Shown here in pieces: positions 1 to 64,000 of a stretch of DNA of 64,000 bases (position 1 is the stretch's first letter; each line of letters opens with the position of its first letter). A model generated the notes under the pieces. It did not search any database and was not told the origin of the DNA. It saw only the letters and a list, made by a program, of their open reading frames with translations. Source of the DNA: Methanosarcina sp. MTP4 (GTDB taxonomy: Archaea; Halobacteriota; Methanosarcinia; Methanosarcinales; Methanosarcinaceae); contig NZ_CP009505.1 in assembly GCF_000970045.1 (NCBI RefSeq), positions 3,620,808 through 3,684,807 of the forward strand, written 5' to 3'. Both the position numbers and the translations under genes were made by a program.

Positions 1-13
1 AGTCAGCTCCGGT

Positions 14-1063
14 TCAACCCTGTACCTTGAAGCGGAGTAGAGCTGCGATACCTCCCAGTTTATTAAGTTTCTCCCCGGGCTCAAAAGCCGTACTGAATAC
101 AACCACCTTCCCCTGTGCCTGTTCGACTTCCAGGAGCAAACGGTCGATGTTTCCTTTTTCCCTTTCTTCCCTGAGGGTTTCGTCAGCTATCAAAAGGGTC
201 TCAACTGCCCCGAAATCAAGCGCATTCCTGACATCTGCAAATCCGTAGGCAGCTTTCCCACCCATGGCAATTTCCTTGATCAGCTCTTCCATGAGAGTAG
301 ATTCCCGGGCGATCCGCGACTCCTGCATGATCCTGTCCACGGCTCCCCTGCGCAGCACTTCCTGGAAACCGGACATCCCGATCATGGAAGTGTCCTCGGT
401 CAGAGCTTTTGAAGCCAGGTCCTTTTGGGCTTCCCGGAAGTATTTCATGAAATCGTCCTTGGTAAACCCTGGCCCTGCAACCACGATGGAAGCGTCTTCA
501 GGGACCGCATGCCTGAGCTGTTCCACAATTTCCTTGAAAAACTCATCCCTGAGCCCGGATTCCCGCTTCCCCGACGACTGACTGATATGGGAGTAGACCT
601 CGATTCCGTAGTGGCGCACAAAGCCGATATCCGCATCTCCCTCTTCCACGGCAACGATCACGACCTTCGGACGTTTTCCTGCCTCTTCGGCATCCTTGAT
701 GCGCTGGAGCTGGTCGTTCTTCCAGTGCTCCTTGAAAATGGAAAGGTTCGTCCCGAGTTCGAGATTCAGGGTGTGGTAAGAGCCCGCATCCATCCCGTGC
801 TCTATTGGCCCATGGACCCGCAGCCTGTTCGCAAACTTGTGAAACTCCAGTTCCTCCACCCTTATCCCGAGACGGACTTTTACCTTCTCAACCTTTTCCG
901 GGCGGATTTTGTCACTTGCAGCATCAGCCTTCCTTTTTGTAAGGGCAAAGACCATGTCCCCTTTTTCAATGATGTACTTCAGGTGCCAGAGGTCATCAAG
1001 GGTCTCGGCAGTGACAGCAATTTCCCCTTCCCTGCCTTTAAGGAAACGCTTCGTAACTCTCAT
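14..1063 (-). CDS. pelA: aPelota (Dom34) ribosome rescue factor
   Basis: 349 aa, full length for archaeal pelota. It opens with MRVTKRFLKGREGEIAV, the Sm-like N-domain that enters the ribosomal A site, followed by the central and C-terminal eRF1-like domains (VVIVAVEEGDADIGFVRHYG near residue 135; TLLIADETLR near 290). Pelota lacks the GGQ of release factors and works with aABCE1 and an aEF1A-type GTPase to split stalled ribosomes. The ATG is preceded by GAGAGG, which lies inside the end of the upstream aRqcH gene; only 2 nt separate the two frames, so they are almost certainly one minus-strand operon. The stop is 14 nt from the left window edge. Confidence 0.95.
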   Translation of the reverse strand: MRVTKRFLKGREGEIAVTAETLDDLWHLKYIIEKGDMVFALTKRKADAASDKIRPEKVEKVKVRLGIRVEELEFHKFANRLRVHGPIEHGMDAGSYHTLNLELGTNLSIFKEHWKNDQLQRIKDAEEAGKRPKVVIVAVEEGDADIGFVRHYGIEVYSHISQSSGKRESGLRDEFFKEIVEQLRHAVPEDASIVVAGPGFTKDDFMKYFREAQKDLASKALTEDTSMIGMSGFQEVLRRGAVDRIMQESRIARESTLMEELIKEIAMGGKAAYGFADVRNALDFGAVETLLIADETLREEREKGNIDRLLLEVEQAQGKVVVFSTAFEPGEKLNKLGGIAALLRFKVQG

Positions 1064-1065
1064 AC

Positions 1066-3531
1066 TTAAGCCTCTCTGGAATTATTTCCTGCTTCAGCTT
1101 CAACCTCACTCTCACCTTCATTCTCAGCTTCAGCTCCTACTTTAGTTTCTACTTCAGCTTCAACTCCAAATTCAGCTTCAGTTTCTACTTCAGTTTCTAC
1201 TTCAGCTTCAGCCTCAGCTTCAACGTCGGTGCCAGTATCATTTACCAGCCCTGCTTTTTCAGCCTTTTTCTCGGGCTTCTGGCTCTTCAGGTCCGATTCT
1301 CCGGCAGGCACCATCATGGCGACCAGGTCAGGGGACGCTATCTGCTTGACAAAACGGGGGTCATTCAGCTCATCCGCATAGATCCTGTAGATCTTTTTAG
1401 AGATATCGTTCTGGTTGAACTTGCCAGGAACAGCTTCCAGAATATAGTCCCCGTGCTTCCGGACAGCCGAGACAGGTCCACCTATAACCCGGGTTTCGCC
1501 CTTCAACTCAAGCCCGACTGCAATTCCCAGGGGCACATCCTTGAAGTAGTTCCTCTCTCCACGAATGACAAAAGCCCCTTTCTTCAGGTACTCCCCGGAC
1601 TCCGGGGTCTTGGTAACCTGCTCAGACTTGATCCAGTAGCAGTCCCCGCTGAAATGCCCGGCTTTCCAGAGGCTGGAATAGGAAACCGCAAACTGCGCTG
1701 TCTCCTGTAAGGTAGTTTCCGGAACTTCCTTGCCCCCGGTCTTGATGACAGTTAGGGGAGCTCCGGGCGTCTGGGTGTGGAAGACGATGTCCCGCTTTTC
1801 CATATACTTCTTGAAGATATCCTCATTCGTATCGGCATCCCTGCCGCCGACCACCAGGAAACCGTCCGAAGACACAAACCACCTGAAACGATCGTACCAG
1901 TGCTTTTTCCGGCGGGCCAGGACTCTCCTGCCAGCTTTCGCAGCCTTTGCAGGCCGTTTATCCATCGCCTTTTTCGTATCCTCGATAGCCCGGAGAGCCC
2001 CATCCTTTTTCTTGCTGAGCTTCTTGACCTTCTCATAATATTCCTGGGCATTTTGGGGAACGGTCTTCCGGATATCCAGATTCGCTATCATCCCGTCAAG
2101 GTCTATCTGGACAGTGCCGGTCTTTGCGTCGATGTTCACAATTTTCTGGGCTGAAGGCAAGGTCTTTTTGGCCTGCTTCAGGATGGAACGAATCTCATCC
2201 CAGGAATAACCCTTAGCCCTTGCCCCGTTAAGAACCGAAAAGAGCTCTTCGATGGTCTGGTAATTGGCATAGACGGTTTCGGCGAGAGCGGTATTTTTCA
2301 CGACGTCCTTCTCGAACTTGGCAATCGCCCCTTCCTGCTGCAGCAGCCTGCGTTCATAGACATTGAGGGTCTTTTCCTTCTTTTCCGCCTCCTTAATCTC
2401 TGCAACCTGCTCCATCGCCTTTTTCCCGAAGAACTCATCAAGTGCCGTATTAAAGGAATCGAAGTATTCTTTTTCGTAATCGGAATAACGGGTCAGATCA
2501 AAAGGTAAGACATCGAAGGCTTCCACTTTGCCGTTGATTTCCTTTTTGACGTGGTGAGGTTTCAGTCCAGGGGCTTCGGCTCCGACTTCAGCTCCTGCTA
2601 CAGGTCCAGCTCTAGCTTCAACTTCAGTTTCGACTTCGGCTTCAACTTCGGGTTCAGTTACAGCTTCGGTTTCGGCTTCAAGTTCGGATTCAAGTTCAGC
2701 TTTGACTTCAAGTTCAGCTTCGACTTCGGCTTCAGCTTCGGGTTCAGTTACAGCTTCGGTATCGGCTACATCTACAGCTTCAGCCCCAGTTTCAGTTTCA
2801 GCTTCGGCTTCAGCTCTCCCTACGAGCAACGGAGCAAAAACGTCCTGCATAGCATCTCGAATAAGGCCTGCTTCCTCTTCTGTGACCTCCTTTGCAAGTT
2901 TCGCTTTATCGACCCCGGCCCGGAAACAGACCTCCTCTGCCAGCACCCCGCCGAGATTGAAACGGGTAGCAATGGTCCGCACGATATCTGCCGTGGACTT
3001 TGAAAATGCCCCCATAAGGTCGGAGACTTCCGCGTCCACCGGGCTCATCTGCGCCTCGGGAAGCTCATAGGTCTCCCCGCTCCTGAGTCTCCTTGCCTTC
3101 AAGGTAACGGGGTTCATGGGCAGGATGATCCTGTTTTCGGAGTCAACAAGCACAATGTTCCCCCGGGCAAACAGCTCCACGATCAGAGTAGTCTCGACCT
3201 CCGCCCTGATAAACCCAATCTTCACGATCCTGTCAAAGTCATGCTGCTTAACAGAAGTAATCCTCCCCCCCAGGAGGTGCTTCCTGAGCAGCATCGGGAA
3301 TCCCTGGGGAAGCTGAGGGCTTGGCCGAAGGTGCTTGCTCAGGTGGATCCGTTTCCCGACCTCGATCACAAGGTTATCCTTCCCCTTATTGAAAACATAA
3401 AGGTTGATCCTGATCTCCTCACCGCTGGGCTGATAGATCTTCCCGATCTTCGCATCGATGATGGACTTAGGACCGGCTGCAAGCTCGGAGACTAACGCAG
3501 CCACGTCGGCACTTGACATGTCCTGTTTCAT
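1066..3531 (-). CDS. rqcH: aRqcH / NEMF-Rqc2 family (NFACT) ribosome quality-control protein
   Basis: About 821 aa from the ATG at 3531 (a longer frame reaches 3636; a second ATG lies at 3519). The N-terminal NFACT-N domain contains IDAKIGKIYQ and HDFDRIVKIGF, the latter holding the Asp-Arg pair characteristic of Rqc2/RqcH proteins that recruit tRNA to peptidyl-tRNA-blocked large subunits. A central coiled coil (KEAEKKEKTLNVYERRLLQQ) and the NFACT-R domain (RKKHWYDRFRWFVSSDGFLV, then IVFHTQTPGAPLTVIK) follow. Odd: two acidic low-complexity inserts built from EAE/VET/EAEVE repeats, about 75 residues before the coiled coil (DNA 2570-2815) and about 50 at the C-terminus (DNA 1085-1230). It is co-oriented with, and 2 nt upstream of, pelota. 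Family and role are well supported; start is less certain because no clear ribosome-binding site is visible. Confidence 0.9.
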   Translation of the reverse strand: MKQDMSSADVAALVSELAAGPKSIIDAKIGKIYQPSGEEIRINLYVFNKGKDNLVIEVGKRIHLSKHLRPSPQLPQGFPMLLRKHLLGGRITSVKQHDFDRIVKIGFIRAEVETTLIVELFARGNIVLVDSENRIILPMNPVTLKARRLRSGETYELPEAQMSPVDAEVSDLMGAFSKSTADIVRTIATRFNLGGVLAEEVCFRAGVDKAKLAKEVTEEEAGLIRDAMQDVFAPLLVGRAEAEAETETGAEAVDVADTEAVTEPEAEAEVEAELEVKAELESELEAETEAVTEPEVEAEVETEVEARAGPVAGAEVGAEAPGLKPHHVKKEINGKVEAFDVLPFDLTRYSDYEKEYFDSFNTALDEFFGKKAMEQVAEIKEAEKKEKTLNVYERRLLQQEGAIAKFEKDVVKNTALAETVYANYQTIEELFSVLNGARAKGYSWDEIRSILKQAKKTLPSAQKIVNIDAKTGTVQIDLDGMIANLDIRKTVPQNAQEYYEKVKKLSKKKDGALRAIEDTKKAMDKRPAKAAKAGRRVLARRKKHWYDRFRWFVSSDGFLVVGGRDADTNEDIFKKYMEKRDIVFHTQTPGAPLTVIKTGGKEVPETTLQETAQFAVSYSSLWKAGHFSGDCYWIKSEQVTKTPESGEYLKKGAFVIRGERNYFKDVPLGIAVGLELKGETRVIGGPVSAVRKHGDYILEAVPGKFNQNDISKKIYRIYADELNDPRFVKQIASPDLVAMMVPAGESDLKSQKPEKKAEKAGLVNDTGTDVEAEAEAEVETEVETEAEFGVEAEVETKVGAEAENEGESEVEAEAGNNSREA

Positions 3532-4058
3532 GAGGGGAGTATAATAGAGGATTCCCGTATAAGGTTTCCTGTGCCAGCCTAGCTGCGCCAGCCGAGTTGC
3601 GGCTCGGCAGTGCGCGGTCCGTTTCGCTACGCTCAAGCGGACAAACTAATTTTTATTATCTAGATGGGGTGTTCAACTTTTTGAAGACGGTGAACTCAGC
3701 AAGCGAAAATCATGATTATTGTGGAAACAGGGGTTCAAAATAAAAACTCCATTTTGGTTAAAGTCTGGCAACGGGAAAAACCGCACCGCAGGTGCGGGAC
3801 AAGACAGACAGAAGACACTATTCCAAGCACCCATGACATCGAAATTCTCCTACAACTGCCCGGCACATGGCCTCTTAGAAAACAGTAATATAATACTCCC
3901 ATAATACTCTCTTTTTTCAAAAACATAATTTGAGACCAAAAACCCCCAAACTATTTTCAGAAACTCTCAGATAAACAAAAATAAAATATGAGATATACCA
4001 TCATAAAGAATCCCACAGAAACCAGACAAACCCCAAAAACCAAACAAACTCAGAAACC
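3532..4058. other. Divergent intergenic region between rqcH and priS
   Basis: No credible gene. Two small inverted repeats are visible: GCCGAG/CTCGGC at 3591-3608 and GTCCG/CGGAC at 3617-3642. The last 130 bases before priS are A-rich with TATA-like stretches (AAAATAAAATATGAGATATA near 3979) suitable as an archaeal promoter. Confidence 0.5.
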
Positions 4059-5330
4059 ATGGACAAACGAACAATCCGCTTTTTAAAATCCCGCTTCCAG
4101 CAGTACTATAAAACCGCCGATATCTCGCTCCCGGACCACCTCCCCAACCGGGAATGGGCTTTCATCCTCTTTGACGATATGGAGGAGAAGATAATGCGCA
4201 GGCACAAGTCCTTCGGCTTGCAGGGTGAGGCTCTGGACTACCTGTACGGGATGGCTCCTGCCCACGTATATAATTCTACGGCTTATTATGAGTACCCGAA
4301 TGCGAAGAAGATGAACGATAAAAACTGGCTCGGGGCGGAGCTGATCTTTGACCTTGATGCGGACCACCTGCCAAATGCTCCCCGGAATTATGCAGATATG
4401 CTGGAGAACGTGAAGAAAGAAACCCTGAAACTAATAGATTTCCTTCAGGATGATTTTGGATTCTCTGAACATGACATGGAGTTAGTGTTTTCGGGAGGCA
4501 GAGGGTACCACATCCATATACCTCATCCAAAAGTGATTACACTTGACGGTTCTGCACGCAGGGAAATTATCAATTACATAAGTGGAAAAGACTTGAAAGA
4601 CAATTATAATAACCTTATGAAGGAAGAAAAAATATACGGGGAGTATGGAGCAGGGTCAAAAGTGTATAAAGGAATGAAAAAGGGAGCAAGCGCATGGTTC
4701 ATTAAAGAACCAAAATATGGGTGGGGGAAAAGAATTGCAAAATATATAGTTAATTACTTGCAAAACGAAGTTAATAAAGAAAGTGAAGCGGATATGTTTA
4801 GAGATCTTCAAGAAATGTTGAGAGAAGATGAAGAAGAAAGCAACTTGGGACAAACATCGATCAAAAAGTTAATCAAAAATGCTTCAGACGAAAAATACCT
4901 AAAAGACATCTTAAATACAGGCCGCCTAGACTCCAATGTGAGGAATTCCGGTAGGATGTTTAAATTTTTCGTCGAGCAATCGATTAAAGAATATGGTGTT
5001 GATTTCGGGGCAAGCGTGGACGAACCTGTTACCGCGGACATCAAGCGTCTGATCCGGGTGCCGGGGTCTTTGCACGGCGGGTCGGGGATGCAGGTGAAGA
5101 ATCTTGCTTTTTCCGAGCTTGAAGATTTTAAGCCCCTGGAAGACGCCGTTGTGTTCGGAGAGAAGCCGGTAAAGGTAAATGTATCCAAACCTTTTACCGT
5201 GCAGTTGAAGGGCAAGGATTTAAGAGTAGAAGAAGGCATACAGGAAGTTCCTGAGTATGCAGCCGTATATCTGATGTGTAGAGGTGTAGCGGAGTATGGA
5301 CATAGAAGAGATCAGCCAAACCCTGTATAA
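4059..5330 (+). CDS. priS: DNA primase small catalytic subunit PriS
   Basis: 423 aa, usual size for euryarchaeal PriS. It synthesises RNA/DNA primers with PriL. The catalytic carboxylate motif is visible as FDLDADHL (Asp98 and Asp100), and the downstream nucleotide-binding motif as SGGRGYHIHIPHP. The C-terminal part carries RLIRVPGSLHGGSGMQVK, also typical of the family. The last 35 bases overlap the start of the Gins51 gene, so the two are translationally linked. The middle of the gene (about 4530-5000) is visibly more A/T-rich than both ends. Confidence 0.95.
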   Translation: MDKRTIRFLKSRFQQYYKTADISLPDHLPNREWAFILFDDMEEKIMRRHKSFGLQGEALDYLYGMAPAHVYNSTAYYEYPNAKKMNDKNWLGAELIFDLDADHLPNAPRNYADMLENVKKETLKLIDFLQDDFGFSEHDMELVFSGGRGYHIHIPHPKVITLDGSARREIINYISGKDLKDNYNNLMKEEKIYGEYGAGSKVYKGMKKGASAWFIKEPKYGWGKRIAKYIVNYLQNEVNKESEADMFRDLQEMLREDEEESNLGQTSIKKLIKNASDEKYLKDILNTGRLDSNVRNSGRMFKFFVEQSIKEYGVDFGASVDEPVTADIKRLIRVPGSLHGGSGMQVKNLAFSELEDFKPLEDAVVFGEKPVKVNVSKPFTVQLKGKDLRVEEGIQEVPEYAAVYLMCRGVAEYGHRRDQPNPV

Positions 5331-6048
5331 GGAAAAAAGCCAGACCCTGAAGGCTATTCCGGCTGATTTTTATAAGGAAGCGGAGAAGTATGTCCGGGAA
5401 CTGGAAGAGGACATAAGGAAAATAAACAATCCCCGATCTCCAGAGTCAAAGATGCTCAACGACGAGCTTGATAGCGCATATTCGGACCTCGAGACTATCT
5501 TCATGAAGCGTATCGGGAAGGTTATTACCAGGGCAACGAATCAGTCCCATGCAGACAAGCCTATTTCAAAGGATATCGAAAAGCTGCTCCCGCCAGAAAA
5601 AAAGCTTTATGAACTGGTGCTCCAGGGAATCGAAGCCGCAAAAAAAGAACTCCTTGACCCCATAATTAATCCGGGAACTACAGGACAAAATGCTTCCTGG
5701 CCGCAGCCAAGAGGAGAAATCGGGAAAATGCCAGGCCCACAACCCGGGGATGTGAAGCAGGAAGGGGAAGCCGGAACCGGAAGCCGGGGGCAAGCGGGAA
5801 AGAAAACAAAAGCATCCGGAGCATCCGGAGCATCCAGGGCAAAAAACAATATAAATGAAGGATACGTTGTCGTCCAGATATTGAAGGACCTGCCTACATT
5901 CACAGGTGCAGACGGCCGGAATTACACTGTCAGCGCCGAAGATGTCGTCATGCTGCCGCAACTGAACGCGACCGGATTGATAAAGCGAAAAGCGGCAAAA
6001 ATGATTTCAGAGCAGACCGCAGGACAGGCATCCGAACAAAAGGGATGA
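5296..6048 (+). CDS. GINS complex subunit Gins51 (archaeal Sld5/Psf1-like)
   Basis: 250 aa. The N-terminal helical A-domain (residues 1-130, MDIEEISQTLYKEKSQTLKA then EKLLPPEKKLYELVLQGIE) is followed by a Gly/Ala/Lys/Pro-rich linker (about 140-190) and a small C-terminal B-domain (VVVQILKDLPTFTGADGRNY, then DVVMLPQLNATGLIKRKAAK). A-then-B order identifies the Gins51 type rather than Gins23. GINS bridges MCM, GAN/Cdc45-like nuclease and polymerase in the replisome. The start at 5296 has GAGGTG about 10 nt upstream and lies inside priS. Confidence 0.88.
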   Translation: MDIEEISQTLYKEKSQTLKAIPADFYKEAEKYVRELEEDIRKINNPRSPESKMLNDELDSAYSDLETIFMKRIGKVITRATNQSHADKPISKDIEKLLPPEKKLYELVLQGIEAAKKELLDPIINPGTTGQNASWPQPRGEIGKMPGPQPGDVKQEGEAGTGSRGQAGKKTKASGASGASRAKNNINEGYVVVQILKDLPTFTGADGRNYTVSAEDVVMLPQLNATGLIKRKAAKMISEQTAGQASEQKG

Positions 6049-6572
6049 ATTCAGCTGGAAACCAGCCTATTTCAGGCAGAAATATTCATTAAGGGGTAGG
6101 GAATCAAGTACAGGGGTTTCAAAGGCCAAAAAACACAGAAACTCTTCAAACTCTCCAGACTCTCCAAGCTCCTCCGAAACACTCGAAAAGTTCCGGATCA
6201 GGCCTGAAAGAAGGTAAGCTTTTAGTTGCCATTTTTAACTTGATAGTAAGTTGGGAGTATCAGCCGATAGTATCAGTTATATATGTGTAGCTATATTTGT
6301 GTAGCTTAACCTTGTTAGCATGACCGGTCCTCGCTGGATATCCGGACCGCCAATCCGAAAAATTCCGGGAAAAAGAGGTACCATCACAATATTCAAATTT
6401 ATCAATTAAAGCTTCCCAAAAGATCTTCCCAGGATCCGAAAGCCACATACGTAATTTAAATATAACACATAATTGAGATCAAATTTAAATCAAATACGTG
6501 AGTTAAAACCGAACTTCCGGCTGCAGGACACAGCCGCAATTAATTCGCCTGACCGTGAAAGACCGGCGTGGG
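6049..6572. other. Intergenic region upstream of the translation operon
   Basis: About 520 bases without a convincing gene. A CGGTCC/GGACCG inverted repeat lies near 6332-6350. The short open frame on the minus strand (6260-6448) has no ribosome-binding site and unconvincing composition. Confidence 0.4.
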
Positions 6573-6587
6573 CATATAAAATATATA
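6573..6587 (+). promoter_or_regulatory. TATA box for the L44e operon
   Basis: CATATAAAATATATA lies about 26-40 bases before the L44e ATG, giving a short leader that includes AGGTG as ribosome-binding site. Confidence 0.6.
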
Positions 6588-6609
6588 CCGATAATCGAAA
6601 AAGGTGTAG

Positions 6610-7085
<476 letters not shown>

Positions 7086-7163
7086 TCGCGAAAGCGAAAT
7101 CCAAAAAAGCATTTCACAGGATATGTATAAGAAAAGAAGCAGAACTCAGGAGAAGTGGTGCAA

Positions 7164-7970
7164 ATGGGAAACGATAACTATCCCGAAATAGGAGAGTTCG
7201 TTGTCAGTACGGTAAAGCATGTAACTGATTTCGGGGCTTACGTCGAGCTTGAAGAATTCGAAGGTAAGGAAGGTTTCATCCACATCTCCGAAATCAAAGC
7301 AGGCTGGGTCAAGTATGTCAGGGACTACGTGAGGGAAGGGCAGAAGATCGTCTGCAAGGTCCTGAACGTTGACACAACCCGTGGACATATTGACCTTTCC
7401 TTAAAAGACGTGAACGAGCACCAGCGGCGGGCCAAAATTCAGGAATGGAAGAACGAGCAGAAAGCTGCCAAGTGGCTCCAGTTCGTGGCTGAAGAGACAA
7501 AAACCGATGAACAGACCCAGCGGGAACTGCACGAAAAGCTTGTTAGCGAGTTTGGAAGTGCGTATACCGCCTTCGAGGAAGCCGCAATTGAAGGCGAAAA
7601 AGCTTTCAAGGACCTTAAGATCAACAAAAGGGACCTTCAAAGCATTGTAAAAATCGCAGGGGAAAACATCAAACTGCCCTTCGTTGACATTGCAGGATAT
7701 GTTGACCTGACCAACAACGAGATGGACGGCATAGAGCATATAAAAGAAGCTCTCCGTGCTGCGGATTCCATCAGTGAAGTGGATGGAAAAGACATCAGGC
7801 TCGAAGTAACCTATACCGGGGCTCCGAGATACAGGATCAAAGTGATTGCCCCCGATTATAAGAAGGCGGAATCGATCCTCAGGAAGTCCGCTCAGGCTGC
7901 CATCGATACCATCTCCGGGCTCGGAGGAACAGGGACCTTCAAGCGGCACATCGAATCCACAAAGGCGTGA
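7164..7970 (+). CDS. eif2a: Translation initiation factor aIF2 subunit alpha
   Basis: 268 aa from the ATG at 7164 (MGNDNYPEIGEF). The N-terminal S1 OB-fold reads FVVSTVKHVTDFGAYVELEE through VCKVLNVD; helical domain 2 and the C-terminal alpha-beta domain (IRLEVTYTGAPRYRIKVIAP) follow. With aIF2beta and gamma it delivers initiator Met-tRNA. CAGGAG lies upstream; two GTG codons at 7155 and 7158 are in frame and closer to it, so the true start could be 3 residues earlier. Confidence 0.94.
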   Translation: MGNDNYPEIGEFVVSTVKHVTDFGAYVELEEFEGKEGFIHISEIKAGWVKYVRDYVREGQKIVCKVLNVDTTRGHIDLSLKDVNEHQRRAKIQEWKNEQKAAKWLQFVAEETKTDEQTQRELHEKLVSEFGSAYTAFEEAAIEGEKAFKDLKINKRDLQSIVKIAGENIKLPFVDIAGYVDLTNNEMDGIEHIKEALRAADSISEVDGKDIRLEVTYTGAPRYRIKVIAPDYKKAESILRKSAQAAIDTISGLGGTGTFKRHIESTKA

Positions 7971-7976
7971 TGCCTT

Positions 7977-8132
7977 TTGGGACAAAAAATCCGCAAATGT
8001 AAAAACTGCGGCAAATATACTTTAAAAGAAAAATGTCCGGTCTGCGGGGAAGGAAGTGTACCCGCATTTCCGGCCCGCTTTTCACCACGGGACCCATATG
8101 GTAGGTTCCGCAGACTGGCAAAGAGAGGATAA
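7977..8132 (+). CDS. nop10: Nop10, H/ACA ribonucleoprotein subunit (TTG start)
   Basis: 51 aa beginning (TTG)GQKIRKCKNCGKYTLK. A short zinc ribbon (CKNC...CPVC) is followed by the family signature ARFSPRDPYGRFRRLAKRG. Nop10 binds Cbf5 in the pseudouridylation complex. No in-frame ATG exists; the ATG at 7970, overlapping the aIF2alpha stop, is in another frame and stops after 10 codons. Location directly between aIF2alpha and the PAC2 gene is the conserved archaeal order. Confidence 0.9.
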   Translation: MGQKIRKCKNCGKYTLKEKCPVCGEGSVPAFPARFSPRDPYGRFRRLAKRG

Positions 8133-8141
8133 GGGATTATT

Positions 8142-8912
8142 ATGCAGAAAAGTATACTTATCCGCCTGAAAGAAGAATTTGAGCTTGAAAATCCTCTAAT
8201 GGTAGTCGGGCTTCCGGGGGTAGGGCTTGTAGGCAAACTAGTAGCCGAACACCTGATAGACGAACTGAAAGCCGAAAAGGTCATGGAAGTCTACTCCCCT
8301 CATTTTCCACCCCAGGTGCTGGTAAACAATGACTCGACCGTCCGCCCCGTAAGTAACTCAATTTACCTCGGGAGGGCAAACGAAACAGATGTCCTGTTCC
8401 TTGTGGGAGACCACCAGAGCACGACTTCTCAGGGCCATTATGAGCTCTGTACCCTCTACCTGGACCTTGCGGAAGAACTCGGAGTAGGCAGGGTCTACAC
8501 GCTTGGAGGCTACCCGACAGGCAAACTGACCTATGATGAAACAATCCTCGGAGTCACTAGCGCCCCGGAGCTGATTGAAGAACTCAAGGGCTACGGTGTG
8601 GATTTCAAAGAATCCGAACCAAGCGGAGGTATCGTGGGAGCATCCGGCCTGCTGGTTGCCTTCAGCCGGCTTCGGAATATTGAAGCTGCCTGCTTCATGG
8701 GTATGACTTCAGGGTACCTGATGGACCCGAAAAGTGCCCAGTCCCTTTTGAAGTTACTCTGCAAAATCCTCAATATCGAGGTAAACATGGAAAACCTTGA
8801 GAAAAAGGCAGAAGAGATGGAGATTATCGTCGAAAAACTCAAGGAAAAAGAAGAACAGCAGAAATTCCCGGAAGTGAAGCCACCGGAAGAAGACCTGCGT
8901 TACATAGGCTGA
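8142..8912 (+). CDS. PAC2-family protein (proteasome assembly chaperone-like)
   Basis: 256 aa. Core motifs MVVGLPGVGLVGKLVAEHLI near residue 20, then YTLGGYPTGKL and SGGIVGASGLLVAFSRLRN, are typical of archaeal PAC2/COG2047 proteins. The C-terminus is a charged coiled coil (ENLEKKAEEMEIIVEKLKEK). The family shares its fold with proteasome assembly chaperone PAC2, but its archaeal role is not settled. ATG is 9 nt after the nop10 stop, with GAGAGGA upstream; same operon. Confidence 0.88.
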   Translation: MQKSILIRLKEEFELENPLMVVGLPGVGLVGKLVAEHLIDELKAEKVMEVYSPHFPPQVLVNNDSTVRPVSNSIYLGRANETDVLFLVGDHQSTTSQGHYELCTLYLDLAEELGVGRVYTLGGYPTGKLTYDETILGVTSAPELIEELKGYGVDFKESEPSGGIVGASGLLVAFSRLRNIEAACFMGMTSGYLMDPKSAQSLLKLLCKILNIEVNMENLEKKAEEMEIIVEKLKEKEEQQKFPEVKPPEEDLRYIG

Positions 8913-8971
8913 GTAAAAATAAGGCTAATGAAGCCATATCAGCCTGAAAAAATTGCAGGAAAGGTCCGGAA

Positions 8972-10363
8972 ATGAAAGTCAATGCAGACCTCCACCTCCA
9001 TTCCAGATACTCCATGGCTTGTTCCGAAAAGATGGAACTTCCGACCATCGCCCGGGAAGCCGCAAAAAAAGGGATGGAACTGATAGGCACAGGAGACTGC
9101 ATTCACCCGAAATGGCTGGACGAGATAAAGAAAGCAGCTATTTCCGACGAAGAAATCCGGATCGAAAACACTTATTTTGTTCCAACAACCGAAATAGAGG
9201 ACAACAGGCGAGTCCACCACCTCCTTATTTTACCTTCGATTTCAAAAGCTGAAGAGCTTGCGGAAGCAATGGCTCCCTTCGGAGACCTGGCAGTCGACGG
9301 CCGTCCAACGGTCAAACTGGGAGGCCTGGAAATCGCCGAAATCGCAAAAGAAATGGGAGCCCTTATCGGCCCCTGCCACGCCTTTACCCCCTGGACGGCT
9401 CTCTATGCTTACCACGACACCCTTGAAAGCTGCTACGGGGACATGACCGATTACATTTCTTTTCTTGAACTCGGCCTGAGTGCAGACAGCAGCTATGCCG
9501 ACCGGATTTCCGAACTGCACAGGCTGACTTTCCTCTCAAACTCGGACGCCCACTCTCCCTGGACCAACAAACTTGCCCGGGAATTTACCCAGTTCGAAGT
9601 CCCGGAAATCACCTTCAACGGCCTGAAAAAAGCCATCCTCAGAGAAGAGGGCTACGGAGCCACCCTGAACGTAGGGCTTTTCCCCCAGGAAGGGAAATAC
9701 AACAAGTCTGCCTGCATCAAATGCTTCACCCAGTATACCATTCCCGAAGCAGAAGCGCATTCCTGGCGCTGCCCCGAATGCAGAGGGACGATAAAGAAGG
9801 GAGTGTTCGACCGGGTAAACGAACTTGCCGACCTCGACGAACCCCGGCACCCGAACCACCGCCCACCTTACCTCCACCTGATCCCTCTTGCAGAAATAAT
9901 CCAGATGTCCCTGGGGCACGCAAGCATCCAGACCAAAGGGGTAAAGACAGCCTGGAATACCCTGGTAGAGCGCTTCGGAAACGAAGTTGAAGCCCTTATC
10001 TACGCGGAACCCGAAGCCCTTGCTATTGTGGACAGGCGGGTGGAAAACGCAATCCTGGCTTTCAGGAACGGCGATGTAATCATCCACCCCGGCGGAGGCG
10101 GGCAGTACGGCTGGCTCGAGCTTCCAGAACACCTGAAAACAGAAAAGCCGGAGCCTAAAAAAAGAAGCGAAAAGGGCGGCAGGGAATCAGGAAAGACTGG
10201 TAAAAAAGAAAAAAAGGACACATCCAAAGACCCGAAGCAAGCATCCCTCTTCGACCTTAACCCCGGAGAAACGGAAAAAGAGGATGAGGGAGAAAAGGAT
10301 GAGGAAAAAAAGGGAGAAGAAGCAGAAAAGCCTGCAGGTCAGAGATCACTTTTTGATTTTTAA
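8972..10363 (+). CDS. EndoQ (PHP-domain DNA endonuclease Q) with two PIP boxes
   Basis: 463 aa, somewhat longer than characterised Thermococcales EndoQ. An N-terminal PHP domain starts with the metal motif NADLHLHSRYS and continues with GTGDCIHPKW and SNSDAHSPW. A zinc ribbon (CIKC...CPEC, about residues 249-276) and a helix-hairpin-helix-like segment follow. EndoQ nicks DNA 5' of hypoxanthine, uracil and related lesions. The charged C-terminal extension holds QASLFDL (423-429) and ends exactly in QRSLFDF (457-463); both fit the PCNA-interacting QxxLxxF pattern. It follows the PAC2 gene by 59 nt and is probably co-transcribed. Confidence 0.88.
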   Translation: MKVNADLHLHSRYSMACSEKMELPTIAREAAKKGMELIGTGDCIHPKWLDEIKKAAISDEEIRIENTYFVPTTEIEDNRRVHHLLILPSISKAEELAEAMAPFGDLAVDGRPTVKLGGLEIAEIAKEMGALIGPCHAFTPWTALYAYHDTLESCYGDMTDYISFLELGLSADSSYADRISELHRLTFLSNSDAHSPWTNKLAREFTQFEVPEITFNGLKKAILREEGYGATLNVGLFPQEGKYNKSACIKCFTQYTIPEAEAHSWRCPECRGTIKKGVFDRVNELADLDEPRHPNHRPPYLHLIPLAEIIQMSLGHASIQTKGVKTAWNTLVERFGNEVEALIYAEPEALAIVDRRVENAILAFRNGDVIIHPGGGGQYGWLELPEHLKTEKPEPKKRSEKGGRESGKTGKKEKKDTSKDPKQASLFDLNPGETEKEDEGEKDEEKKGEEAEKPAGQRSLFDF

Positions 10364-10431
10364 GTGTCTGAGTCCGGTTTAGAATAAAGTATATAAGAGA
10401 GGAAGGATATTCACTAAATTCGCTTCAAATT

Positions 10432-10515
10432 GCCCAGGTAGTCTAGCGGTAGGGCGACGGTCTCGAAAACCGTTTCTTCTTTGGGAGAGCGCAGGTTCAA
10501 ATCCTGCCCTGGGCG
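10432..10515 (+). tRNA. tRNA-Ser (CGA anticodon)
   Basis: Class II tRNA. Acceptor arms GCCCAGG (10432-10438) and CCTGGGC (10508-10514) pair fully. The anticodon arm is ACGGT-CTCGAAA-ACCGT, giving CGA. A long variable arm follows, then T arm GCAGG-TTCAAAT-CCTGC. No CCA is encoded. A TATA box (AGTATATAAG) lies at 10388-10397. Confidence 0.93.
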
Positions 10516-10960
10516 TAAATCCCTAAGTTAAAAGCCTATAAAGAACTATTTTGAAAAAACACTGTTTTATCCCTAAATCATTTTAAGTTTTTAATTTCTT
10601 TTATTGCAGTAACATATCGGACACATGCAACCCACTATTTTACTTCAACTTCAAATTAACTTCATTTTATAGAATGTTTTATCCCGAAAAAGTTTCTCTT
10701 TTTTAAACTTAGTGGAGAGGGGAAGAGAACTAAGCCTAAAAAGAAGTAAATAAGCCGAAAACGACCTTCTAAGGTCCTCCATCTTTATCCCCCATCTATC
10801 TTTCCGACCTTTACGGACCCTTACGGACCCTTATTAACCTATTTTAATACCTGGCAGATAAGAAGCTCAAAAACTCCAAAACATTATAAAAATAAAAAAA
10901 CAATATTGATATTTTTAAAAATGGATATATAGTGTGAGAAATATTTATTTTTTGAGAAAT
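10516..10960. other. A/T-rich intergenic region
   Basis: No gene seen. It contains a short direct repeat of TTACGGACCC near 10813-10833 and A/T runs before the next gene. Confidence 0.4.
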
Positions 10961-11269
10961 ATGAAGAAATTTATCACATATTCTCTGCCAGTAGTTACGT
11001 TTTTTGTTATAGGCGACTTCATAACTACATTAATTGCCATTGAATTTGGATATGTTGAAAGAAATCCCATCCTGTATGAGATAGTGGCAAACCCGGGTTT
11101 GTTCCTGTTAGTAAAGATGTCAATAATGCCCGTGTTTTTCTATCTTTACAAAACTTCTTCACCATTACTAAGAAAAGTATATACGGCAATTCCTACTTCA
11201 GCTGGAATTTTCCTCTGCCTTAATAATCTGTATTTCATTTTTAAGTCGATGTTTCAATTCTTCTTTTAA
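10961..11269 (+). CDS. Small integral membrane protein, DUF5658-like
   Basis: 102 aa from the ATG at 10961 (a GTG at 10934 would add 9 residues). Three or four hydrophobic helices are visible. The pattern GDFITTLIAIEFGYVERNPI in the first third, with Asp, Thr-Thr, Gly-x-x-Glu-x-Asn-Pro, resembles the DUF5658 family of archaeal and bacterial membrane proteins. No function is known and there is no operon partner. Confidence 0.6.
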   Translation: MKKFITYSLPVVTFFVIGDFITTLIAIEFGYVERNPILYEIVANPGLFLLVKMSIMPVFFYLYKTSSPLLRKVYTAIPTSAGIFLCLNNLYFIFKSMFQFFF

Positions 11270-11343
11270 AGAATCTTGCACTTCTTCATTTTAATGTGGT
11301 GCTAACAATGCATATATTATATAGCATATAAAATATACCAAAT

Positions 11344-11481
11344 TTATACAGGAAGTTTTGACGTAGAGATATTTTCGTTGTGTTGAGCTGGCCTCGGATC
11401 ATTCAATACAACTTTTTCGGCAGACATTACAGATTTGGGATCAACCTTTAAGGGCCTTTCTTCTTCAGGCATCATAAACAT
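11344..11481 (-). CDS. Possible 45-aa protein
   Basis: A short minus-strand frame beginning MFMMPEEERPLKVDPKS and ending STSKLPV. Composition and third-position bases look gene-like, but there is no clear ribosome-binding site and no recognised family. It could also be a decayed fragment. Confidence 0.3.
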   Translation of the reverse strand: MFMMPEEERPLKVDPKSVMSAEKVVLNDPRPAQHNENISTSKLPV

Positions 11482-11517
11482 CTTTAAGTGCAAAAACTCC
11501 CAATATAGGAGGAAAAA

Positions 11518-11697
11518 ATAGAATCGGGGGCTCCAACAGCATTGAAATTAAATAAAAAAGTCGCAAAATACTTCGACCGTAAAGGTACGGGCGAGATTAC
11601 CGTATACGATTTCATAATTCGTTTGCTGGGATATATCTCGTTTACCCTTGTGATTCTGGCAACTCTTGCATGGATTTATTACAATTACCTGATTTGA
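11518..11697 (+). CDS. 59-aa membrane protein with apparent ATA start codon
   Basis: The frame reads (ATA)ESGAPTALKLNKKVAKYF, a charged region, then one strong membrane helix (LLGYISFTLVILATLAWIYY) and a stop. A near-perfect ribosome-binding site AGGAGG ends six bases before ATA, and a TAG closes the frame just upstream, so there is no earlier start. The only conventional alternative is a TTG at 11542, which has no ribosome-binding site. Function unknown. Confidence 0.5.
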   Translation: MESGAPTALKLNKKVAKYFDRKGTGEITVYDFIIRLLGYISFTLVILATLAWIYYNYLI

Positions 11698-11797
11698 ATT
11701 CCCTACTGGAGGTTCAGGCTTAAGGGGTCAGGCCTAGAATCCTTCCATGCAAAGAGTTCCATCGAGTTCCATCGAGTTCCATCCAGGTCTTAAAGGT

Positions 11798-12700
11798 TCA
11801 CCAGACACTCGGGGAATACTCGAATTCGAATTCATCCACCTTCTCAGGCGGCAGCCCAAGGTTTCCGAACATTTCCCTGAAAACAGCCCTGTACTCTTCT
11901 TCAGGGATCTCCTTTCCGGCACTGAAGCGGTGCATTTTGATGTCCAGCCGGGCAAAGCCTTCACTGCTTATGTCAATGCTGTATTCGTTAAACTCCTCTT
12001 TAGTACTGATGGTAGCCTCGGGGACAAGGTAGGCGACATATCCAAGCCTTTCCCCGTTTCTTAAGAATTCCTCATCGTTCCACATGCCGGGATTGAAAAC
12101 GGAATCCGTGCTGCTCTCGTTCAGGTAGGCATAGACTGCCGGGAAGTCAAGGGTTTCGTTTACTTCGATCCAGACCGAAAAACCGGTCTGGTTCTTAGCT
12201 TCATTCCGCAGTTCTTCCAGATATTCTTCCGAAGCAGCTTCATCAAGCCCTAACATAAGCCCTATCATATCAAGCATCCAGCGCTCGTCAGGGAATTCAG
12301 AAGGTTCCAGGGGTTTGGAAAAAGAGGCATGGCTCTGGTTTATGAAACCAAGGCTCGTTACGTTCTGATACCGGTTTACTTCAAGATACGTTCTTTTATC
12401 CGAATGGATTTCAACCCTGGATACAAGAAAATCAGTGTCAAACCTCCCGGCAACTTTTTCCACATTCCCGGGCTCGAACCCATTAGAGTCATCCATCCAC
12501 CGGGTCCGAACCTCATATCCCTCATTTTCCGCATTTTCAAGCACCTCAACAAAATCCACAGGCCCGAGGTAGATATCGTCCGAATTATACGAGGCCATGT
12601 CCGAAGAAAATAAGAGCAGAGCAAACCCCCCGTAAAAGAACACGATGGAGATCACTACGAGCATTCCCAAAGTAAACAGTATTTTCGCATATTTATTCAT
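11798..12700 (-). CDS. Membrane-anchored hypothetical protein
   Basis: 300 aa from the ATG at 12700 (MNKYAKILFTLGMLVVIS), chosen because GAAGG lies 7 nt upstream; the frame extends to 12742. One N-terminal membrane helix (residues 7-34) is followed by a soluble, acidic extracellular domain with several N-glycosylation-type sequons (NVT, NQS, NQT, NES). No family recognised. Isolated between converging or unrelated genes. Confidence 0.7.
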   Translation of the reverse strand: MNKYAKILFTLGMLVVISIVFFYGGFALLLFSSDMASYNSDDIYLGPVDFVEVLENAENEGYEVRTRWMDDSNGFEPGNVEKVAGRFDTDFLVSRVEIHSDKRTYLEVNRYQNVTSLGFINQSHASFSKPLEPSEFPDERWMLDMIGLMLGLDEAASEEYLEELRNEAKNQTGFSVWIEVNETLDFPAVYAYLNESSTDSVFNPGMWNDEEFLRNGERLGYVAYLVPEATISTKEEFNEYSIDISSEGFARLDIKMHRFSAGKEIPEEEYRAVFREMFGNLGLPPEKVDEFEFEYSPSVW

Positions 12701-12849
12701 TGAAACCCTTCTTTGAGACCTTTTTGAGATATTATCCAGCATTCACAAGTTTTGATTCGACAGATATGAGTATACATGGTTGAGATATAGAAGTTCCGTA
12801 AGTAGCAAGCCCGATTAATTAAATGCCGATCACAGGTGAATCAGGGACT

Positions 12850-12949
12850 GCAACCAAAAAATGCAACCAAAAAATGCAACCAAAAAATGCAACCAAAAAA
12901 TGCAACCAAAAAATGCAACCAAAAAATGCAACCAAAAAATGCAACCAAG
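12850..12949. repeat. 13-bp tandem repeat, about 8 copies
   Basis: The unit GCAACCAAAAAAT is repeated head to tail with starts at 12850, 12863, 12876, 12889, 12902, 12915, 12928 and 12941; the last copy degrades (AAGAAAA). Non-coding minisatellite, just outside the tRNA-Val-bounded segment. Confidence 0.95.
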
Positions 12950-13034
12950 AAAAGAAGCTTAGCATTCTAACATCAAATCCCCGGTAACCATTAAAAGAAA
13001 AAAGCTAAAAGAAAATTAAAGACTAAAAGAAAAG

Positions 13035-13076
13035 TGGGCCCGCTGAGATTCGAACTACGACCCTCCACCGTGTGAA
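13035..13076 (-). pseudogene. Partial tRNA-Val copy (3' half), candidate attachment site
   Basis: Positions 13035-13056 are identical to the 3' end of the intact tRNA-Val at 16417-16438 (acceptor 3' strand, T arm), and similarity continues as CCTCC-CCGTGTGAA into the anticodon arm before fading. Same strand as the intact gene, so the two form a direct repeat 3.4 kb apart. Confidence 0.75.
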
Positions 13077-13182
13077 TGTGTCTTATGATGTCGAAAATAG
13101 GCTCGTAAACTTATATGTATATTATGTGCTATTTTTTATATGGGCAGTTATGCTGCTTAAATTAAGTGGGGGAAGTGATAAG

Positions 13183-13509
13183 ATGGCTGAGAAAAAACCT
13201 ATCATCAGAGTGTATTTCGCCAAAATCAAGGAAGCATATTATAACCTATCTGAAGAGGAAAAGCAAGAGTTCATGCGTAAGGACCGCGAGCAAATGGACG
13301 AGCTCGGTATGAAACTCCTTATGATGATTGACTGCCGCTGGTCCAGTGAAGAGTGGGATTTTATCGGGATCGAGGAATGGCCAGGCATAGAAGCTCTTGA
13401 GGAGCGTGCCAGATTCGAAAGAGAAGAACTGGAAGCCTTCAGGTATGCTGAATCGAAGACTTATCTGGGTACCGGTACTTTTGGAATTGGCGAATATGGT
13501 ATAGAATGA
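13183..13509 (+). CDS. Small darcynin/DUF6616-like alpha-beta protein
   Basis: 108 aa from the ATG at 13183 (MAEKKPIIRVYFAKIKEAYY), with a purine-rich GGGGGAAG upstream; the frame extends to 13072 but that part overlaps the tRNA scar and looks non-coding. The pattern of a strand, a helix with LSEEEKQEFM, then LGMKLLMMIDCRWSSEEWDF recalls small ferredoxin-like-fold families such as darcynin/DUF6616. This assignment is tentative and the function is unknown. Confidence 0.6.
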   Translation: MAEKKPIIRVYFAKIKEAYYNLSEEEKQEFMRKDREQMDELGMKLLMMIDCRWSSEEWDFIGIEEWPGIEALEERARFEREELEAFRYAESKTYLGTGTFGIGEYGIE

Positions 13510-13545
13510 AAGCTAAGGCAATGGGGACCTGGGACATTTCCATAG

Positions 13546-13690
13546 TGTCTAATCTTACTCAAAGAGCTTGTTGGGCTTATTGAGCTTTTGAAGCAAGAAA
13601 TATAAAATCGGCCATTGATAGACGCTATCCGTTGGAACAGATTGCCAGGGCTCTAGGCATGCCGAAAAAGGACACAAAAAGCGAAACGTA
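13546..13690 (+). pseudogene. Remnant of a zinc-type (MDR) alcohol dehydrogenase C-terminus
   Basis: LLKELVGLIELLKQEI in one frame is followed, after a one-base frame change, by KSAIDRRYPLEQIARA in another. The second stretch closely resembles the C-terminal signature of MDR-family NAD(P)-dependent alcohol dehydrogenases (IDRRYPLEQIAEA). No start and no catalytic domain remain. Confidence 0.6.
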
Positions 13691-13793
13691 GTCATAACTT
13701 CGGAAATTTTGCTTTCCAGAATCCTGGAATCACGGTTTCATTTCCTCCATGTGAGAAGAAATCATATTAATACAGCAACAACATCTCTAAATC

Positions 13794-14312
13794 ATGGAAT
13801 ACCAGAACGAAGAGTTTGAAGCGGAAACCTTTAAAGATATTGATCTTTCAGACGTATCTTTCAAAAATTCAAGGTTTATCGATTGTGATTTTGAAAACTG
13901 CAACTTATCAAACGTCGATCTGGATAACACAAAATTTCAGAATATAAGATTCAAGAGCTGCAAAATCCTGGGATTGGATTTTTCAAAATGTAATGACTTT
14001 ATACTCGCTTTTGGATTTGAAGATTCTTTTCTTTCCCTGTCAGTATTTTCCGATATGAATTTAGAAAATACGGATTTTACCAATTGCCAGGTATATGACT
14101 GTGATTTTGTGAATACTAATCTTACAAATGCGAATTTTGAAAATTCCGATCTTAAGAACAGTCTCTTTGAAAATGCGAACCTTAGCTTTACATCGTTCAG
14201 GAATGCAAAAAATTACGATATAAATCCAAATAACAATTTTCTAAAAAAGACAATATTTTCTATCCCTGAAGTTATCTCCCTTTTAAATATCTATGACATT
14301 GTACTGGAATAA
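13794..14312 (+). CDS. Pentapeptide-repeat protein
   Basis: 172 aa. Repeating A(D/N)LxN/x-type units run through most of the chain: DIDLSDVSFKNSRFIDCDF, NLSNVDLDNTKFQNIRF, and NLENTDFTNCQVYDCDFV to NLTNANFENSDLKNSLFENA. Such proteins form right-handed quadrilateral beta helices; some protect gyrase, but no specific role can be assigned. C-terminal 35 residues are not repetitive. Low G+C, unlike the core genes. Confidence 0.85.
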   Translation: MEYQNEEFEAETFKDIDLSDVSFKNSRFIDCDFENCNLSNVDLDNTKFQNIRFKSCKILGLDFSKCNDFILAFGFEDSFLSLSVFSDMNLENTDFTNCQVYDCDFVNTNLTNANFENSDLKNSLFENANLSFTSFRNAKNYDINPNNNFLKKTIFSIPEVISLLNIYDIVLE

Positions 14313-14437
14313 ACCACGGTTTTAGCGTCTCATGGTGAAGATTTTCTAAAAAATATTACTTCAATGCTCTAATAAAATTTTTTGAAAACAAAATAGTATA
14401 CAAATGCCAGGGATTAGAAATTAAAATATGTGATTAA

Positions 14438-14785
14438 ATGGTAATTATTAGCTTCTTAACAGCATTGATTTTAACAATATTAATAGAAGAGACTGTTTCT
14501 TTTCTTCTTGGTTACAGAAATAAAAACACATTCTTAGTAGTCTCTTTAGTCAACGTAATAACAAATCCAATTGCAAATTTCATTGTAATGACAAACAATA
14601 TTTTCAATATCATAAAGCCTGATATTTCACTGGTAATCATTCTTGAAGTCTTGATTGTTTACATTGAGTGGAAAATACTGGAATACGCTCTTCCAAATCA
14701 GGAAAAACAATCCTGTTTATTCCTTTCAATAATAATGAACCTCGCTTCTTTTTTAACAGGAATAATACTATTCGGCCTGCCATAG
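14438..14785 (+). CDS. Four-helix membrane protein
   Basis: 115 aa, almost entirely hydrophobic, about four membrane segments (residues 1-22, 30-52, 62-84, 90-114). It lies 31 nt upstream of the MFS gene and is probably in its operon. No family recognised. ATG without an obvious ribosome-binding site. Confidence 0.65.
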   Translation: MVIISFLTALILTILIEETVSFLLGYRNKNTFLVVSLVNVITNPIANFIVMTNNIFNIIKPDISLVIILEVLIVYIEWKILEYALPNQEKQSCLFLSIIMNLASFLTGIILFGLP

Positions 14786-14816
14786 ACTTATATATCAAAA
14801 TCAATCAAAATAGCTT

Positions 14817-15857
14817 ATGCCTTCTAACTTTACAAAAAATCTTGCAGTTTACGGATTATCTCACGCAGCAATCGATGCAAGTTGTGCTGCAGTGGCATTT
14901 TCATTATTATCTTCAAAATCAATAACTAATGAATACTTTATCCAGCTAGTCATCATGTATAATGTTATTGCTTTTGGCTCCCAGACTTTAGTCGGCCTTC
15001 TGGTAGATAAGTATAGGTGTCCAAAACTCTCAGCAATTTCCGGTTCTATTATAACAGCCTCGGCAATACCTGTCTCTTTTTTATCGTCCCTATACGCAAT
15101 AATCCTTGCAGGCATCGGAAATGCCCTATTTCATGTAGGCGGCGGGATAATAAGTCTCAACCTGACAAAAAATAAGGCCTCAGCACCAGGGATATTTGTA
15201 GCTCCCGGAGCATTGGGACTTTTAATAGGAACGCTTTACGGAAAAAGCGGATCCTTTACAGCCTGGCCGTTGCTAATAATAATCGCTATTCTCTGTGCCC
15301 TCATGTATTATACGAAATATCCGGAAATAAATTACAAAACAGACGAGAAAATAAACACAAACTATTTTGAATCAATCATACTCTTGCTTCTAATGACAAT
15401 CGTAGCAAGATCAGTAATCGGCTCAGTGGTCGTTTTGCCCTGGAAATCAGACCTCTTTCTATTAGTAACACTAACCTCAGGTATAGTCCTGGGAAAAGCT
15501 TTCGGTGGAATTATAGGAGATAAATACGGATGGCAAAAGGTAGGAGTCATATCTCTTTTAATATCTGCTCCACTACTCGCATTTGGAGCAGCAATACCGG
15601 AGGCAGCAATACTCGGAATTTTCCTCTTCAATTTTACAATGCCGATTACTCTGGTAGCAATCTCAAATACACTTCCAGGAAGACCAGGCTTCTCATTTGG
15701 CTTGACGACACTGGCCTTAATAATCGGAGTTCTCCCGACATACGCAGGCGCAGGCCGTTTCCTTTCACAAAGTCCTCCAGTATTCGCGGTAATCATCAGT
15801 TCAGCAATAGTCCTGTATTATGCACTATTTTTATATAGCAAAAAACCAAATGTCTAA
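14817..15857 (+). CDS. MFS-type transporter
   Basis: 346 aa, about 10-11 membrane helices. The loop FGSQTLVGLLVDKYRCPK corresponds to the conserved MFS loop 2-3 motif (GxLxDRxGRR-like), and GNALFHVGGGIISLNLTKNK resembles fosmidomycin-resistance-type permeases. FGGIIGDKYGWQKVG repeats the loop motif in the second half. Slightly short for a 12-helix MFS member. Substrate unknown. Followed 27 nt later by a small membrane protein. Confidence 0.75.
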   Translation: MPSNFTKNLAVYGLSHAAIDASCAAVAFSLLSSKSITNEYFIQLVIMYNVIAFGSQTLVGLLVDKYRCPKLSAISGSIITASAIPVSFLSSLYAIILAGIGNALFHVGGGIISLNLTKNKASAPGIFVAPGALGLLIGTLYGKSGSFTAWPLLIIIAILCALMYYTKYPEINYKTDEKINTNYFESIILLLLMTIVARSVIGSVVVLPWKSDLFLLVTLTSGIVLGKAFGGIIGDKYGWQKVGVISLLISAPLLAFGAAIPEAAILGIFLFNFTMPITLVAISNTLPGRPGFSFGLTTLALIIGVLPTYAGAGRFLSQSPPVFAVIISSAIVLYYALFLYSKKPNV

Positions 15858-15884
15858 AAAAGAAAAGAAAGTTGCAGGTAAAAA

Positions 15885-16103
15885 ATGAATAAAGCAAATA
15901 TTATCATAATATCATTGTGCCTAAGCGTATCCATTTTACCTTCAGTAGTTCGTGCAGATATGATTTTTCCAGGGGCTACTGCTGCCTTACTATTGATTAT
16001 TATAGCACCTATAATTGGAATAATTGCCCTAATTGCCTGGCTGGTGATTAGAAAAATTAAAAAAGATTCTGATTCCAAAAGAGAGCCAGAAATCAAAGCC
16101 TAA
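15885..16103 (+). CDS. Small secreted or membrane protein
   Basis: 72 aa. It has an N-terminal signal-like helix (IIIISLCLSVSILPSVVRA), a second long hydrophobic helix (ALLLIIIAPIIGIIALIAWL) and a basic tail. GCAGGT lies upstream of the ATG. Probably the last gene of the 14438-16103 operon; function unknown. Confidence 0.6.
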   Translation: MNKANIIIISLCLSVSILPSVVRADMIFPGATAALLLIIIAPIIGIIALIAWLVIRKIKKDSDSKREPEIKA

Positions 16104-16416
16104 TGCCACAGAAATAATTTTTCAAGAATACTGGTTATATTCAGAGGAACAATAGTTTGAATTGTAATTATACTTCTTGTTTTAGTATCAAGAATATTTT
16201 CTCTGAGTTATATTTCCTTCTCAGTCAACCGGAAAATTAATTCCTGTTTTAAAAAGATTAGGTCGTGTCATCTAAATGTGGAAATTGTTTGAATTTTAAG
16301 ACGGTCTCTTAGAGAATTAAATCAATTCATTAATCCGATCTTGAAGCAAGAATCGAAGCATTAGAAAAAGAAGTATGTAAAATCTCTAAATCCGAAAAGA
16401 ATGAAGATAAAAGTAG
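16104..16416. other. Intergenic region inside the tRNA-Val-bounded segment
   Basis: No complete gene. The stretch 16339-16416 reads DLEARIEALEKEVCKISKSE in one frame without a start, and may be the tail of a lost coiled-coil gene. Confidence 0.35.
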
Positions 16417-16490
16417 TGGGCCCGCTGAGATTCGAACTCAGGACCTCCGCCGTGTGAAGGCGACGTCATAACCGACTAGACCACGAGCCC
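16417..16490 (-). tRNA. tRNA-Val (CAC anticodon)
   Basis: Acceptor GGGCTCG pairs with CGGGCCC (one G-U), D arm GTCTAGTCGGTTATGAC, anticodon arm TCGCC-TTCACAC-GGCGG giving CAC, T arm CTGAG-TTCGAAT-CTCAG, discriminator A, no encoded CCA. Its 3' half recurs at 13035. Confidence 0.93.
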
Positions 16491-16805
16491 ATGGTGTATA
16501 AGGAAACCCCTAAGGGTTGAGCAACCATAAAATAGAACTTCTTACGTATAAGCTTATCGCCTGCTTGTCGGTTTCGAGCTTTCCCTGACCGGTTATACTG
16601 CTCTTTTATAGCGAAGCCGGATTTCTTGCGAGTTCTCTCTTTTTCCAGGTCTTCCGGCCCAGCCAGACCGCAGGTTATATAACCGTTCTTTGATATCTTT
16701 ACAGTGGCAATATCATTACACTGATATTTTACTTTACATGGCATAAATTTTCCTTTATACGATAAATTTCCCTTTATACGGCAAAAAAGCTTCATCCCGG
16801 TTTAC

Positions 16806-17570
16806 ATGATCGAAATACTGAAAATCCTCTTCTGCATGCCCTTTTTGCTCTACTCATGCTATTCCGACCTGAAGGCCCGCCGGGTCTCAAATAAGGTCTG
16901 GAAATACATGCTAGCCTCGGGCTCGGTTTTTGTCCTCTATGAACTTGCTATGGGAGGGGTTCCCCATCTCAAAGCCCTTCTCATTTCCGGGATAATCGTA
17001 TTTGTTATCGTCTACATCCTTTTCCAGTTCGGGGCTTTCGGAGGCGGGGATGCAAAAGGGTTGATCGTGCTTTCCATTCTCCTTCCCACTTACCCGGTCT
17101 TCCGGCTGGGAGGGGAATTTTATCCCCTGCTCGGCCTTCCTCCTATCGGGCTTTTCACATTCACGGTGCTCGGAAACGCCCTGCTCCTCACAATCATCGT
17201 ACCCCTGGGGATGTTCTGCTACAACCTTCTGCACTTTTCGCCTGAGATGCTGAAAAAGCCCCTCTACATGTTCATAGGGTACAGGACCGCGATTTCTTCC
17301 CTGAAATATAAAGAGCATCTCGGCCTGCTCGAGAAGTTTGAGATGAATGAAGCCGGAGAATTGAAAAGGAGCTTTGCCAGGGCAGGGCTTAACTTCGATG
17401 CAAACCTGAAGCCCGAACTTGAAGAATACGTAAAAAAAGGTTTGATTGGAAACGAGGTTTGGGTGACCCCAGGTCTTCCGTTCATGCTTTCGATTACTGC
17501 AGGTTTTGTTGCCGCAGTTGTGTTCGGAGACCTCCTGTTTTACATAATCATGCGCTTGATGCTTGAGTGA
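16806..17570 (+). CDS. A24-family prepilin/prearchaellin-type peptidase
   Basis: 254 aa membrane protein. The two aspartates of this aspartic-peptidase family are visible: Asp21 in CYSDLKARRVSNK and Asp82 in FGGGDAKG (GxGD motif). About six membrane helices flank a soluble loop of roughly 80 residues before the last helix. Related enzymes (FlaK, EppA, PibD) cut class III signal peptides of archaellins, pilins or binding proteins. No pilin genes adjacent. Confidence 0.85.
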   Translation: MIEILKILFCMPFLLYSCYSDLKARRVSNKVWKYMLASGSVFVLYELAMGGVPHLKALLISGIIVFVIVYILFQFGAFGGGDAKGLIVLSILLPTYPVFRLGGEFYPLLGLPPIGLFTFTVLGNALLLTIIVPLGMFCYNLLHFSPEMLKKPLYMFIGYRTAISSLKYKEHLGLLEKFEMNEAGELKRSFARAGLNFDANLKPELEEYVKKGLIGNEVWVTPGLPFMLSITAGFVAAVVFGDLLFYIIMRLMLE

Positions 17571-17580
17571 ACACCTGTCT

Positions 17581-17666
17581 CAGGCATTGCAGTGACGGAA
17601 AAACAATTCTATCAGGCATTGCAGTGACGGAAAAACACTTATATCAGGCATTGCAGTAACGGACAC
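17581..17666. repeat. 32-bp tandem repeat, 3 copies
   Basis: Copies begin at 17581, 17613 and 17645 with CAGGCATTGCAGTGACGGA; the third diverges after the first 20 bases. Non-coding. Confidence 0.85.
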
Positions 17667-17834
17667 TTTTAGTTGACCGACACTTTTCTGTGGTTATCTC
17701 GGCACCCTTCACAGTCACCCATATATACTTCTTTGCTATCCATATACCCTTTATACGAGTCATTCCAATACCTATTTTTTGTCTGTTTTTGTTCCCAAAG
17801 CTTGAAATAGCCTTAAAACAGCCTTTCAGAAGCT

Positions 17835-18320
17835 ATGAAAAAAAGAGGCTTTTCCCCCGTCCTGAATGAAAATACCGATATTCTGGTGCTTGGCTCCCTC
17901 CCGAGTGATGAGTCCATCAGAAAACAGCAGTACTACGGAAACCCGGGCAATGACTTCTGGAGGCTGCTCGGCGGAGCACTTGGAGTAAACCTGCAGGAAA
18001 TGGACTATGAAAGGCGGCTTGATATCCTGAAAATGCACGGGATTGGTTTATGGGACGTATTCAAAGCCGGCCATCGGGAAGGAAGCCTTGATACGGGGAT
18101 CGGGGAGGAAGAAATAAACGATTTTTCAAAACTGAAGGAACTGGTTCCGGAGCTCAGGCTGGTCTGTTTCAACGGCAAAAAAGCGGGAGAATACGAGTCC
18201 TTGCTCAGGAAAATGGGTTATGAGACAAAAGTTCTCCCCTCCTCAAGCGGGGCAAACCGGAGGTATTCGAAAAAGAGGGTGCAGGAGTGGGAAGCTGTTT
18301 TCAAGCGCGGCACTGAGTGA
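17835..18320 (+). CDS. Hypoxanthine-DNA glycosylase, UDG superfamily family 6
   Basis: 161 aa, normal family length. It removes hypoxanthine (deaminated adenine) from DNA. Motif 1 is ILVLGSLPSDESIRKQQYYG followed by NPGNDFWRLLG; motif 2 region reads VLPSSSGANRRYS. This UDG family was characterised in Methanosarcina, which fits the rest of the window. Together with EndoQ at 8972 the window carries two independent routes for deaminated adenine. Confidence 0.85.
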   Translation: MKKRGFSPVLNENTDILVLGSLPSDESIRKQQYYGNPGNDFWRLLGGALGVNLQEMDYERRLDILKMHGIGLWDVFKAGHREGSLDTGIGEEEINDFSKLKELVPELRLVCFNGKKAGEYESLLRKMGYETKVLPSSSGANRRYSKKRVQEWEAVFKRGTE

Positions 18321-18425
18321 TAATGAGTGGTAAAGAAAAATAAAAATCAATGACGGGCACTAAAGGGTACTAAAAAGCAATACAGGGCAGCAGCGTCTTT
18401 ACATTCTTATTTTTGGGCGGCTTAC

Positions 18426-18605
18426 TTATTCGACCTTAATAGCTTCTGAAGTGCAGGTCTCTTCACAGGCCCCACATTCCACGCATTCCTCTTCGTCCAC
18501 GACGGCAACGCCCTCTTCCTCGTCAAGAGTAATTGCTTCTACAGGGCACTCTTCCACACATGTTCTACAGCCGGTACATTCTTCTTTGTTGACTTTTGCT
18601 GGCAT
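18426..18605 (-). CDS. 2[4Fe-4S] ferredoxin
   Basis: 59 aa. Two cluster motifs are visible: [12 protein letters not shown] and [12 protein letters not shown] (Cys-x2-Cys-x2-Cys-x3-Cys each; the second has Thr instead of the usual Pro). Acidic overall. AGGAG lies 9 nt before the ATG. Single gene; likely a low-potential electron carrier. Confidence 0.93.
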
Positions 18606-18824
18606 GAGGTTTAACTCCTTTGTTCCGTTAAGGATTGATAATATCTAATTTATTTATCACCATTTATATATTTGGGTGGAGAGCTTAATTATAGCTTTCT
18701 GAATGCTGAGGGATCATTCTCCTGGAGCTAATGTTCTTTTGTTCCTTCTGAAAGTTTCTCTCCCTATTTTGCTCCGGCGTGTTTTTCTTTATCTCTGCGG
18801 GTGGGAAATTCTTCCATAAGCTAC

Positions 18825-20756
18825 TCATTTGTCAATGATCCTATCTCTTTCCAGCATATCAAGAATTGCAAGCAGACTTCTTTTGAGCCTATTCTTTTCC
18901 CTGATCTCTCTGAGATAAGACTCCCATTCGGCTTTTTGTCCCCTGGCTTCCATAGCATTCCTGACCATCCGGAGATAGATGGAAGCCGATTCGTATGCAT
19001 CTGTCTTTTTTCTGTCTATAAGTTCCTCTGCAATATTTTTCCAGATATCGATCGCAATTTCCGGATATTTATCCTGTACGGCGCGGGCAATTCTAGCTCG
19101 TCGGGTAAAATACCTGTCATGCCTGTTTTGTCCCCTCTTCTCCCTTATTTTCAGCTCTTTGTACCACCTGGCCACTTCATCAGGATTTTCTTCTTCGACG
19201 GCTATGTCGATCAGGAGTTCAAGGGCAGGTGCATCAATTTTCCAGAACGAATCCCTGTCCGTCAGACCTGTCTTTGGAAGGATGCCAGGCAGGCTTGAGG
19301 GCTCTTCACCGGGTCCGGGCCTGTCTGCGGGCAGGTTTCCGCTTTCCAGGTAGGCATAGACAGCTTCCCTGACTTCTTTCCAGACCCCTGCTTTTTTTGC
19401 TACATCCCGCAGATCTGTGTAAAATTGCAGTGAAGGGTACCTGAAAAACTCTTCGGCTCGCAGGGCTGTTGAATATAGCCAGTTCTCTTCTTTTTCCTTG
19501 ATATCAAGGAGAATCCGGAAGAGTTCAATGGCTGTTCCAGGGTCCGATTTTCTGGTTTCTTTTATTTCCCGGTAGAGCCGGTCTTCTGCCTTTTCTTTTT
19601 GCCCTGCGGCAAGCAGCACTTTAACCAGCTGGACGCTGCTCCATTCCTCTCCAGCTTCTGCTTCCTCTTCGCAAAGGGATATTGCTTCTTCATAATTTCC
19701 AGCTTTTTCCAGGGCAAAGGCCCTCCGTTCAGCAAGCTGGTCCCGGCCCCAGCCGGAATATGATAGATTTTCCCCGCTGTCGATCGCATCCAGCTTTTCT
19801 TTAAGGACTTTGGAAAAGTGGCTCCACTCCGAGGCAGAGAAATCCGAATTCCAGAAGTTTTTTCCGTCAAAAATCCCGTATTCATCTTTTAATTCAAAGT
19901 CCAGGACCCTGAGCATTCTTTCGTGGGCCGGGCTTTCGGACTGCAGGAGGGCTTTGATTACCACTTTCATGCAGTTGCCAATGTCCATGCCGAAATCCCC
20001 CTCTTCATCATAAGGGGCTATTTCTTCATACCCTTCCAAAATTTGCATCCCTATATCCGCAACCTCCTCCGCATGTCCGGCTTCAAGGAGGCTTTCCAGC
20101 CGATTCCGCATATCCGAAAAATCAGGGAGTGGAGATTCGTAATCCCTGTAGTCATAGTTTCTGGCTTCCTCCCAGAGCTTTTCCAGTTCGGAGTAAATGC
20201 CCCCTATCGTCTCCTCCGTATCCCCCGACGCAAGCTTCAGCATGTCCCACAGGTGTTTGGAAAGCAGGGAATCCCTATCTGATAAATTCATCAAAAGGTC
20301 AATAAGTTCCTCTTTTTCCATCTGGTCCAGGTACTCCCGCAGATCTTTTCGGAAAAACTGATACGTATCCAGGGGCTCCCAGCCTTTCAAGGCAGTTTCC
20401 TGTCTGGCCATTATAAGCAGCGTGTCCCCTTCGGCAACAATGGGGATTTCCTCACCCATCTCTACGAGTTCAAGGTATTCAAGCACAGCTGCAACCCCGT
20501 GTTTGCAGTCATGTTCAACCGGACAGGTGCAGGTGGAACTCAGTTTCCCGTTTTCCAGGGAAACTTCCGTGAAATATGCTTTCGTCCCCTGAACCCGGGC
20601 GACAAGCCCTCCCTCAAGAGTGCGTTTTATCTCTTCTACCCGCCCTTCATCCTGGTACTTCATTCCTTTCGCAGTGGCTTTATCTCCTGCCCAGGTCTGG
20701 AAGTCGCTCCATTTGAGGGCCTGGAACGGGTTGGAGGTTTCGCTTTCCGATGGCAT
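18825..20756 (-). CDS. SWIM zinc-finger protein
   Basis: 643 aa. The SWIM motif CTCPVEHDCKH (C76, C78, C84, H86) sits in the N-terminal 100 residues after a typical TWAGDKATAKGMKYQDEGRV segment. The remaining 500 residues are helical and repeat-like (AFALEKAGNYEEAISLCEEE, then AAGQKEKAEDRLYREI), probably TPR-like solenoid. SWIM domains bind nucleic acid or protein; no partner SNF2 helicase is nearby. Confidence 0.82.
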   Translation of the reverse strand: MPSESETSNPFQALKWSDFQTWAGDKATAKGMKYQDEGRVEEIKRTLEGGLVARVQGTKAYFTEVSLENGKLSSTCTCPVEHDCKHGVAAVLEYLELVEMGEEIPIVAEGDTLLIMARQETALKGWEPLDTYQFFRKDLREYLDQMEKEELIDLLMNLSDRDSLLSKHLWDMLKLASGDTEETIGGIYSELEKLWEEARNYDYRDYESPLPDFSDMRNRLESLLEAGHAEEVADIGMQILEGYEEIAPYDEEGDFGMDIGNCMKVVIKALLQSESPAHERMLRVLDFELKDEYGIFDGKNFWNSDFSASEWSHFSKVLKEKLDAIDSGENLSYSGWGRDQLAERRAFALEKAGNYEEAISLCEEEAEAGEEWSSVQLVKVLLAAGQKEKAEDRLYREIKETRKSDPGTAIELFRILLDIKEKEENWLYSTALRAEEFFRYPSLQFYTDLRDVAKKAGVWKEVREAVYAYLESGNLPADRPGPGEEPSSLPGILPKTGLTDRDSFWKIDAPALELLIDIAVEEENPDEVARWYKELKIREKRGQNRHDRYFTRRARIARAVQDKYPEIAIDIWKNIAEELIDRKKTDAYESASIYLRMVRNAMEARGQKAEWESYLREIREKNRLKRSLLAILDMLERDRIIDK

Positions 20757-21010
20757 AGTAAGGTATTTCCATCTATATTATAAAAAGAGCATCTGGTAGG
20801 GATAACTGGCCAGGTTTCGGCGTTTTTCCGGTGAATTTTCAAAGTGCCTGCCGAACACTTTCCTGTCTGAGCTTTCTCGAATACGGGAATTCGATACTGT
20901 TTTAATATATGTAGTTCCATATACCCTTTATATTCTTTGATCTTGTTATCTGTCAGGTTTGTTCACATGGTGACAACATTTAATTGTCAAAATTTAAGGG
21001 AGGGGTAAGA

Positions 21011-23839
21011 ATGAATTTCATCTCTGTACTGACCTCGAAGGCAAGAGAAGATATGCATTTGCGCATTACGCTAATTAATGGTGAAACTATAGAAGGGGAT
21101 GTCATTGACATTAACAACGAGGGCGTACTCGTCATAAACAATAATGTATTGTCGGGCATTTCTTTCAAGATGATCGGGGTATGGCAATTAGGCCTTAAAA
21201 ATACTAATAAGCCCACTGATCCCCTCACTCCGAAAGTAGCTCCCATTTACGCTGAGAAGGAGGAAAATGATTCATGTCTGTCTGAAGGTCTACATGAAGA
21301 TTTACATGAAAATCTACATGAGAGTCTGCCTGAGGATCTGCCTGAAGATCTGCTTGAAGATGACGTTGAAGTTTTCCTGGCCGGGTTTTCCCCGAGGAAT
21401 GCAGTTCTTTCTGACATAGAACCAAATAAGCACGTTCCCACACCACCTGATTTTCTCCATAAGGAGGAGAAGGATTCCGATAGGAATATGTGGGATAGCA
21501 TTCTAAGCCATTATCAGAACGCTGAGGTAAATAACAACCCGGAAAATATGGAATTTTTATCTGAAGAAATGATTTTTCTGGGGAGCAAATACCCGGGGTC
21601 AGGGGTCTTTTACTATAACGCTGCCTGTTTTAAGTTGAAGTGCTGCAACTATCCCGATGCGGGCCAATTGTTTGAGAGAGCGTTTAAGCTCGATAAAAAA
21701 AGTGAGTCTCTTTATAACGCTGCTTTCGCCTACCTTCACGAAGAAAACAAGCCGAAAGCCCTTGTCAGTCTTGGGATATATTTCTGCATTGAGAACCCCC
21801 TCTCGGACATAAAAATGTGGTATAAATTCTGTGATATTGTCAAAGAGACCGGGGACTACTATGTTTTCAAAAATGTCCTGCATGAGGTTTCAATCAAATT
21901 CTGCTCTCCTGAAGAAGAATCAGCCGATTTGTTGAAGCTGCTGCTCCAGTCGGTTGTTTATGTATTTAAGGACGTAAATATTTTACAGGAGAAACTGATC
22001 CCCCTCCTTCGCTTAGTTAAAAACAACAACTGGGACCCGGGCTGCGAGCAGGTTAAACTATATATAGATCTTTTTGATGAATTAACGGACGTTCCCGGCT
22101 TATGTAAGGTCAATGATTCTTTTGATCGGATGGCACTGTTCTTGAACTGCGAAGAGGGAGGGTGTGGTTCGGTTTTCGGGCCCGAGCTTAATGCAGGGGA
22201 TGGTATGGGGAATGGATGCGCAAATCCCGAGAACCTTGAACCTCCCCTTGAAATGTACGTTTCTCCCGCAGGTCTCCGGGTTCCGGGCTTTATGACTCCG
22301 GATAACCCTGAGTTTGCAATTAAAGGAAGCTTTGAGTTTGCAAATAAGGGGAGCCCGGAGGGTTCAAACGAGGAAGGTACGGAGTGTCCGGGCAAGGATG
22401 AAGATGGAATTTCATTATCGGAACATTACTCTACAGGCCTGAAGTGCGGGCATATTTACCGGACGATTCCTCCGGGCAGGTATGGTTTCCTGAGAGACGG
22501 GGACGGAAGGGAATATCATTTCAAATACGAGGACGTTTTGGGGAACGCGGGGTATATTGACAGTGCTACCGAGGACAACCAGTTTCCCGTATTATTCAAA
22601 TCCAGAGCCAGTACCCTGGAAGATGTGGCTACTCCCAACACGGCTTATATCGTCTTTTCCCCTGAATTACTGGATAACATAATTTCTCTGGCCAGGCAAT
22701 TTTCCCGGGAAAAGGATTACCCTCATGCAATCCTCGAATTAAAAACCGTACTTGATTATGATCCTGATAACTTCGAAGCCGGAAATTTGAAAGAGAGGTG
22801 GGAGAAGTTATACGAAGAAAAGTACATGACAAATCTTGACAAAAACAAAATTAATTTTGAACCTAAAAATGAGGCTGAATGGAGGCATAAAGCCGATCTG
22901 ATGCTTAAATTGGGCATGTGTGAAGAAGCTCTGGATGCCTTTAATCATGCCAGGTCCGGGATGTCGAGTTCTCTTTACGGGCAGGGTATTGCATACCTGA
23001 AAACGGGATCATATGCTGAATCCGTTGAATGTTTTAAAAAGGTCCTTGTAAAAAATCCCCTGCATTACCATGCCAGTTATGCGAGGGGGCTTGCGTACCA
23101 GCGCCAGGGGATGTATGAAAGTGCCCTGGAAGATTTCAATGAGGTTATAAGGCTCCGGCCTGACTATCAGGATGCCTGGAAACAAAAGGCATTTGTACTG
23201 GACCAGCTGGAAAAATTTGAGGAATCCATAGGGGCATATGATATGAGTCTGGCCCTGGTCCCCACGGACTGGACGGCCCTTTCCAGAATGAGTTCGGTCC
23301 TTACCAAACAGAACCGGCTCTCTGAAGCAATGGAATGTGTAGAGGAAGCTTTAAGGCACGTCCCTGACAACCCGGATTCCCTTTTTGCAAAGGGGTATAT
23401 CTTCCAGAAAGAAGGTAAACTCGATAATGCCCTGGAATGGATCGAAAAGAGCCTTGAATATAATCCGGGCAATGTAAAAGCCCTTACCAAAAAAGCGTAT
23501 ATCCTTGCAAAATTAGGGAGCCACGATGCTGCAGTCGATGCAATTGAAAAAGCCATCCACCTGAACATGAATAACCCCAAGACCTGGTATTACCGGGGGG
23601 TCATTTTCCATTATTCGGGGGATTATGAAAAAGCAGTTTCTTCATACCTTTGCTCTCTCGAGCTCAAGCCCGGGGTGAAACGGGTAATCTCCTGTAAAGA
23701 AAGAGCTGAAAAGGACCTGGCTCTTTCCCTGAAATTGGTTCAGGAGGCAAATGAGGAAAAAGCCTCCCCTTTGAATTCAAGTCCCGAATTAGACGAAATT
23801 GTCTCACAATTCAATAAAATTCATTCTCACAGCAGCTAA
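21011..23839 (+). CDS. Large TPR protein with N-terminal Lsm-like domain
   Basis: 942 aa from the ATG at 21011, preceded by GGGAGGGG (an upstream TTG at 20984 is rejected). Residues 10-65 (LRITLINGETIEGDVIDINN, then GVLVINNNVLSGISFKMIGV) resemble an Sm/Lsm fold. An acidic repeat follows (LHEDLHENLHESLPEDLPED, about residues 90-120), then a variable linker, and from about residue 600 to 925 at least eight tetratricopeptide repeats (SLYGQGIAYLKTGSYAESVE, HASYARGLAYQRQGMYESAL, KTWYYRGVIFHYSGDYEKAV). Cytoplasmic scaffold, partners unknown. Confidence 0.75.
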   Translation: MNFISVLTSKAREDMHLRITLINGETIEGDVIDINNEGVLVINNNVLSGISFKMIGVWQLGLKNTNKPTDPLTPKVAPIYAEKEENDSCLSEGLHEDLHENLHESLPEDLPEDLLEDDVEVFLAGFSPRNAVLSDIEPNKHVPTPPDFLHKEEKDSDRNMWDSILSHYQNAEVNNNPENMEFLSEEMIFLGSKYPGSGVFYYNAACFKLKCCNYPDAGQLFERAFKLDKKSESLYNAAFAYLHEENKPKALVSLGIYFCIENPLSDIKMWYKFCDIVKETGDYYVFKNVLHEVSIKFCSPEEESADLLKLLLQSVVYVFKDVNILQEKLIPLLRLVKNNNWDPGCEQVKLYIDLFDELTDVPGLCKVNDSFDRMALFLNCEEGGCGSVFGPELNAGDGMGNGCANPENLEPPLEMYVSPAGLRVPGFMTPDNPEFAIKGSFEFANKGSPEGSNEEGTECPGKDEDGISLSEHYSTGLKCGHIYRTIPPGRYGFLRDGDGREYHFKYEDVLGNAGYIDSATEDNQFPVLFKSRASTLEDVATPNTAYIVFSPELLDNIISLARQFSREKDYPHAILELKTVLDYDPDNFEAGNLKERWEKLYEEKYMTNLDKNKINFEPKNEAEWRHKADLMLKLGMCEEALDAFNHARSGMSSSLYGQGIAYLKTGSYAESVECFKKVLVKNPLHYHASYARGLAYQRQGMYESALEDFNEVIRLRPDYQDAWKQKAFVLDQLEKFEESIGAYDMSLALVPTDWTALSRMSSVLTKQNRLSEAMECVEEALRHVPDNPDSLFAKGYIFQKEGKLDNALEWIEKSLEYNPGNVKALTKKAYILAKLGSHDAAVDAIEKAIHLNMNNPKTWYYRGVIFHYSGDYEKAVSSYLCSLELKPGVKRVISCKERAEKDLALSLKLVQEANEEKASPLNSSPELDEIVSQFNKIHSHSS

Positions 23840-24098
23840 TAAATTGCGGAAAGTTGTTATTTTATTGAGATTCCTGCATGGGTTTCTTGTTTAAAAAGGT
23901 GTTCTGGCTGTCGATATTGCTTCACATTATAAAGACTGCGAGATATGCCCTTGCGTAATAAAGTTCAAAGCGCAGTTAATATGGAAAACTATTTGTATTA
24001 ATTGTGAATCCTCACTTTGTTTATAATTATAGGGTGACCGCCTCGACAGCTCAGTCCGGGAAAAGAAGGATGAACACGAATCTGATGGGTAAAGACAT

Positions 24099-26851
24099 AT
24101 GAGTAATAACCAGAATCCGGAGCAGAAAGCCAGAAATAACATCGATAGAAAACTAAATGATTCTGGCTGGATAGTGCAGGAAAAGACCAGGGTCGATTGG
24201 AGTGCTTCCAGGGGCATTGCAGTTAAGGAATACCTGACTGATGTGGGCCCGGCTGACTATGTACTCTTTGTTGATAAAAAGCCTGTTGGAATTATTGAGG
24301 CAAAAAGGGACGAGGAAGGCCACCGGTTAACCGTTGTTGAGGAACAATCCTCCGACTACGCTACAAGCAAGCTAAAGTACCTGAACAATGACCCTCTTCC
24401 TTTTGTGTACGAAAGTACCGGGGAACTTACCCGATTCACAGACTTCCGTGACCCAAAACCAAGGTCCAGACCTGTTTTTTCATTTCTCCGTCCCGAGACT
24501 TTTGAGGATTGTCTCAAAAAGAAACCTTTGAGGGAAAGGTTTCTGGATATACCCGGATTGCGCACCTATGGGCTTCGGGACTGCCAGATTACCGCCATCT
24601 CAAACCTTGAAAAATCCTTTAAGGATAACCGCCCGAGGGCTCTGGTCCAGATGGCAACAGGTTCCGGAAAAACCTATACTGCTATAACCTTCATCTACCG
24701 CTTACTAAAATTTGCGGATGCCAGAAAGGTCCTGTTCCTTGTCGATACAAAAAACCTGGGGGAACAGGCAGAGCAGGAATTCATGGCTTAAGTGCCCAAT
24801 GATGATAACCGCAAATTTACCGAACTGTACAATGTGCAGCGCCTGCGTTCCAGTTATATCTCCTCAGACAGCCAGGTCTGCATTTCCACAATCCAGCGGC
24901 TTTACTCTATTCTGAAAGATGAGGAGCTGGACGAAAAAACCGAGGAAGAAAACCCGGCTGAGAAAGGGTGGCAGCCAAAGGAACCGCTTCCTGTTGTGTA
25001 TAATGAGAAGGTTCCCCTTGAAGAGTTTGATTTTGTGGTCATAGATGAGTGCCACCGCTCCATATACAACCTGTGGCAGCAGGTCCTGGACTATTTCGAT
25101 GCTTTTTTGATAGGCCTGACAGCCACACCCGATAAACGCACATTCGCGTTTTTCAATGAGAACGTGGTGAGCGAGTACAGCCATGAGGAAGCAGTGGCAT
25201 ACGGCGTGAATGTGGGCTATGATGTCTACACCATAGAGACCGAAATCACCAAAAACGGGGCAAAAATAAATGCGCGGGAGTTTGTGGACAAAAGGGAGAA
25301 ACTTACCCGCAAAAAACGCTGGGAACAACTGGACGAAGCTGTTACCTATACTTCCAGGAAGCTGGACAAAGACGTGGTCAATCCCAGCCAGATCCGGCAC
25401 GTCATACGGACCTTCAATGAAAAGCTCCCCGAGATCTTCCCCGGCAGAACGGAAGTTCCAAAAACCCTGGTCTTTGCCAAGAACGACAGCCATGCCGATG
25501 ATATCATCAATATACTGCGGGAAGAGTTCAACGAAGGCAACGCCTTTTGCAAGAAAGTGACCTACAAAGCGGAAGAAGACCAAAAATCGGTGCTGTCAGA
25601 TTTCCGCAATGCTTACAATCCCAGAATAGCGGTTACGGTGGACATGATTGCCACGGGCACGGACGTTAAGCCCCTTGAGTGCCTGCTCTTCATGAGGGAC
25701 GTTAAGAGCCAGAATTATTTTGAGCAGATGAAAGGCCGGGGTACACGGACCCTGGGCTTCGATGACCTGCAAAAGGTGACAACCTCGGCTGTTTCTGCAA
25801 AGACGCATTTTGTAATTGTGGATGCCGTGGGGTTACAAAAACCCTGAAGACCGACAGTAGGCCTCTGGAACGCAAAAGGAATGTTTCGCTGAAAGACCTG
25901 CTGGCAGCAGTAACCTTTGGCGGCCGGGACGAAGACCTTTATGTTTCCCTGGCGAACCGCCTGGCAAGGCTGAACAGGCAGATCACCGAGGACGAAAGAG
26001 CCACTTTTGCCGAGAAAGCCGGCGGAAAAACGATCAACCAGACCGTTAAGGACCTGCTCAGTGCATATAACCCTGATATCATTGATTCCAAAGCAGTTGA
26101 AATTAAACAACGCCAACCGGAAATTCAGGAAGCCGATTCAAAGAAAAAGGCACAGGAAAACCTGATTGATCTTGCAAGGTCCACTTTTTCCGGCGAGCTG
26201 AACGAGTATATCGAAAATGTCCGCAGGGTCCATGAGCAGATAATCGATACCGTGAACACCGACACCGTTCTCAGAGCCGAATGGGACAAAGACGCCGTTG
26301 CAAAGGCAGACGAATTGATCATTGACTTTAAGGCATATATGGAAGCCAACAGAGACGAACTCACAGCCCTGGGAATCTTCTACAACCAGCCCTACCAGCG
26401 CAGGGAAATCACCTTCACGATGCTAAAAGAAGTCCTGGAAAAGCTGAAACTCGAAAAACCTCATTTCGCCCCCTTCAGGGTCTGGCAGGCTTACGAGCAG
26501 CTGGAAAAGGTAAACGGCAACTCCCCCAAAAACGAACTCACAGCCCTGGTTTCCCTGATCCGCAGAATAACCGAGATTGACCCTGTTCTCACAGCCTACG
26601 ACCAGACCGTAAACCGAAACTTCCAGGACTGGGTATTCAAAAAACAGGCAGGAACCCTGAAATTCAATGACGACCAGATGAACTGGCTCCGAATGATAAA
26701 AGATTATGTTGCAAACAGTTTCCACCTGGAAATAGATGACCTTGATTACACTCCCTTTGATGCCCCTGGCGGGCGGGGTAGAATGTACCAGCTTTTCGGG
26801 GACGAGATGAATTTGCTTATCAGTGAATTGAATGAGGCACTGGCGGCGTAA
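24099..26851 (+). pseudogene. hsdR: Type I restriction endonuclease subunit R (hsdR), broken
   Basis: Encodes nearly all of an HsdR/EcoEI-type R subunit: nuclease domain with GPADYVLFV and GIIEAK (PD-(D/E)xK type), Walker A QMATGSGKTYTA, DECH box VVIDECHRS, motif III GLTATPDKR, motif VI MKGRGTRTLG, and the C-terminal R domain ending MNLLISELNEALAA. An in-frame TAA at 24789-24791 interrupts between FMA and VPNDD, and one G appears missing in a G run at 25828-25832, shifting the frame so translation ends at 25847; the homologous reading continues in another frame to 26851. TAA is not the pyrrolysine codon, so the stop is real. No adjacent intact hsdM or hsdS. Confidence 0.85.
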
Positions 26852-26865
26852 GCAAAAATCGGAAA

Positions 26866-27126
26866 TTAGTAAATATTATCGTGATGAGCGTAATCTTCGA
26901 GTGTTACGGTCTTTACTTCCTCATCAACAGAAAAAACCAGAACAAAATGTTTGTCAATGTGCACTCTTTTGAGATGGTTCATCGGAGCTCTTAAATTTTT
27001 GTATCTATGTGGGTCCTGGATTATCTCATCAGCTTTATTTAATATAATTTCAAGTTGTTTCTTATTCTTTTTTGCTAACTTTTCAAATTTGTAATCAAGC
27101 TCCGCTCTGATTTTTAAATTATACAT
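26866..27126 (-). CDS. RelE/ParE-superfamily toxin
   Basis: 86 aa from the ATG at 27126 (MYNLKIRAELDYKFEKLAKK); a TTG at 27135 overlapping the antitoxin stop is possible. The end VKTVTLEDYAHHDNIY with its His-His-Asp and Tyr matches RelE-like mRNA interferases of archaea, as does HLKRVHIDKHFVLVFSVDEE. Second gene of a toxin-antitoxin pair inserted between two hsdR remnants. Confidence 0.82.
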   Translation of the reverse strand: MYNLKIRAELDYKFEKLAKKNKKQLEIILNKADEIIQDPHRYKNLRAPMNHLKRVHIDKHFVLVFSVDEEVKTVTLEDYAHHDNIY

Positions 27127-27131
27127 GAAAA

Positions 27132-27371
27132 TCAAAGCCCATATCGTTTTCTCAAGTTTTCAACTGTGCCTACTTCTATCGCTTCAGTTTTTTCTATTTC
27201 TTTCAATTTTTCAACGTACTCAGGTCTTAACTCTGGCTCCAAAACCACGTCTTCATACTCTTCAGCCATTTTAATAATGGCTGCACTTTTATCTTTTAAC
27301 CCGTACTTTGCTTTAACTATGTTCAGAATTCTGTTTGTGTGGTCATCGATGTTAATAATAGCTTTTACCAT
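27132..27371 (-). CDS. DUF2683-family antitoxin
   Basis: 79 aa, MVKAIINIDDHTNRILNIVK then YGLKDKSAAI (ribbon-helix-helix-like N-terminus) and the conserved tail VENLRKRYGL. DUF2683 proteins are common in Methanosarcina next to RelE toxins. Its stop is 6 nt before the toxin ATG. Probably autoregulated through the palindromic sites just upstream. Confidence 0.8.
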   Translation of the reverse strand: MVKAIINIDDHTNRILNIVKAKYGLKDKSAAIIKMAEEYEDVVLEPELRPEYVEKLKEIEKTEAIEVGTVENLRKRYGL

Positions 27372-27378
27372 AATATCA

Positions 27379-27408
27379 TATTAATATGGTATTAATACGA
27401 TATTAATA
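27379..27408 (-). promoter_or_regulatory. Triple palindromic operator of the toxin-antitoxin pair
   Basis: TATTAATA, a perfect 8-bp palindrome, occurs three times at exactly 11-bp spacing (27379, 27390, 27401), directly upstream of the antitoxin ATG. One-helical-turn spacing fits cooperative binding of ribbon-helix-helix dimers. Confidence 0.6.
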
Positions 27409-27419
27409 TATGTCGTTCC

Positions 27420-27632
27420 TTTTTGATACTGCAAGGTCCACTTTTTCCGGCGAGCTGAATGAGTACATCGAAAACGTCCGCAGAGCCCATGAAAAGATAA
27501 TCGATACCGTGAACACGGACACTGTGCTTACACCCCCTTCGATGCTCCTGGCGGGTGCGGCAGAATGTACCAGCTTTTCGGGGACGAGATGAATGCGGTT
27601 ATTGGTGAATTGAATGAGGCGCTTGCGGCGTG
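27420..27632 (+). pseudogene. Second hsdR 3' remnant with internal deletion
   Basis: 27430-27530 is about 90 percent identical to hsdR 26176-26275 (ARSTFSGELNEYIENVRR); then, after TGTGCT, the sequence jumps to the equivalent of 26747-26851 (RMYQLFGDEMN...GELNEALAA stop) in a different frame. About 470 bases are deleted between. Together with the copy ending at 26851 it brackets the toxin-antitoxin pair. Confidence 0.85.
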
Positions 27633-27968
27633 AGTTCGGAGAAAAGTTCGGAGAAAACTGTGGTGAAACTGTGGTGAAAAGTGGGGTGAAAAGTGGGGTG
27701 AAAAGTTGGGAGAAAATAATCGGATAAAAGCAAAAAAATAAGCAGCTTGCGGTGGAATATTTATCATAAAAGAGGAGAATCGGTTGAGAGATAAGTTGGG
27801 AGAAAGGTTGGGAGAAAGGTTGGGAGAAAAGTTGGGAGAAAAGTTGGGAGAAAAGCAAAAAAATAAGTATCTTGCGGTGGAAAATTGATCCTAAAAGAGG
27901 AGAATAGGTTGGGAGATAAGTTGGGAGAATAGGTTGGAAGAAAAGTGGGGTGAAAAGTGGGGTGAAAA
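27633..27968. repeat. G-rich minisatellite (GTTGGGAGAAA and GTGGGGTGAAAA units)
   Basis: Short 11-13-bp units AGTTGGGAGAAA / GTGGGGTGAAA are repeated many times, and a longer block of about 100 bp (around the shared core CTTGCGGTGGAA at 27746 and 27873) occurs twice. Open minus-strand frames reading Ser-Pro-Asn repeats are by-products of the unit. Confidence 0.85.
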
Positions 27969-28185
27969 CCAGCATCCTGGGGAAATTCATAGACTTTCTT
28001 TTTCTCACCGTTTTCAGTACTGGTGGACACGACCTCAATTACGTCAGGAATGTATATTATTAATGAATTGTTATTATTAATGGGGCGGTTTATGATGGGC
28101 AGGCTGAGAGCATAGAACGCTTCTCTGTACTTTTGGAAGAGATAAATAGAGACTATAAGTGAATAATATATTCGGAGTGAGGTGT

Positions 28186-28557
28186 ATGGGAATCGATGAA
28201 GAAATACAAGTTCCAAGGCACAGGACTTTTGTGGCGGCAACGGAAATAAAAGGATCTAAGATCCTTACTGTTAAAGATGAAGAACTCGGAACGATTAAAG
28301 AAGTCATGATAGACTCCGAACGGGGAAGAATCGCATACGTAGTATTTGCTTGTGATTGTTTTCTTGGTATGAAGTGTAAATACTTTGCCATTCCCTGGGG
28401 GGTTCTTGAAGCAAATCGAGGTGCTTATATCCTTAATGTTGATAAGGGAGCATTCGAAACGGCAGAAGGCCTGGATAAAGATGTGTGGTCTTTAAATCAT
28501 AATGATCTGGTTAAAGTGTATGAACAGTATAATCTTCAACCTTACTGGGAAATTTAA
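28186..28557 (+). CDS. PRC-barrel domain protein
   Basis: 123 aa from the ATG at 28186 (MGIDEEIQVPRHRTFVAATE), with GGAGTGAGGTG upstream. The PRC-barrel core reads IKGSKILTVKDEELGTIKEV then GRIAYVVFACDCFLGMKCKY and FAIPWGVLEA. Small archaeal PRC-barrel proteins are widespread; they are linked to RNA processing, cell division or photosynthetic reaction-centre assembly depending on lineage. No operon partner. Confidence 0.85.
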   Translation: MGIDEEIQVPRHRTFVAATEIKGSKILTVKDEELGTIKEVMIDSERGRIAYVVFACDCFLGMKCKYFAIPWGVLEANRGAYILNVDKGAFETAEGLDKDVWSLNHNDLVKVYEQYNLQPYWEI

Positions 28558-28578
28558 AAGCTCATTTTCGGACGATGA

Positions 28579-28690
28579 TATGAGAATTGTTGTTTCCGAT
28601 CCGATTTTCTTACCGAAGAATACAGGAAAGATTTGAGGTTCCCGGGAACCTTACTATTTTTGAGGACATGCCCTTTTCCCTTGAATAATT
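28579..28690 (+). pseudogene. Possible N-terminal scrap of a D-2-hydroxyacid dehydrogenase
   Basis: MRIVVSDPIFLP is followed one frame over by EEYRKDLRFPG and then IFEDMP in a third frame. The order resembles the N-terminus of NAD-dependent 2-hydroxyacid dehydrogenases; the rest is absent. Weak evidence. Confidence 0.35.
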
Positions 28691-29008
28691 TATTTCAGTC
28701 GAATTTATGGGCCTTATTTCCTTAAAGAACATGCTTTATCTCATTTAATTCTAAATGAGGTGCATATGGTGGCTTTTTAGCCATATATGGGGACTATAGG
28801 GCGTTGTTTAATAATGTAATAATTAGTAAAGCATTTGGTGTACACACTGATCGACAGAGTATATGACTGATGATTTACAGGTATACTTAGCAAAAAACGA
28901 ACTGGTCCTATTATTATGGGTAATATAAACGCCAGTATTTTATAACCGCCAGTATTTTATACTTTAACTTACATATTATATATTGTTCACAAGGAACTAA
29001 GCTGTAAA
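28691..29008. other. Intergenic region before the 68-bp repeat array
   Basis: A/T-rich, no gene seen. A doubled ACGCCAGTATTTTATA segment occurs near 28930-28960. Confidence 0.4.
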
Positions 29009-29545
29009 ATGAAGCAAATTGAGGACAGAGTAAAACCTGATCTCGTAACCTACTTCATTGACGCGTAAGCTGTAAAATGAGGCAAATTCAGGACAGGGTA
29101 AAAGCTGATCCCATAATAATACTTCATTGGCGCGTAGCTATAAGTTGGAGCAAATTCAGGACAGAGTAAAATCTGATCCCGTAATCTACTTCATTTATGG
29201 CGTAAACTGCGAGATGAAGCAAATTCAGGACGGCTTGAAAACCGATCTTGAAATCTATTTCATTGACGCGTAAGCTTAAAATGAGGCAAATTCTGGACAG
29301 CCTGAAAACTGACTCCGTAATAATACTTCATTGACGCGTAGCTATAAGTTGGAGCAAATTCAGGACAGAGTAAAATCTGATCCCGTAATATACTTCATTA
29401 TGGCGTAAACTGCGAGATGAAGCAAATTCAGGACAGTCTGAAAGCTGATCCCATAATCTACTTCATTGACGTGTAAGCTTAAAATGAAGCAAATTCAGGA
29501 CGGAGTAATATCTGATCCCGCAATAAACTTCATTGTTGCAGACCA
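29009..29545 (+). repeat. Eight-unit 68-bp tandem repeat of mini-ORF units
   Basis: Units begin at 29009, 29077, 29145, 29214, 29281, 29349, 29417 and 29484. Each opens ATG(A/G)(A/G)GCAAATTCAGGAC (TTGGAG in units 3 and 6) and has ACTTCAT about 50 bases later. Several units translate as a roughly 19-residue peptide (MKQIQDSLKADPIIYFIDV stop in unit 7), and units 3-4 are open without interruption. Units 2-4 and 5-7 match pairwise, a 204-bp higher-order repeat. Either a decayed repeat-protein gene or a non-coding array. Confidence 0.9.
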
Positions 29546-29746
29546 AACCTTGTGAACCCTTTATTGACTATTTTAATCAAAGTTAAAGCGTATAGATGTT
29601 GTTTCCTCTTTTTTTACTGTTTTTCTCAGCTTTTCATTTTAGATATTTAACAAGCAACGTCATGATACTGTTTTGAGACAAAATGAGCAGAATTCCTGTC
29701 TACAGACACTTCCACGTAGTATGAAAAATATTTTCACTTTAGAAGG

Positions 29747-29941
29747 ATGAAAATTTGTGAAATACTGAACCTGGACATCTTCTGGCTCAAAGACAAAAGT
29801 CTCGCTGACCTGGACAACCTTCCGGACCCCGATGTGCTTGCAACCGAGATCATCGAGAATATGGAGGCTTCACTGGCAAGTTTCAAGGAAATCATGCTCA
29901 CAATTAATGGAAACGAGGGCGTGAATGAGAACGGTAATTGA
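29747..29941 (+). pseudogene. C-terminal remnant of type I methyltransferase HsdM
   Basis: 64 codons: LDIFWLKDKSLADLDNLPDP then DVLATEIIENMEASLASFKE. This is the characteristic tail of HsdM subunits (DNLPDPDVLA, EIxENLEAAL). All catalytic motifs (NPPF etc.) are missing. It lies 2.9 kb from the hsdR pseudogene and is presumably the other end of the same destroyed locus. Confidence 0.75.
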
Positions 29942-30097
29942 ATAGGGGTGTCTGCTTATGTGGGCACACTCACATTTTTATAAAATGTATTTGTATTTCT
30001 TCCATTATTATCTGGTAATATCTGCTAATAGCCCTTCAGAACACATAATAGTTGCAATCATTTCAAAGCAGTTAGTTAATATATGGGAAGTGTTTAT

Positions 30098-30595
30098 ATG
30101 AGTGAAAGGCAAGTCGAAAGCGTGGTTGTCGAAATTCCGAAAGGAAGTCGGAACAAATATGAGTACGATAAGGAAAGGAAAGTGATTAAATTCGACAGAA
30201 TGCTTTTTTCTTCAATGATGTATCCCTGTGATTATGGTTTTTTTCCTGATACTCTGGCACTTGACGGCGACCCTTTAGATGTCCTGGTTTTAATGTGGGA
30301 ACCTACATTTCCGGGATGTGTAATAGATGTACATCCGATTGCATTATTTGCCATGGAAGATGATAAAGGAGTAGATGACAAGATACTCTGTGTTCCAAAG
30401 GGTGACCCCTTATGGAATTATATAGAATCAATCGACCAGGTCCCTCCTCATCTCTTAAAAGAAATCACTCACTTTTTTGAAACTTATAAGCATTTAGAGC
30501 ATAAACACGTGAAGGTCATTGGTTGGGATGGTCTCGAAGCAGCAGTCAATATAATCCAGGAAGCAAAATCCCGATACATTGAACAAAATAAATGA
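30098..30595 (+). CDS. ppa: Inorganic pyrophosphatase, family I
   Basis: 165 aa from the ATG at 30098 (MSERQVESVVVEIPKGSRNK), preceded by GGGAAG; an ATG at 30083 would add five residues. Soluble family I enzyme hydrolysing diphosphate to phosphate. Motifs KGSRNKYEYD, YPCDYGFFPDTLALDGDPLD (metal-binding Asp triad) and KGDPLW are visible. Length is normal. Single gene. Confidence 0.93.
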   Translation: MSERQVESVVVEIPKGSRNKYEYDKERKVIKFDRMLFSSMMYPCDYGFFPDTLALDGDPLDVLVLMWEPTFPGCVIDVHPIALFAMEDDKGVDDKILCVPKGDPLWNYIESIDQVPPHLLKEITHFFETYKHLEHKHVKVIGWDGLEAAVNIIQEAKSRYIEQNK

Positions 30596-30842
30596 TTTCC
30601 CGGTCTTACCGGAATAGCCTTCTTCGTTCGTTCCTGTCCCGGACGAAGTCCGGCTTTTCCCGAATCAAAAGTAAAAAGATACTCTGGGAAGTAAAAATGG
30701 AAACGTAAAATTTGGTGCCTGGGATAAACAGTCTTTACTTATTTTTTTATTTGCTCAGTTTATCGATTTATTTTACTCATTTAGTTTATAGTAAATTTTG
30801 ATCTCAAATGATTTTAATACAATTAACTATTAATTCGAAGGC

Positions 30843-31241
30843 ATGAGGGGATTTTCAATCGATATCGAAGATGCCACTCTGGAAAATGGGAATTTTCGCA
30901 AGGTGCTTTATACTTCAAAGCACAGCCAGCTGGTACTTATGAGCCTCAAACCCGGGGAAGAAATCGGGATGGAAGTGCATGAGGAAAATGACCAGTTTTT
31001 CCGTTTTGAGAGTGGGCAGGGGAAGTGCATAATTGACGGCAACGAGTATGAACTTGCTGACGGGGTTGCGGTTGTGGTGCCAGCAGGCGCTCAGCACAAT
31101 GTTATCAACACTTCGGCAACTTCGGACCTGAAACTCTATACCATCTATTCTCCGGCGCATCACAAGGATGGAATCGTGCGCGCCACAAAAGAAGAAGCTG
31201 AAGCCAATGAAGCGGAATTCGACGAAGTGACTACTGAATAA
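30843..31241 (+). CDS. Cupin-domain protein
   Basis: 132 aa. Cupin motif 1 reads PGEEIGMEVHEENDQFFRFE and motif 2 reads DGVAVVVPAGAQHNVIN, giving metal-ligand candidates His, Glu and His. C-terminal 20 residues are Glu/Ala-rich. Similar short cupins are annotated only by fold; substrate unknown. Followed by a hairpin terminator at 31322. Confidence 0.88.
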   Translation: MRGFSIDIEDATLENGNFRKVLYTSKHSQLVLMSLKPGEEIGMEVHEENDQFFRFESGQGKCIIDGNEYELADGVAVVVPAGAQHNVINTSATSDLKLYTIYSPAHHKDGIVRATKEEAEANEAEFDEVTTE

Positions 31242-31321
31242 ATATCATAAGAAACGGTAGCCGGTTAAAGATTGATAATCGGTTAAAGGTCAGTATCGAT
31301 CAAACATCGAATATACAAAAT

Positions 31322-31356
31322 AAAAACGCTTTATTTTATCAGGCGTTTTTACTTTT
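31322..31356 (+). terminator. Hairpin with T run after the cupin gene
   Basis: AAAAACGC (31322-31329) pairs with GCGTTTTT (31343-31350) around a 13-base loop, followed by ACTTTTTT. Confidence 0.5.
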
Positions 31357-31433
31357 TTATCTGATTTTTTTCGTCATCTTTGGAATCATTTAAATACACC
31401 TACTTTTGAATAAAAACAGTTTTAGGGACCGTA

Positions 31434-32084
31434 ATGCCAGTCTATGAAAATATGAAGTTGACTCTTGAGGAGATCGGAAACACAAAGCTAGTTTGTGTCA
31501 CCAAGACGATTGAACCTGAAAGGATAAATGAGGCTATTAGGGCCGGAGCCGCTATCATCGGAGAGAACCGGGTCCAGGAATATGAGGACAAGTGTGAGGA
31601 TATACTGCCCTGTGAGACACACCTTATAGGCCATCTGCAGACAAATAAAGTCAAAAAAGCCGTAGATCTCTTTGATCTTATCCAGTCAGTTGACTCCCTG
31701 AAGCTAATAAGGAATATTGACAGGAGAGCCAGGGATATTGACAAAGTACAGAAGGTCTTCCTTCAGGTTAACATCGGCAACGAGTCACAAAAATACGGAT
31801 TCGGACCCGGTGAAATAAAAAATGCAATAGATGAGATTCACTCTCTCGGGAATGTCCGTTTGGAAGGCCTCATGTGCATCCCTCCTTTTCTACCTTCTGA
31901 ACAAACTCGTCCATATTTCAGGAAGATGAAGACCCTTTTTGATGAAATGAAGCAGGAAAACCGGGACAACATCGATCTCAGGGAACTATCAATGGGCATG
32001 TCCAGCGACTACATGACTGCCATCGAGGAAGGAGCCACGATGGTGCGTGTGGGTTCTGCCATATTCGGGGAGAGGAAGTACTGA
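31434..32084 (+). CDS. YggS/PROSC-family pyridoxal-phosphate homeostasis protein
   Basis: 216 aa, slightly shorter than bacterial YggS at the N-terminus. The PLP lysine is in LVCVTKT (Lys24). Further family motifs: GENRVQEYEDK, HLIGHLQTNKVKKAV, SVDSLKLI and the C-terminal ELSMGMSSDYMTAIEEGATM with VRVGSAIFGER. Binds PLP in an alanine-racemase-like barrel without known enzymatic activity. Single gene. Confidence 0.93.
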   Translation: MPVYENMKLTLEEIGNTKLVCVTKTIEPERINEAIRAGAAIIGENRVQEYEDKCEDILPCETHLIGHLQTNKVKKAVDLFDLIQSVDSLKLIRNIDRRARDIDKVQKVFLQVNIGNESQKYGFGPGEIKNAIDEIHSLGNVRLEGLMCIPPFLPSEQTRPYFRKMKTLFDEMKQENRDNIDLRELSMGMSSDYMTAIEEGATMVRVGSAIFGERKY

Positions 32085-32253
32085 ATGTGCTACTTTGTAG
32101 AATATAGTGAAACAGTGCATACTTTTTTTCTAATAGAAAAATTGAAAATATTTAACTGCCGATAAAATTGGAAAATACTGAAATCCATAAATGCTGAAAT
32201 CAAGGCATTAAAACCGGAAACCGGCAAGGAAGCCGGCCCTAGCAGCGGAAAAA

Positions 32254-32343
32254 TCACGCATAAAGAGTTGCAACAATAATAACGATTATAAAAATTGCAA
32301 CAACAATTACATTAACCACTTTTTCAAGCAGCAGGTCACCCAT
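32254..32343 (-). CDS. Possible 29-aa membrane peptide
   Basis: Starts MGDLLLEKVVNVIVVAIFII and ends VATLYA: one membrane helix with a short acidic head. The ATG overlaps the end of the upstream minus-strand gene by 8 nt, with GGAAGG about 6-11 nt before it, suggesting translational coupling. Too short for certainty. Confidence 0.45.
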   Translation of the reverse strand: MGDLLLEKVVNVIVVAIFIIVIIVATLYA

Positions 32344-32848
32344 CCAGCCCTTCCGGATATTCCCGGTAGTACTGCCCGATACCCAGCAAAGAGATGCCGG
32401 CTATGACCAGGGAAATCCCGAGCCACCTGGAGGCCTGGTAGGCTTCCGCACCGATGAAGATAATGGGAAAACCAAATGCAAACCGGGAATTGTTCGAAAA
32501 GGTATTCCGCATGAAAGTGTCAAAACCTTTCAGAAAGGATTCATCCAAAAAGCGGTTCAGACCCGTGAAATATTCACCCTGTCCAGAGGCATCAAAATTA
32601 TTTGCAGAAGTTTCGCCTGCAAACGAGGAAAAACTACTCGAAAATCCCCCTCCCTGAACACAGAAACCTTTCTTGGATGATTCAAACCCCGAAAAGTCAC
32701 AACTATTTTGGAATGGTCCGGGGGAAGATAGGTTCAGATCATTAGAGAGTGAAACCTTCCGGTCTTTGCCCAAACTTTCAGACAATTTGTCATCTAACAT
32801 TTTACCAAATTTGCAATCTATTGCATCAAGTTCCAGATCATCATTCAT
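32336..32848 (-). CDS. Hypothetical protein with C-terminal membrane helices
   Basis: 170 aa. The first 110 residues are Ser/Gly/Phe/Asp-rich and probably disordered; residues 122-160 form one or two membrane segments (RFAFGFPIIFIGAEAY and WLGISLVIAGISLLGIG). No family recognised. Overlaps the 29-codon frame at its 3' end. Confidence 0.55.
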   Translation of the reverse strand: MNDDLELDAIDCKFGKMLDDKLSESLGKDRKVSLSNDLNLSSPGPFQNSCDFSGFESSKKGFCVQGGGFSSSFSSFAGETSANNFDASGQGEYFTGLNRFLDESFLKGFDTFMRNTFSNNSRFAFGFPIIFIGAEAYQASRWLGISLVIAGISLLGIGQYYREYPEGLDG

Positions 32849-33204
32849 GTTTTTGCCCCCGGAATTGTAATGATTATTAATAGAAAACCAAATTTTATAA
32901 TATATAAATATAATTAAATATCATTATAAAATACGAGATTAAAAATATAAACCATATTACAAACTCTCAGAAAGAAAAAGCTAGATTGTCCCATAAAAAA
33001 CGTCACCACGAAGTTCATAAAAAAATTATTTTAAAGATGAATAAAAAATTGATTACATGAGAAAATTGCGATTTTCCGTCTACTGCCCCCGAATTAACCT
33101 TTGACGTCCGGATCCCGGAAAAACTTCCTTCAAACTCACAAATCGAATTTTAGTGAACAGTAAACCATCCATACCCCACAAAAAAAGCCAGACCTTGCCG
33201 ACAA
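32849..33204. other. A/T-rich intergenic region before tRNA-Trp
   Basis: No gene seen; long A/T stretches. The TATA box of tRNA-Trp (CTATATAAC) is at 33205-33213. Confidence 0.4.
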
Positions 33205-33248
33205 CTATATAACATAGAAAGTAGATGTTCATACGCTTACCCTTATAA

Positions 33249-33444
33249 GGGGCTGTGGCCTAGCCCGGTATGGCGACGGGCTCCAGCGGATAAAATGATG
33301 AACAACGGGTCTACCGAGTTCTTCCCGACGGGGAAGGACGATGAGGAGCCGTTGGAGCACTGATTGATGCTCATAGAACTAAAACTGTTGAGGCAGTTGT
33401 TCGGAGAGACCCGTCGATCGTGAGTTCGAATCTCACCAGCCCCA
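33249..33444 (+). tRNA. tRNA-Trp (CCA) with 122-nt intron
   Basis: Acceptor GGGGCTG/CAGCCCC, anticodon stem ACGGG (33276-33280) with CCCGT (33410-33414), anticodon CCA at 33283-33285, T arm GTGAG-TTCGAAT-CTCAC. The intron (33287-33408) lies after position 37, the classical archaeal tRNA-Trp site. Confidence 0.93.
33287..33408 (+). ncRNA. C/D-box guide RNA within the tRNA-Trp intron
   Basis: Box C ATGATGA (33295-33301), D' CCGA (33314-33317), C' ATGAGGA (33341-33347) and D CTGA (33360-33363). The segment before D pairs with GCTCCAGCGG around the anticodon, placing the fifth base opposite C34 (33283). The segment before D' (ACGGGTCT) pairs with AGACCCGT (33407-33414), placing the fifth base opposite position 39. 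This matches the known euryarchaeal pre-tRNA-Trp mechanism (methylation at 34 and 39). Confidence 0.82.
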
Positions 33445-33510
33445 CCTTTATTTTACCTTTATTTTAATACATTCTAAAAGAATTAGTTGTTTAAAATATA
33501 AATATTTTTT

Positions 33511-33585
33511 TTCCATGCTAAATACGTCTACATTTAATGCTGAAATACGTCTGAGTTTCATGCTAAAATACGCTTCGATTTTCCA
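33511..33585. repeat. About 24-bp imperfect repeat, 3 copies
   Basis: ATGCTAAATACGTCTACATTT, with related ATGCTGAAATACGTCTGAG and ATGCTAAAATACGCTTCGA, in tandem. The remainder of 33445-34003 holds no gene that I can see. Confidence 0.6.
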
Positions 33586-34003
33586 ACGATTAACAGGAAA
33601 TCCATTATCTTAAACCTTTTTTAGCTGATCCGTTTTTAAGTCATCATGTTTTATTCAGAATTATTTAGCCCGATTTGAGGTCAGATAATCCTGTGTTCAG
33701 CCAATCCTTTTGCCCATACAAAAGAGTTTTCCAGGCATTCTCAATCCGAATACTGCTTTTAGACTGAAAATAGGAGGTGGAAAAGGTATCATTGATCAGG
33801 ATAATTAATCCCGGGGGATATATATAAAAAACAATAGATATTTTGAAGAAAATATAATTTTTAGAGTAAAACACCGGTAAGATAGAATTTCCGGCCTAAG
33901 AATCCACAATAAAACCACACTTTGAAAAATCCGAGATGCAGGGGGTTTACCGCCAGGGCAGTGTGGTGAATGCATCAAATGCCCAGTTAAAGGGGGGGAG
34001 CAT

Positions 34004-35833
34004 ATGGAGAAAAGAAGAATATTAGCGTTCTCAGGAATACTTATTATCCTGACGGCGCTAGCTGCAAGTATGGTATATGGAGAAGAAATTACAAATATTC
34101 CCAGGCAAGGGGAAAGCAAAATAACCTTCCAGGAAGATTCCGAGGGGATCGTGACAGCGGACCTGAATTCGGGACTGACAGCAGAAGACCTCGTGAATAA
34201 TTTGCTTGGGGAAGGAGTTGCTGTTTCTAACGTTACGTTAACAGGGGCAAACGTAGCAGCCGGGACCTTCACCGGAGGAGAAGGGATAATCGGCTTTGAA
34301 AACGGGATCATTCTAAGCACCGGAAACATCTCATTTGTAACAGGCCCGAATGAAGAGGATTCCATAACAGCTGTAAACGGCCTGCCGGGAGATCCTGACC
34401 TTGATGCCCTTATCCCGGGCTTCCAGACCTTTGACGCCACAGTTCTTGAATTTGATTTTGTGCCCGAGACAGGGATCATACAATTCGAATACGTATTTAC
34501 CTCCGATGAATACAACGAATATGTTAACACGCAGTTTAACGATGTTTTCGGATTCTTTGTCAACGGAGAGAACATAGCTCTGATTCCGGGTACCACCACA
34601 GCGGTTGCTATCAACAATGTCAATAACGGGAATCCCTTCGGCACGAACGCGAGCAATCCGGAATACTACATCAACAACGACCTGAGTGACGGGGGAGGGG
34701 AAATAAATACCGAGATGGACGGTCTAACGGTGGTCCTGACCGCTACAGCCGAAGTTAACCCTGATGAGACAAACAGTATCAGAATGGCTATCGCTGATGC
34801 AGGAGACTTTGCGCTGGACTCCAACGTGATCATAAGGGCCGAGAGCTTCGTCTCTCCGAGGCTTACGCTGGAACCTGAATCCGCAACCAACAATATCGGC
34901 GAGACCCACGCCCTGACCGCCACATTAGTCGACGAAAACGAAACTCCGATAGCCGGGGAAAACATAAGCTTCAACGTAACAGCCGGCCCCAATAACGGGA
35001 CAACAGGCACGGGCACGACTGACGAAAACGGCATAACCACCTGGAACTACACCGGAACTGAAGCCGGATCTGATACCATAGTTGCTACAGGCGGAGGAGA
35101 GACCTCTAACAAGGTAACAAAGGTATGGGAAGAAGGGGGCGCAGCAGAGCCCAGACTGGTTCTGGAACCCGAATCTGCAACCAACGTACTCGGCACTGAA
35201 CATATAGTGAAAGCCGTCCTCACCAATGAAAACGGGACTCCCGCACCCAATGAGACGATAACTTTCAATGTAAGCGACGGACCGTTTGCCGGGCTTTCAG
35301 CCACCGCAATAACGGATGCTAACGGAACCGCCACATGGTCCTACGGGATAACTCCGGGCACAGACACCATAGTTGCTACAGGCGGAGGGGAAACCTCAAA
35401 CGAAGTCACCAAGACCTGGGAAGCCGCCGAAGGAGCTTCTACCCTGCTTACCCTGGAACCCCGCTCAGCCACCAATAGCATTGGCAGTTCCCACATAGTG
35501 AGAGCAAGACTGGTCGATGAAAGCGGAGCCCCGAGAGCCGGGGAAATGATCACCTTCGTCGTAAGCGACGGTCCCCACCTGGGAACCTCCGGCACGAGCC
35601 TGACCAACGCAAACGGGACAGCCACCTGGTGCTACTACGGCATATTCACCGGCAACGACACAATATCCGCCAGAGGAGGAGGCCAGGCCTCGGAAGAAGT
35701 CTTCAAGACGTGGGAAGCAGCCGGCAACAATAGCGCCCAATCAAAAAGCTTCATGAAAGTCGATGGTTCGGACGAAAGTAAAGAAGGAGGTATCTGGAGT
35801 CTCTTTGCGGGCATCTTTGAGAGAGTGAGGTGA
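34004..35833 (+). CDS. Secreted surface protein: choice-of-anchor L domain plus three Ig-like repeats
   Basis: 609 aa. Signal peptide (ILAFSGILIILTALAASMVY), then a choice-of-anchor-L-type domain (GIILSTGNISFVTGPNEEDS, FEYVFTSDEYNEYVNTQFND, VFGFFVNGENIALI). Three near-identical Ig-like/Big_1-type repeats of about 95 residues follow, each opening LTLEPxSATN-IG and ending DTI-A-GGGE-S--V-K-WE (about residues 285-375, 383-474, 482-573). The C-terminus has no sortase or PGF motif. GGGGGGAG precedes the ATG. Likely cell-surface adhesin or S-layer-associated protein. Confidence 0.8.
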   Translation: MEKRRILAFSGILIILTALAASMVYGEEITNIPRQGESKITFQEDSEGIVTADLNSGLTAEDLVNNLLGEGVAVSNVTLTGANVAAGTFTGGEGIIGFENGIILSTGNISFVTGPNEEDSITAVNGLPGDPDLDALIPGFQTFDATVLEFDFVPETGIIQFEYVFTSDEYNEYVNTQFNDVFGFFVNGENIALIPGTTTAVAINNVNNGNPFGTNASNPEYYINNDLSDGGGEINTEMDGLTVVLTATAEVNPDETNSIRMAIADAGDFALDSNVIIRAESFVSPRLTLEPESATNNIGETHALTATLVDENETPIAGENISFNVTAGPNNGTTGTGTTDENGITTWNYTGTEAGSDTIVATGGGETSNKVTKVWEEGGAAEPRLVLEPESATNVLGTEHIVKAVLTNENGTPAPNETITFNVSDGPFAGLSATAITDANGTATWSYGITPGTDTIVATGGGETSNEVTKTWEAAEGASTLLTLEPRSATNSIGSSHIVRARLVDESGAPRAGEMITFVVSDGPHLGTSGTSLTNANGTATWCYYGIFTGNDTISARGGGQASEEVFKTWEAAGNNSAQSKSFMKVDGSDESKEGGIWSLFAGIFERVR

Positions 35834-36042
35834 AGTCTCAAAAACAATACTTTAAAACAAGCATCATCCTTACCTTCTTTTCCTTTTTTGAAGACAACAG
35901 TTACTTTACTTTTCCTCAATACTTTCACTTCGCTTCCTCAACGGTTAATATCCCCCAAATCCAATCTACTTTTACCTGCTCAAAAAACAACTACCAGCTG
36001 AAAAATAAATACCTGCTCAAAAACAACCCGGAGGCCACCCCC

Positions 36043-36834
36043 TTGAAACGAGAAAAAGAAGAAATAATCGTCCTTGTCAAAGCTACTCCAGAAAAAAGCG
36101 AAAGACAGGGGCATGTTGTAGGAGTTACCGGCATCAACAAAGACGGAGAACTAAGGAGACTGTATCCTCTTAAATACAGATACGGCGAGGGGCTGGTGGA
36201 TTTCGGGAGAAATGACCGGATGGAAGTCACGGTTACAAAGCCGGAGCATGACCTGAGATGGGAGAGCAGGAAGGTGCTTGATTATGTAAACCTGGAACAA
36301 CCCCTGAAGAACAGAGAGATCAGGGAGCTTGTCCTGCCTCTGGCAACCTCGGTTGAGAGGCTGAACATCGAAGGAGCGAGCCTGGGAGTGGTTAAGCCGG
36401 AACTTCTGGATGTTGAGATCAGGGTAAACAGTACAGAGGTCCACGATAGGCAGCAGTACTTTAACCTTATGGGCGATTTCCTGGAAAAGCGGGAAAAAGT
36501 GAAAATGCCGGTTGAACTCAGGTATGTTTTCAGGTGCGAAGGGGAAGAAGCCTGCAGGGGGCACAAAATTATCGTGCTGGACTGGGAATTAAACGAAACC
36601 TCAAGGAAGATGATAAGGAGTGAGCAGAATACGGGGGTGGTGGAAAAGAAGATACGCGAAGAGTTCTTCGAACGAATGCAGGAGAGGGACCTTTACTTTA
36701 TCATGGGGACACATTTCAGGTACGGGACCTGGATGATCCTGGGAGTTTTCTGCCCGGAAAAAGATTCCAGGAACCAGAGCAGCCTTCAGGATTTCGAAAA
36801 GCAAGGAACTGTTGCTGCCGGGTCAGGGACGTGA
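36043..36834 (+). CDS. Dual-OB-domain-like protein (TTG start)
   Basis: 263 aa from the TTG at 36043, which has GGAGG 8-9 nt upstream; the frame is open back to 35830 but that stretch is low-complexity and has no family resemblance. The start of the chain, IIVLVKATPEKSERQGHVVG then GINKDGELRRLYPLKYRYGE, resembles the dual OB (DuOB) proteins that have been proposed as nucleic-acid sensors in conflict systems. FRCEGEEACRGHKIIVLDWE and MGTHFRYGTWMILGVF mark the C-terminal half. Family call is moderate; function unknown. Confidence 0.65.
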   Translation: MKREKEEIIVLVKATPEKSERQGHVVGVTGINKDGELRRLYPLKYRYGEGLVDFGRNDRMEVTVTKPEHDLRWESRKVLDYVNLEQPLKNREIRELVLPLATSVERLNIEGASLGVVKPELLDVEIRVNSTEVHDRQQYFNLMGDFLEKREKVKMPVELRYVFRCEGEEACRGHKIIVLDWELNETSRKMIRSEQNTGVVEKKIREEFFERMQERDLYFIMGTHFRYGTWMILGVFCPEKDSRNQSSLQDFEKQGTVAAGSGT

Positions 36835-37034
36835 TTTGCGGATTCTCAAATCTGAACAAGGGGAGCAAAAGTAGGTGAAAAAAAGGGAAAGGAGATATAA
36901 ATATATAAGATAAGAAAAAATTACCGGGTAGCAGACATGTAATATGTTTAATAGAAAATAAGCAATAAGATATCAGCTGAAGATATAACTGAAAATATCA
37001 AATCAAATCGAATAAAGCCAGTTACGGATATAGA

Positions 37035-38045
37035 TTGCTCAAAACGAAGGGATCCTCAATAAACCATAAATCCTATCTGAAATTGAGAGGGTTCAAAAAA
37101 CCCCTTGCCAGTTTAATTTTCATTCTCCTGATCCTCACTTCCGTATCAGTCGGAAATGCTCTTGCCGATACATCTGCAGCCAGCCCCGGCCAGAATGAAA
37201 ATGGCAGTGATACAACGGCACAGCAAAACAGCTCCGCAGATGAAGAGCTCGAAAATGCAGTTAAAGAAGAGGCTGATTCAGGAAAGATCGAAATCACAAC
37301 TACCCCAAATGGCTCAGAAATATACATAAATGAGATCTCCAGGGGAACAACTCCTGCCCGGCTAACCGATGTACCCCCCGGATTCTATGAAGTGTTGCTT
37401 GAGCAGGAGGGGTATGACGACGTCTTTGAGCGTGTTCTTGTTCGACCCGGAGAAACGTCTGTGATCTCGAAAAAGCTCAGCTTTAAAGAAGGGGTCTGCA
37501 GCATCTCTTCCAAACCCGGCGAGGCAAGCGTTTACCTTGATGGGAAATACAAAGGAATCACACCGGTGGTCTTCCATGCAGACGAGGGAACACACTCGTT
37601 GAAAATCAAGAAAACCGGATACGGGACGGTTTCAAAAGAAGTGAATGTTTCCTACGATGAGCCTTTCGTGCTTAAGGAAAAGCTTCACCTGAGCATTTTA
37701 GTGTACCTGGCTGCGGTCCTGATTCTGCTTGTAGGTGGCGTTTTCATAAAAAAGAAACCTGAAATTCCGGAATTCAAGGTCCCGACTGAAATCAGTTCTC
37801 TGGAAAAATACAAAAAGAAACTCGAGGCAGTTGGGAAAAGAGAAAAGAAAGAGAAAGAAAAAGAGAAAGTGTGGGAAACACACACATCCAGAGAGAAAGA
37901 AATCCCCGGCCAGGTAGATATGGAAGTAGAAGTGGAAGAGGGAGTGGAATCAGGAACTGAAGCAGAACCAGTCAAACTTGTTGAACTGGAAAAAATGTCC
38001 GAGCCAGAATTCAAGTATACCGTAAAAAAGAAAGACAAAGATTAA
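37035..38045 (+). CDS. PEGA-domain membrane protein
   Basis: 336 aa, apparent TTG start. Signal anchor KPLASLIFILLILTSVSVGN, low-complexity Asn/Gln/Ser linker, then two PEGA domains (EITTTPNGSEIYINEISRG to VLVRPGETS; SISSKPGEASVYLDGKYKG to VSYDEPF). A membrane helix (ILVYLAAVLILLVGGVFI) and a Lys/Glu-rich cytoplasmic tail with EMEVEVEE-type repeats follow. Typical archaeal envelope protein. No partner gene evident. Confidence 0.78.
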   Translation: MLKTKGSSINHKSYLKLRGFKKPLASLIFILLILTSVSVGNALADTSAASPGQNENGSDTTAQQNSSADEELENAVKEEADSGKIEITTTPNGSEIYINEISRGTTPARLTDVPPGFYEVLLEQEGYDDVFERVLVRPGETSVISKKLSFKEGVCSISSKPGEASVYLDGKYKGITPVVFHADEGTHSLKIKKTGYGTVSKEVNVSYDEPFVLKEKLHLSILVYLAAVLILLVGGVFIKKKPEIPEFKVPTEISSLEKYKKKLEAVGKREKKEKEKEKVWETHTSREKEIPGQVDMEVEVEEGVESGTEAEPVKLVELEKMSEPEFKYTVKKKDKD

Positions 38046-38104
38046 AAAGAGTAAGAAAAAAGTGAAAGAGGTAAGGAAAGAGCGAGAAAAAATTTCCTTT
38101 ACCT

Positions 38105-39289
38105 TCAGACCTCAAGCTCTTTCTCGAAGAACGCAGCCAGTCGGTCCATCCCTTCTTTTATATTTTCAAGGCTGTTGGCATAGGAAAAGCGCAAGTAGCC
38201 TTCGGCTCCGTCCCCAAAGTCAATTCCGGGGGTTACGGCAACGCCGGCTTCGTAGAGGATGCGGCGGCTAAGTTCAAGAGAGTCGTTGCTGAACTTGCGG
38301 GCATCAGCGAGGACATAAAAAGCGCCCATGGGCTCACTCCTGACGTCCAGGCCGATCTCGATGAGGCGTTTGAGCACATACTGACGGCGTACATTGTAAG
38401 TTTCAACCATCTCGGCCACGTGGTCCTGAGGGCCTTTCAGGGCAGCGACTCCGGCTTCCTGAACAAAAGCATTTGCACAGATGAAGAAGTTCTGGTGTAG
38501 TTTTTGCAGGGCGCGGACGCACTCTTTGGGACAGATGATGTAGCCAAGCCGCCACCCGGTCATGGCATAGAGCTTTGAAAAGCCGTTCAGGACAAAGGCT
38601 TTGTCCGTGTATTCCAGAATACTGTGCTCCTCTCCGCTGTAAACAAGGCCCTGGTAAATCTCGTCAGAAATAATCGGAATATTAAGCTCCTCCGCAATTT
38701 CGGCAAGCCCCCTAAGGCTTTCTGCGGACATCACGTGCCCGGTTGGGTTTGCGGGACTATTGACCAGAATGGCTTTGGTGTTAGGGCTCAGGTACTGGCG
38801 CACGGTCTCGGGTTCCAGGGCAAAGCCCTTTGTCTCGTTTGTGTAAACATAGACAGGCGTGCCGCCCAGATATTTCACGAAGTTCGGGTAGCAGGCGTAG
38901 TAAGGGTTGGACATGATCACTTCGTCCCGGCTTTCAAGCAGAGCCATGAAGACCATCAGAAGGCCCGGGCTTGTCCCGGAGGTTACGATCACCTGTTCAG
39001 GGCTCAGGTCCACTCCAAACTTTTGCCGGTAAGACTCCACAATTGCCTCCCTGAGAAAAAGGAGCCCCTGGCTGTGGGTGTACTTCGTATTCCCCCTTGC
39101 CATGGCAGCGGTAGCGGCTTCACAAATATGGGGGGCGGTGGGAAAGTCAGGCTCTCCGATTTCCAGGTGGATGATGTTTCTCCCCTCAGCTTCCAGGGCC
39201 TGGGCACTTTCCAGGACTTCCATTACATAGAAAGGAGGAATATCTTCGGATTTTTTTGATAAGATGCAATCTAATTTCTTTGAAAGCAT
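38105..39289 (-). CDS. Class I/II pyridoxal-phosphate aminotransferase
   Basis: 394 aa from the ATG at 39289 (MLSKKLDCILSKKSEDIPPF), with GAAGG 7 nt upstream; the longer frame to 39367 is not needed. PLP-binding lysine in NGFSKLYAMTGWRLGYI, substrate motif HLEIGEPDFPTAPHI, and SPANPTGHVMSAESL with SDEIYQGLVY. AspC/AAT-I type; specificity (aspartate, aromatic or branched amino acids) cannot be read from the sequence. Confidence 0.92.
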   Translation of the reverse strand: MLSKKLDCILSKKSEDIPPFYVMEVLESAQALEAEGRNIIHLEIGEPDFPTAPHICEAATAAMARGNTKYTHSQGLLFLREAIVESYRQKFGVDLSPEQVIVTSGTSPGLLMVFMALLESRDEVIMSNPYYACYPNFVKYLGGTPVYVYTNETKGFALEPETVRQYLSPNTKAILVNSPANPTGHVMSAESLRGLAEIAEELNIPIISDEIYQGLVYSGEEHSILEYTDKAFVLNGFSKLYAMTGWRLGYIICPKECVRALQKLHQNFFICANAFVQEAGVAALKGPQDHVAEMVETYNVRRQYVLKRLIEIGLDVRSEPMGAFYVLADARKFSNDSLELSRRILYEAGVAVTPGIDFGDGAEGYLRFSYANSLENIKEGMDRLAAFFEKELEV

Positions 39290-39367
39290 AGAAAACCTTC
39301 TGAAAAGCATTATAAGAGGGATATATGTAAAAGCGACTGATGTATCTGAATTTGCGTATGTTCTCAA

Positions 39368-39666
39368 GATTTATATATTCTGTGGATAGGCAATTTATGT
39401 TCCGTAGGTAAAAAGGAAAAAATAACCTTAAAGGTAAAACATTCAGAATGGTAAAAAATCCCGGATGTCAAAATATTCTGAATGGAAAAAGATCCTGCAG
39501 GCAAAATACAAAAAGAGGAAAGAAAAAAGGAAAAAAATAAAGATCAGGGCTTCCAGCACAAGTTAAATGACCAGGCCCTGTAATCATGCACTGAGTAAGA
39601 CCATTCCTCTGGCATGATAATCTCCTGAACATGAGCTTCCTTGAGAGTGTCCAGTCCTGAGAATGG
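39368..39666. other. Intergenic region
   Basis: No gene seen; includes the probable upstream promoter of the aminotransferase. Confidence 0.35.
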
Positions 39667-40296
39667 TCAATCTTTGGGCATGATCTTTTCAATTACTTCA
39701 ACATCCGGCCTATCCCAACCGTGTTCCTCGAGAACTTTTGAAAAATCCCTCTGGAAAGCCTGGAATTTTACCACGTTTTCAGGGATAACGTTCAGGTACT
39801 CGTAATCCCCGTAAGCTCCCGTAAAGAAGGAACAGACAGTCTCATCAAACTGCTCCTCAATCCGCTGGGGATACCAGAAGCCGTACTGGGAAAGTAAAAC
39901 AAGGTTCGGATCAGGAATCGGTGTCCCGTTAGAATAACTGTAAAGCCCCACAAAAATCTCCTCCCCGTTTTTTGCGGCTACGAATTTTTTCGAAAACCCG
40001 GGTTTTCCGAGTTTCAGAAACCATTCCCCTTTAAGCAGGTCTTCAAGCTTTTTGACCAGTCCATGGGCCCTCAGGATCTTTTCGGTCAGCTGCTGAATTT
40101 CCAGAATAATGGATTTACGCTGCTCTTCAGGCATATCAAGACAGGACTTGCAGAACTCTTCCCCTCCTGGCTTCAGGGGTTCCGGTTTATCTCCACCCAT
40201 TTCCGGACCTTTTGCGCCTTTTTCAGGCGCCTCTTTCTGCGCAGAATGAACTGCCACCTCTACTCCCCCCAATTTAATCTCAGGCTCTTTTACCAC
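39667..40296 (-). CDS. Hypothetical protein, unknown family
   Basis: 209 aa. The N-terminal 45 residues are Glu/Lys/Pro/Gly-rich; FCKSCLDMPEEQRKSIILEI follows, with a possible Cys pair, then an alpha-beta domain around residues 95-200 (SNGTPIPDPNLVLLSQYGFW, SFFTGAYGDYEYLNVIPENV). The phrase PIPDPNLVLL weakly recalls DUF6908-type domains; not strong enough to name. Single gene. Confidence 0.6.
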   Translation of the reverse strand: MVKEPEIKLGGVEVAVHSAQKEAPEKGAKGPEMGGDKPEPLKPGGEEFCKSCLDMPEEQRKSIILEIQQLTEKILRAHGLVKKLEDLLKGEWFLKLGKPGFSKKFVAAKNGEEIFVGLYSYSNGTPIPDPNLVLLSQYGFWYPQRIEEQFDETVCSFFTGAYGDYEYLNVIPENVVKFQAFQRDFSKVLEEHGWDRPDVEVIEKIMPKD

Positions 40297-40482
40297 TGTG
40301 TAAGCACCCCCAATATAACATAGGGCGGGAATCCTATAAATATTGGGGAGCCTTAAACGGCTTATTCTGAAAATTTTTTAACTCCGAAGGTGGGAAGTCC
40401 CCTTCCTCGATTCCTAAGGAGGCAGGGAGAGGTAGTTCACCAGGTTCTTTTTGACCCGGTTCTAAGTTCCCCCTTTACAGCC

Positions 40483-41166
40483 TTAACCATTGGAAACTCT
40501 CGTTCCCCTGGAATCACCTGAATCCGAGAGACTGTCCTCAACATCAGATGAAAGCCACCTGACCCCAAGGTACACAAAGGGAGTATCGAGCAGAGCAAAG
40601 ACAACTTTAAGGACCCAGTAAGGCATAGCCATGGAGAAAACAAAGGCAGCGCCCATTTCCGGGGTCTGGTGGTAGAAAGCGACAAACATGAACACCAGGG
40701 AATCGATCAACTGGGAAACGATCGTTGAGAGGTTGTTCCTGAGCCAGAGATGCTTTCCGTTTGTCTTTTGTTTCCAGAAGTTGAAAGCCCAGAGATCGTG
40801 GTACTGGCCTATGAGAAAAGCCATAAGACTTGCCACTATCAGCCGCAGGGAACTTGAAAAAACATTGTTGAAAGCTTCATTGCTCGTATACTGGGCAGCA
40901 GGTGGAAAATTAGTACTGAAAAAGACAAAAAACACTGCGATGCAAAGGGCCAGGAATCCGGCATGCACGAAAACCCTGGTGACTTCCTTTCCTTTAACCT
41001 CTTCCACAATATCCGTGATGAGGAAAGTCACGGGGTATCCGAAAAAGCCAACTGAGGTTATAATGCCAAATACACTGATCAACTTGCTCCCAAGGATGTT
41101 TCCAAGGAGCAGGGAACTGATAAAAACCGTAAGCAAAAGCTGCAATTTGTAATCTATGGATTTCAT
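40483..41166 (-). CDS. Queuosine/archaeosine precursor transporter (VUT/QPT family)
   Basis: 227 aa, six membrane helices. Family features: LQLLLTVFISSLLLGNILGS near the start, FGYPVTFLITDIVEEVKGKE (conserved Asp-Ile-x-Glu), FLIGQYHDLWAFNFWKQKTN and RNNLSTIVSQLIDSLVFMF. Members (YhhQ, COG1738) import preQ0/preQ1; in an archaeon the likely use is archaeosine synthesis, an inference. No tRNA-modification gene adjacent. Confidence 0.88.
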   Translation of the reverse strand: MKSIDYKLQLLLTVFISSLLLGNILGSKLISVFGIITSVGFFGYPVTFLITDIVEEVKGKEVTRVFVHAGFLALCIAVFFVFFSTNFPPAAQYTSNEAFNNVFSSSLRLIVASLMAFLIGQYHDLWAFNFWKQKTNGKHLWLRNNLSTIVSQLIDSLVFMFVAFYHQTPEMGAAFVFSMAMPYWVLKVVFALLDTPFVYLGVRWLSSDVEDSLSDSGDSRGTRVSNG

Positions 41167-41204
41167 GATTTCTCGGGTTTGGGGTTTTTGGTGGTTAGGG
41201 TTAT

Positions 41205-41262
41205 GAGTTTAGAGTTATAGGGTTTAGAGTTATAGGGTTTAGAGTTATAGGGTTTCTGGGAT
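41205..41262. repeat. 15-bp tandem repeat, 3-4 copies
   Basis: GGGTTTAGAGTTATA is repeated upstream of the transporter gene, flanked by related G/T-rich sequence. Confidence 0.8.
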
Positions 41263-41338
41263 TTCTGTTTATTAGTATGTACAGCAATTAAGTCCCGCCG
41301 GGTTAACCACTGAGAATAAACAAATCTGGCTATTGAAA

Positions 41339-42184
41339 TTAGCTGAAGCGTTCAGCCCTCATGAAGAGGTTTTCGGGAGACCGGTCCACCTCGTCGCATA
41401 TGATCCTGTGAGGGACTGTGGTGGGCAGGATAGACTGTGCCTGGTTGTCCGTCCCACGGAGCCCCCAGGTCTCGTCCGTAAGCAGGAAGTAAGAATTTTC
41501 AAGCCTGACCCCTTTTACTTCAAGATCGGAGCGGATTTCAGGGTCAGAGAGGTCTTTACGGATTTGTTCGGCGGCCCGGACCTGAGTTCCCGGACCACCC
41601 TTTTTTATCGGATAAAGCCTGTCATCGGAAAGAATCTTTTTAAAGGAACGGATGACCAGCCTGTAGCAGGTCTTCTTATTCGTTGATTCTTCCGGCACCT
41701 TCTCCAGGTAGAAAACGCTGCGCTCGTTTCGAGCAATGTCGGAAAGGATATCTTCCCGCCTCGAAAAAGATTCAACTTCAAAGGATAGGACATCCAGGAA
41801 AAATACAGGAAACTTTTTGGAGAGGCTATCTGCTGTTGCCTGATGAACCTTTTCCCGGGGAATATATTCAAAATTGAGGCTGACTCCGGAACCCGGGAAT
41901 TCCTTTTCGATTTCAACCCGTTTAGCCTGAAAAGCCCTTACTGCTTCCGTAGAATCGTTGTAAATGAAGATTTCTTTATCAGTTCCACAAAAAATCCTGG
42001 CAAGAGACACGGCAAAATCCAGGGCATCAAGCTCGCATTCAAGGTTATTTTCAGGGCTTGCGGGAACCCTTGTGGTGGACTGGTGGATCTGCCTGCCACC
42101 TCTGAGAACCGTGCAGCCGATATAGGAGTCTTCATTTTCGTTGTAGGAAGAATCACAATAGATTTCAAGCATAATTGTCTTCAC
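41339..42184 (-). CDS. RNase H-fold protein with extra C-terminal domain
   Basis: 281 aa. The N-terminal 150 residues resemble an RNase HI fold: strand with LEIYCDSSYNE (Asp11), helix Glu in NNLECELDALDFA, and EIFIYNDSTEAVRAF (Asp), i.e. the Asp-Glu-Asp carboxylates. EKVHQATADSLSKKF adds a conserved-looking His. The C-terminal 130 residues (from about FFLDVLSFEVESFSRREDIL) have no recognised fold. May be an inactive or specialised RNase H. Start could be the ATG four codons downstream. Confidence 0.65.
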   Translation of the reverse strand: MKTIMLEIYCDSSYNENEDSYIGCTVLRGGRQIHQSTTRVPASPENNLECELDALDFAVSLARIFCGTDKEIFIYNDSTEAVRAFQAKRVEIEKEFPGSGVSLNFEYIPREKVHQATADSLSKKFPVFFLDVLSFEVESFSRREDILSDIARNERSVFYLEKVPEESTNKKTCYRLVIRSFKKILSDDRLYPIKKGGPGTQVRAAEQIRKDLSDPEIRSDLEVKGVRLENSYFLLTDETWGLRGTDNQAQSILPTTVPHRIICDEVDRSPENLFMRAERFS

Positions 42185-42407
42185 CTTTTCAATAAGAAGA
42201 AATCCCCATGACAGGTGGGAAATCCCAAAGATTGCAGTATTCAGGATATTGTAATCATATAATGAATAAGAGATAAAATATGATCTTACAAAAGTATTGT
42301 GATGGAGAAGTGAAAGATAGCGAAAAGAGAAATCATGCGCTGAGAAAATAGAGGGATGAAAAGGGAATAAAGACGTATAAAATGGGTTTGGGGATTACCG
42401 GAAAAAG

Positions 42408-42482
42408 TAAGTTTTTAAAGGCAAGTTTTTAAAGGCAAGTTTTTAAAGGCAAGTTTTTAAAGGCAAGTTTTAAAAAGCAAGC
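42408..42482. repeat. 14-bp tandem repeat, about 5 copies
   Basis: AAGTTTTTAAAGGC repeated four times head to tail and then degenerating (AAGTTTTAAAAAGC), about 70 bases before the DUF362 gene. Confidence 0.9.
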
Positions 42483-42548
42483 TTTTGAGAATAAGTTTTT
42501 GAAGTAGAGAAGACAACATAAAAATAAATAATACCAATTTTTGCAAAC

Positions 42549-43670
42549 ATGAGTAAAGTCTCCATAGTCCGCTGCCCTGATTATTCCAATGCAAAAAAAG
42601 CCATAGTTGAAGCTGTAGACCTCGTAGGTGGGCTGGGCGATATAATTTCCCCCGGAGACCAGGTGCTCCTGAAACCGAACATCCTTACAGCAAGCCCTCC
42701 GGAAGCGGCTGTCACTACCCACCCCACAATAGTAGCCGCAATGTGCGAATTAGTGTACGAGGCAGGTGGAGTTCCGGTAGTCGGAGACGGAGCAGGAATC
42801 TCCAGGCCCGGAGCGACTGCAAAAGCCCTGAAAGCCTCGGGGATCGAAGAAGCAGCCCTAAAATCCGGAGCCGAAATAGTTAATTTTGAAACCGCAGGTT
42901 TTACAAAGGTGAAGGTCCCGGATCCTCTGCAGTTCTCGGAACTCTACCTGGCAAAACCGGTCCTTGAAGCCGATGTTGTCATCTCCCTCCCGAAACTCAA
43001 GACTCACGAACTTACCTATTATACAGGGGCAGTCAAGAACTTTTTTGGGGCGCTTCCCCTGAACACACGAAAAGAAGCACACTTCCTTGGCAAACGGGAC
43101 CTTTTCGGGGAAGCTGTTGCAGACATTTACTCGATCATCAAACCCCGGTTTGCAGTTATGGACGGAATCCTGGGGATGGAAGGAAAAGGTCCTTCCCATG
43201 GAAAAACCGTAAATTCAGGCGTGGTTCTGGCAAGCTCCGACTGCGTAGCCCTTGACATCATAGCCGCAGAAATGATCGGTTTTGACCCCATTCAAATCCC
43301 CACAACCGCCGGAGCCCTCAAAAAAGGATTCGGGAACCACTGCCCCCTTGTGGTGGGAACCCCGCTAAAAGAAGTGAAAATGAAATTCAAACCTTCGAGC
43401 GGTGGTATCAGCACAGCCCCCCCTTTCCTTACCCGCCATTTCGGAAAACTCTTCACCATCCGGCCCCGGATCAATCAGGAAAAATGTATCCGCTGTGGGG
43501 CCTGCTACCTTAACTGCTCTCCGCAGGCTGTGGAGAAGCTGACAGACGGAAGCTACCGGATCAACCCAGAAAAATGCATCCTCTGTTACTGCTGCAGAGA
43601 ACTTTGCCCGAATGACGCGGTGGACATGAAAAAGTCACTTATGGCAAGGGTATTGACCAGCGAGCACTGA
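42549..43670 (+). CDS. DUF362 iron-sulfur protein
   Basis: 373 aa. N-terminal DUF362 domain (KVSIVRCPDYSNAKKAIVEA, VLLKPNILTASPPEAAVTTH, SLPKLKTHELTYYTGAVKNF, HGKTVNSGVVLASSDCVALD) and a C-terminal two-cluster ferredoxin domain (CIRCGACYLNCSP and CILCYCCRELCPND). Usual domain order and length for archaeal members. Role unknown, presumably redox. Single gene. Confidence 0.9.
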   Translation: MSKVSIVRCPDYSNAKKAIVEAVDLVGGLGDIISPGDQVLLKPNILTASPPEAAVTTHPTIVAAMCELVYEAGGVPVVGDGAGISRPGATAKALKASGIEEAALKSGAEIVNFETAGFTKVKVPDPLQFSELYLAKPVLEADVVISLPKLKTHELTYYTGAVKNFFGALPLNTRKEAHFLGKRDLFGEAVADIYSIIKPRFAVMDGILGMEGKGPSHGKTVNSGVVLASSDCVALDIIAAEMIGFDPIQIPTTAGALKKGFGNHCPLVVGTPLKEVKMKFKPSSGGISTAPPFLTRHFGKLFTIRPRINQEKCIRCGACYLNCSPQAVEKLTDGSYRINPEKCILCYCCRELCPNDAVDMKKSLMARVLTSEH

Positions 43671-43929
43671 CAGGACTAAACTATCAGAGAGAATAACTAA
43701 TCTGTTTTTATTGCCCAGTTTTGCGGGATTTAGAATTTAACAAAGCAATCAAATTTCATGGATTTTATCAAACAAAACTACAGCTAATCGGATAAAACCT
43801 GGACCTGCAGTGAAAAATGCGAAAAACGATTCACAGCAATTATCCAACCCTCTTTTTGCAACCTGCAAATAATTAATACAACCCCTCTTACAGCAAATTT
43901 ATGTACAATTATGACATAATAAAAAAATC

Positions 43930-45234
43930 ATGCCTGAACTGGTGGAAATTCTCACCGATTCAAACCCCTGGTGGGCGAACAGGGAATTTAAAAAGGGTAT
44001 CAAGAGAGAGAAGTATGTTACAAAAATAATGGAGTTTCTGGAAGACGGCGAACTCGTTGTCCTGGACGGGATCAGACATTCGGGAAAAACGACCCTGCTG
44101 TACCAGACTGTCCGGGAACTGATGGAAGCGGAGAAAATCTCCCCGGAAAAAATTCTTTTTGTCGACTTTGAAAACCCCACGTTTGCTTTTCTTGAAAATC
44201 CCCTGAGAAATGTCCTGGAAACGTATAAAAGGGACATTTGCAGCGAAAAAGGCACCGTCCTGATATTTGATGAAATCCAAAACATGCAGGGATGGGAAGA
44301 GGAAATCCAGGTGCTGCAAGGCAAAAAAGAGTGCATGATCATCCTTTCAGTCTCTTCGGCCCGGTTATTTGAATGCAAACTCTCAGCCCTCATGGGGAGA
44401 GGAAGCTACCGGAAAGTCCCCATATATCCCCTCGACTTTTCCGAATACCTTCTTTTCAGGGGGTTTCCCCTTGAAGAGTCCCTGAAAAACCCGGAAGCTC
44501 TGGAAGAAAGCAAGTACAGGATAATGAACCTGCTGAAAGTTTACCTGCATGAAGGGGGCTTTTCCCAGGTTGCCCTTGAAAAGGACGAAAACCTCAAAAC
44601 CGAACACCTGCTGGCATACTTTGACAGTATCATGTACAGGGACATTGTCCTCCAGAATGAAGTAAGAAATGCCAGGGTACTGCAGGAACTTGTCCACCAC
44701 TTCCTGGCCAATTTCACTGCACCTTACTCATACAGAAAACTTGGCAGGTCCCTTAAGCTGGATTTTTCCACCCTGAAAGAATATATCTACTATGCCGAAC
44801 AGGCGAAACTCCTTTTAGAGGCTCAGCACTTCAGCCCTTCCGGAAAAGTCGGAGGGAGAAAAAACAAAAAAATATACTGTATCGATAATGGACTCAGGAA
44901 TGCCGCGGGCTTCATAAGCTCGGAGTCTGAAGGGAAGCTTGCCGAAAACCTTGTTTTCATGGAACTTCAGCGCAAGGGGTATGAACCATCTTACTGGGAA
45001 GGCAGCAGGGGAGAAGTTAAGTTTGTCATCAGAAGAGAAAACGGTTCCCTTTGCGCAATAAACGTATCCTACAAAGACAGGCCCGAACAAGCTGAGACAA
45101 AAGCCCTGCTTGGATTTGCAAAGACATTCGGCCCGGCAGTTAAAGAACTGGTCCTGATTACAAAAGATATTGAAAAAGAAAATGAAGGAATCAGGCACCT
45201 CCCACTCTGGAAGTGGTTACTTAGAATAGAATAA
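43930..45234 (+). CDS. AAA+ ATPase of the DUF4143/archaeal-ATPase type
   Basis: 434 aa. Walker A VLDGIRHSGKTTLLYQ (about residues 44-59), Walker B TVLIFDEIQNMQGWEEE, sensor region MIILSVSSARLF and arginine-finger area GRGSYRKVPIYPLDFSEYLL. The C-terminal DUF4143 domain has a winged helix (YSYRKLGRSLKLDFSTLKEY) and a nuclease-like core (GKLAENLVFMELQRKGYE, YWEGSRGEVKFVIRRENG), where Glu-Val-Lys stands where restriction-like folds have D/E-x-K. Common in archaea; function not established. Confidence 0.9.
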   Translation: MPELVEILTDSNPWWANREFKKGIKREKYVTKIMEFLEDGELVVLDGIRHSGKTTLLYQTVRELMEAEKISPEKILFVDFENPTFAFLENPLRNVLETYKRDICSEKGTVLIFDEIQNMQGWEEEIQVLQGKKECMIILSVSSARLFECKLSALMGRGSYRKVPIYPLDFSEYLLFRGFPLEESLKNPEALEESKYRIMNLLKVYLHEGGFSQVALEKDENLKTEHLLAYFDSIMYRDIVLQNEVRNARVLQELVHHFLANFTAPYSYRKLGRSLKLDFSTLKEYIYYAEQAKLLLEAQHFSPSGKVGGRKNKKIYCIDNGLRNAAGFISSESEGKLAENLVFMELQRKGYEPSYWEGSRGEVKFVIRRENGSLCAINVSYKDRPEQAETKALLGFAKTFGPAVKELVLITKDIEKENEGIRHLPLWKWLLRIE

Positions 45235-45491
45235 TAAATTAGAAAATATAAATATGTTAAAAACTTACAGAAGAGAGGGATTCGATTCCGAAAAAAGTCG
45301 AAATTCCGGCAATCAGATTATAATATTTTTCATTTTAAGTAGAATGAAAGCCCTTTTATCCCATAAGGCTAAAAATATGTATAAAAAGCGGTCTTTTAAT
45401 AGAATAAAATCCCAATGAATATATAAATATAATTGTATATTATGATGGTCGTCGGCTATTGCTATGACCGTATACCATCACAGGTGATAAT

Positions 45492-45704
45492 ATGCTCTAT
45501 ATTGATACAGATTACGCCCCTGAAACATGCTCCCTTTGCAAAGGGGCAGGGCATACGGGAAGCAGGATCTGTGAAGCCTGCGGGGGAAGTGGCACGGTTC
45601 TGGTTGCACAGCCGGCAAGAAACTGTCCTCTCTGCGGTGGAGCGGGATACCTGGGCACCGATATCTGCAGGGCCTGCGGAGGAAGCGGTTGGGCACTGTA
45701 TTGA
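45492..45704 (+). CDS. Small DnaJ-type zinc-finger protein
   Basis: 70 aa made of four CxxCxGxG-like units: CSLCKGAG, CEACGGSG, CPLCGGAG and CRACGGSG. This is the cysteine-rich zinc domain of DnaJ without J or C-terminal domains. ATG preceded by CAGGTGAT. Probably binds two zinc ions; possibly chaperone-like or RNA-binding. Confidence 0.85.
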   Translation: MLYIDTDYAPETCSLCKGAGHTGSRICEACGGSGTVLVAQPARNCPLCGGAGYLGTDICRACGGSGWALY

Positions 45705-45717
45705 AGAAGCCCATTAA

Positions 45718-46114
45718 AGAAAAAAAACCCAACTTTTTGAAAAATAAAGATTACCCATACCGGGAGGTATGCTCCCGGTTAAGGAGATGACCGAAGGAAG
45801 AAGTAAAGAAAGAAAAACTATAGAAGAGGAGATAGAAAAAGGAATAGATGTAGAAAAAAATAACAGAAGTTGAAATGGAAAAAAAGACAGAAGTGGAAAT
45901 GGAAAAAAAGACAGAAGTAAAAATAGAAAAAAATGATAGAAGTAGAAATAGGAAAAGGAATAGAGAGGGGATAGAAAGAAGAGGAATTTAAAAACAAATA
46001 TTTTTTAGTTAAAGATGGACCCGGCAGAACTACATTAGTCACACGTAACAGGCAGGAAGCCTTTTTTTGCTTTAGCGTGAGATAGTTGGCAGTTACCGAA
46101 TGATTGGGCATTAA
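45718..46114. other. Purine-rich intergenic region
   Basis: No gene seen. 45850-45970 has imperfect 24-bp repeats of GACAGAAGTGGAAATGGAAA. Confidence 0.5.
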
Positions 46115-46780
46115 TCAGGATTTTTCATTTTTAATATCATCTCCGCTTTCAGAAACGTACCCTTCAGTTTCCAGTTCCACCTGCCTTTCCAGAATCTCCT
46201 TCTTCCGCCCCACAGGAAGGCAGTCAAAACAGGTCTCGTACCGCAAGGACTTGTATTTTTTTCTGCACACCGGACAGAGGTCCATCCCCTTCAAGCTTGC
46301 GAAATGACAGCGCCGGCAGAGGACAACCACATTTTCCAGAGACTCGCATTCTTCCCTGGCTTTTTCTATTTCCTCTTCGATCAACTCTTTAATCCGGTTT
46401 TCTTCAAGCCATTCATTGTAGAGCTTTTTGAAATTGCCTTCCTGAACGTCTTTAATAAGGACTTCTTTGTACTGCTCTTCAAGGTCACTATGATCAGGTT
46501 CGGCTCTGTGCACTGTTGCTGCTTTGTGCCAGTTGGGATGGCTTTTGTGCCGGTGCTTGCCAGTAGGGATGAGCTCGAATTTCTGATACTTCTGCCTGTA
46601 GATTTCCCTGAACTGCTCGTAGGCGATGCCGTAAATCTCTGAACGTATCCGGCCAGGCGAGCTGGAGACTGCCTGCGGGTTGTGCAAGCACAGATTTTCT
46701 GAAGAGCCACACCAGGCACAGGTTTTTTCTTTGAGGAATTCAGCCCTTTTTTCCTTCCACTCTTTTGAGTTTCGCTTCAT
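46115..46780 (-). CDS. HNH-endonuclease-like zinc protein
   Basis: 221 aa. Starts with KEKRAEFLKEKTCAWCGSSE and LCLHNPQ, an HNH-type entry with one Cys pair; a second pair CRRCHFASLKG follows NVVV after about 120 residues, consistent with the Cys-His end of an HNH domain with a long insert. A further zinc ribbon (CPVCRKKYKSLRYETCFDC) closes the fold. Nuclease activity is not certain. Confidence 0.68.
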   Translation of the reverse strand: MKRNSKEWKEKRAEFLKEKTCAWCGSSENLCLHNPQAVSSSPGRIRSEIYGIAYEQFREIYRQKYQKFELIPTGKHRHKSHPNWHKAATVHRAEPDHSDLEEQYKEVLIKDVQEGNFKKLYNEWLEENRIKELIEEEIEKAREECESLENVVVLCRRCHFASLKGMDLCPVCRKKYKSLRYETCFDCLPVGRKKEILERQVELETEGYVSESGDDIKNEKS

Positions 46781-46886
46781 GGAAATACCAAAATTCTTTT
46801 CAAGAACTGGTTCTTAACGCACAGCATGTTTTATAAGTCAGGGGAAATAAATGTGATTAAAAGACTTACAAGGGGGAAGGAGTGCG

Positions 46887-47363
46887 ATGAATAAAATCAT
46901 TTCGTATTCGTTGAGATTGCTTTTGATTTCTTTTCTTTTGATAACTCTGGGAGGCTGTGCGGAAAAACAGAACGCAATCCCGGAAGAAGAAGAAGATGGA
47001 GAAAAAATAGAAGACGAGGAAACAGGTGAAGAGATACAGGAAGGAACTGCGGGAGAGATAGGGGAAGAACCACTCGTGGAACTGCAGTTTGAGCCGATCC
47101 CGGGAATACTCAACCCCTGGGACCGGTGGTACGCCGAAGGAAATATCCAGTATATAGAGGCACCCACGGAAAAAGAACTGATTACCGCCTACTATGGCAG
47201 TGAATACAACATAGAAATCATCGATGTTATCAGAATTGAAGCCTGTGAACTTGCTTACAGTTGCGATGAAACCTTCTTCTACATAGTGACAGTAAAAGAA
47301 AACGATTCCGAAAAAATGAAGGACCTGGGATGGAAAGAAGCGGAGAAAACGGGAGTGACTTAA
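46887..47363 (+). CDS. Lipoprotein
   Basis: 158 aa. Signal sequence LRLLLISFLLITLGGCAEKQ contains a lipobox (LGGC) with the lipidated Cys at residue 24. Followed by a Glu-rich linker (EEEEDGEKIEDEETGEEIQE) and a small domain (YYGSEYNIEIIDVIRIEACE, TFFYIVTVKEND). GGGGGAAGGAG precedes the ATG. No family recognised. Confidence 0.75.
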   Translation: MNKIISYSLRLLLISFLLITLGGCAEKQNAIPEEEEDGEKIEDEETGEEIQEGTAGEIGEEPLVELQFEPIPGILNPWDRWYAEGNIQYIEAPTEKELITAYYGSEYNIEIIDVIRIEACELAYSCDETFFYIVTVKENDSEKMKDLGWKEAEKTGVT

Positions 47364-47390
47364 GCAATGGTCAACCCGATACACTAACAA

Positions 47391-47527
47391 CCTGAGACAC
47401 GGAATAATCCGAACCACTGAAAAACCTGAGACACGAAATAATCCGAACCACTGGAAAAACTGAGATACGGAATAATCCGAACCACTGAAAAACCTGAGAA
47501 ACGAAATAATCCGAACCACTGGAAATA
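47391..47527. repeat. 34-bp tandem repeat, 4 copies
   Basis: Copies start at 47391, 47425, 47459 and 47493; core GGAATAATCCGAACCACTG. Copies 1 and 3 share CGGAATAATCC...CTGAAAAA while 2 and 4 share CGAAATAATCC...CTGGAAA, so a 68-bp dimer was duplicated. Lies between convergent genes. Confidence 0.9.
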
Positions 47528-47581
47528 CTGTGGAACACAGGATCAAACTGAGGATCGCCAGATCAACTAAAGAAAACCAGA

Positions 47582-48421
47582 TTATTTTTGAGCAGATTCA
47601 GGAGGAATTGGATCACAAAGACCCGGCTCTTCCAGGGAAGTGACTTTCCGGGCTCGTTCTTTGTAGAAGGAAAACAACTCCTCCCCCCACTTCACGGCGC
47701 AGGGTTTGCAACTTACCACATACTGACGGTCGGCCCTTTCCCATTTGTTGAGAAGCCCAAGAATCAACGTACTCTCCGAGATCGCAACCACGGAGGGAAC
47801 TTCCAGAGCATTGTCCTCCAGAACAAAGACATTGACATTTTCATGCTTAAGGATTTCTTCACCCTCGTCTCGAAAATCCGTCAAAAACCTCTCAAAGACC
47901 CCCCTGTTAAGTATGAGGGGGAACTCAATACCTTTTTTTGCGACATTCAGGAAAAAGGAGGGAAGCAGGGGGTGGAAATAAGAAAAGAGCATCATAGCCC
48001 GGGAAGGTTCCCTGAAAGCGGATACGATTTCGGGAATGAGGTCAAATACATGTTCAGGTTCAGGTTCTACCAGGCAGCAGCCTTTTAACTCCCCAACCCT
48101 CCCCAAAAAACAGCTGGGAAGCGTATCAAGTTTCCGACTTACCCAGAAATATTCATCGATATCGAGGACTAAAGCCGCATCTACAAGTGGCTGCAATTTA
48201 CGGACAATGATATTCCCGAGAATGGTCAGGCGGCAATCGTCCCCATCCCTTACAATCAACCCTTTTTCTTTAAGTTTCTTGATCTGGGGTAGGAGAGAAT
48301 TACGAGGGACTTTGAGTTCGTCCACTATCACATCAATATTTTTGGGTCCATCTTTCAACAATAGAAGAAAATCCCTTCGTTTGTCCGAAAACAGAAGGAG
48401 ATTGATCATCCAGGAATCCAC
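47582..48421 (-). CDS. Winged-helix transcriptional regulator with FilR1 domain
   Basis: 279 aa. N-terminal winged helix (FSDKRRDFLLLLKDGPKNID, ELKVPRNSLLPQIKKLKEKG, GDDCRLTILG) and C-terminal FilR1/DUF1724 sensor domain (EPEHVFDLIPEIVSAFREPS, YFHPLLPSFF, VFVLEDNALEVPSVVAISES). The family includes the Methanothrix filament regulator and the methylotrophic regulators of Methanosarcina, where many paralogues exist. Target unknown; upstream neighbour is a repeat-rich region. Confidence 0.88.
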   Translation of the reverse strand: MDSWMINLLLFSDKRRDFLLLLKDGPKNIDVIVDELKVPRNSLLPQIKKLKEKGLIVRDGDDCRLTILGNIIVRKLQPLVDAALVLDIDEYFWVSRKLDTLPSCFLGRVGELKGCCLVEPEPEHVFDLIPEIVSAFREPSRAMMLFSYFHPLLPSFFLNVAKKGIEFPLILNRGVFERFLTDFRDEGEEILKHENVNVFVLEDNALEVPSVVAISESTLILGLLNKWERADRQYVVSCKPCAVKWGEELFSFYKERARKVTSLEEPGLCDPIPPESAQK

Positions 48422-48583
48422 TTACTTCAACCTCTTCCACGAATATTTGTACAGCAGGTTAACATCAATTAACCAACAAAGTATTAGACCAATCCTATAA
48501 TAAGTAGTTTATTGATGGAAGAAATATACTACAGAAGAGAGAGGAATTTATCGGAAAAAGGATCTGGCTGAGGCAAACTATAG

Positions 48584-48665
48584 AAAAAACAAAAACAAAA
48601 ACAAAAACAAAAACAAAAACAAAAACAAAAACAAAAACAAAAACAAAAACAAAAACAAAAACAAA
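48584..48665. repeat. (CAAAAA)n hexanucleotide repeat, about 13 copies
   Basis: Uninterrupted AAAAAC units over some 80 bases. Apparent Cys-Phe frames on the minus strand are artefacts of this repeat. Confidence 0.95.
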
Positions 48666-48960
48666 ATTGGAGAAAAATTACTTCAATATTCATTGAAACA
48701 AAAAGTAGGTTCCAAACCAAAAAAAGCAAGAGCCGCCGGAGGGAGACACACCCCCAGTTAAAAGCCTTACTCTTTTATTGGCGTATGAGATGATAAATTT
48801 ATGCCTTCATCTTTTGTACAATCCCCTCATTCACATATAGATCCTCTAAGGTAATAAATGATGACGCTTCGCTACTTTGTATTTGAAATTTAATATATAT
48901 TGACACGAATATAATTTAGAGATTAACCTTTTCCTTCATATACTTATAGGGGTTTGATTC

Positions 48961-49143
48961 ACCATTTACAAAGAGCTTTTCCAGAAAGCTTTGAATATTG
49001 AAGATCCTTGGTACATTAAAGATATCGATTTTGATCCAGACATAAAACAACTTGATATCTGGATCGATTTTAAGAAAGGATCCAAATTTCCTTGCCCTAA
49101 CTGTGGTAAACTAAACTGTTCTGTCCACGATACGGGTCGAAAA
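48961..49143 (+). pseudogene. N-terminal fragment of an ISL3-family transposase
   Basis: Reads TIYKELFQKALNIEDPWYIK then DFKKGSKFPCPNCGKLNCSV followed by HDTGRK. The order (YKELFQKAL, Cys-Pro-x-Cys-Gly zinc ribbon, VHDT) is that of ISL3 transposases; the sequence ends where family members continue with TWRHL. The catalytic domain is gone. Confidence 0.7.
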
Positions 49144-49155
49144 GGAGTCAATTGA

Positions 49156-49501
49156 GGAGTAGTTGGAAAGGAGTCTTCGTATTATGAAAACTCATAGGTC
49201 ATGGGTTTACCCTCTTCTTAAGATCTTTGCGATTTTGTAGATGATCCCGCACTCAAGGATGTTTGTAGGCATGTAGAACCCCTTTAAGTGCCCGATAAAT
49301 TCTTTCGGGGTAAAATACAAGAGTCATCAAAAAGATGGGCAGGGTGAGCCTCTGACAGCGTAGGCATGGCACGTCACGGCTAACAGGATGACATTCCCCT
49401 CAAACTCAAAACGAAAATTACTTCATAAGATTGAGCAAATAGTATCCTGGCTTTCAGTTTGTAATCAAGCTTCAATTCCAATGCCATGAGGGCGATTATC
49501 A
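49156..49501. other. Region of scrambled remnants before the FGE-fold gene
   Basis: No intact gene. Minus-strand fragments LKGFYMPTNILECGIIYKIA (near 49210-49290) and MALELKLDYKLKARILFAQS (near 49425-49485) look like pieces of lost coding sequence, possibly transposase, but I cannot name them. Confidence 0.4.
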
Positions 49502-51346
49502 TTGAATCCACCACTTCGAATTACCCGTGAAACTGAATTTTATCAGGGCTTCATCCGCTTCAAGATGTCTATTACTAATGAATCGCCTTCAATAATAGCA
49601 GACGTCATCCTCGACTTCTATTTTGAAGAAGCCCTGCTTCGAATCGACCGACATGAACCGGACTTTCAGCTGAAGAATGACAAGATTTTTCTGGGAAACA
49701 TCCACAGTGGGGAATCCAAGTCCGTTGCTGTCTATTTTGACCCCCTTATGTGTTCAAGGGGCACCGAGATCAATTGCCAGGTTACGTACAGGGATGCAGG
49801 CGGAAGGCTTGGTTCGGCATTCATGGAGCCTAAGGTAGTCAGTGTTGTCTGCCCGATCCTGTACACCGATTCCGACATTAACGTAGGCAGGCTCAAGGAA
49901 TTCATCGAAGTGCTTCCGAGCAGGGACAGCAAGGTATATAATATCCAGAATGGCTTCGACATCTCCAGCCTCGTGCACATCGCAAGGGAAGTTGTCGAGA
50001 AGCACGATGTCAGGCATATTCGCACCTTCCGCATGAAGGACGGGAAAGAGTGTGAAATCTGGTATTACGGGAAAACCAAAGTTCATCAGGAAAACCTTGT
50101 AATAAAAATCTCTCTCAGATTCGAAAAGCAAAGCTTAGAACTCTTTGTCACAACTGAAAGGGCTGAAACCCTTACCGGTTTTTTGGCTGAAGTTGGGCGC
50201 AACCTGAAAAATAGCCTTGAAACCAGAGCAACTGGCAGGGGCAACGTTACCAATCTTACTATAAAGGATTCCATTATCCAGCGGAGCAACCTTCTGGACC
50301 ACTGTGATATGGACGGAAGGTGTTCAACGAACATTATTGTCGAGGACAGTGTGATCCAGCATTCCAGCATCTCGTCTGGAAGAGCGGGGAGAGCTCCTCC
50401 AGAGATGAAAACGGGAATTAGAATCGATGTTGGCGAGTCTGAAACTTTCCGCAAGCAGCAGGAAGAACTGAACCATTTGAGGAAAGAGATTGAAGAGCTT
50501 CAGAGACATAAGGAAAACGAAGATCGCTTGCGTCAGGAAAGAGAGCATCAGGAAAAGCAGAAAGAAGAAAAGGAAAAGTTAAGGCAGGAGCTTGAAAGGT
50601 TAATGAAACAGAAGGAGGAAGAAGCAGAAAAGCTCCGGAAACAAAGAGAAGCCAGGAAGTTAGAGGCTCCGAAGACCCTGACCTGCCATGGTATTGAGTT
50701 TGTGCATATTCCTGTCGGGGAGTTTATGATGGGTTCAAATGAATATGATACCGGAAATCCAATTCATAAAGTAAAGATTGGGATATCTTTCTACCTTGGC
50801 AAATACCCGGTTACCCAGAAACAGTGGAAAGCTGTAATGGGCAGTAATCCTTCACATTTCAAAGGTGATGATCTACCCGTTGAAAAAGTATCATGGTATG
50901 ATGTTCAGGAATTCATTGAAAAGCTCAACGGAATGGAAAGCACAAACAAGTATCGTCTGCCATCTGAAGTTGAATGGGAATATGCTTGTCGTGCCGGGAC
51001 AAAAACAGGTTATTACTTTGGAGATAGCGAATCGAAACTTGGGGATTACGCATGGTATCGGGATAATTCAAATAAGAAGACTCATTCAGTTGGCCACAAG
51101 AAGCCCAATCCCTGGGATCTTTATGATATGCATGGAAATGTGTGGGAATGGTGTCAGGGAAGGGGGCATGGTAATTATGATAGTGCACCATTTGATGGAA
51201 GTGCTAGGGGAAATATATCTGCCTGGGTAGTGAGGGGGGGCAGCTGGTTTGACAACGCCGATAGCTGCCGATCGGCAGACTGCAGCAGGGTTCTCCCCGA
51301 CTGTTGCAGCTTCGACATTGGCTTCCGTCTTCTGAGAGAATTGTAA
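49502..51346 (+). CDS. FGE-sulfatase (SUMF1)-fold protein with archaeal N-terminal domain and coiled coil
   Basis: Up to 614 aa. The only upstream start is a TTG at 49502; the first ATG is at 49565, so the N-terminus may be truncated. Residues 1-240 form an archaeal domain (VYFDPLMCSRGTEINCQVTY, IWYYGKTKVHQENLVIKISL). Residues about 310-390 are a Glu/Lys/Gln coiled coil. Residues about 395-614 are an FGE-sulfatase domain (GIEFVHIPVGEFMMGSNEYD, YPVTQKQWKAVMGSNPSHFK, YRLPSEVEWEYACRAG, MHGNVWEWCQ, RGGSW, GFRLLREL). The catalytic Cys pair of true formylglycine-generating enzymes is not evident. The last 35 residues look like a diversified C-type-lectin surface. Confidence 0.82.
   Translation: MNPPLRITRETEFYQGFIRFKMSITNESPSIIADVILDFYFEEALLRIDRHEPDFQLKNDKIFLGNIHSGESKSVAVYFDPLMCSRGTEINCQVTYRDAGGRLGSAFMEPKVVSVVCPILYTDSDINVGRLKEFIEVLPSRDSKVYNIQNGFDISSLVHIAREVVEKHDVRHIRTFRMKDGKECEIWYYGKTKVHQENLVIKISLRFEKQSLELFVTTERAETLTGFLAEVGRNLKNSLETRATGRGNVTNLTIKDSIIQRSNLLDHCDMDGRCSTNIIVEDSVIQHSSISSGRAGRAPPEMKTGIRIDVGESETFRKQQEELNHLRKEIEELQRHKENEDRLRQEREHQEKQKEEKEKLRQELERLMKQKEEEAEKLRKQREARKLEAPKTLTCHGIEFVHIPVGEFMMGSNEYDTGNPIHKVKIGISFYLGKYPVTQKQWKAVMGSNPSHFKGDDLPVEKVSWYDVQEFIEKLNGMESTNKYRLPSEVEWEYACRAGTKTGYYFGDSESKLGDYAWYRDNSNKKTHSVGHKKPNPWDLYDMHGNVWEWCQGRGHGNYDSAPFDGSARGNISAWVVRGGSWFDNADSCRSADCSRVLPDCCSFDIGFRLLREL
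51236..51335 (+). other. Candidate diversity-generating-retroelement variable region
   Basis: Between the conserved RGGSW and GFRLL codons, about twelve positions where this fold usually has Asn are instead Phe, Asp, Asn, Ser, Asp, Ser, Val, Leu, Cys, Ser, Phe and Asp. Every one of these codons (TTT, GAC, AAC, AGC, GAC, AGC, GTT, CTC, TGT, AGC, TTC, GAC) ends in a pyrimidine, as expected if AAY codons of a template were randomised at adenines. No reverse transcriptase or template repeat is in the window. Confidence 0.4.
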
Positions 51347-51892
51347 TCACTTTCTACTTATCACTTTACACCGCAAGTTGGAATAAACTCCGGTGAAGTC
51401 CGAAGACCCGAAGCGTACTTCAGCCGCCGGGACTGAGGTGCTGAGCCAGTGTATTTTAAATTTTTGATTTATTATTCCAAAACGAGATCAAATGAGTGTT
51501 TTAAGGATAGCGATGGGAAGATACAGCGCCACTCCCATAAAAAAGAAGAAAAAACAGTAAAATCTAAAATTTCCAGCTATTCGCTTTTCCTTTCTAGGAG
51601 CCAAGAAATTTTTCGCTGCAGTTCCGCCGCCCCGACTAGTATAGCTCAAGAAGAGCATATATAAATATATATAACATCGTAGGTAATTTTCTTAGTTCGC
51701 ATTTATTGCTATTTTGTTCCATGCTTTAGTTTACAGTTGTTACCAGTTGTTCGCAGCAAATCCCCAAATACATCAATTTGTTCTCAATTGTTCACGTTTA
51801 TTCGAGGACATTCGCACACATTATCATTTATTACCAAAAGTTATTTGCCACCTCAGTCAATATATTATTCGAAAGATTCCATCGGTGATTTT
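51347..51892. other. Intergenic region after the FGE-fold gene
   Basis: A G+C-rich stretch with short inverted repeats (GAAGT/ACTTC, AGTCC/GGACT) at about 51393-51437, then A/T-rich sequence with a TATA-like ATATATAAATATATATAA at 51656. Frames here are not convincing genes. Confidence 0.4.
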
Positions 51893-52390
51893 ATGCCAGG
51901 ACAAAAACCAAATCCGGAAAATGAAATCGAAATCAGGCCGGTCTACTGTTTGACCTGCGGACGTGTTTATTTAAGTAGAGCACAGCGGCCTGTGTGCTCT
52001 AAATGCAGATCCAGGAAGGTTGTTGAGTATTCGAAAATGGGAGATAAGTCCGAGCTCCACAGCCTCCGTGTGGTCGTGGGGGAGGTCTGTGAGGCCCTGA
52101 AATCGTTTGAAACTGATCAGAAAATAATATCCGAACAGCAAAATGAATTATATGTTAACCAAAGGGCGCTTCAGGAAAGTTTCCAATCAAACACACAAGT
52201 ACAAAGTAAAATCGTAGAAGTCCTCCGCAGACATGAGCTTATTCCTTCATCGAAAACCAGCAGAAGAGCAACGGCATCAAACCCTGATCCCGTGCCCAGG
52301 TCAGAAAAGAGAAAACATGGCAAGGAGAATGCTTCCGGCTCTCAGGGTTCAGGAAATCTTTTGGGAAAACTAAATCTGATAAAGGGCTAA
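51893..52390 (+). CDS. Zinc-ribbon protein with coiled coil
   Basis: 165 aa from the ATG at 51893 (MPGQKPNPENEIEIRPVYCL), with GGTGAT upstream; the open frame further back is not gene-like. One zinc ribbon (CLTCGRVYLSRAQRPVCSKC) then a helical region (residues 50-120) and a basic disordered tail (SRRATASNPDPVPRSEKRKH). Possibly nucleic-acid-binding. Convergent with the 52397 gene. Confidence 0.65.
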   Translation: MPGQKPNPENEIEIRPVYCLTCGRVYLSRAQRPVCSKCRSRKVVEYSKMGDKSELHSLRVVVGEVCEALKSFETDQKIISEQQNELYVNQRALQESFQSNTQVQSKIVEVLRRHELIPSSKTSRRATASNPDPVPRSEKRKHGKENASGSQGSGNLLGKLNLIKG

Positions 52391-52396
52391 TAGCTT

Positions 52397-53092
52397 TTAA
52401 ACAGGCTTTTTCTTTTCCCTTCTTTTCCATTTCCCTGTGATTTCCATTAACTCAGGGTACTCTGGCAACTTCGGAAGCTCTGGCAACTTTTGTTCCTTCT
52501 GTTGACCTTTTCCTTTCTTTATTTCGCTTTTGGAATCCTGTACTAAAATCTCCCTGGTTTTTTCTATTCCTGCCAGGACCTCTATTTTACACTGGAGTTC
52601 TACCAGCTCCTGGAGCTGCCTTTCAGCTTTCTTTTTTCCTTCCGGGGAAGCTCTCGTGATATAGATTTCCAGCTTCTCCTTGACCTCCTCGTGAGCTTCG
52701 GAGAGCTCTTTGAACGATATGGATTCCAGATCGATCTTATCCATTTCAGACCTGCTCAACTGCCGCTCATTCAGCCAGAGTTTTGAGTCATTGACTTTTC
52801 TGATGGGCCTCAGTGTCAGGTGGAATTTCAGCATTTGCAGGAGATGCCATTTCGAAACCACTACCCTGAAATCATCGTTATAGGTGCTCCCGATAACGGA
52901 AAAATATATTCTTCCCTTCTTATCAAAACCAAGATGCGCATAGCCTTTGCAGTTTACACTGCTTTGGTACCCGGTTGTTTCGCCACGTTTTTTGAATGAA
53001 ATACTGGCAGGAGCAGTCAAAAAGTTATCTCCTTTCGGGAACGGGTTCAGGATCGGGGCCGTCAGGGGTTTCATGTTCAAATCCATATTCAT
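52397..53092 (-). CDS. Hypothetical protein co-encoded with a ribbon-helix-helix regulator
   Basis: 231 aa. N-terminal domain (TGYQSSVNCKGYAHLGFDKK, GRIYFSVIGSTYNDDFRVVV) followed by a Glu/Lys-rich helical region and a Pro-rich tail (LPELPKLPEYPELMEI). Its start overlaps the stop of the ribbon-helix-helix gene by 4 nt, so the two are coupled. Not recognised; the pairing resembles plasmid or virus accessory operons. Confidence 0.62.
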   Translation of the reverse strand: MNMDLNMKPLTAPILNPFPKGDNFLTAPASISFKKRGETTGYQSSVNCKGYAHLGFDKKGRIYFSVIGSTYNDDFRVVVSKWHLLQMLKFHLTLRPIRKVNDSKLWLNERQLSRSEMDKIDLESISFKELSEAHEEVKEKLEIYITRASPEGKKKAERQLQELVELQCKIEVLAGIEKTREILVQDSKSEIKKGKGQQKEQKLPELPKLPEYPELMEITGKWKRREKKKPV

Positions 53093-53283
53093 TCCTCACC
53101 TTCGCTTTCTTTGGAATCGCCCTTCTCCAGAGTCTCTATCCTGAAAAATAGTTCGATTAGAGCCGTGTTTGTAGCATCGGAAACACTAGAGAACTTTTTT
53201 CCTTTCCCTACGTATTTTTGCATTTTTTCCTTTATGTAAGGACTCACTGTGACCGTGATCCTGTCTTTTCCGCCTTCGCCCAT
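53089..53283 (-). CDS. Ribbon-helix-helix DNA-binding protein
   Basis: 64 aa. DRITVTVSPYIKEKMQKYVG supplies the beta strand and first helix, then FSSVSDATNTALIELFFRIE the second helix, the pattern of CopG/Arc-like regulators. Highly charged C-terminus. First gene of a two-gene minus-strand operon, with TACTATAGTA palindromes directly upstream that are probable binding sites. Confidence 0.72.
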   Translation of the reverse strand: MGEGGKDRITVTVSPYIKEKMQKYVGKGKKFSSVSDATNTALIELFFRIETLEKGDSKESEGEE

Positions 53284-53289
53284 TGTGCT

Positions 53290-53348
53290 TACTATAGTAT
53301 GAAAATCTATTAATAGTTTAGTGTCCTACTTATTTACATACTATAGTA
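53290..53348. promoter_or_regulatory. Paired TACTATAGTA palindromes upstream of the RHH operon
   Basis: The perfect palindrome TACTATAGTA occurs at 53290-53299 and 53339-53348, 49 bp apart, with CTATTAATAG between them. They flank the likely promoter between divergent genes. Confidence 0.55.
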
Positions 53349-53349
53349 A

Positions 53350-53667
53350 GTGAATAGTAAGCATTTATCCAGCAAGGTTGAAAGCGGCATTAATATAAGA
53401 ACGGGGGGTATACTGGCCTGGGGAGGGCTGAAGCAGAGGGTCAGGGGTTTAAACTGCTATGCTCAGGATCAATGGTTGGGCGAATCCGGCTTTGAAACGC
53501 CCTGTTTTGCAGATTGCAAGCATTTCCCTAAAGATCCGGAAACCAGGGAAGCAGATCGTAATCAAGTATGTAATTTCTGGATTCATCCTGACTGCTGGGG
53601 CAGGGATGTTGGGGTCGTGACCTGGGATGAATTCGAAAGGGAATTTAAAACAAAAATCGAAGTTTGA
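53350..53667 (+). CDS. Possible Cys/Trp-rich small protein
   Basis: Up to 105 aa; start unclear (GTG at 53350 lies inside an operator-like site). The C-terminal 70 residues look gene-like: GLNCYAQDQWLGESGFETPC, FADCKHFP, VCNFWIHPDCW, VVTWDEFEREFKTKIEV. Five Cys residues might bind zinc. No family recognised; may be a fragment. Confidence 0.4.
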   Translation: MNSKHLSSKVESGINIRTGGILAWGGLKQRVRGLNCYAQDQWLGESGFETPCFADCKHFPKDPETREADRNQVCNFWIHPDCWGRDVGVVTWDEFEREFKTKIEV

Positions 53668-53709
53668 AGGATGACTCTTTGAGGGGCTCTCTCTCCTTTT
53701 AAGGCATGA

Positions 53710-53883
53710 AAGCAACCTAGACCTGCGGAGTTCCTGATGCTTATGGCAGGTATTCCTGAATATGAGGTCTACCAGAGGCAGGGGCATGATCCTCTTACTT
53801 CTATGCGGCATTATCAGGGGTTGGCTTTCACGAAGGAAGAGAAGGAGGAGATTCAGAGAAGGTTGGCCGGGTGGATGGAGTGA
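53710..53883 (+). pseudogene. C-terminal remnant of a tyrosine recombinase (integrase)
   Basis: Reads FLMLMAGIPEYEVYQRQGHD then PLTSMRHYQGLAFTKEEKEE and IQRRLAGWME stop. The GH-x3-TS-x2-HY pattern with the final Tyr is that of the C-terminal catalytic end of phage-type integrases. The rest of the gene is missing and a stop precedes the frame. Confidence 0.65.
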
Positions 53884-54110
53884 TCGGGGATTTGTTGGGT
53901 GGGTGCGGGAAAAATGGCTTCCGAGGAAGCTCTGTAATCGATTTTTGACGGATACCGGAAGAGACATGGGCAAGTACTCATAAAAGTTGCTTGTGTGGCT
54001 TGTGTGTCACCCTAGTGAAATGAAACGGAACTGCATGTTGTCACATTAATGTTCGGTGAGATAGTGGTCTGGGGTAGAGCCTGATTATATATCCATCTCT
54101 CCAGCAGCTT

Positions 54111-54764
54111 TCATATCATCTGTTCCAGCAGTTGTCCATTCTCCTTCAGCCAGACCTTTGCCTTTTCCATTGTCGGAGATTGAGCACGAATAATATTCCA
54201 AAACCTAGGAGTATGGTTGGGCTCAATGAGATGGGCAAGTTCGTGAATGATAACATAATCAATGACGAACATCGGTGCCTTTATCAGCCGCCAGTTGAAA
54301 TTAACGTTATTATTCACGGTGCAGGATCCCCAACGGTAGCAGTTGTCGACTATCTTGACCTCGGCAAAATCGACCCCTAGTTCGCGAGTGTGATGCTTGA
54401 CCCTTGGGACAATTTTTTTCTCTGGCTCTGCTGATATACCATTCCCGCAAGGCCTCTTCTCACTTTTCTCCTTGAGTAGCAGGAATAAGGAAACGATGGG
54501 CAAACTGAATCTCGGATAAATCCGTATTAACCAACTCGATGCGGTATTGTGACGGCCCAGGTAAAGCGCAGATTCACCGCTGACCAGTTCTTTCCCTGGT
54601 GGATGAGGGAGGTCCTGATATTTCTGGGGATGGTTAATTTTTTCGTATATCCATTGACGTTTTGAATCCACTACCTCAGGCTGTATTTTTTCTTCAGATC
54701 TTGGTGCATAGTTCAGTTTGAAGATACGAGAGGAAAAGGGCACGTCAGCAGGATGATCGGGCAT
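54111..54764 (-). pseudogene. YgjP-type metallopeptidase, frameshifted
   Basis: The C-terminal zinc-peptidase part is clear: YRWGSCTVNNNVNFNWRLIK and FVIDYVIIHELAHLIEPNHT (HExxH). The N-terminal part has VVDSKRQWIYEKI and SGESALYLGR. Between them the open frame gives nonsense, while family-like text (QYRIELVN, then LREWYISRARE) appears in the other two frames, so at least two frameshifts are present. These peptidases are often found beside type I restriction genes. Confidence 0.65.
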
Positions 54765-54914
54765 GAGGATGTGCTGGCGGCGGTTGTGTAACTGGCGGAC
54801 TGGAGAAATCAGTGCGTTTTTTTGGATTGCTTTTCGGGTACCGGAGTTCTCACCGGCCGAAGAGCGAAGCGAGGCGGACGGCTTTTTCAGAAAAATTAGA
54901 ATGAGGATGCATGT

Positions 54915-57323
54915 GTTCCAATCCTTGTTTTAGTGGATTTTGCTCATGGACAACGCTCGCCACATGTCCGCGCCCTACCTCGATATTTTGTTTCAATCCT
55001 TGTTTTAGTGGATTTTGCTCACGGACGGTCATCATCTGCGGGAGTCTCGGTTTGACTAGATCGTGTTTCAATCCTTGTTTTAGTGGATTTTGCTCACGGA
55101 CGATACCGGGCAGGAGGCATTGCGAGGGTGCTTTAAGTTTCAATCCTTGTTTTAGTGGATTTTGCCCACGGACGGCGCGGAGAATGGAATTTTCGATTAT
55201 GTTTTTTCAGGTTTCAATCCTTGTTTTAGTGGATTTTGCTCACGGACTGCTTTATTAGGGTTGAAACTGCAAATTTATCTGGTTTCAATCCTTGTTTTAG
55301 TGGATTTTGCTCACGGACTGTAGGTGTAAATATTCCAAAAACTGAAAGATTATAGTTTCAATCCTTGTTTTAGTGGATTTTGCTCACGGACCCTCCACAG
55401 ATACCCCGGCGTTTTTCATGGTCTCATGTTTCAATCCTTGTTTTAGTGGATTTTGCTCACGGACATTTAGAGAAAACCGCATAAGCGGGTTTCGACTTTT
55501 GTTTCAATCCTTGTTTTAGTGGATTTTGCTCACGGACGTATTGGAAACTATATGTACACTACAGCCAAAAGGTTTCAATCCTTGTTTTAGTGGATTTTGC
55601 TCACGGACTTTTACCATCCTGATTTCATGACCTATCATGCAAATAGTTTCAATCCTTGTTTTAGTGGATTTTGCTCACGGACGCAGCCACGGCGGCGGTT
55701 TTGGTTGGAATCAGGTATACGTTTCAATCCTTGTTTTAGTGGATTTTGCTCACGGACCCTTTCCAATATTGGAAAGTGCCGGAAGATGTATCGGTTTCAA
55801 TCCTTGTTTTAGTGGATTTTGCTCACGGACCTAGACGGCGGGAACGTTCCCATATCTACAGCATTGTTTCAATCCTTGTTTTAGTGGATTTTGCTCACGG
55901 ACCAGGTCCAGTTACGGCAGCCCATAGCCCAAAACATAGTTTCAATCCTTGTTTTAGTGGATTTTGCTCACGGACACAAGCTCAGCGCCACCAGCCAGTG
56001 GAACAGTTCAGGTTTCAATCCTTGTTTTAGTGGATTTTGCTCACGGACCCGAGTTTACCCCGCCCGCGTCAAAACACATATCAGAGTTTCAATCCTTGTT
56101 TTAGTGGATTTTGCTCACGGACCTAATGAATCACTCTCACCCCCGGACCGGTGATATAAGTTTCAATCCTTGTTTTAGTGGATTTTGCTCACGGACTTTA
56201 GAAACTGGGATAAAGAGCTACTTGAAGACTTTGTTTCAATCCTTGTTTTAGTGGATTTTGCTCACGGACTCAGCGAAATCTTTACACCAATGTAATTGAA
56301 TTTCTGTTTCAATCCTTGTTTTAGTGGATTTTGCTCACGGACACAAAAATGTAAGACACGAATAGAAGAGAACGTACAAGTTTCAATCCTTGTTTTAGTG
56401 GATTTTGCTCACGGACGCTATATGTGTTGTGACAATTCGGGGCTCATTTGAGTTTCAATCCTTGTTTTAGTGGATTTTGCTCACGGACAAAGCCATGTGA
56501 TACGACAGGGGAGAGAGAGAATAAGGTTTCAATCCTTGTTTTAGTGGATTTTGCTCACGGACATAGCCCTTGGAGCATGTATGGCTATGGTCCTCATGTT
56601 TCAATCCTTGTTTTAGTGGATTTTGCTCACGGACGGCTGAGAGAAATACAAATAGCTGGAGCATTACGATGTTTCAATCCTTGTTTTAGTGGATTTTGCT
56701 CACGGACACCATGACCAGCGACTTCATCGATAACGGAAACGAGGTTTCAATCCTTGTTTTAGTGGATTTTGCTCACGGACGGGACTTGAAGCAGGCGACC
56801 CGGACAAAGGTGGAAGGGTTTCAATCCTTGTTTTAGTGGATTTTGCTCACGGACAAAGAATATAAAAACCCTAGCCAAATACAGGCTCAGATATCAGCTG
56901 TATTAGGCGAAGGCAGACATTTACTAGTAAAGTATAAGGGGAAAAACAGAGGCATAGGGAAAACTACCAAGTATTTGACGATCGACGAAGCGTTTCAATC
57001 CTTGTTTTAGTGGATTTTGCTCACGGACTTGTTTCTATTACCTCGATCAATCGACCAAGTTTTTGTTTCAATCCTTGTTTTAGTGGATTTTGCTCACGGA
57101 CCCCTTCATCATCTATGAGCCTGCTTCCATCATCTTGTTTCAATCCTTGTTTTAGTGGATTTTGCTCACGGACCCCGGTAATTCGTGCCTACATCAGCTT
57201 TTGGCGTTGTGGTTTCAATCCTTGTTTTAGTGGATTTTGCTCACGGACTTTATCAAAGTGACTGGTCCACTTGAAGCAGGCCCTGAGTTTCAATCCTTGT
57301 TTTAGTGGATTTTGCTCACGGAC
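54915..57323 (-). CRISPR. CRISPR array, trailer-side part (32 repeats)
   Basis: 37-nt repeat, + strand reading GTTTCAATCC...GCTCACGGAC. Spacers are mostly 34-38 nt. The first repeat (54915-54951) is degenerate (GTTCC at the start, CATGG near the end) and the fourth has one change (TGCCCACGG), as expected for the old, leader-distal end. In transcript orientation (minus strand) the repeat ends in ATTGAAAC, the typical 8-nt crRNA handle of type I-B and III systems. No cas gene in the window. Confidence 0.97.
56855..56991. other. 137-nt oversized CRISPR spacer
   Basis: Between intact repeats at 56818 and 56992 lies 137 nt instead of about 36. It has no repeat remnant and is open throughout in one frame (KEYKNPSQIQAQISAVLGEG, then LLVKYKGKNRGIGKTTKYLT), like captured coding sequence. 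Confidence 0.85.
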
Positions 57324-57452
57324 CTCCTGAATGGCTTTTCAGGTTCCAGCTTGCGCTGTCAACGGCAGTTTACTTTTCCCCACTTCGGACGGTTTAAAAT
57401 TCCCCACCTTTTGATATAAAGTTTGCTTAATTTTTCAATAACTTCTGTAGAA

Positions 57453-58226
57453 TTAGGTGTATGGAATTACCGTTTTTATGCCCTGTCTTTTCCTCTCCTT
57501 AAGCCTGTAGCTTTCTCCTTTGATGTTGATTGTTGTGCAGTGATGGAGTATACGATCAAGTACAGCCGCCGCTATTACATGGTCTTGGAATATTTCACCC
57601 CATTCTCCATAAGACTTGTTTGAGGTAAAGATAGTTGAGCTTTTCTCATAACGTTTTGATATAAGCTGAAATAAACAATGTGCTCCTTCTTCATCAAAAG
57701 GAAGATAGCCCATTTCATCGATTATCAGTAGTTTGTATTTCGTAAAGTCCCTCATCTTCTTTTCAAATACACCTTCCCGATTTGCTTTTTTTAATCTCTC
57801 TATAAGGTTGCCTGCATTGACAAAGTAAACAGAAAAACCTGCTTTCACGGCTTCCATTCCAAGAGCGACTGCAAGATGGGATTTCCCAACTCCAGGAGGA
57901 CCGAGTAAAACAATATTTTCAGTGTTGTGTACAAATCTCAAAGTAGAAAGGTCTTTAATCACAGTTTTATCAACGGACGGTTGAAACTCGAAATCAAATT
58001 CCTCAAGAGTCTTTTTTACAGGGAATACTGCACTTTTCATCCTTCTGTTAATTGCCGCAGCATCCCTGTGTTTCCTTTCCTGTTCAAGCAGATGATCAAG
58101 AACTTCCATTGTTGTCTTGCTGTCTTTTGCAGCGAGTTCCAGATAGTTGTCCAGGATCTCTTCAATGGTATCCAGTTTCAGACACTGAAGGTTATTGTGA
58201 AGCCTTTCGTATGTGAAATTGTTCAT
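57453..58226 (-). CDS. istB: IstB helper ATPase of the IS21 element
   Basis: 257 aa, normal length. AAA+ ATPase that activates the IstA transposase and selects target DNA. Walker A VLLGPPGVGKSHLAVALG, Walker B KLLIIDEMGYLPFDEEGA, sensor STIFTSNKSYGEW, C-terminal LDRILHHCTTINIKGESYRL. Its ATG overlaps the istA stop by 4 nt, the usual coupling. Confidence 0.95.
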   Translation of the reverse strand: MNNFTYERLHNNLQCLKLDTIEEILDNYLELAAKDSKTTMEVLDHLLEQERKHRDAAAINRRMKSAVFPVKKTLEEFDFEFQPSVDKTVIKDLSTLRFVHNTENIVLLGPPGVGKSHLAVALGMEAVKAGFSVYFVNAGNLIERLKKANREGVFEKKMRDFTKYKLLIIDEMGYLPFDEEGAHCLFQLISKRYEKSSTIFTSNKSYGEWGEIFQDHVIAAAVLDRILHHCTTINIKGESYRLKERKRQGIKTVIPYT

Positions 58227-59467
58227 ACTGAACCTCCTTGACTAAAAGCTTCATAGATCTCAAGAGATCTCTTCTCCACTTCTGGGCCTGAAAACTTCAT
58301 TGGAGGCTTTGAAGTATTTCTGCAAGCAGAATTCTCTTTTAGAATCTCACTCAGGAGTCCCTGAAAGTGTTCCTTTCTCCTGATCACACTACCGTATTCA
58401 TGTAGGATCTCATGTTCACAAATGCACTCGTTATCGACACAAACCTCGAACTTTCCCTCTGATATATGAAGCTCTGCAGTTCTTCCTGCAAACTTGTAAG
58501 GAACAGAATATTTATTTCCAAGATAAGAAATATAACAGTCTCTTGAAATCTTTCTGGTCTCTTCCTTAACAACTCTGTATGCGGGAACCTGATCCAGAGA
58601 GGCCAAGTTCTCCTCCTTGAAGCGTTCAAGAGGGATTTCATGAGTTGTTCCATGGACACTTGAATTCACTCTCTTTAACCATCCCATAACCTGAACATTT
58701 AGGCTTTCAAGGGAACTGAACTCTCTTCCAAGGAAGAAATCCCTCTTGACGTATCCAACAGTGCTTTCAATTTTCCCTTTCGTCTGAGGTCTGTATGGCC
58801 TGCACAAGCGAGGAATAAATCTGTAATACTTGAAGAAATCCTCAAACTGAGGGTTCCACTCTGAATCAGATGATTTCAATGCTCTCCTGATTACAACCTG
58901 TTTCATGTTGTCATACAGGATCTCCTGTGTCCATCCACCAAAGTACTGAAACGCATTCAAATGACACTGAATAAGTGTAGGTGTGTCGATACTCAGTGTA
59001 AATTCTACATATCTCATTCTGGAGTATCCAAGAATCATGTTAAAACAGAAAAGCTTCTTGAGTTTTCCATCGAATTCAACTGTTCCTAATTCTCCCCAAT
59101 CAACCTGGGATTGGACACCAGCTTTTGTCTCATAGCGGAGTACCGCATCTACTCCCTGTTTAGGTCTGATCTGTCTTATAAAATCCTTAACGATGGTCTC
59201 CCCACCTTCATAGCCCATTTCCTTGATTTCGCGAAAGAGGCGAGCTGCGGTATAGGGGGATTCACTAAGCTTTTTGAGTATGTGAGGTTTGAAGGAATCG
59301 AGTTTGCTCGGTCTTGTCGGACGTTTTTGGGGTTCAAGAGGTGTCTTCTTGTTGAGATATTTCCTCACAGTTTTCCGATCATGTCCTGTTTTTCTGGCGA
59401 TTTCACTTATGTTCAAGCCTCGTGAATTATAATCTCTTATCACTAACCAATCCTCCATTTTCAGCAT
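58223..59467 (-). CDS. istA: IstA transposase of the IS21 element
   Basis: 414 aa from the ATG at 59467 (MLKMEDWLVIRDYNSRGLNI); an ATG three codons later is also possible. N-terminal helix-turn-helix (NISEIARKTGHDRKTVRKYL), DDE catalytic core with VQSQVDWGELG (Asp), ILYDNMKQVV (Asp) and TKGKIESTVGYVKRDF (Glu), and a C-terminal beta-barrel (YSVPYKFAGRTAELHISEGK). Appears intact, so the element may still be active. Confidence 0.95.
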   Translation of the reverse strand: MLKMEDWLVIRDYNSRGLNISEIARKTGHDRKTVRKYLNKKTPLEPQKRPTRPSKLDSFKPHILKKLSESPYTAARLFREIKEMGYEGGETIVKDFIRQIRPKQGVDAVLRYETKAGVQSQVDWGELGTVEFDGKLKKLFCFNMILGYSRMRYVEFTLSIDTPTLIQCHLNAFQYFGGWTQEILYDNMKQVVIRRALKSSDSEWNPQFEDFFKYYRFIPRLCRPYRPQTKGKIESTVGYVKRDFFLGREFSSLESLNVQVMGWLKRVNSSVHGTTHEIPLERFKEENLASLDQVPAYRVVKEETRKISRDCYISYLGNKYSVPYKFAGRTAELHISEGKFEVCVDNECICEHEILHEYGSVIRRKEHFQGLLSEILKENSACRNTSKPPMKFSGPEVEKRSLEIYEAFSQGGSV

Positions 59468-59563
59468 GATCCACAATCCTCGAACTTTTCTCAAGGATTG
59501 TGAATTGGGGAATTTTAAACCGCCGAAAATGGGGAATTCTTAACCGCCGTTGACAGCGCCGAA

Positions 59564-62500
59564 GTTTCAATCCTTGTTTTAGTGGATTTTGCTCACGGAC
59601 TGTTGTCTTCTGTCCTGCTGAGAGCCCCGCCATGAGTTTCAATCCTTGTTTTAGTGGATTTTGCTCACGGACCGTTGCTGAATATTTCGGTTTTTTCGAT
59701 GAGTTGAGGTTTCAATCCTTGTTTTAGTGGATTTTGCTCACGGACTTCTGAACAAAATCTGCGAGCGTTTCCACGATGAATGTTTCAATCCTTGTTTTAG
59801 TGGATTTTGCTCACGGACCGGGATAACAGATATATTAAGCATGGAGTGGAAAAAGGTTTCAATCCTTGTTTTAGTGGATTTTGCTCACGGACGAACTCCA
59901 TCAGGTCATCAGATGCGCCGAAAACTAGTTTCAATCCTTGTTTTAGTGGATTTTGCTCACGGACTCCCCAAAGGTGTGACGCCCGGAAGCTTTGCAACAG
60001 AGTTTCAATCCTTGTTTTAGTGGATTTTGCTCACGGACCTGAAATACATCCAGCAGAAAATACAATAATTAATAGTTTCAATCCTTGTTTTAGTGGATTT
60101 TGCTCACGGACCAGGACAAAAGTTTCCAAATGCTGCAATTCTCTTTTGTTTCAATCCTTGTTTTAGTGGATTTTGCTCACGGACCACTTCCATATCTTTT
60201 AAAATGGTCACATAATATGTTTCAATCCTTGTTTTAGTGGATTTTGCTCACGGACATATCAGGAATCAATAACCGGCTTCGGTGACTACAGTTTCAATCC
60301 TTGTTTTAGTGGATTTTGCTCACGGACAATAAGGAAAATTGAACAGATCAAAGAGCACACAGAGTGTTTCAATCCTTGTTTTAGTGGATTTTGCTCACGG
60401 ACATACCCACATTGTCCCGAAAAAGACCGCAATCGAGTTTCAATCCTTGTTTTAGTGGATTTTGCTCACGGACCTTCCCACTCATAACAAACAGCAAACA
60501 AGACCAAAGTTTCAATCCTTGTTTTAGTGGATTTTGCTCACGGACATTTACCCCCGTTATATTTCGGTTGCCGTTTTAGGTAGTTTCAATCCTTGTTTTA
60601 GTGGATTTTGCTCACGGACAAGAAAGCCGGGCCGTAAGTAGAATACATTGAATCGGTTTCAATCCTTGTTTTAGTGGATTTTGCTCACGGACCCTGCTCA
60701 TAGGTCTAACTCCCAATATAGCAGATTGTTTCAATCCTTGTTTTAGTGGATTTTGCTCACGGACCCCTGGGACCTGGTTCCGGACATCAGGGAGCGCCGG
60801 TGTTTCAATCCTTGTTTTAGTGGATTTTGCTCACGGACAATACATCCTAGAATCCCTTTCCCCTACGATATTGCTGTTTCAATCCTTGTTTTAGTGGATT
60901 TTGCTCACGGACAATACAAAACATTGAAATTGCAATGTCTCGGTATTTGTTTCAATCCTTGTTTTAGTGGATTTTGCTCACGGACCTTCCACAACAAATT
61001 CAACCCCGCCAACCTCCGAAAAGTTTCAATCCTTGTTTTAGTGGATTTTGCTCACGGACGGCAGTTCACACGCTCAGAAAAACCAAAGCCACTATGTTTC
61101 AATCCTTGTTTTAGTGGATTTTGCTCACGGACAAGCTCAATAAAGCCAACTGCTTTATATTACAATCAGTTTCAATCCTTGTTTTAGTGGATTTTGCTCA
61201 CGGACACCACCAACACAGACAGCAGCCAACGCCGCCGCAAAACGTTTCAATCCTTGTTTTAGTGGATTTTGCTCACGGACAGCCACCTGGCAAACATACT
61301 GGACCCAGACTTCGATAGTTTCAATCCTTGTTTTAGTGGATTTTGCTCACGGACACGAAAAACGAGAAAAAAACACGTATATTATTAGGGTTTCAATCCT
61401 TGTTTTAGTGGATTTTGCTCACGGACTGCCTACACAGGCACAGCAGATGCCACATTAGGAGTGTTTCAATCCTTGTTTTAGTGGATTTTGCTCACGGACA
61501 CATACCATTTAAAAATTTATCAAACTCTTCAACGGTGTTTCAATCCTTGTTTTAGTGGATTTTGCTCACGGACGTCGCTGGATTTGTTGTATGCATTGTA
61601 TGAATAGGTTTCAATCCTTGTTTTAGTGGATTTTGCTCACGGACATCTAACGCCGGGTCAAATACCGGCATGACGATAAGTTTCAATCCTTGTTTTAGTG
61701 GATTTTGCTCACGGACACTGGGGAACTCTCAGAGTTCACATCCGAAGATTCGTTTCAATCCTTGTTTTAGTGGATTTTGCTCACGGACACTTCGTGATCT
61801 GCCCGGACATCGTGCAGGGTGGAAGTTTCAATCCTTGTTTTAGTGGATTTTGCTCACGGACTTAATGTTTTGCATTTCACCATAATTGCATAAGTAGTTT
61901 CAATCCTTGTTTTAGTGGATTTTGCTCACGGACGCTTTGCTTCTGTGAATACCAGGACCCGGAGATAGGGTTTCAATCCTTGTTTTAGTGGATTTTGCTC
62001 ACGGACGTGCCATTAATGAGAGGGTTGCTTTTTGACTGCCTGGTTTCAATCCTTGTTTTAGTGGATTTTGCTCACGGACAGTTGCTAATTTGCCTGCTGA
62101 AAGGCGGACAACTGCGTTTCAATCCTTGTTTTAGTGGATTTTGCTCACGGACTCCAGATCGAGAACGTTAACCTGTTTTTTCAGGGTGTTTCAATCCTTG
62201 TTTTAGTGGATTTTGCTCACGGACAATTCGACCAAATTAATCAGGATTCTGTCTTTGATCGTGTTTCAATCCTTGTTTTAGTGGATTTTGCTCACGGACA
62301 TAATCCTTCGATTTTAGTATACGACAGCAGGACATTTGTTTCAATCCTTGTTTTAGTGGATTTTGCTCACGGACATACATATTTTTAGTCCGTCCTCCGT
62401 AGTTGTTAATTTGTTTCAATCCTTGTTTTAGTGGATTTTGCTCACGGACTTATGTTCAGCGACCAGGGCAGCCTGTAGCTTACAGTTTCAATCCTTGTTT

Positions 62501-64000
62501 TAGTGGATTTTGCTCACGGACAAGCCGTTTTGGGGTTGAGCGAATGTAATGCTGTGGGTTTCAATCCTTGTTTTAGTGGATTTTGCTCACGGACCCAGGA
62601 CTCCGGAGCACATAGCCAGGACCCCGGCAAGTTTCAATCCTTGTTTTAGTGGATTTTGCTCACGGACAGGATGTCGAAACGTATACCGATTCAACTCTTG
62701 ATGTTTCAATCCTTGTTTTAGTGGATTTTGCTCACGGACCAGACGTCCCCGGCAGTTTCCCCGGGATCGCTCAGGCTAGTTTCAATCCTTGTTTTAGTGG
62801 ATTTTGCTCACGGACTTGTATCTTCTCTCTACCGGTTCTGTCTCTCTTCGTTTCAATCCTTGTTTTAGTGGATTTTGCTCACGGACGAATCATTCACGGG
62901 CATAACAAAAACCGACAGGAGTTTCAATCCTTGTTTTAGTGGATTTTGCTCACGGACTGCAGGCATCCCGTGGGGAAAAGTAGCCGTGATAAAGTTTCAA
63001 TCCTTGTTTTAGTGGATTTTGCTCACGGACGTAACAAGACAAAACTACGGAGTCGCAAACATGGCGTTTCAATCCTTGTTTTAGTGGATTTTGCTCACGG
63101 ACAACGTCGAAAACTGAAATATCAAGACCACAAAAAAAGTTTCAATCCTTGTTTTAGTGGATTTTGCTCACGGACTCTAACTCCGATTATTTTTATGCCT
63201 CTATCATCCCGGTTTCAATCCTTGTTTTAGTGGATTTTGCTCACGGACCAGGATAGCTACGGCTCAACTCCCTGAGAACTATGGGTTTCAATCCTTGTTT
63301 TAGTGGATTTTGCTCACGGACGATTCATAATCAGTGTACTCTTTGAAATTAGCAAGGTTTCAATCCTTGTTTTAGTGGATTTTGCTCACGGACTGAAGCC
63401 GCAATCCTTGAAACCATGACGAAGTACACGAGGTTTCAATCCTTGTTTTAGTGGATTTTGCTCACGGACATAGAAGTCGAAGGCTCAGACGAACTCCGAA
63501 GACAGGGTTTCAATCCTTGTTTTAGTGGATTTTGCTCACGGACGTAAGGGGCTTTTGTGGATTTGCCCGAGCCCATAAGTTTCAATCCTTGTTTTAGTGG
63601 ATTTTGCTCACGGACGATTATGAAGGGCTTCTCAGAAGTCCATGTCCACCAGTTTCAATCCTTGTTTTAGTGGATTTTGCTCACGGACGAATCAAGATAG
63701 TTCCACCCATCCGGATTAATTTCAGTTTCAATCCTTGTTTTAGTGGATTTTGCTCACGGACCCGGTTTGCAAGTCCATACTACGGTCAGGCATTGCGGGT
63801 TTCAATCCTTGTTTTAGTGGATTTTGCTCACGGACAGATCAAGAGGGCTGCCAGGTGTTGAGCGTCGGATGTTTCAATCCTTGTTTTAGTGGATTTTGCT
63901 CACGGACACCTGCTCTCATTGCAGTGATGAACAGCAAAGGACATGGTTTCAATCCTTGTTTTAGTGGATTTTGCTCACGGACCGTTTGGGAGATCGGACG
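59564..64000 (-). CRISPR. CRISPR array, leader-side part (61 repeats, continues past the edge)
   Basis: Same 37-nt repeat as the left part, 61 copies from 59564 to 63982 with 71-76-bp periodicity, followed by an incomplete spacer at the window end. All repeats in this part look identical, as expected closer to the leader. Leader and cas genes should lie to the right. Confidence 0.97.

Follow-up and report, generated by a model that had tools for sequence, protein, structure and literature searches.

In Methanosarcina sp. MTP4, the last ~102 bp of a gene for an FGE-fold protein were, with high probability, rewritten by a diversity-generating retroelement (DGR) whose cassettes have since decayed, so that the reverse transcriptase (RT) is apparently lost and one template repeat (TR) and one recent target are left. 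The gene lies in a stretch of 64,000 nucleotides (the window) within a genome that is a single contig of 4,211,468 bp and 99.91% complete. We infer that a DGR mechanism acted at this locus in the past.

The variable gene and its codon signature

The gene, its lectin-fold domain and its variable region (VR) have the following positions in the window.

49502..51346, plus strand: variable-protein gene, 614 aa (ORF call)
50696..51337, plus strand: FGE-sulfatase / C-type lectin fold domain (PF03781), Pfam match, closest solved structure TvpA 2Y3C
51233..51334, plus strand, ~102 bp: DGR-type VR, NNY at 13/13 template Asn/Asp codons, an older copy relative to the template repeat TR2
51318..51336, plus strand: 19-nt TTGGCTTCCGTCTTCTGAG, same as the 3' end of TR2, candidate initiation-of-mutagenic-homing sequence

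The 614-aa protein consists of an N-terminal beta-rich domain, a linker, a coiled coil (residues ~316-386) and the FGE/C-type-lectin domain (residues 399-612, E 3.6e-44 for PF03781); the beta-rich and coiled-coil layout was read from the secondary structure of a low-confidence predicted model (mean pLDDT 51, VR <50). The top solved-structure match is Treponema denticola TvpA (2Y3C, 8e-35), itself a DGR variable protein. The tail of the protein reads RGGSWFDNADSCRSADCSRVLPDCCSFDIGFRLLREL, with RGGSW followed by FDNADSCRSADCSRVLPDCCSFDI and then by GFRLLREL. The VR sits at the extreme C-terminus of the C-type lectin fold and ends three codons before the stop. By eye, one cysteine of the FGE catalytic pair is apparently swapped for a variable codon. 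A long CRISPR array (window ~54900-63900, repeat GTTTCAATCCTTGTTTTAGTGGATTTTGCTCACGGAC, ~73-bp period) starts 3.5 kb 3' of the gene.

Template codons for the NNY count were defined from three TRs. The third base is C or T in all 13 window-VR codons that align with a template Asn or Asp, whereas across the gene body C/T makes up 52% of third bases (P = 2e-4 for the window gene alone), and the same 13/13 count was found again in most paralogues and orthologues. An initial annotation made from the letters of the window had described just this, an FGE-fold protein tail with the NNY signature set between conventional scaffold codons, and we found the scaffold codons conserved as described. It had placed the VR at 51236-51335; the VR is there, but its register is 51233-51334 and the start was 3 bp off. 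It had also pointed to odd TGC codons that adenine mutation seemed not to explain. The second of these (in ...PDCCS...) would follow from A-to-T in AGC, which gives TGC: the Methanolobus template (TR90) has AGC at this site, and the window's own template may have carried it too. The first TGC is left without explanation.

A template repeat and its recently rewritten target

The initial annotation had proposed a genome search for a template repeat and for a DGR-type RT. Searching with the window tail, we found FGE paralogues and a free-standing copy (C1:403058-403160) that lies outside any FGE gene and translates as NSSNRVIRGGSWNNNARNCRSANRNRNDPDNRDNNVGFRLL. This is the template repeat sought.

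C1:403037-403165: template repeat TR2, non-coding, AAY codons, RGGSWNNNARNCRSANRNRNDPDNRDNNVGFRLL

Paralogues with changes confined to template adenines had likewise been anticipated, and one was found beside TR2. The adjoining caspase-FGE gene (L034:3973-5721) is changed at 19/26 TR2 adenines and at 0/76 other positions (p 3e-15), and the 26 adenines read A7 C6 G7 T6 in its VR, that is, they are evenly randomised. To judge by this comparison, these changes are the signature of adenine-directed mutagenic copying from TR2. A TR-VR pair of its own is also present in the sister species G001, changed at 15/27 adenines vs 0/75 other positions. In both genomes each VR fits its own TR at all non-A sites and shows 8 differences to the other's TR; at least one of the two lineages therefore underwent homing after the species had separated, and most likely both did.

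A second TR-like copy, TR1 (C1:400328-400456), was rejected as a template, being truncated and degenerate. The TR2 cassette is flanked by 64-nt direct repeats (L034:5853-5916 and 6487-6550, 92% identical, 634 bp apart), which suggests mobility or recombination; a similar repeat lies 3' of the TR in G001.

The window VR compared with TR2 and with its orthologue

Compared with TR2, the window VR differs at 16/26 adenines and at 14/76 non-adenine positions; adenine changes are thus enriched, not exclusive. Because of the 14/76 non-adenine differences the window VR is no direct product of TR2, and its direct template is absent from the genome. Relative to TR2 we regard it as an older copy.

An orthologue of the window gene is present in the sister species G002 (C28:28580-30430, equivalent to L217:5581-7467; 79% identity overall, 81% in the body), and the gene downstream (window 51737-52390) is common to both loci. 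Between the two orthologues, 21/34 template-adenine sites differ vs a fraction of ~0.155 at FGE-body codon positions 1-2 (p 1.6e-8), while codon positions 1-2 of the scaffold differ at 3/36. In two control FGE orthologue sets with 80-87% body identity, the tails differ at 0-2/34 template-adenine sites. Hypervariation of the window orthologue mainly at template-adenine positions, as expected under the initial reading, is therefore present here and lacking in the controls.

Other FGE loci carry related tails. The VR of a paralogue (L037:8882-10258) and its orthologues (L097:5348, L218:3000, L227:2324) is almost identical in four species and is still NNY at 12-13 of 13 codons; it looks like a former VR that has since been fixed. 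G002 also has an FGE-domain pseudogene with four in-frame TAA stops (C61:92515-93375).

A complete cassette in Methanolobus and relics of this layout in the window's genus

Methanolobus psychrotolerans YSF-03 (G044), a member of the same family, has a complete cassette.

L090:13569-11356, minus strand: VR gene, protein 40% identical to the window's
L090:11210-10704, minus strand: HRDC-domain protein (PF00570)
L090:10744-10367, minus strand: Avd protein (PF22296)
L090:10370-9360, minus strand: RT with motifs IGNLTSQ and YMDD
L090 from about 9350, minus strand: TR
L090:9229-9077, minus strand: structured RNA

Its TR and VR differ at 14/33 adenines and at 0/69 other positions. The same gene order was found on a contig of an uncultured archaeon (L193). 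Archaeal DGR RTs (L165-L168, L193) share 60-68% identity with RTs encoded on contigs of bacterial MAGs that have the same RNA fold 3' of the TR, and L165 and L166 are near-identical though in different phyla; this likeness may reflect either cross-domain transfer or mis-binned contigs.

In front of several relic RNAs stands MLKIFTVRYSEKTENFPDQQMSDFLADK or a near variant, which is the N-terminus of the HRDC accessory protein; in these relics a deletion has fused it to the 3' end of the RNA. HRDC relics stand behind FGE genes in four genomes (G000-G003), and those seen in the window's genome (G000) are truncated. Of the HRDC gene that follows the KAP-FGE gene, 130 codons are still left in G001 (68% identity). 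The window orthologue in G002 is followed by no more than the initial 15 codons of HRDC, a match that is only suggestive, its E value alone being 0.12, and a further HRDC-RNA relic lies within the same interval. No cassette relic was detected in the corresponding interval of the window.

51347..51736, plus strand: interval 3' of the window gene; its G002 counterpart holds cassette relics (HRDC N-terminus, structured 3' RNA)

The 3' domain of the template RNA

Approximately 170 nt 3' of the TR can be aligned across RT-bearing genomes, RT-less genomes and bacteria. RNAalifold placed 36 pairs in this 3' domain of the template RNA (TR-RNA), 23 of them with compensatory changes. Pairing reached 95.3% of filled cells; shuffles gave 78.2%, with 0/500 as high, and sliding gave no more than 51%, a control that leans in the structure's favour because the structure was derived from the same alignment; changes on both sides of a pair are, in our judgement, the stronger evidence. 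The TR-RNA model has matches in 12/112 family genomes, mostly relics, and the window's genome holds four full or partial copies (C1:403158, 3211028, 3212948, 4053519). No Rfam family scored above threshold for the TR-RNA. The result is a covariation-supported model for a template RNA 3' domain without a prior Rfam match.

Reverse transcriptases

An RVT_1 search of the single-contig genome returned two RTs only. Both score above the group II intron maturase cut-off (TIGR04416; 334 and 357 bits vs 300), whereas the DGR RT scores 142, and both carry a group II-type QGG..SP motif instead of the IGNLTSQ (SQ motif) of the DGR RT. One of them, a 438-aa RT (C1:3720250; L035:3864-5180), was ruled out as a DGR RT by this score and motif; it lies 48 kb from the variable gene, between Cas6-like and Cas1-like genes (named by eye). 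The DGR-type RT that the initial annotation had sought is absent from the complete genome by RVT_1, TIGR04416, motif and DGR-RT profile. This profile was built including the two group II RTs and found nothing else in the genome, and therefore shows only the absence of others.

A close DGR RT was found in 1/112 family genomes, that of Methanolobus psychrotolerans only, and a DGR RT in 3/238 genomes of the class (the same genome and two others). None was detected in the sister species G001 (97% draft). Viral contigs gave one distant RT (35%) and 0 TR-RNA pattern matches, and no DGR RT together with the TR-RNA; plasmids and phages gave weak bacterial or cyanophage matches only.

These results divide what the initial annotation had concluded. 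Its variable protein of a remote DGR does have a DGR variable region, and the genome does hold a template at another locus. A remote working DGR is not claimable, because TR2 is no direct parent and the complete genome has no DGR RT, nor is there support for a DGR that is complete and works at present in this genome. The initial annotation had also said what would speak against it: the missing RT is indeed among our findings, but the template is present and the changes in the sister gene are adenine-confined.

Origin of the variable region

On the reading that we prefer, reverse transcription would have inserted random bases wherever the template RNA has an adenine, and the resulting cDNA would have replaced the 3' end of an FGE gene. 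Full cassettes of the lineage, in the order VR gene - HRDC - Avd - RT - TR - structured 3' RNA, probably once stood behind several of these FGE genes, as the relics suggest, and internal deletions would have removed Avd, RT and mostly the TR in the sequenced genome. One intact TR with its RNA domain would have survived, with the caspase-FGE gene as its very recently rewritten target and the window gene retaining an older variant. The RT was presumably lost rather than supplied in trans, and we favour recent independent loss.

Two explanations would do without diversification in this lineage. One has SUMF1-like paralogues diverging in the ordinary way, or under positive selection where they contact the ligand, with no retroelement involved; it could draw on the fact that the variable codons sit on the binding face of the FGE fold, and non-diversified paralogues also differ from TR2 more at adenines (L039_3425: 17/26 vs 26/76). 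We give it almost no credence: TR-VR pairs with zero non-adenine changes occur in three genomes, the A/C/G/T outcome at adenines is flat, and purines are absent from the 13/13 NNY third positions. Ordinary divergence also fails to explain the pattern between the window gene and its orthologue, because control FGE sets at similar body divergence stay conserved at the same sites. It is very improbable, too, that a DGR-bearing organism donated the entire gene, VR included, and that no diversification of the VR ever took place here. The absence of a matching template and the rarity of DGR RTs in the class (3/238) would fit such a transfer, but the sister-species orthologue has 81% body identity and a shared downstream gene, and it is the VR, not the body, that is randomised between the two.

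The question of present activity is weighed differently. A system still active through an RT in trans (from a plasmid, virus or other strain), or through a group II intron RT that uses the conserved TR-RNA, strikes us as unlikely, yet it has to be reckoned with: TR2 and its structured RNA are intact, and two sister species hold pristine TR-VR pairs from homing after the split, neither with a detected DGR RT. Against it, the two RTs of the genome are group II maturases by score, with the QGG..SP and not the SQ motif, the viral contigs have no DGR RT carrying this RNA, and several other cassettes are plainly decayed. It is doubtful that the RT-less template cassettes of Methanosarcinaceae, with their intact and covarying TR-RNA, form a standing archive which a mobile or foreign RT wakes from time to time; if they did, diversification would be episodic and no resident RT would be required. 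Loss of the RT, as we prefer it, means that template, RNA and scrambled targets outlive the enzyme, and loss vs trans-supply is directly testable.

Comparison with known systems

What precedes the diversified FGE domains in this genome is a caspase (PF00656), a KAP P-loop NTPase (PF07693) or, in the window protein, the beta-rich domain and coiled coil. Caspase- and NTPase-type FGE fusions have been proposed as sensors of bacterial conflict systems (Kaur et al. 2020, PMC7159879; Dore et al. 2024, PMC10907252), and by analogy the diversified FGE proteins are probably ligand sensors that carry effector or scaffold domains. In the open-access literature searched we found no description of a DGR in Methanosarcina, Methanolobus or other Methanosarcinaceae. 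As a rule, DGRs of archaea have come from DPANN and virus metagenomes. Our findings now add methanogens, from a family with cultured members, in which putative sensor proteins linked to caspase and NTPase domains show DGR diversification.

With DGRs of the Bordetella BPP-1 type (Roux et al. 2021, PMC8144416) the system shares a C-terminal C-type-lectin VR, a non-coding AAY TR and adenine-only TR-to-VR changes, and the Methanolobus relative shares RT and Avd as well. Unlike in BPP-1-type DGRs, there is no RT in the genome, and the TR lies ~0.94 Mb from the window VR (circular chromosome assumed) and is not its parent. Treponema denticola TvpA (2Y3C) is likewise an FGE-type C-lectin variable protein, whereas the window protein is archaeal and has a beta-domain and coiled coil before the lectin domain. 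Incomplete and trans-acting DGR loci are already known from Thiohalocapsa (Dore et al. 2024, PMC10907252), where strain PB-PSB1 resembles our genome in its several FGE targets fused to NTPase/protease conflict domains, its incomplete loci and its inferred trans action; PB-PSB1, however, retains RTs, whereas none was found here, and the host here is archaeal. Finally, the FGS-domain conflict systems (PMC7159879) have the same arrangement of a caspase or P-loop NTPase N-terminal to a hypervariable FGS domain; their DGR link was described for cyanobacterial and gammaproteobacterial systems, and here it is found in an archaeon.
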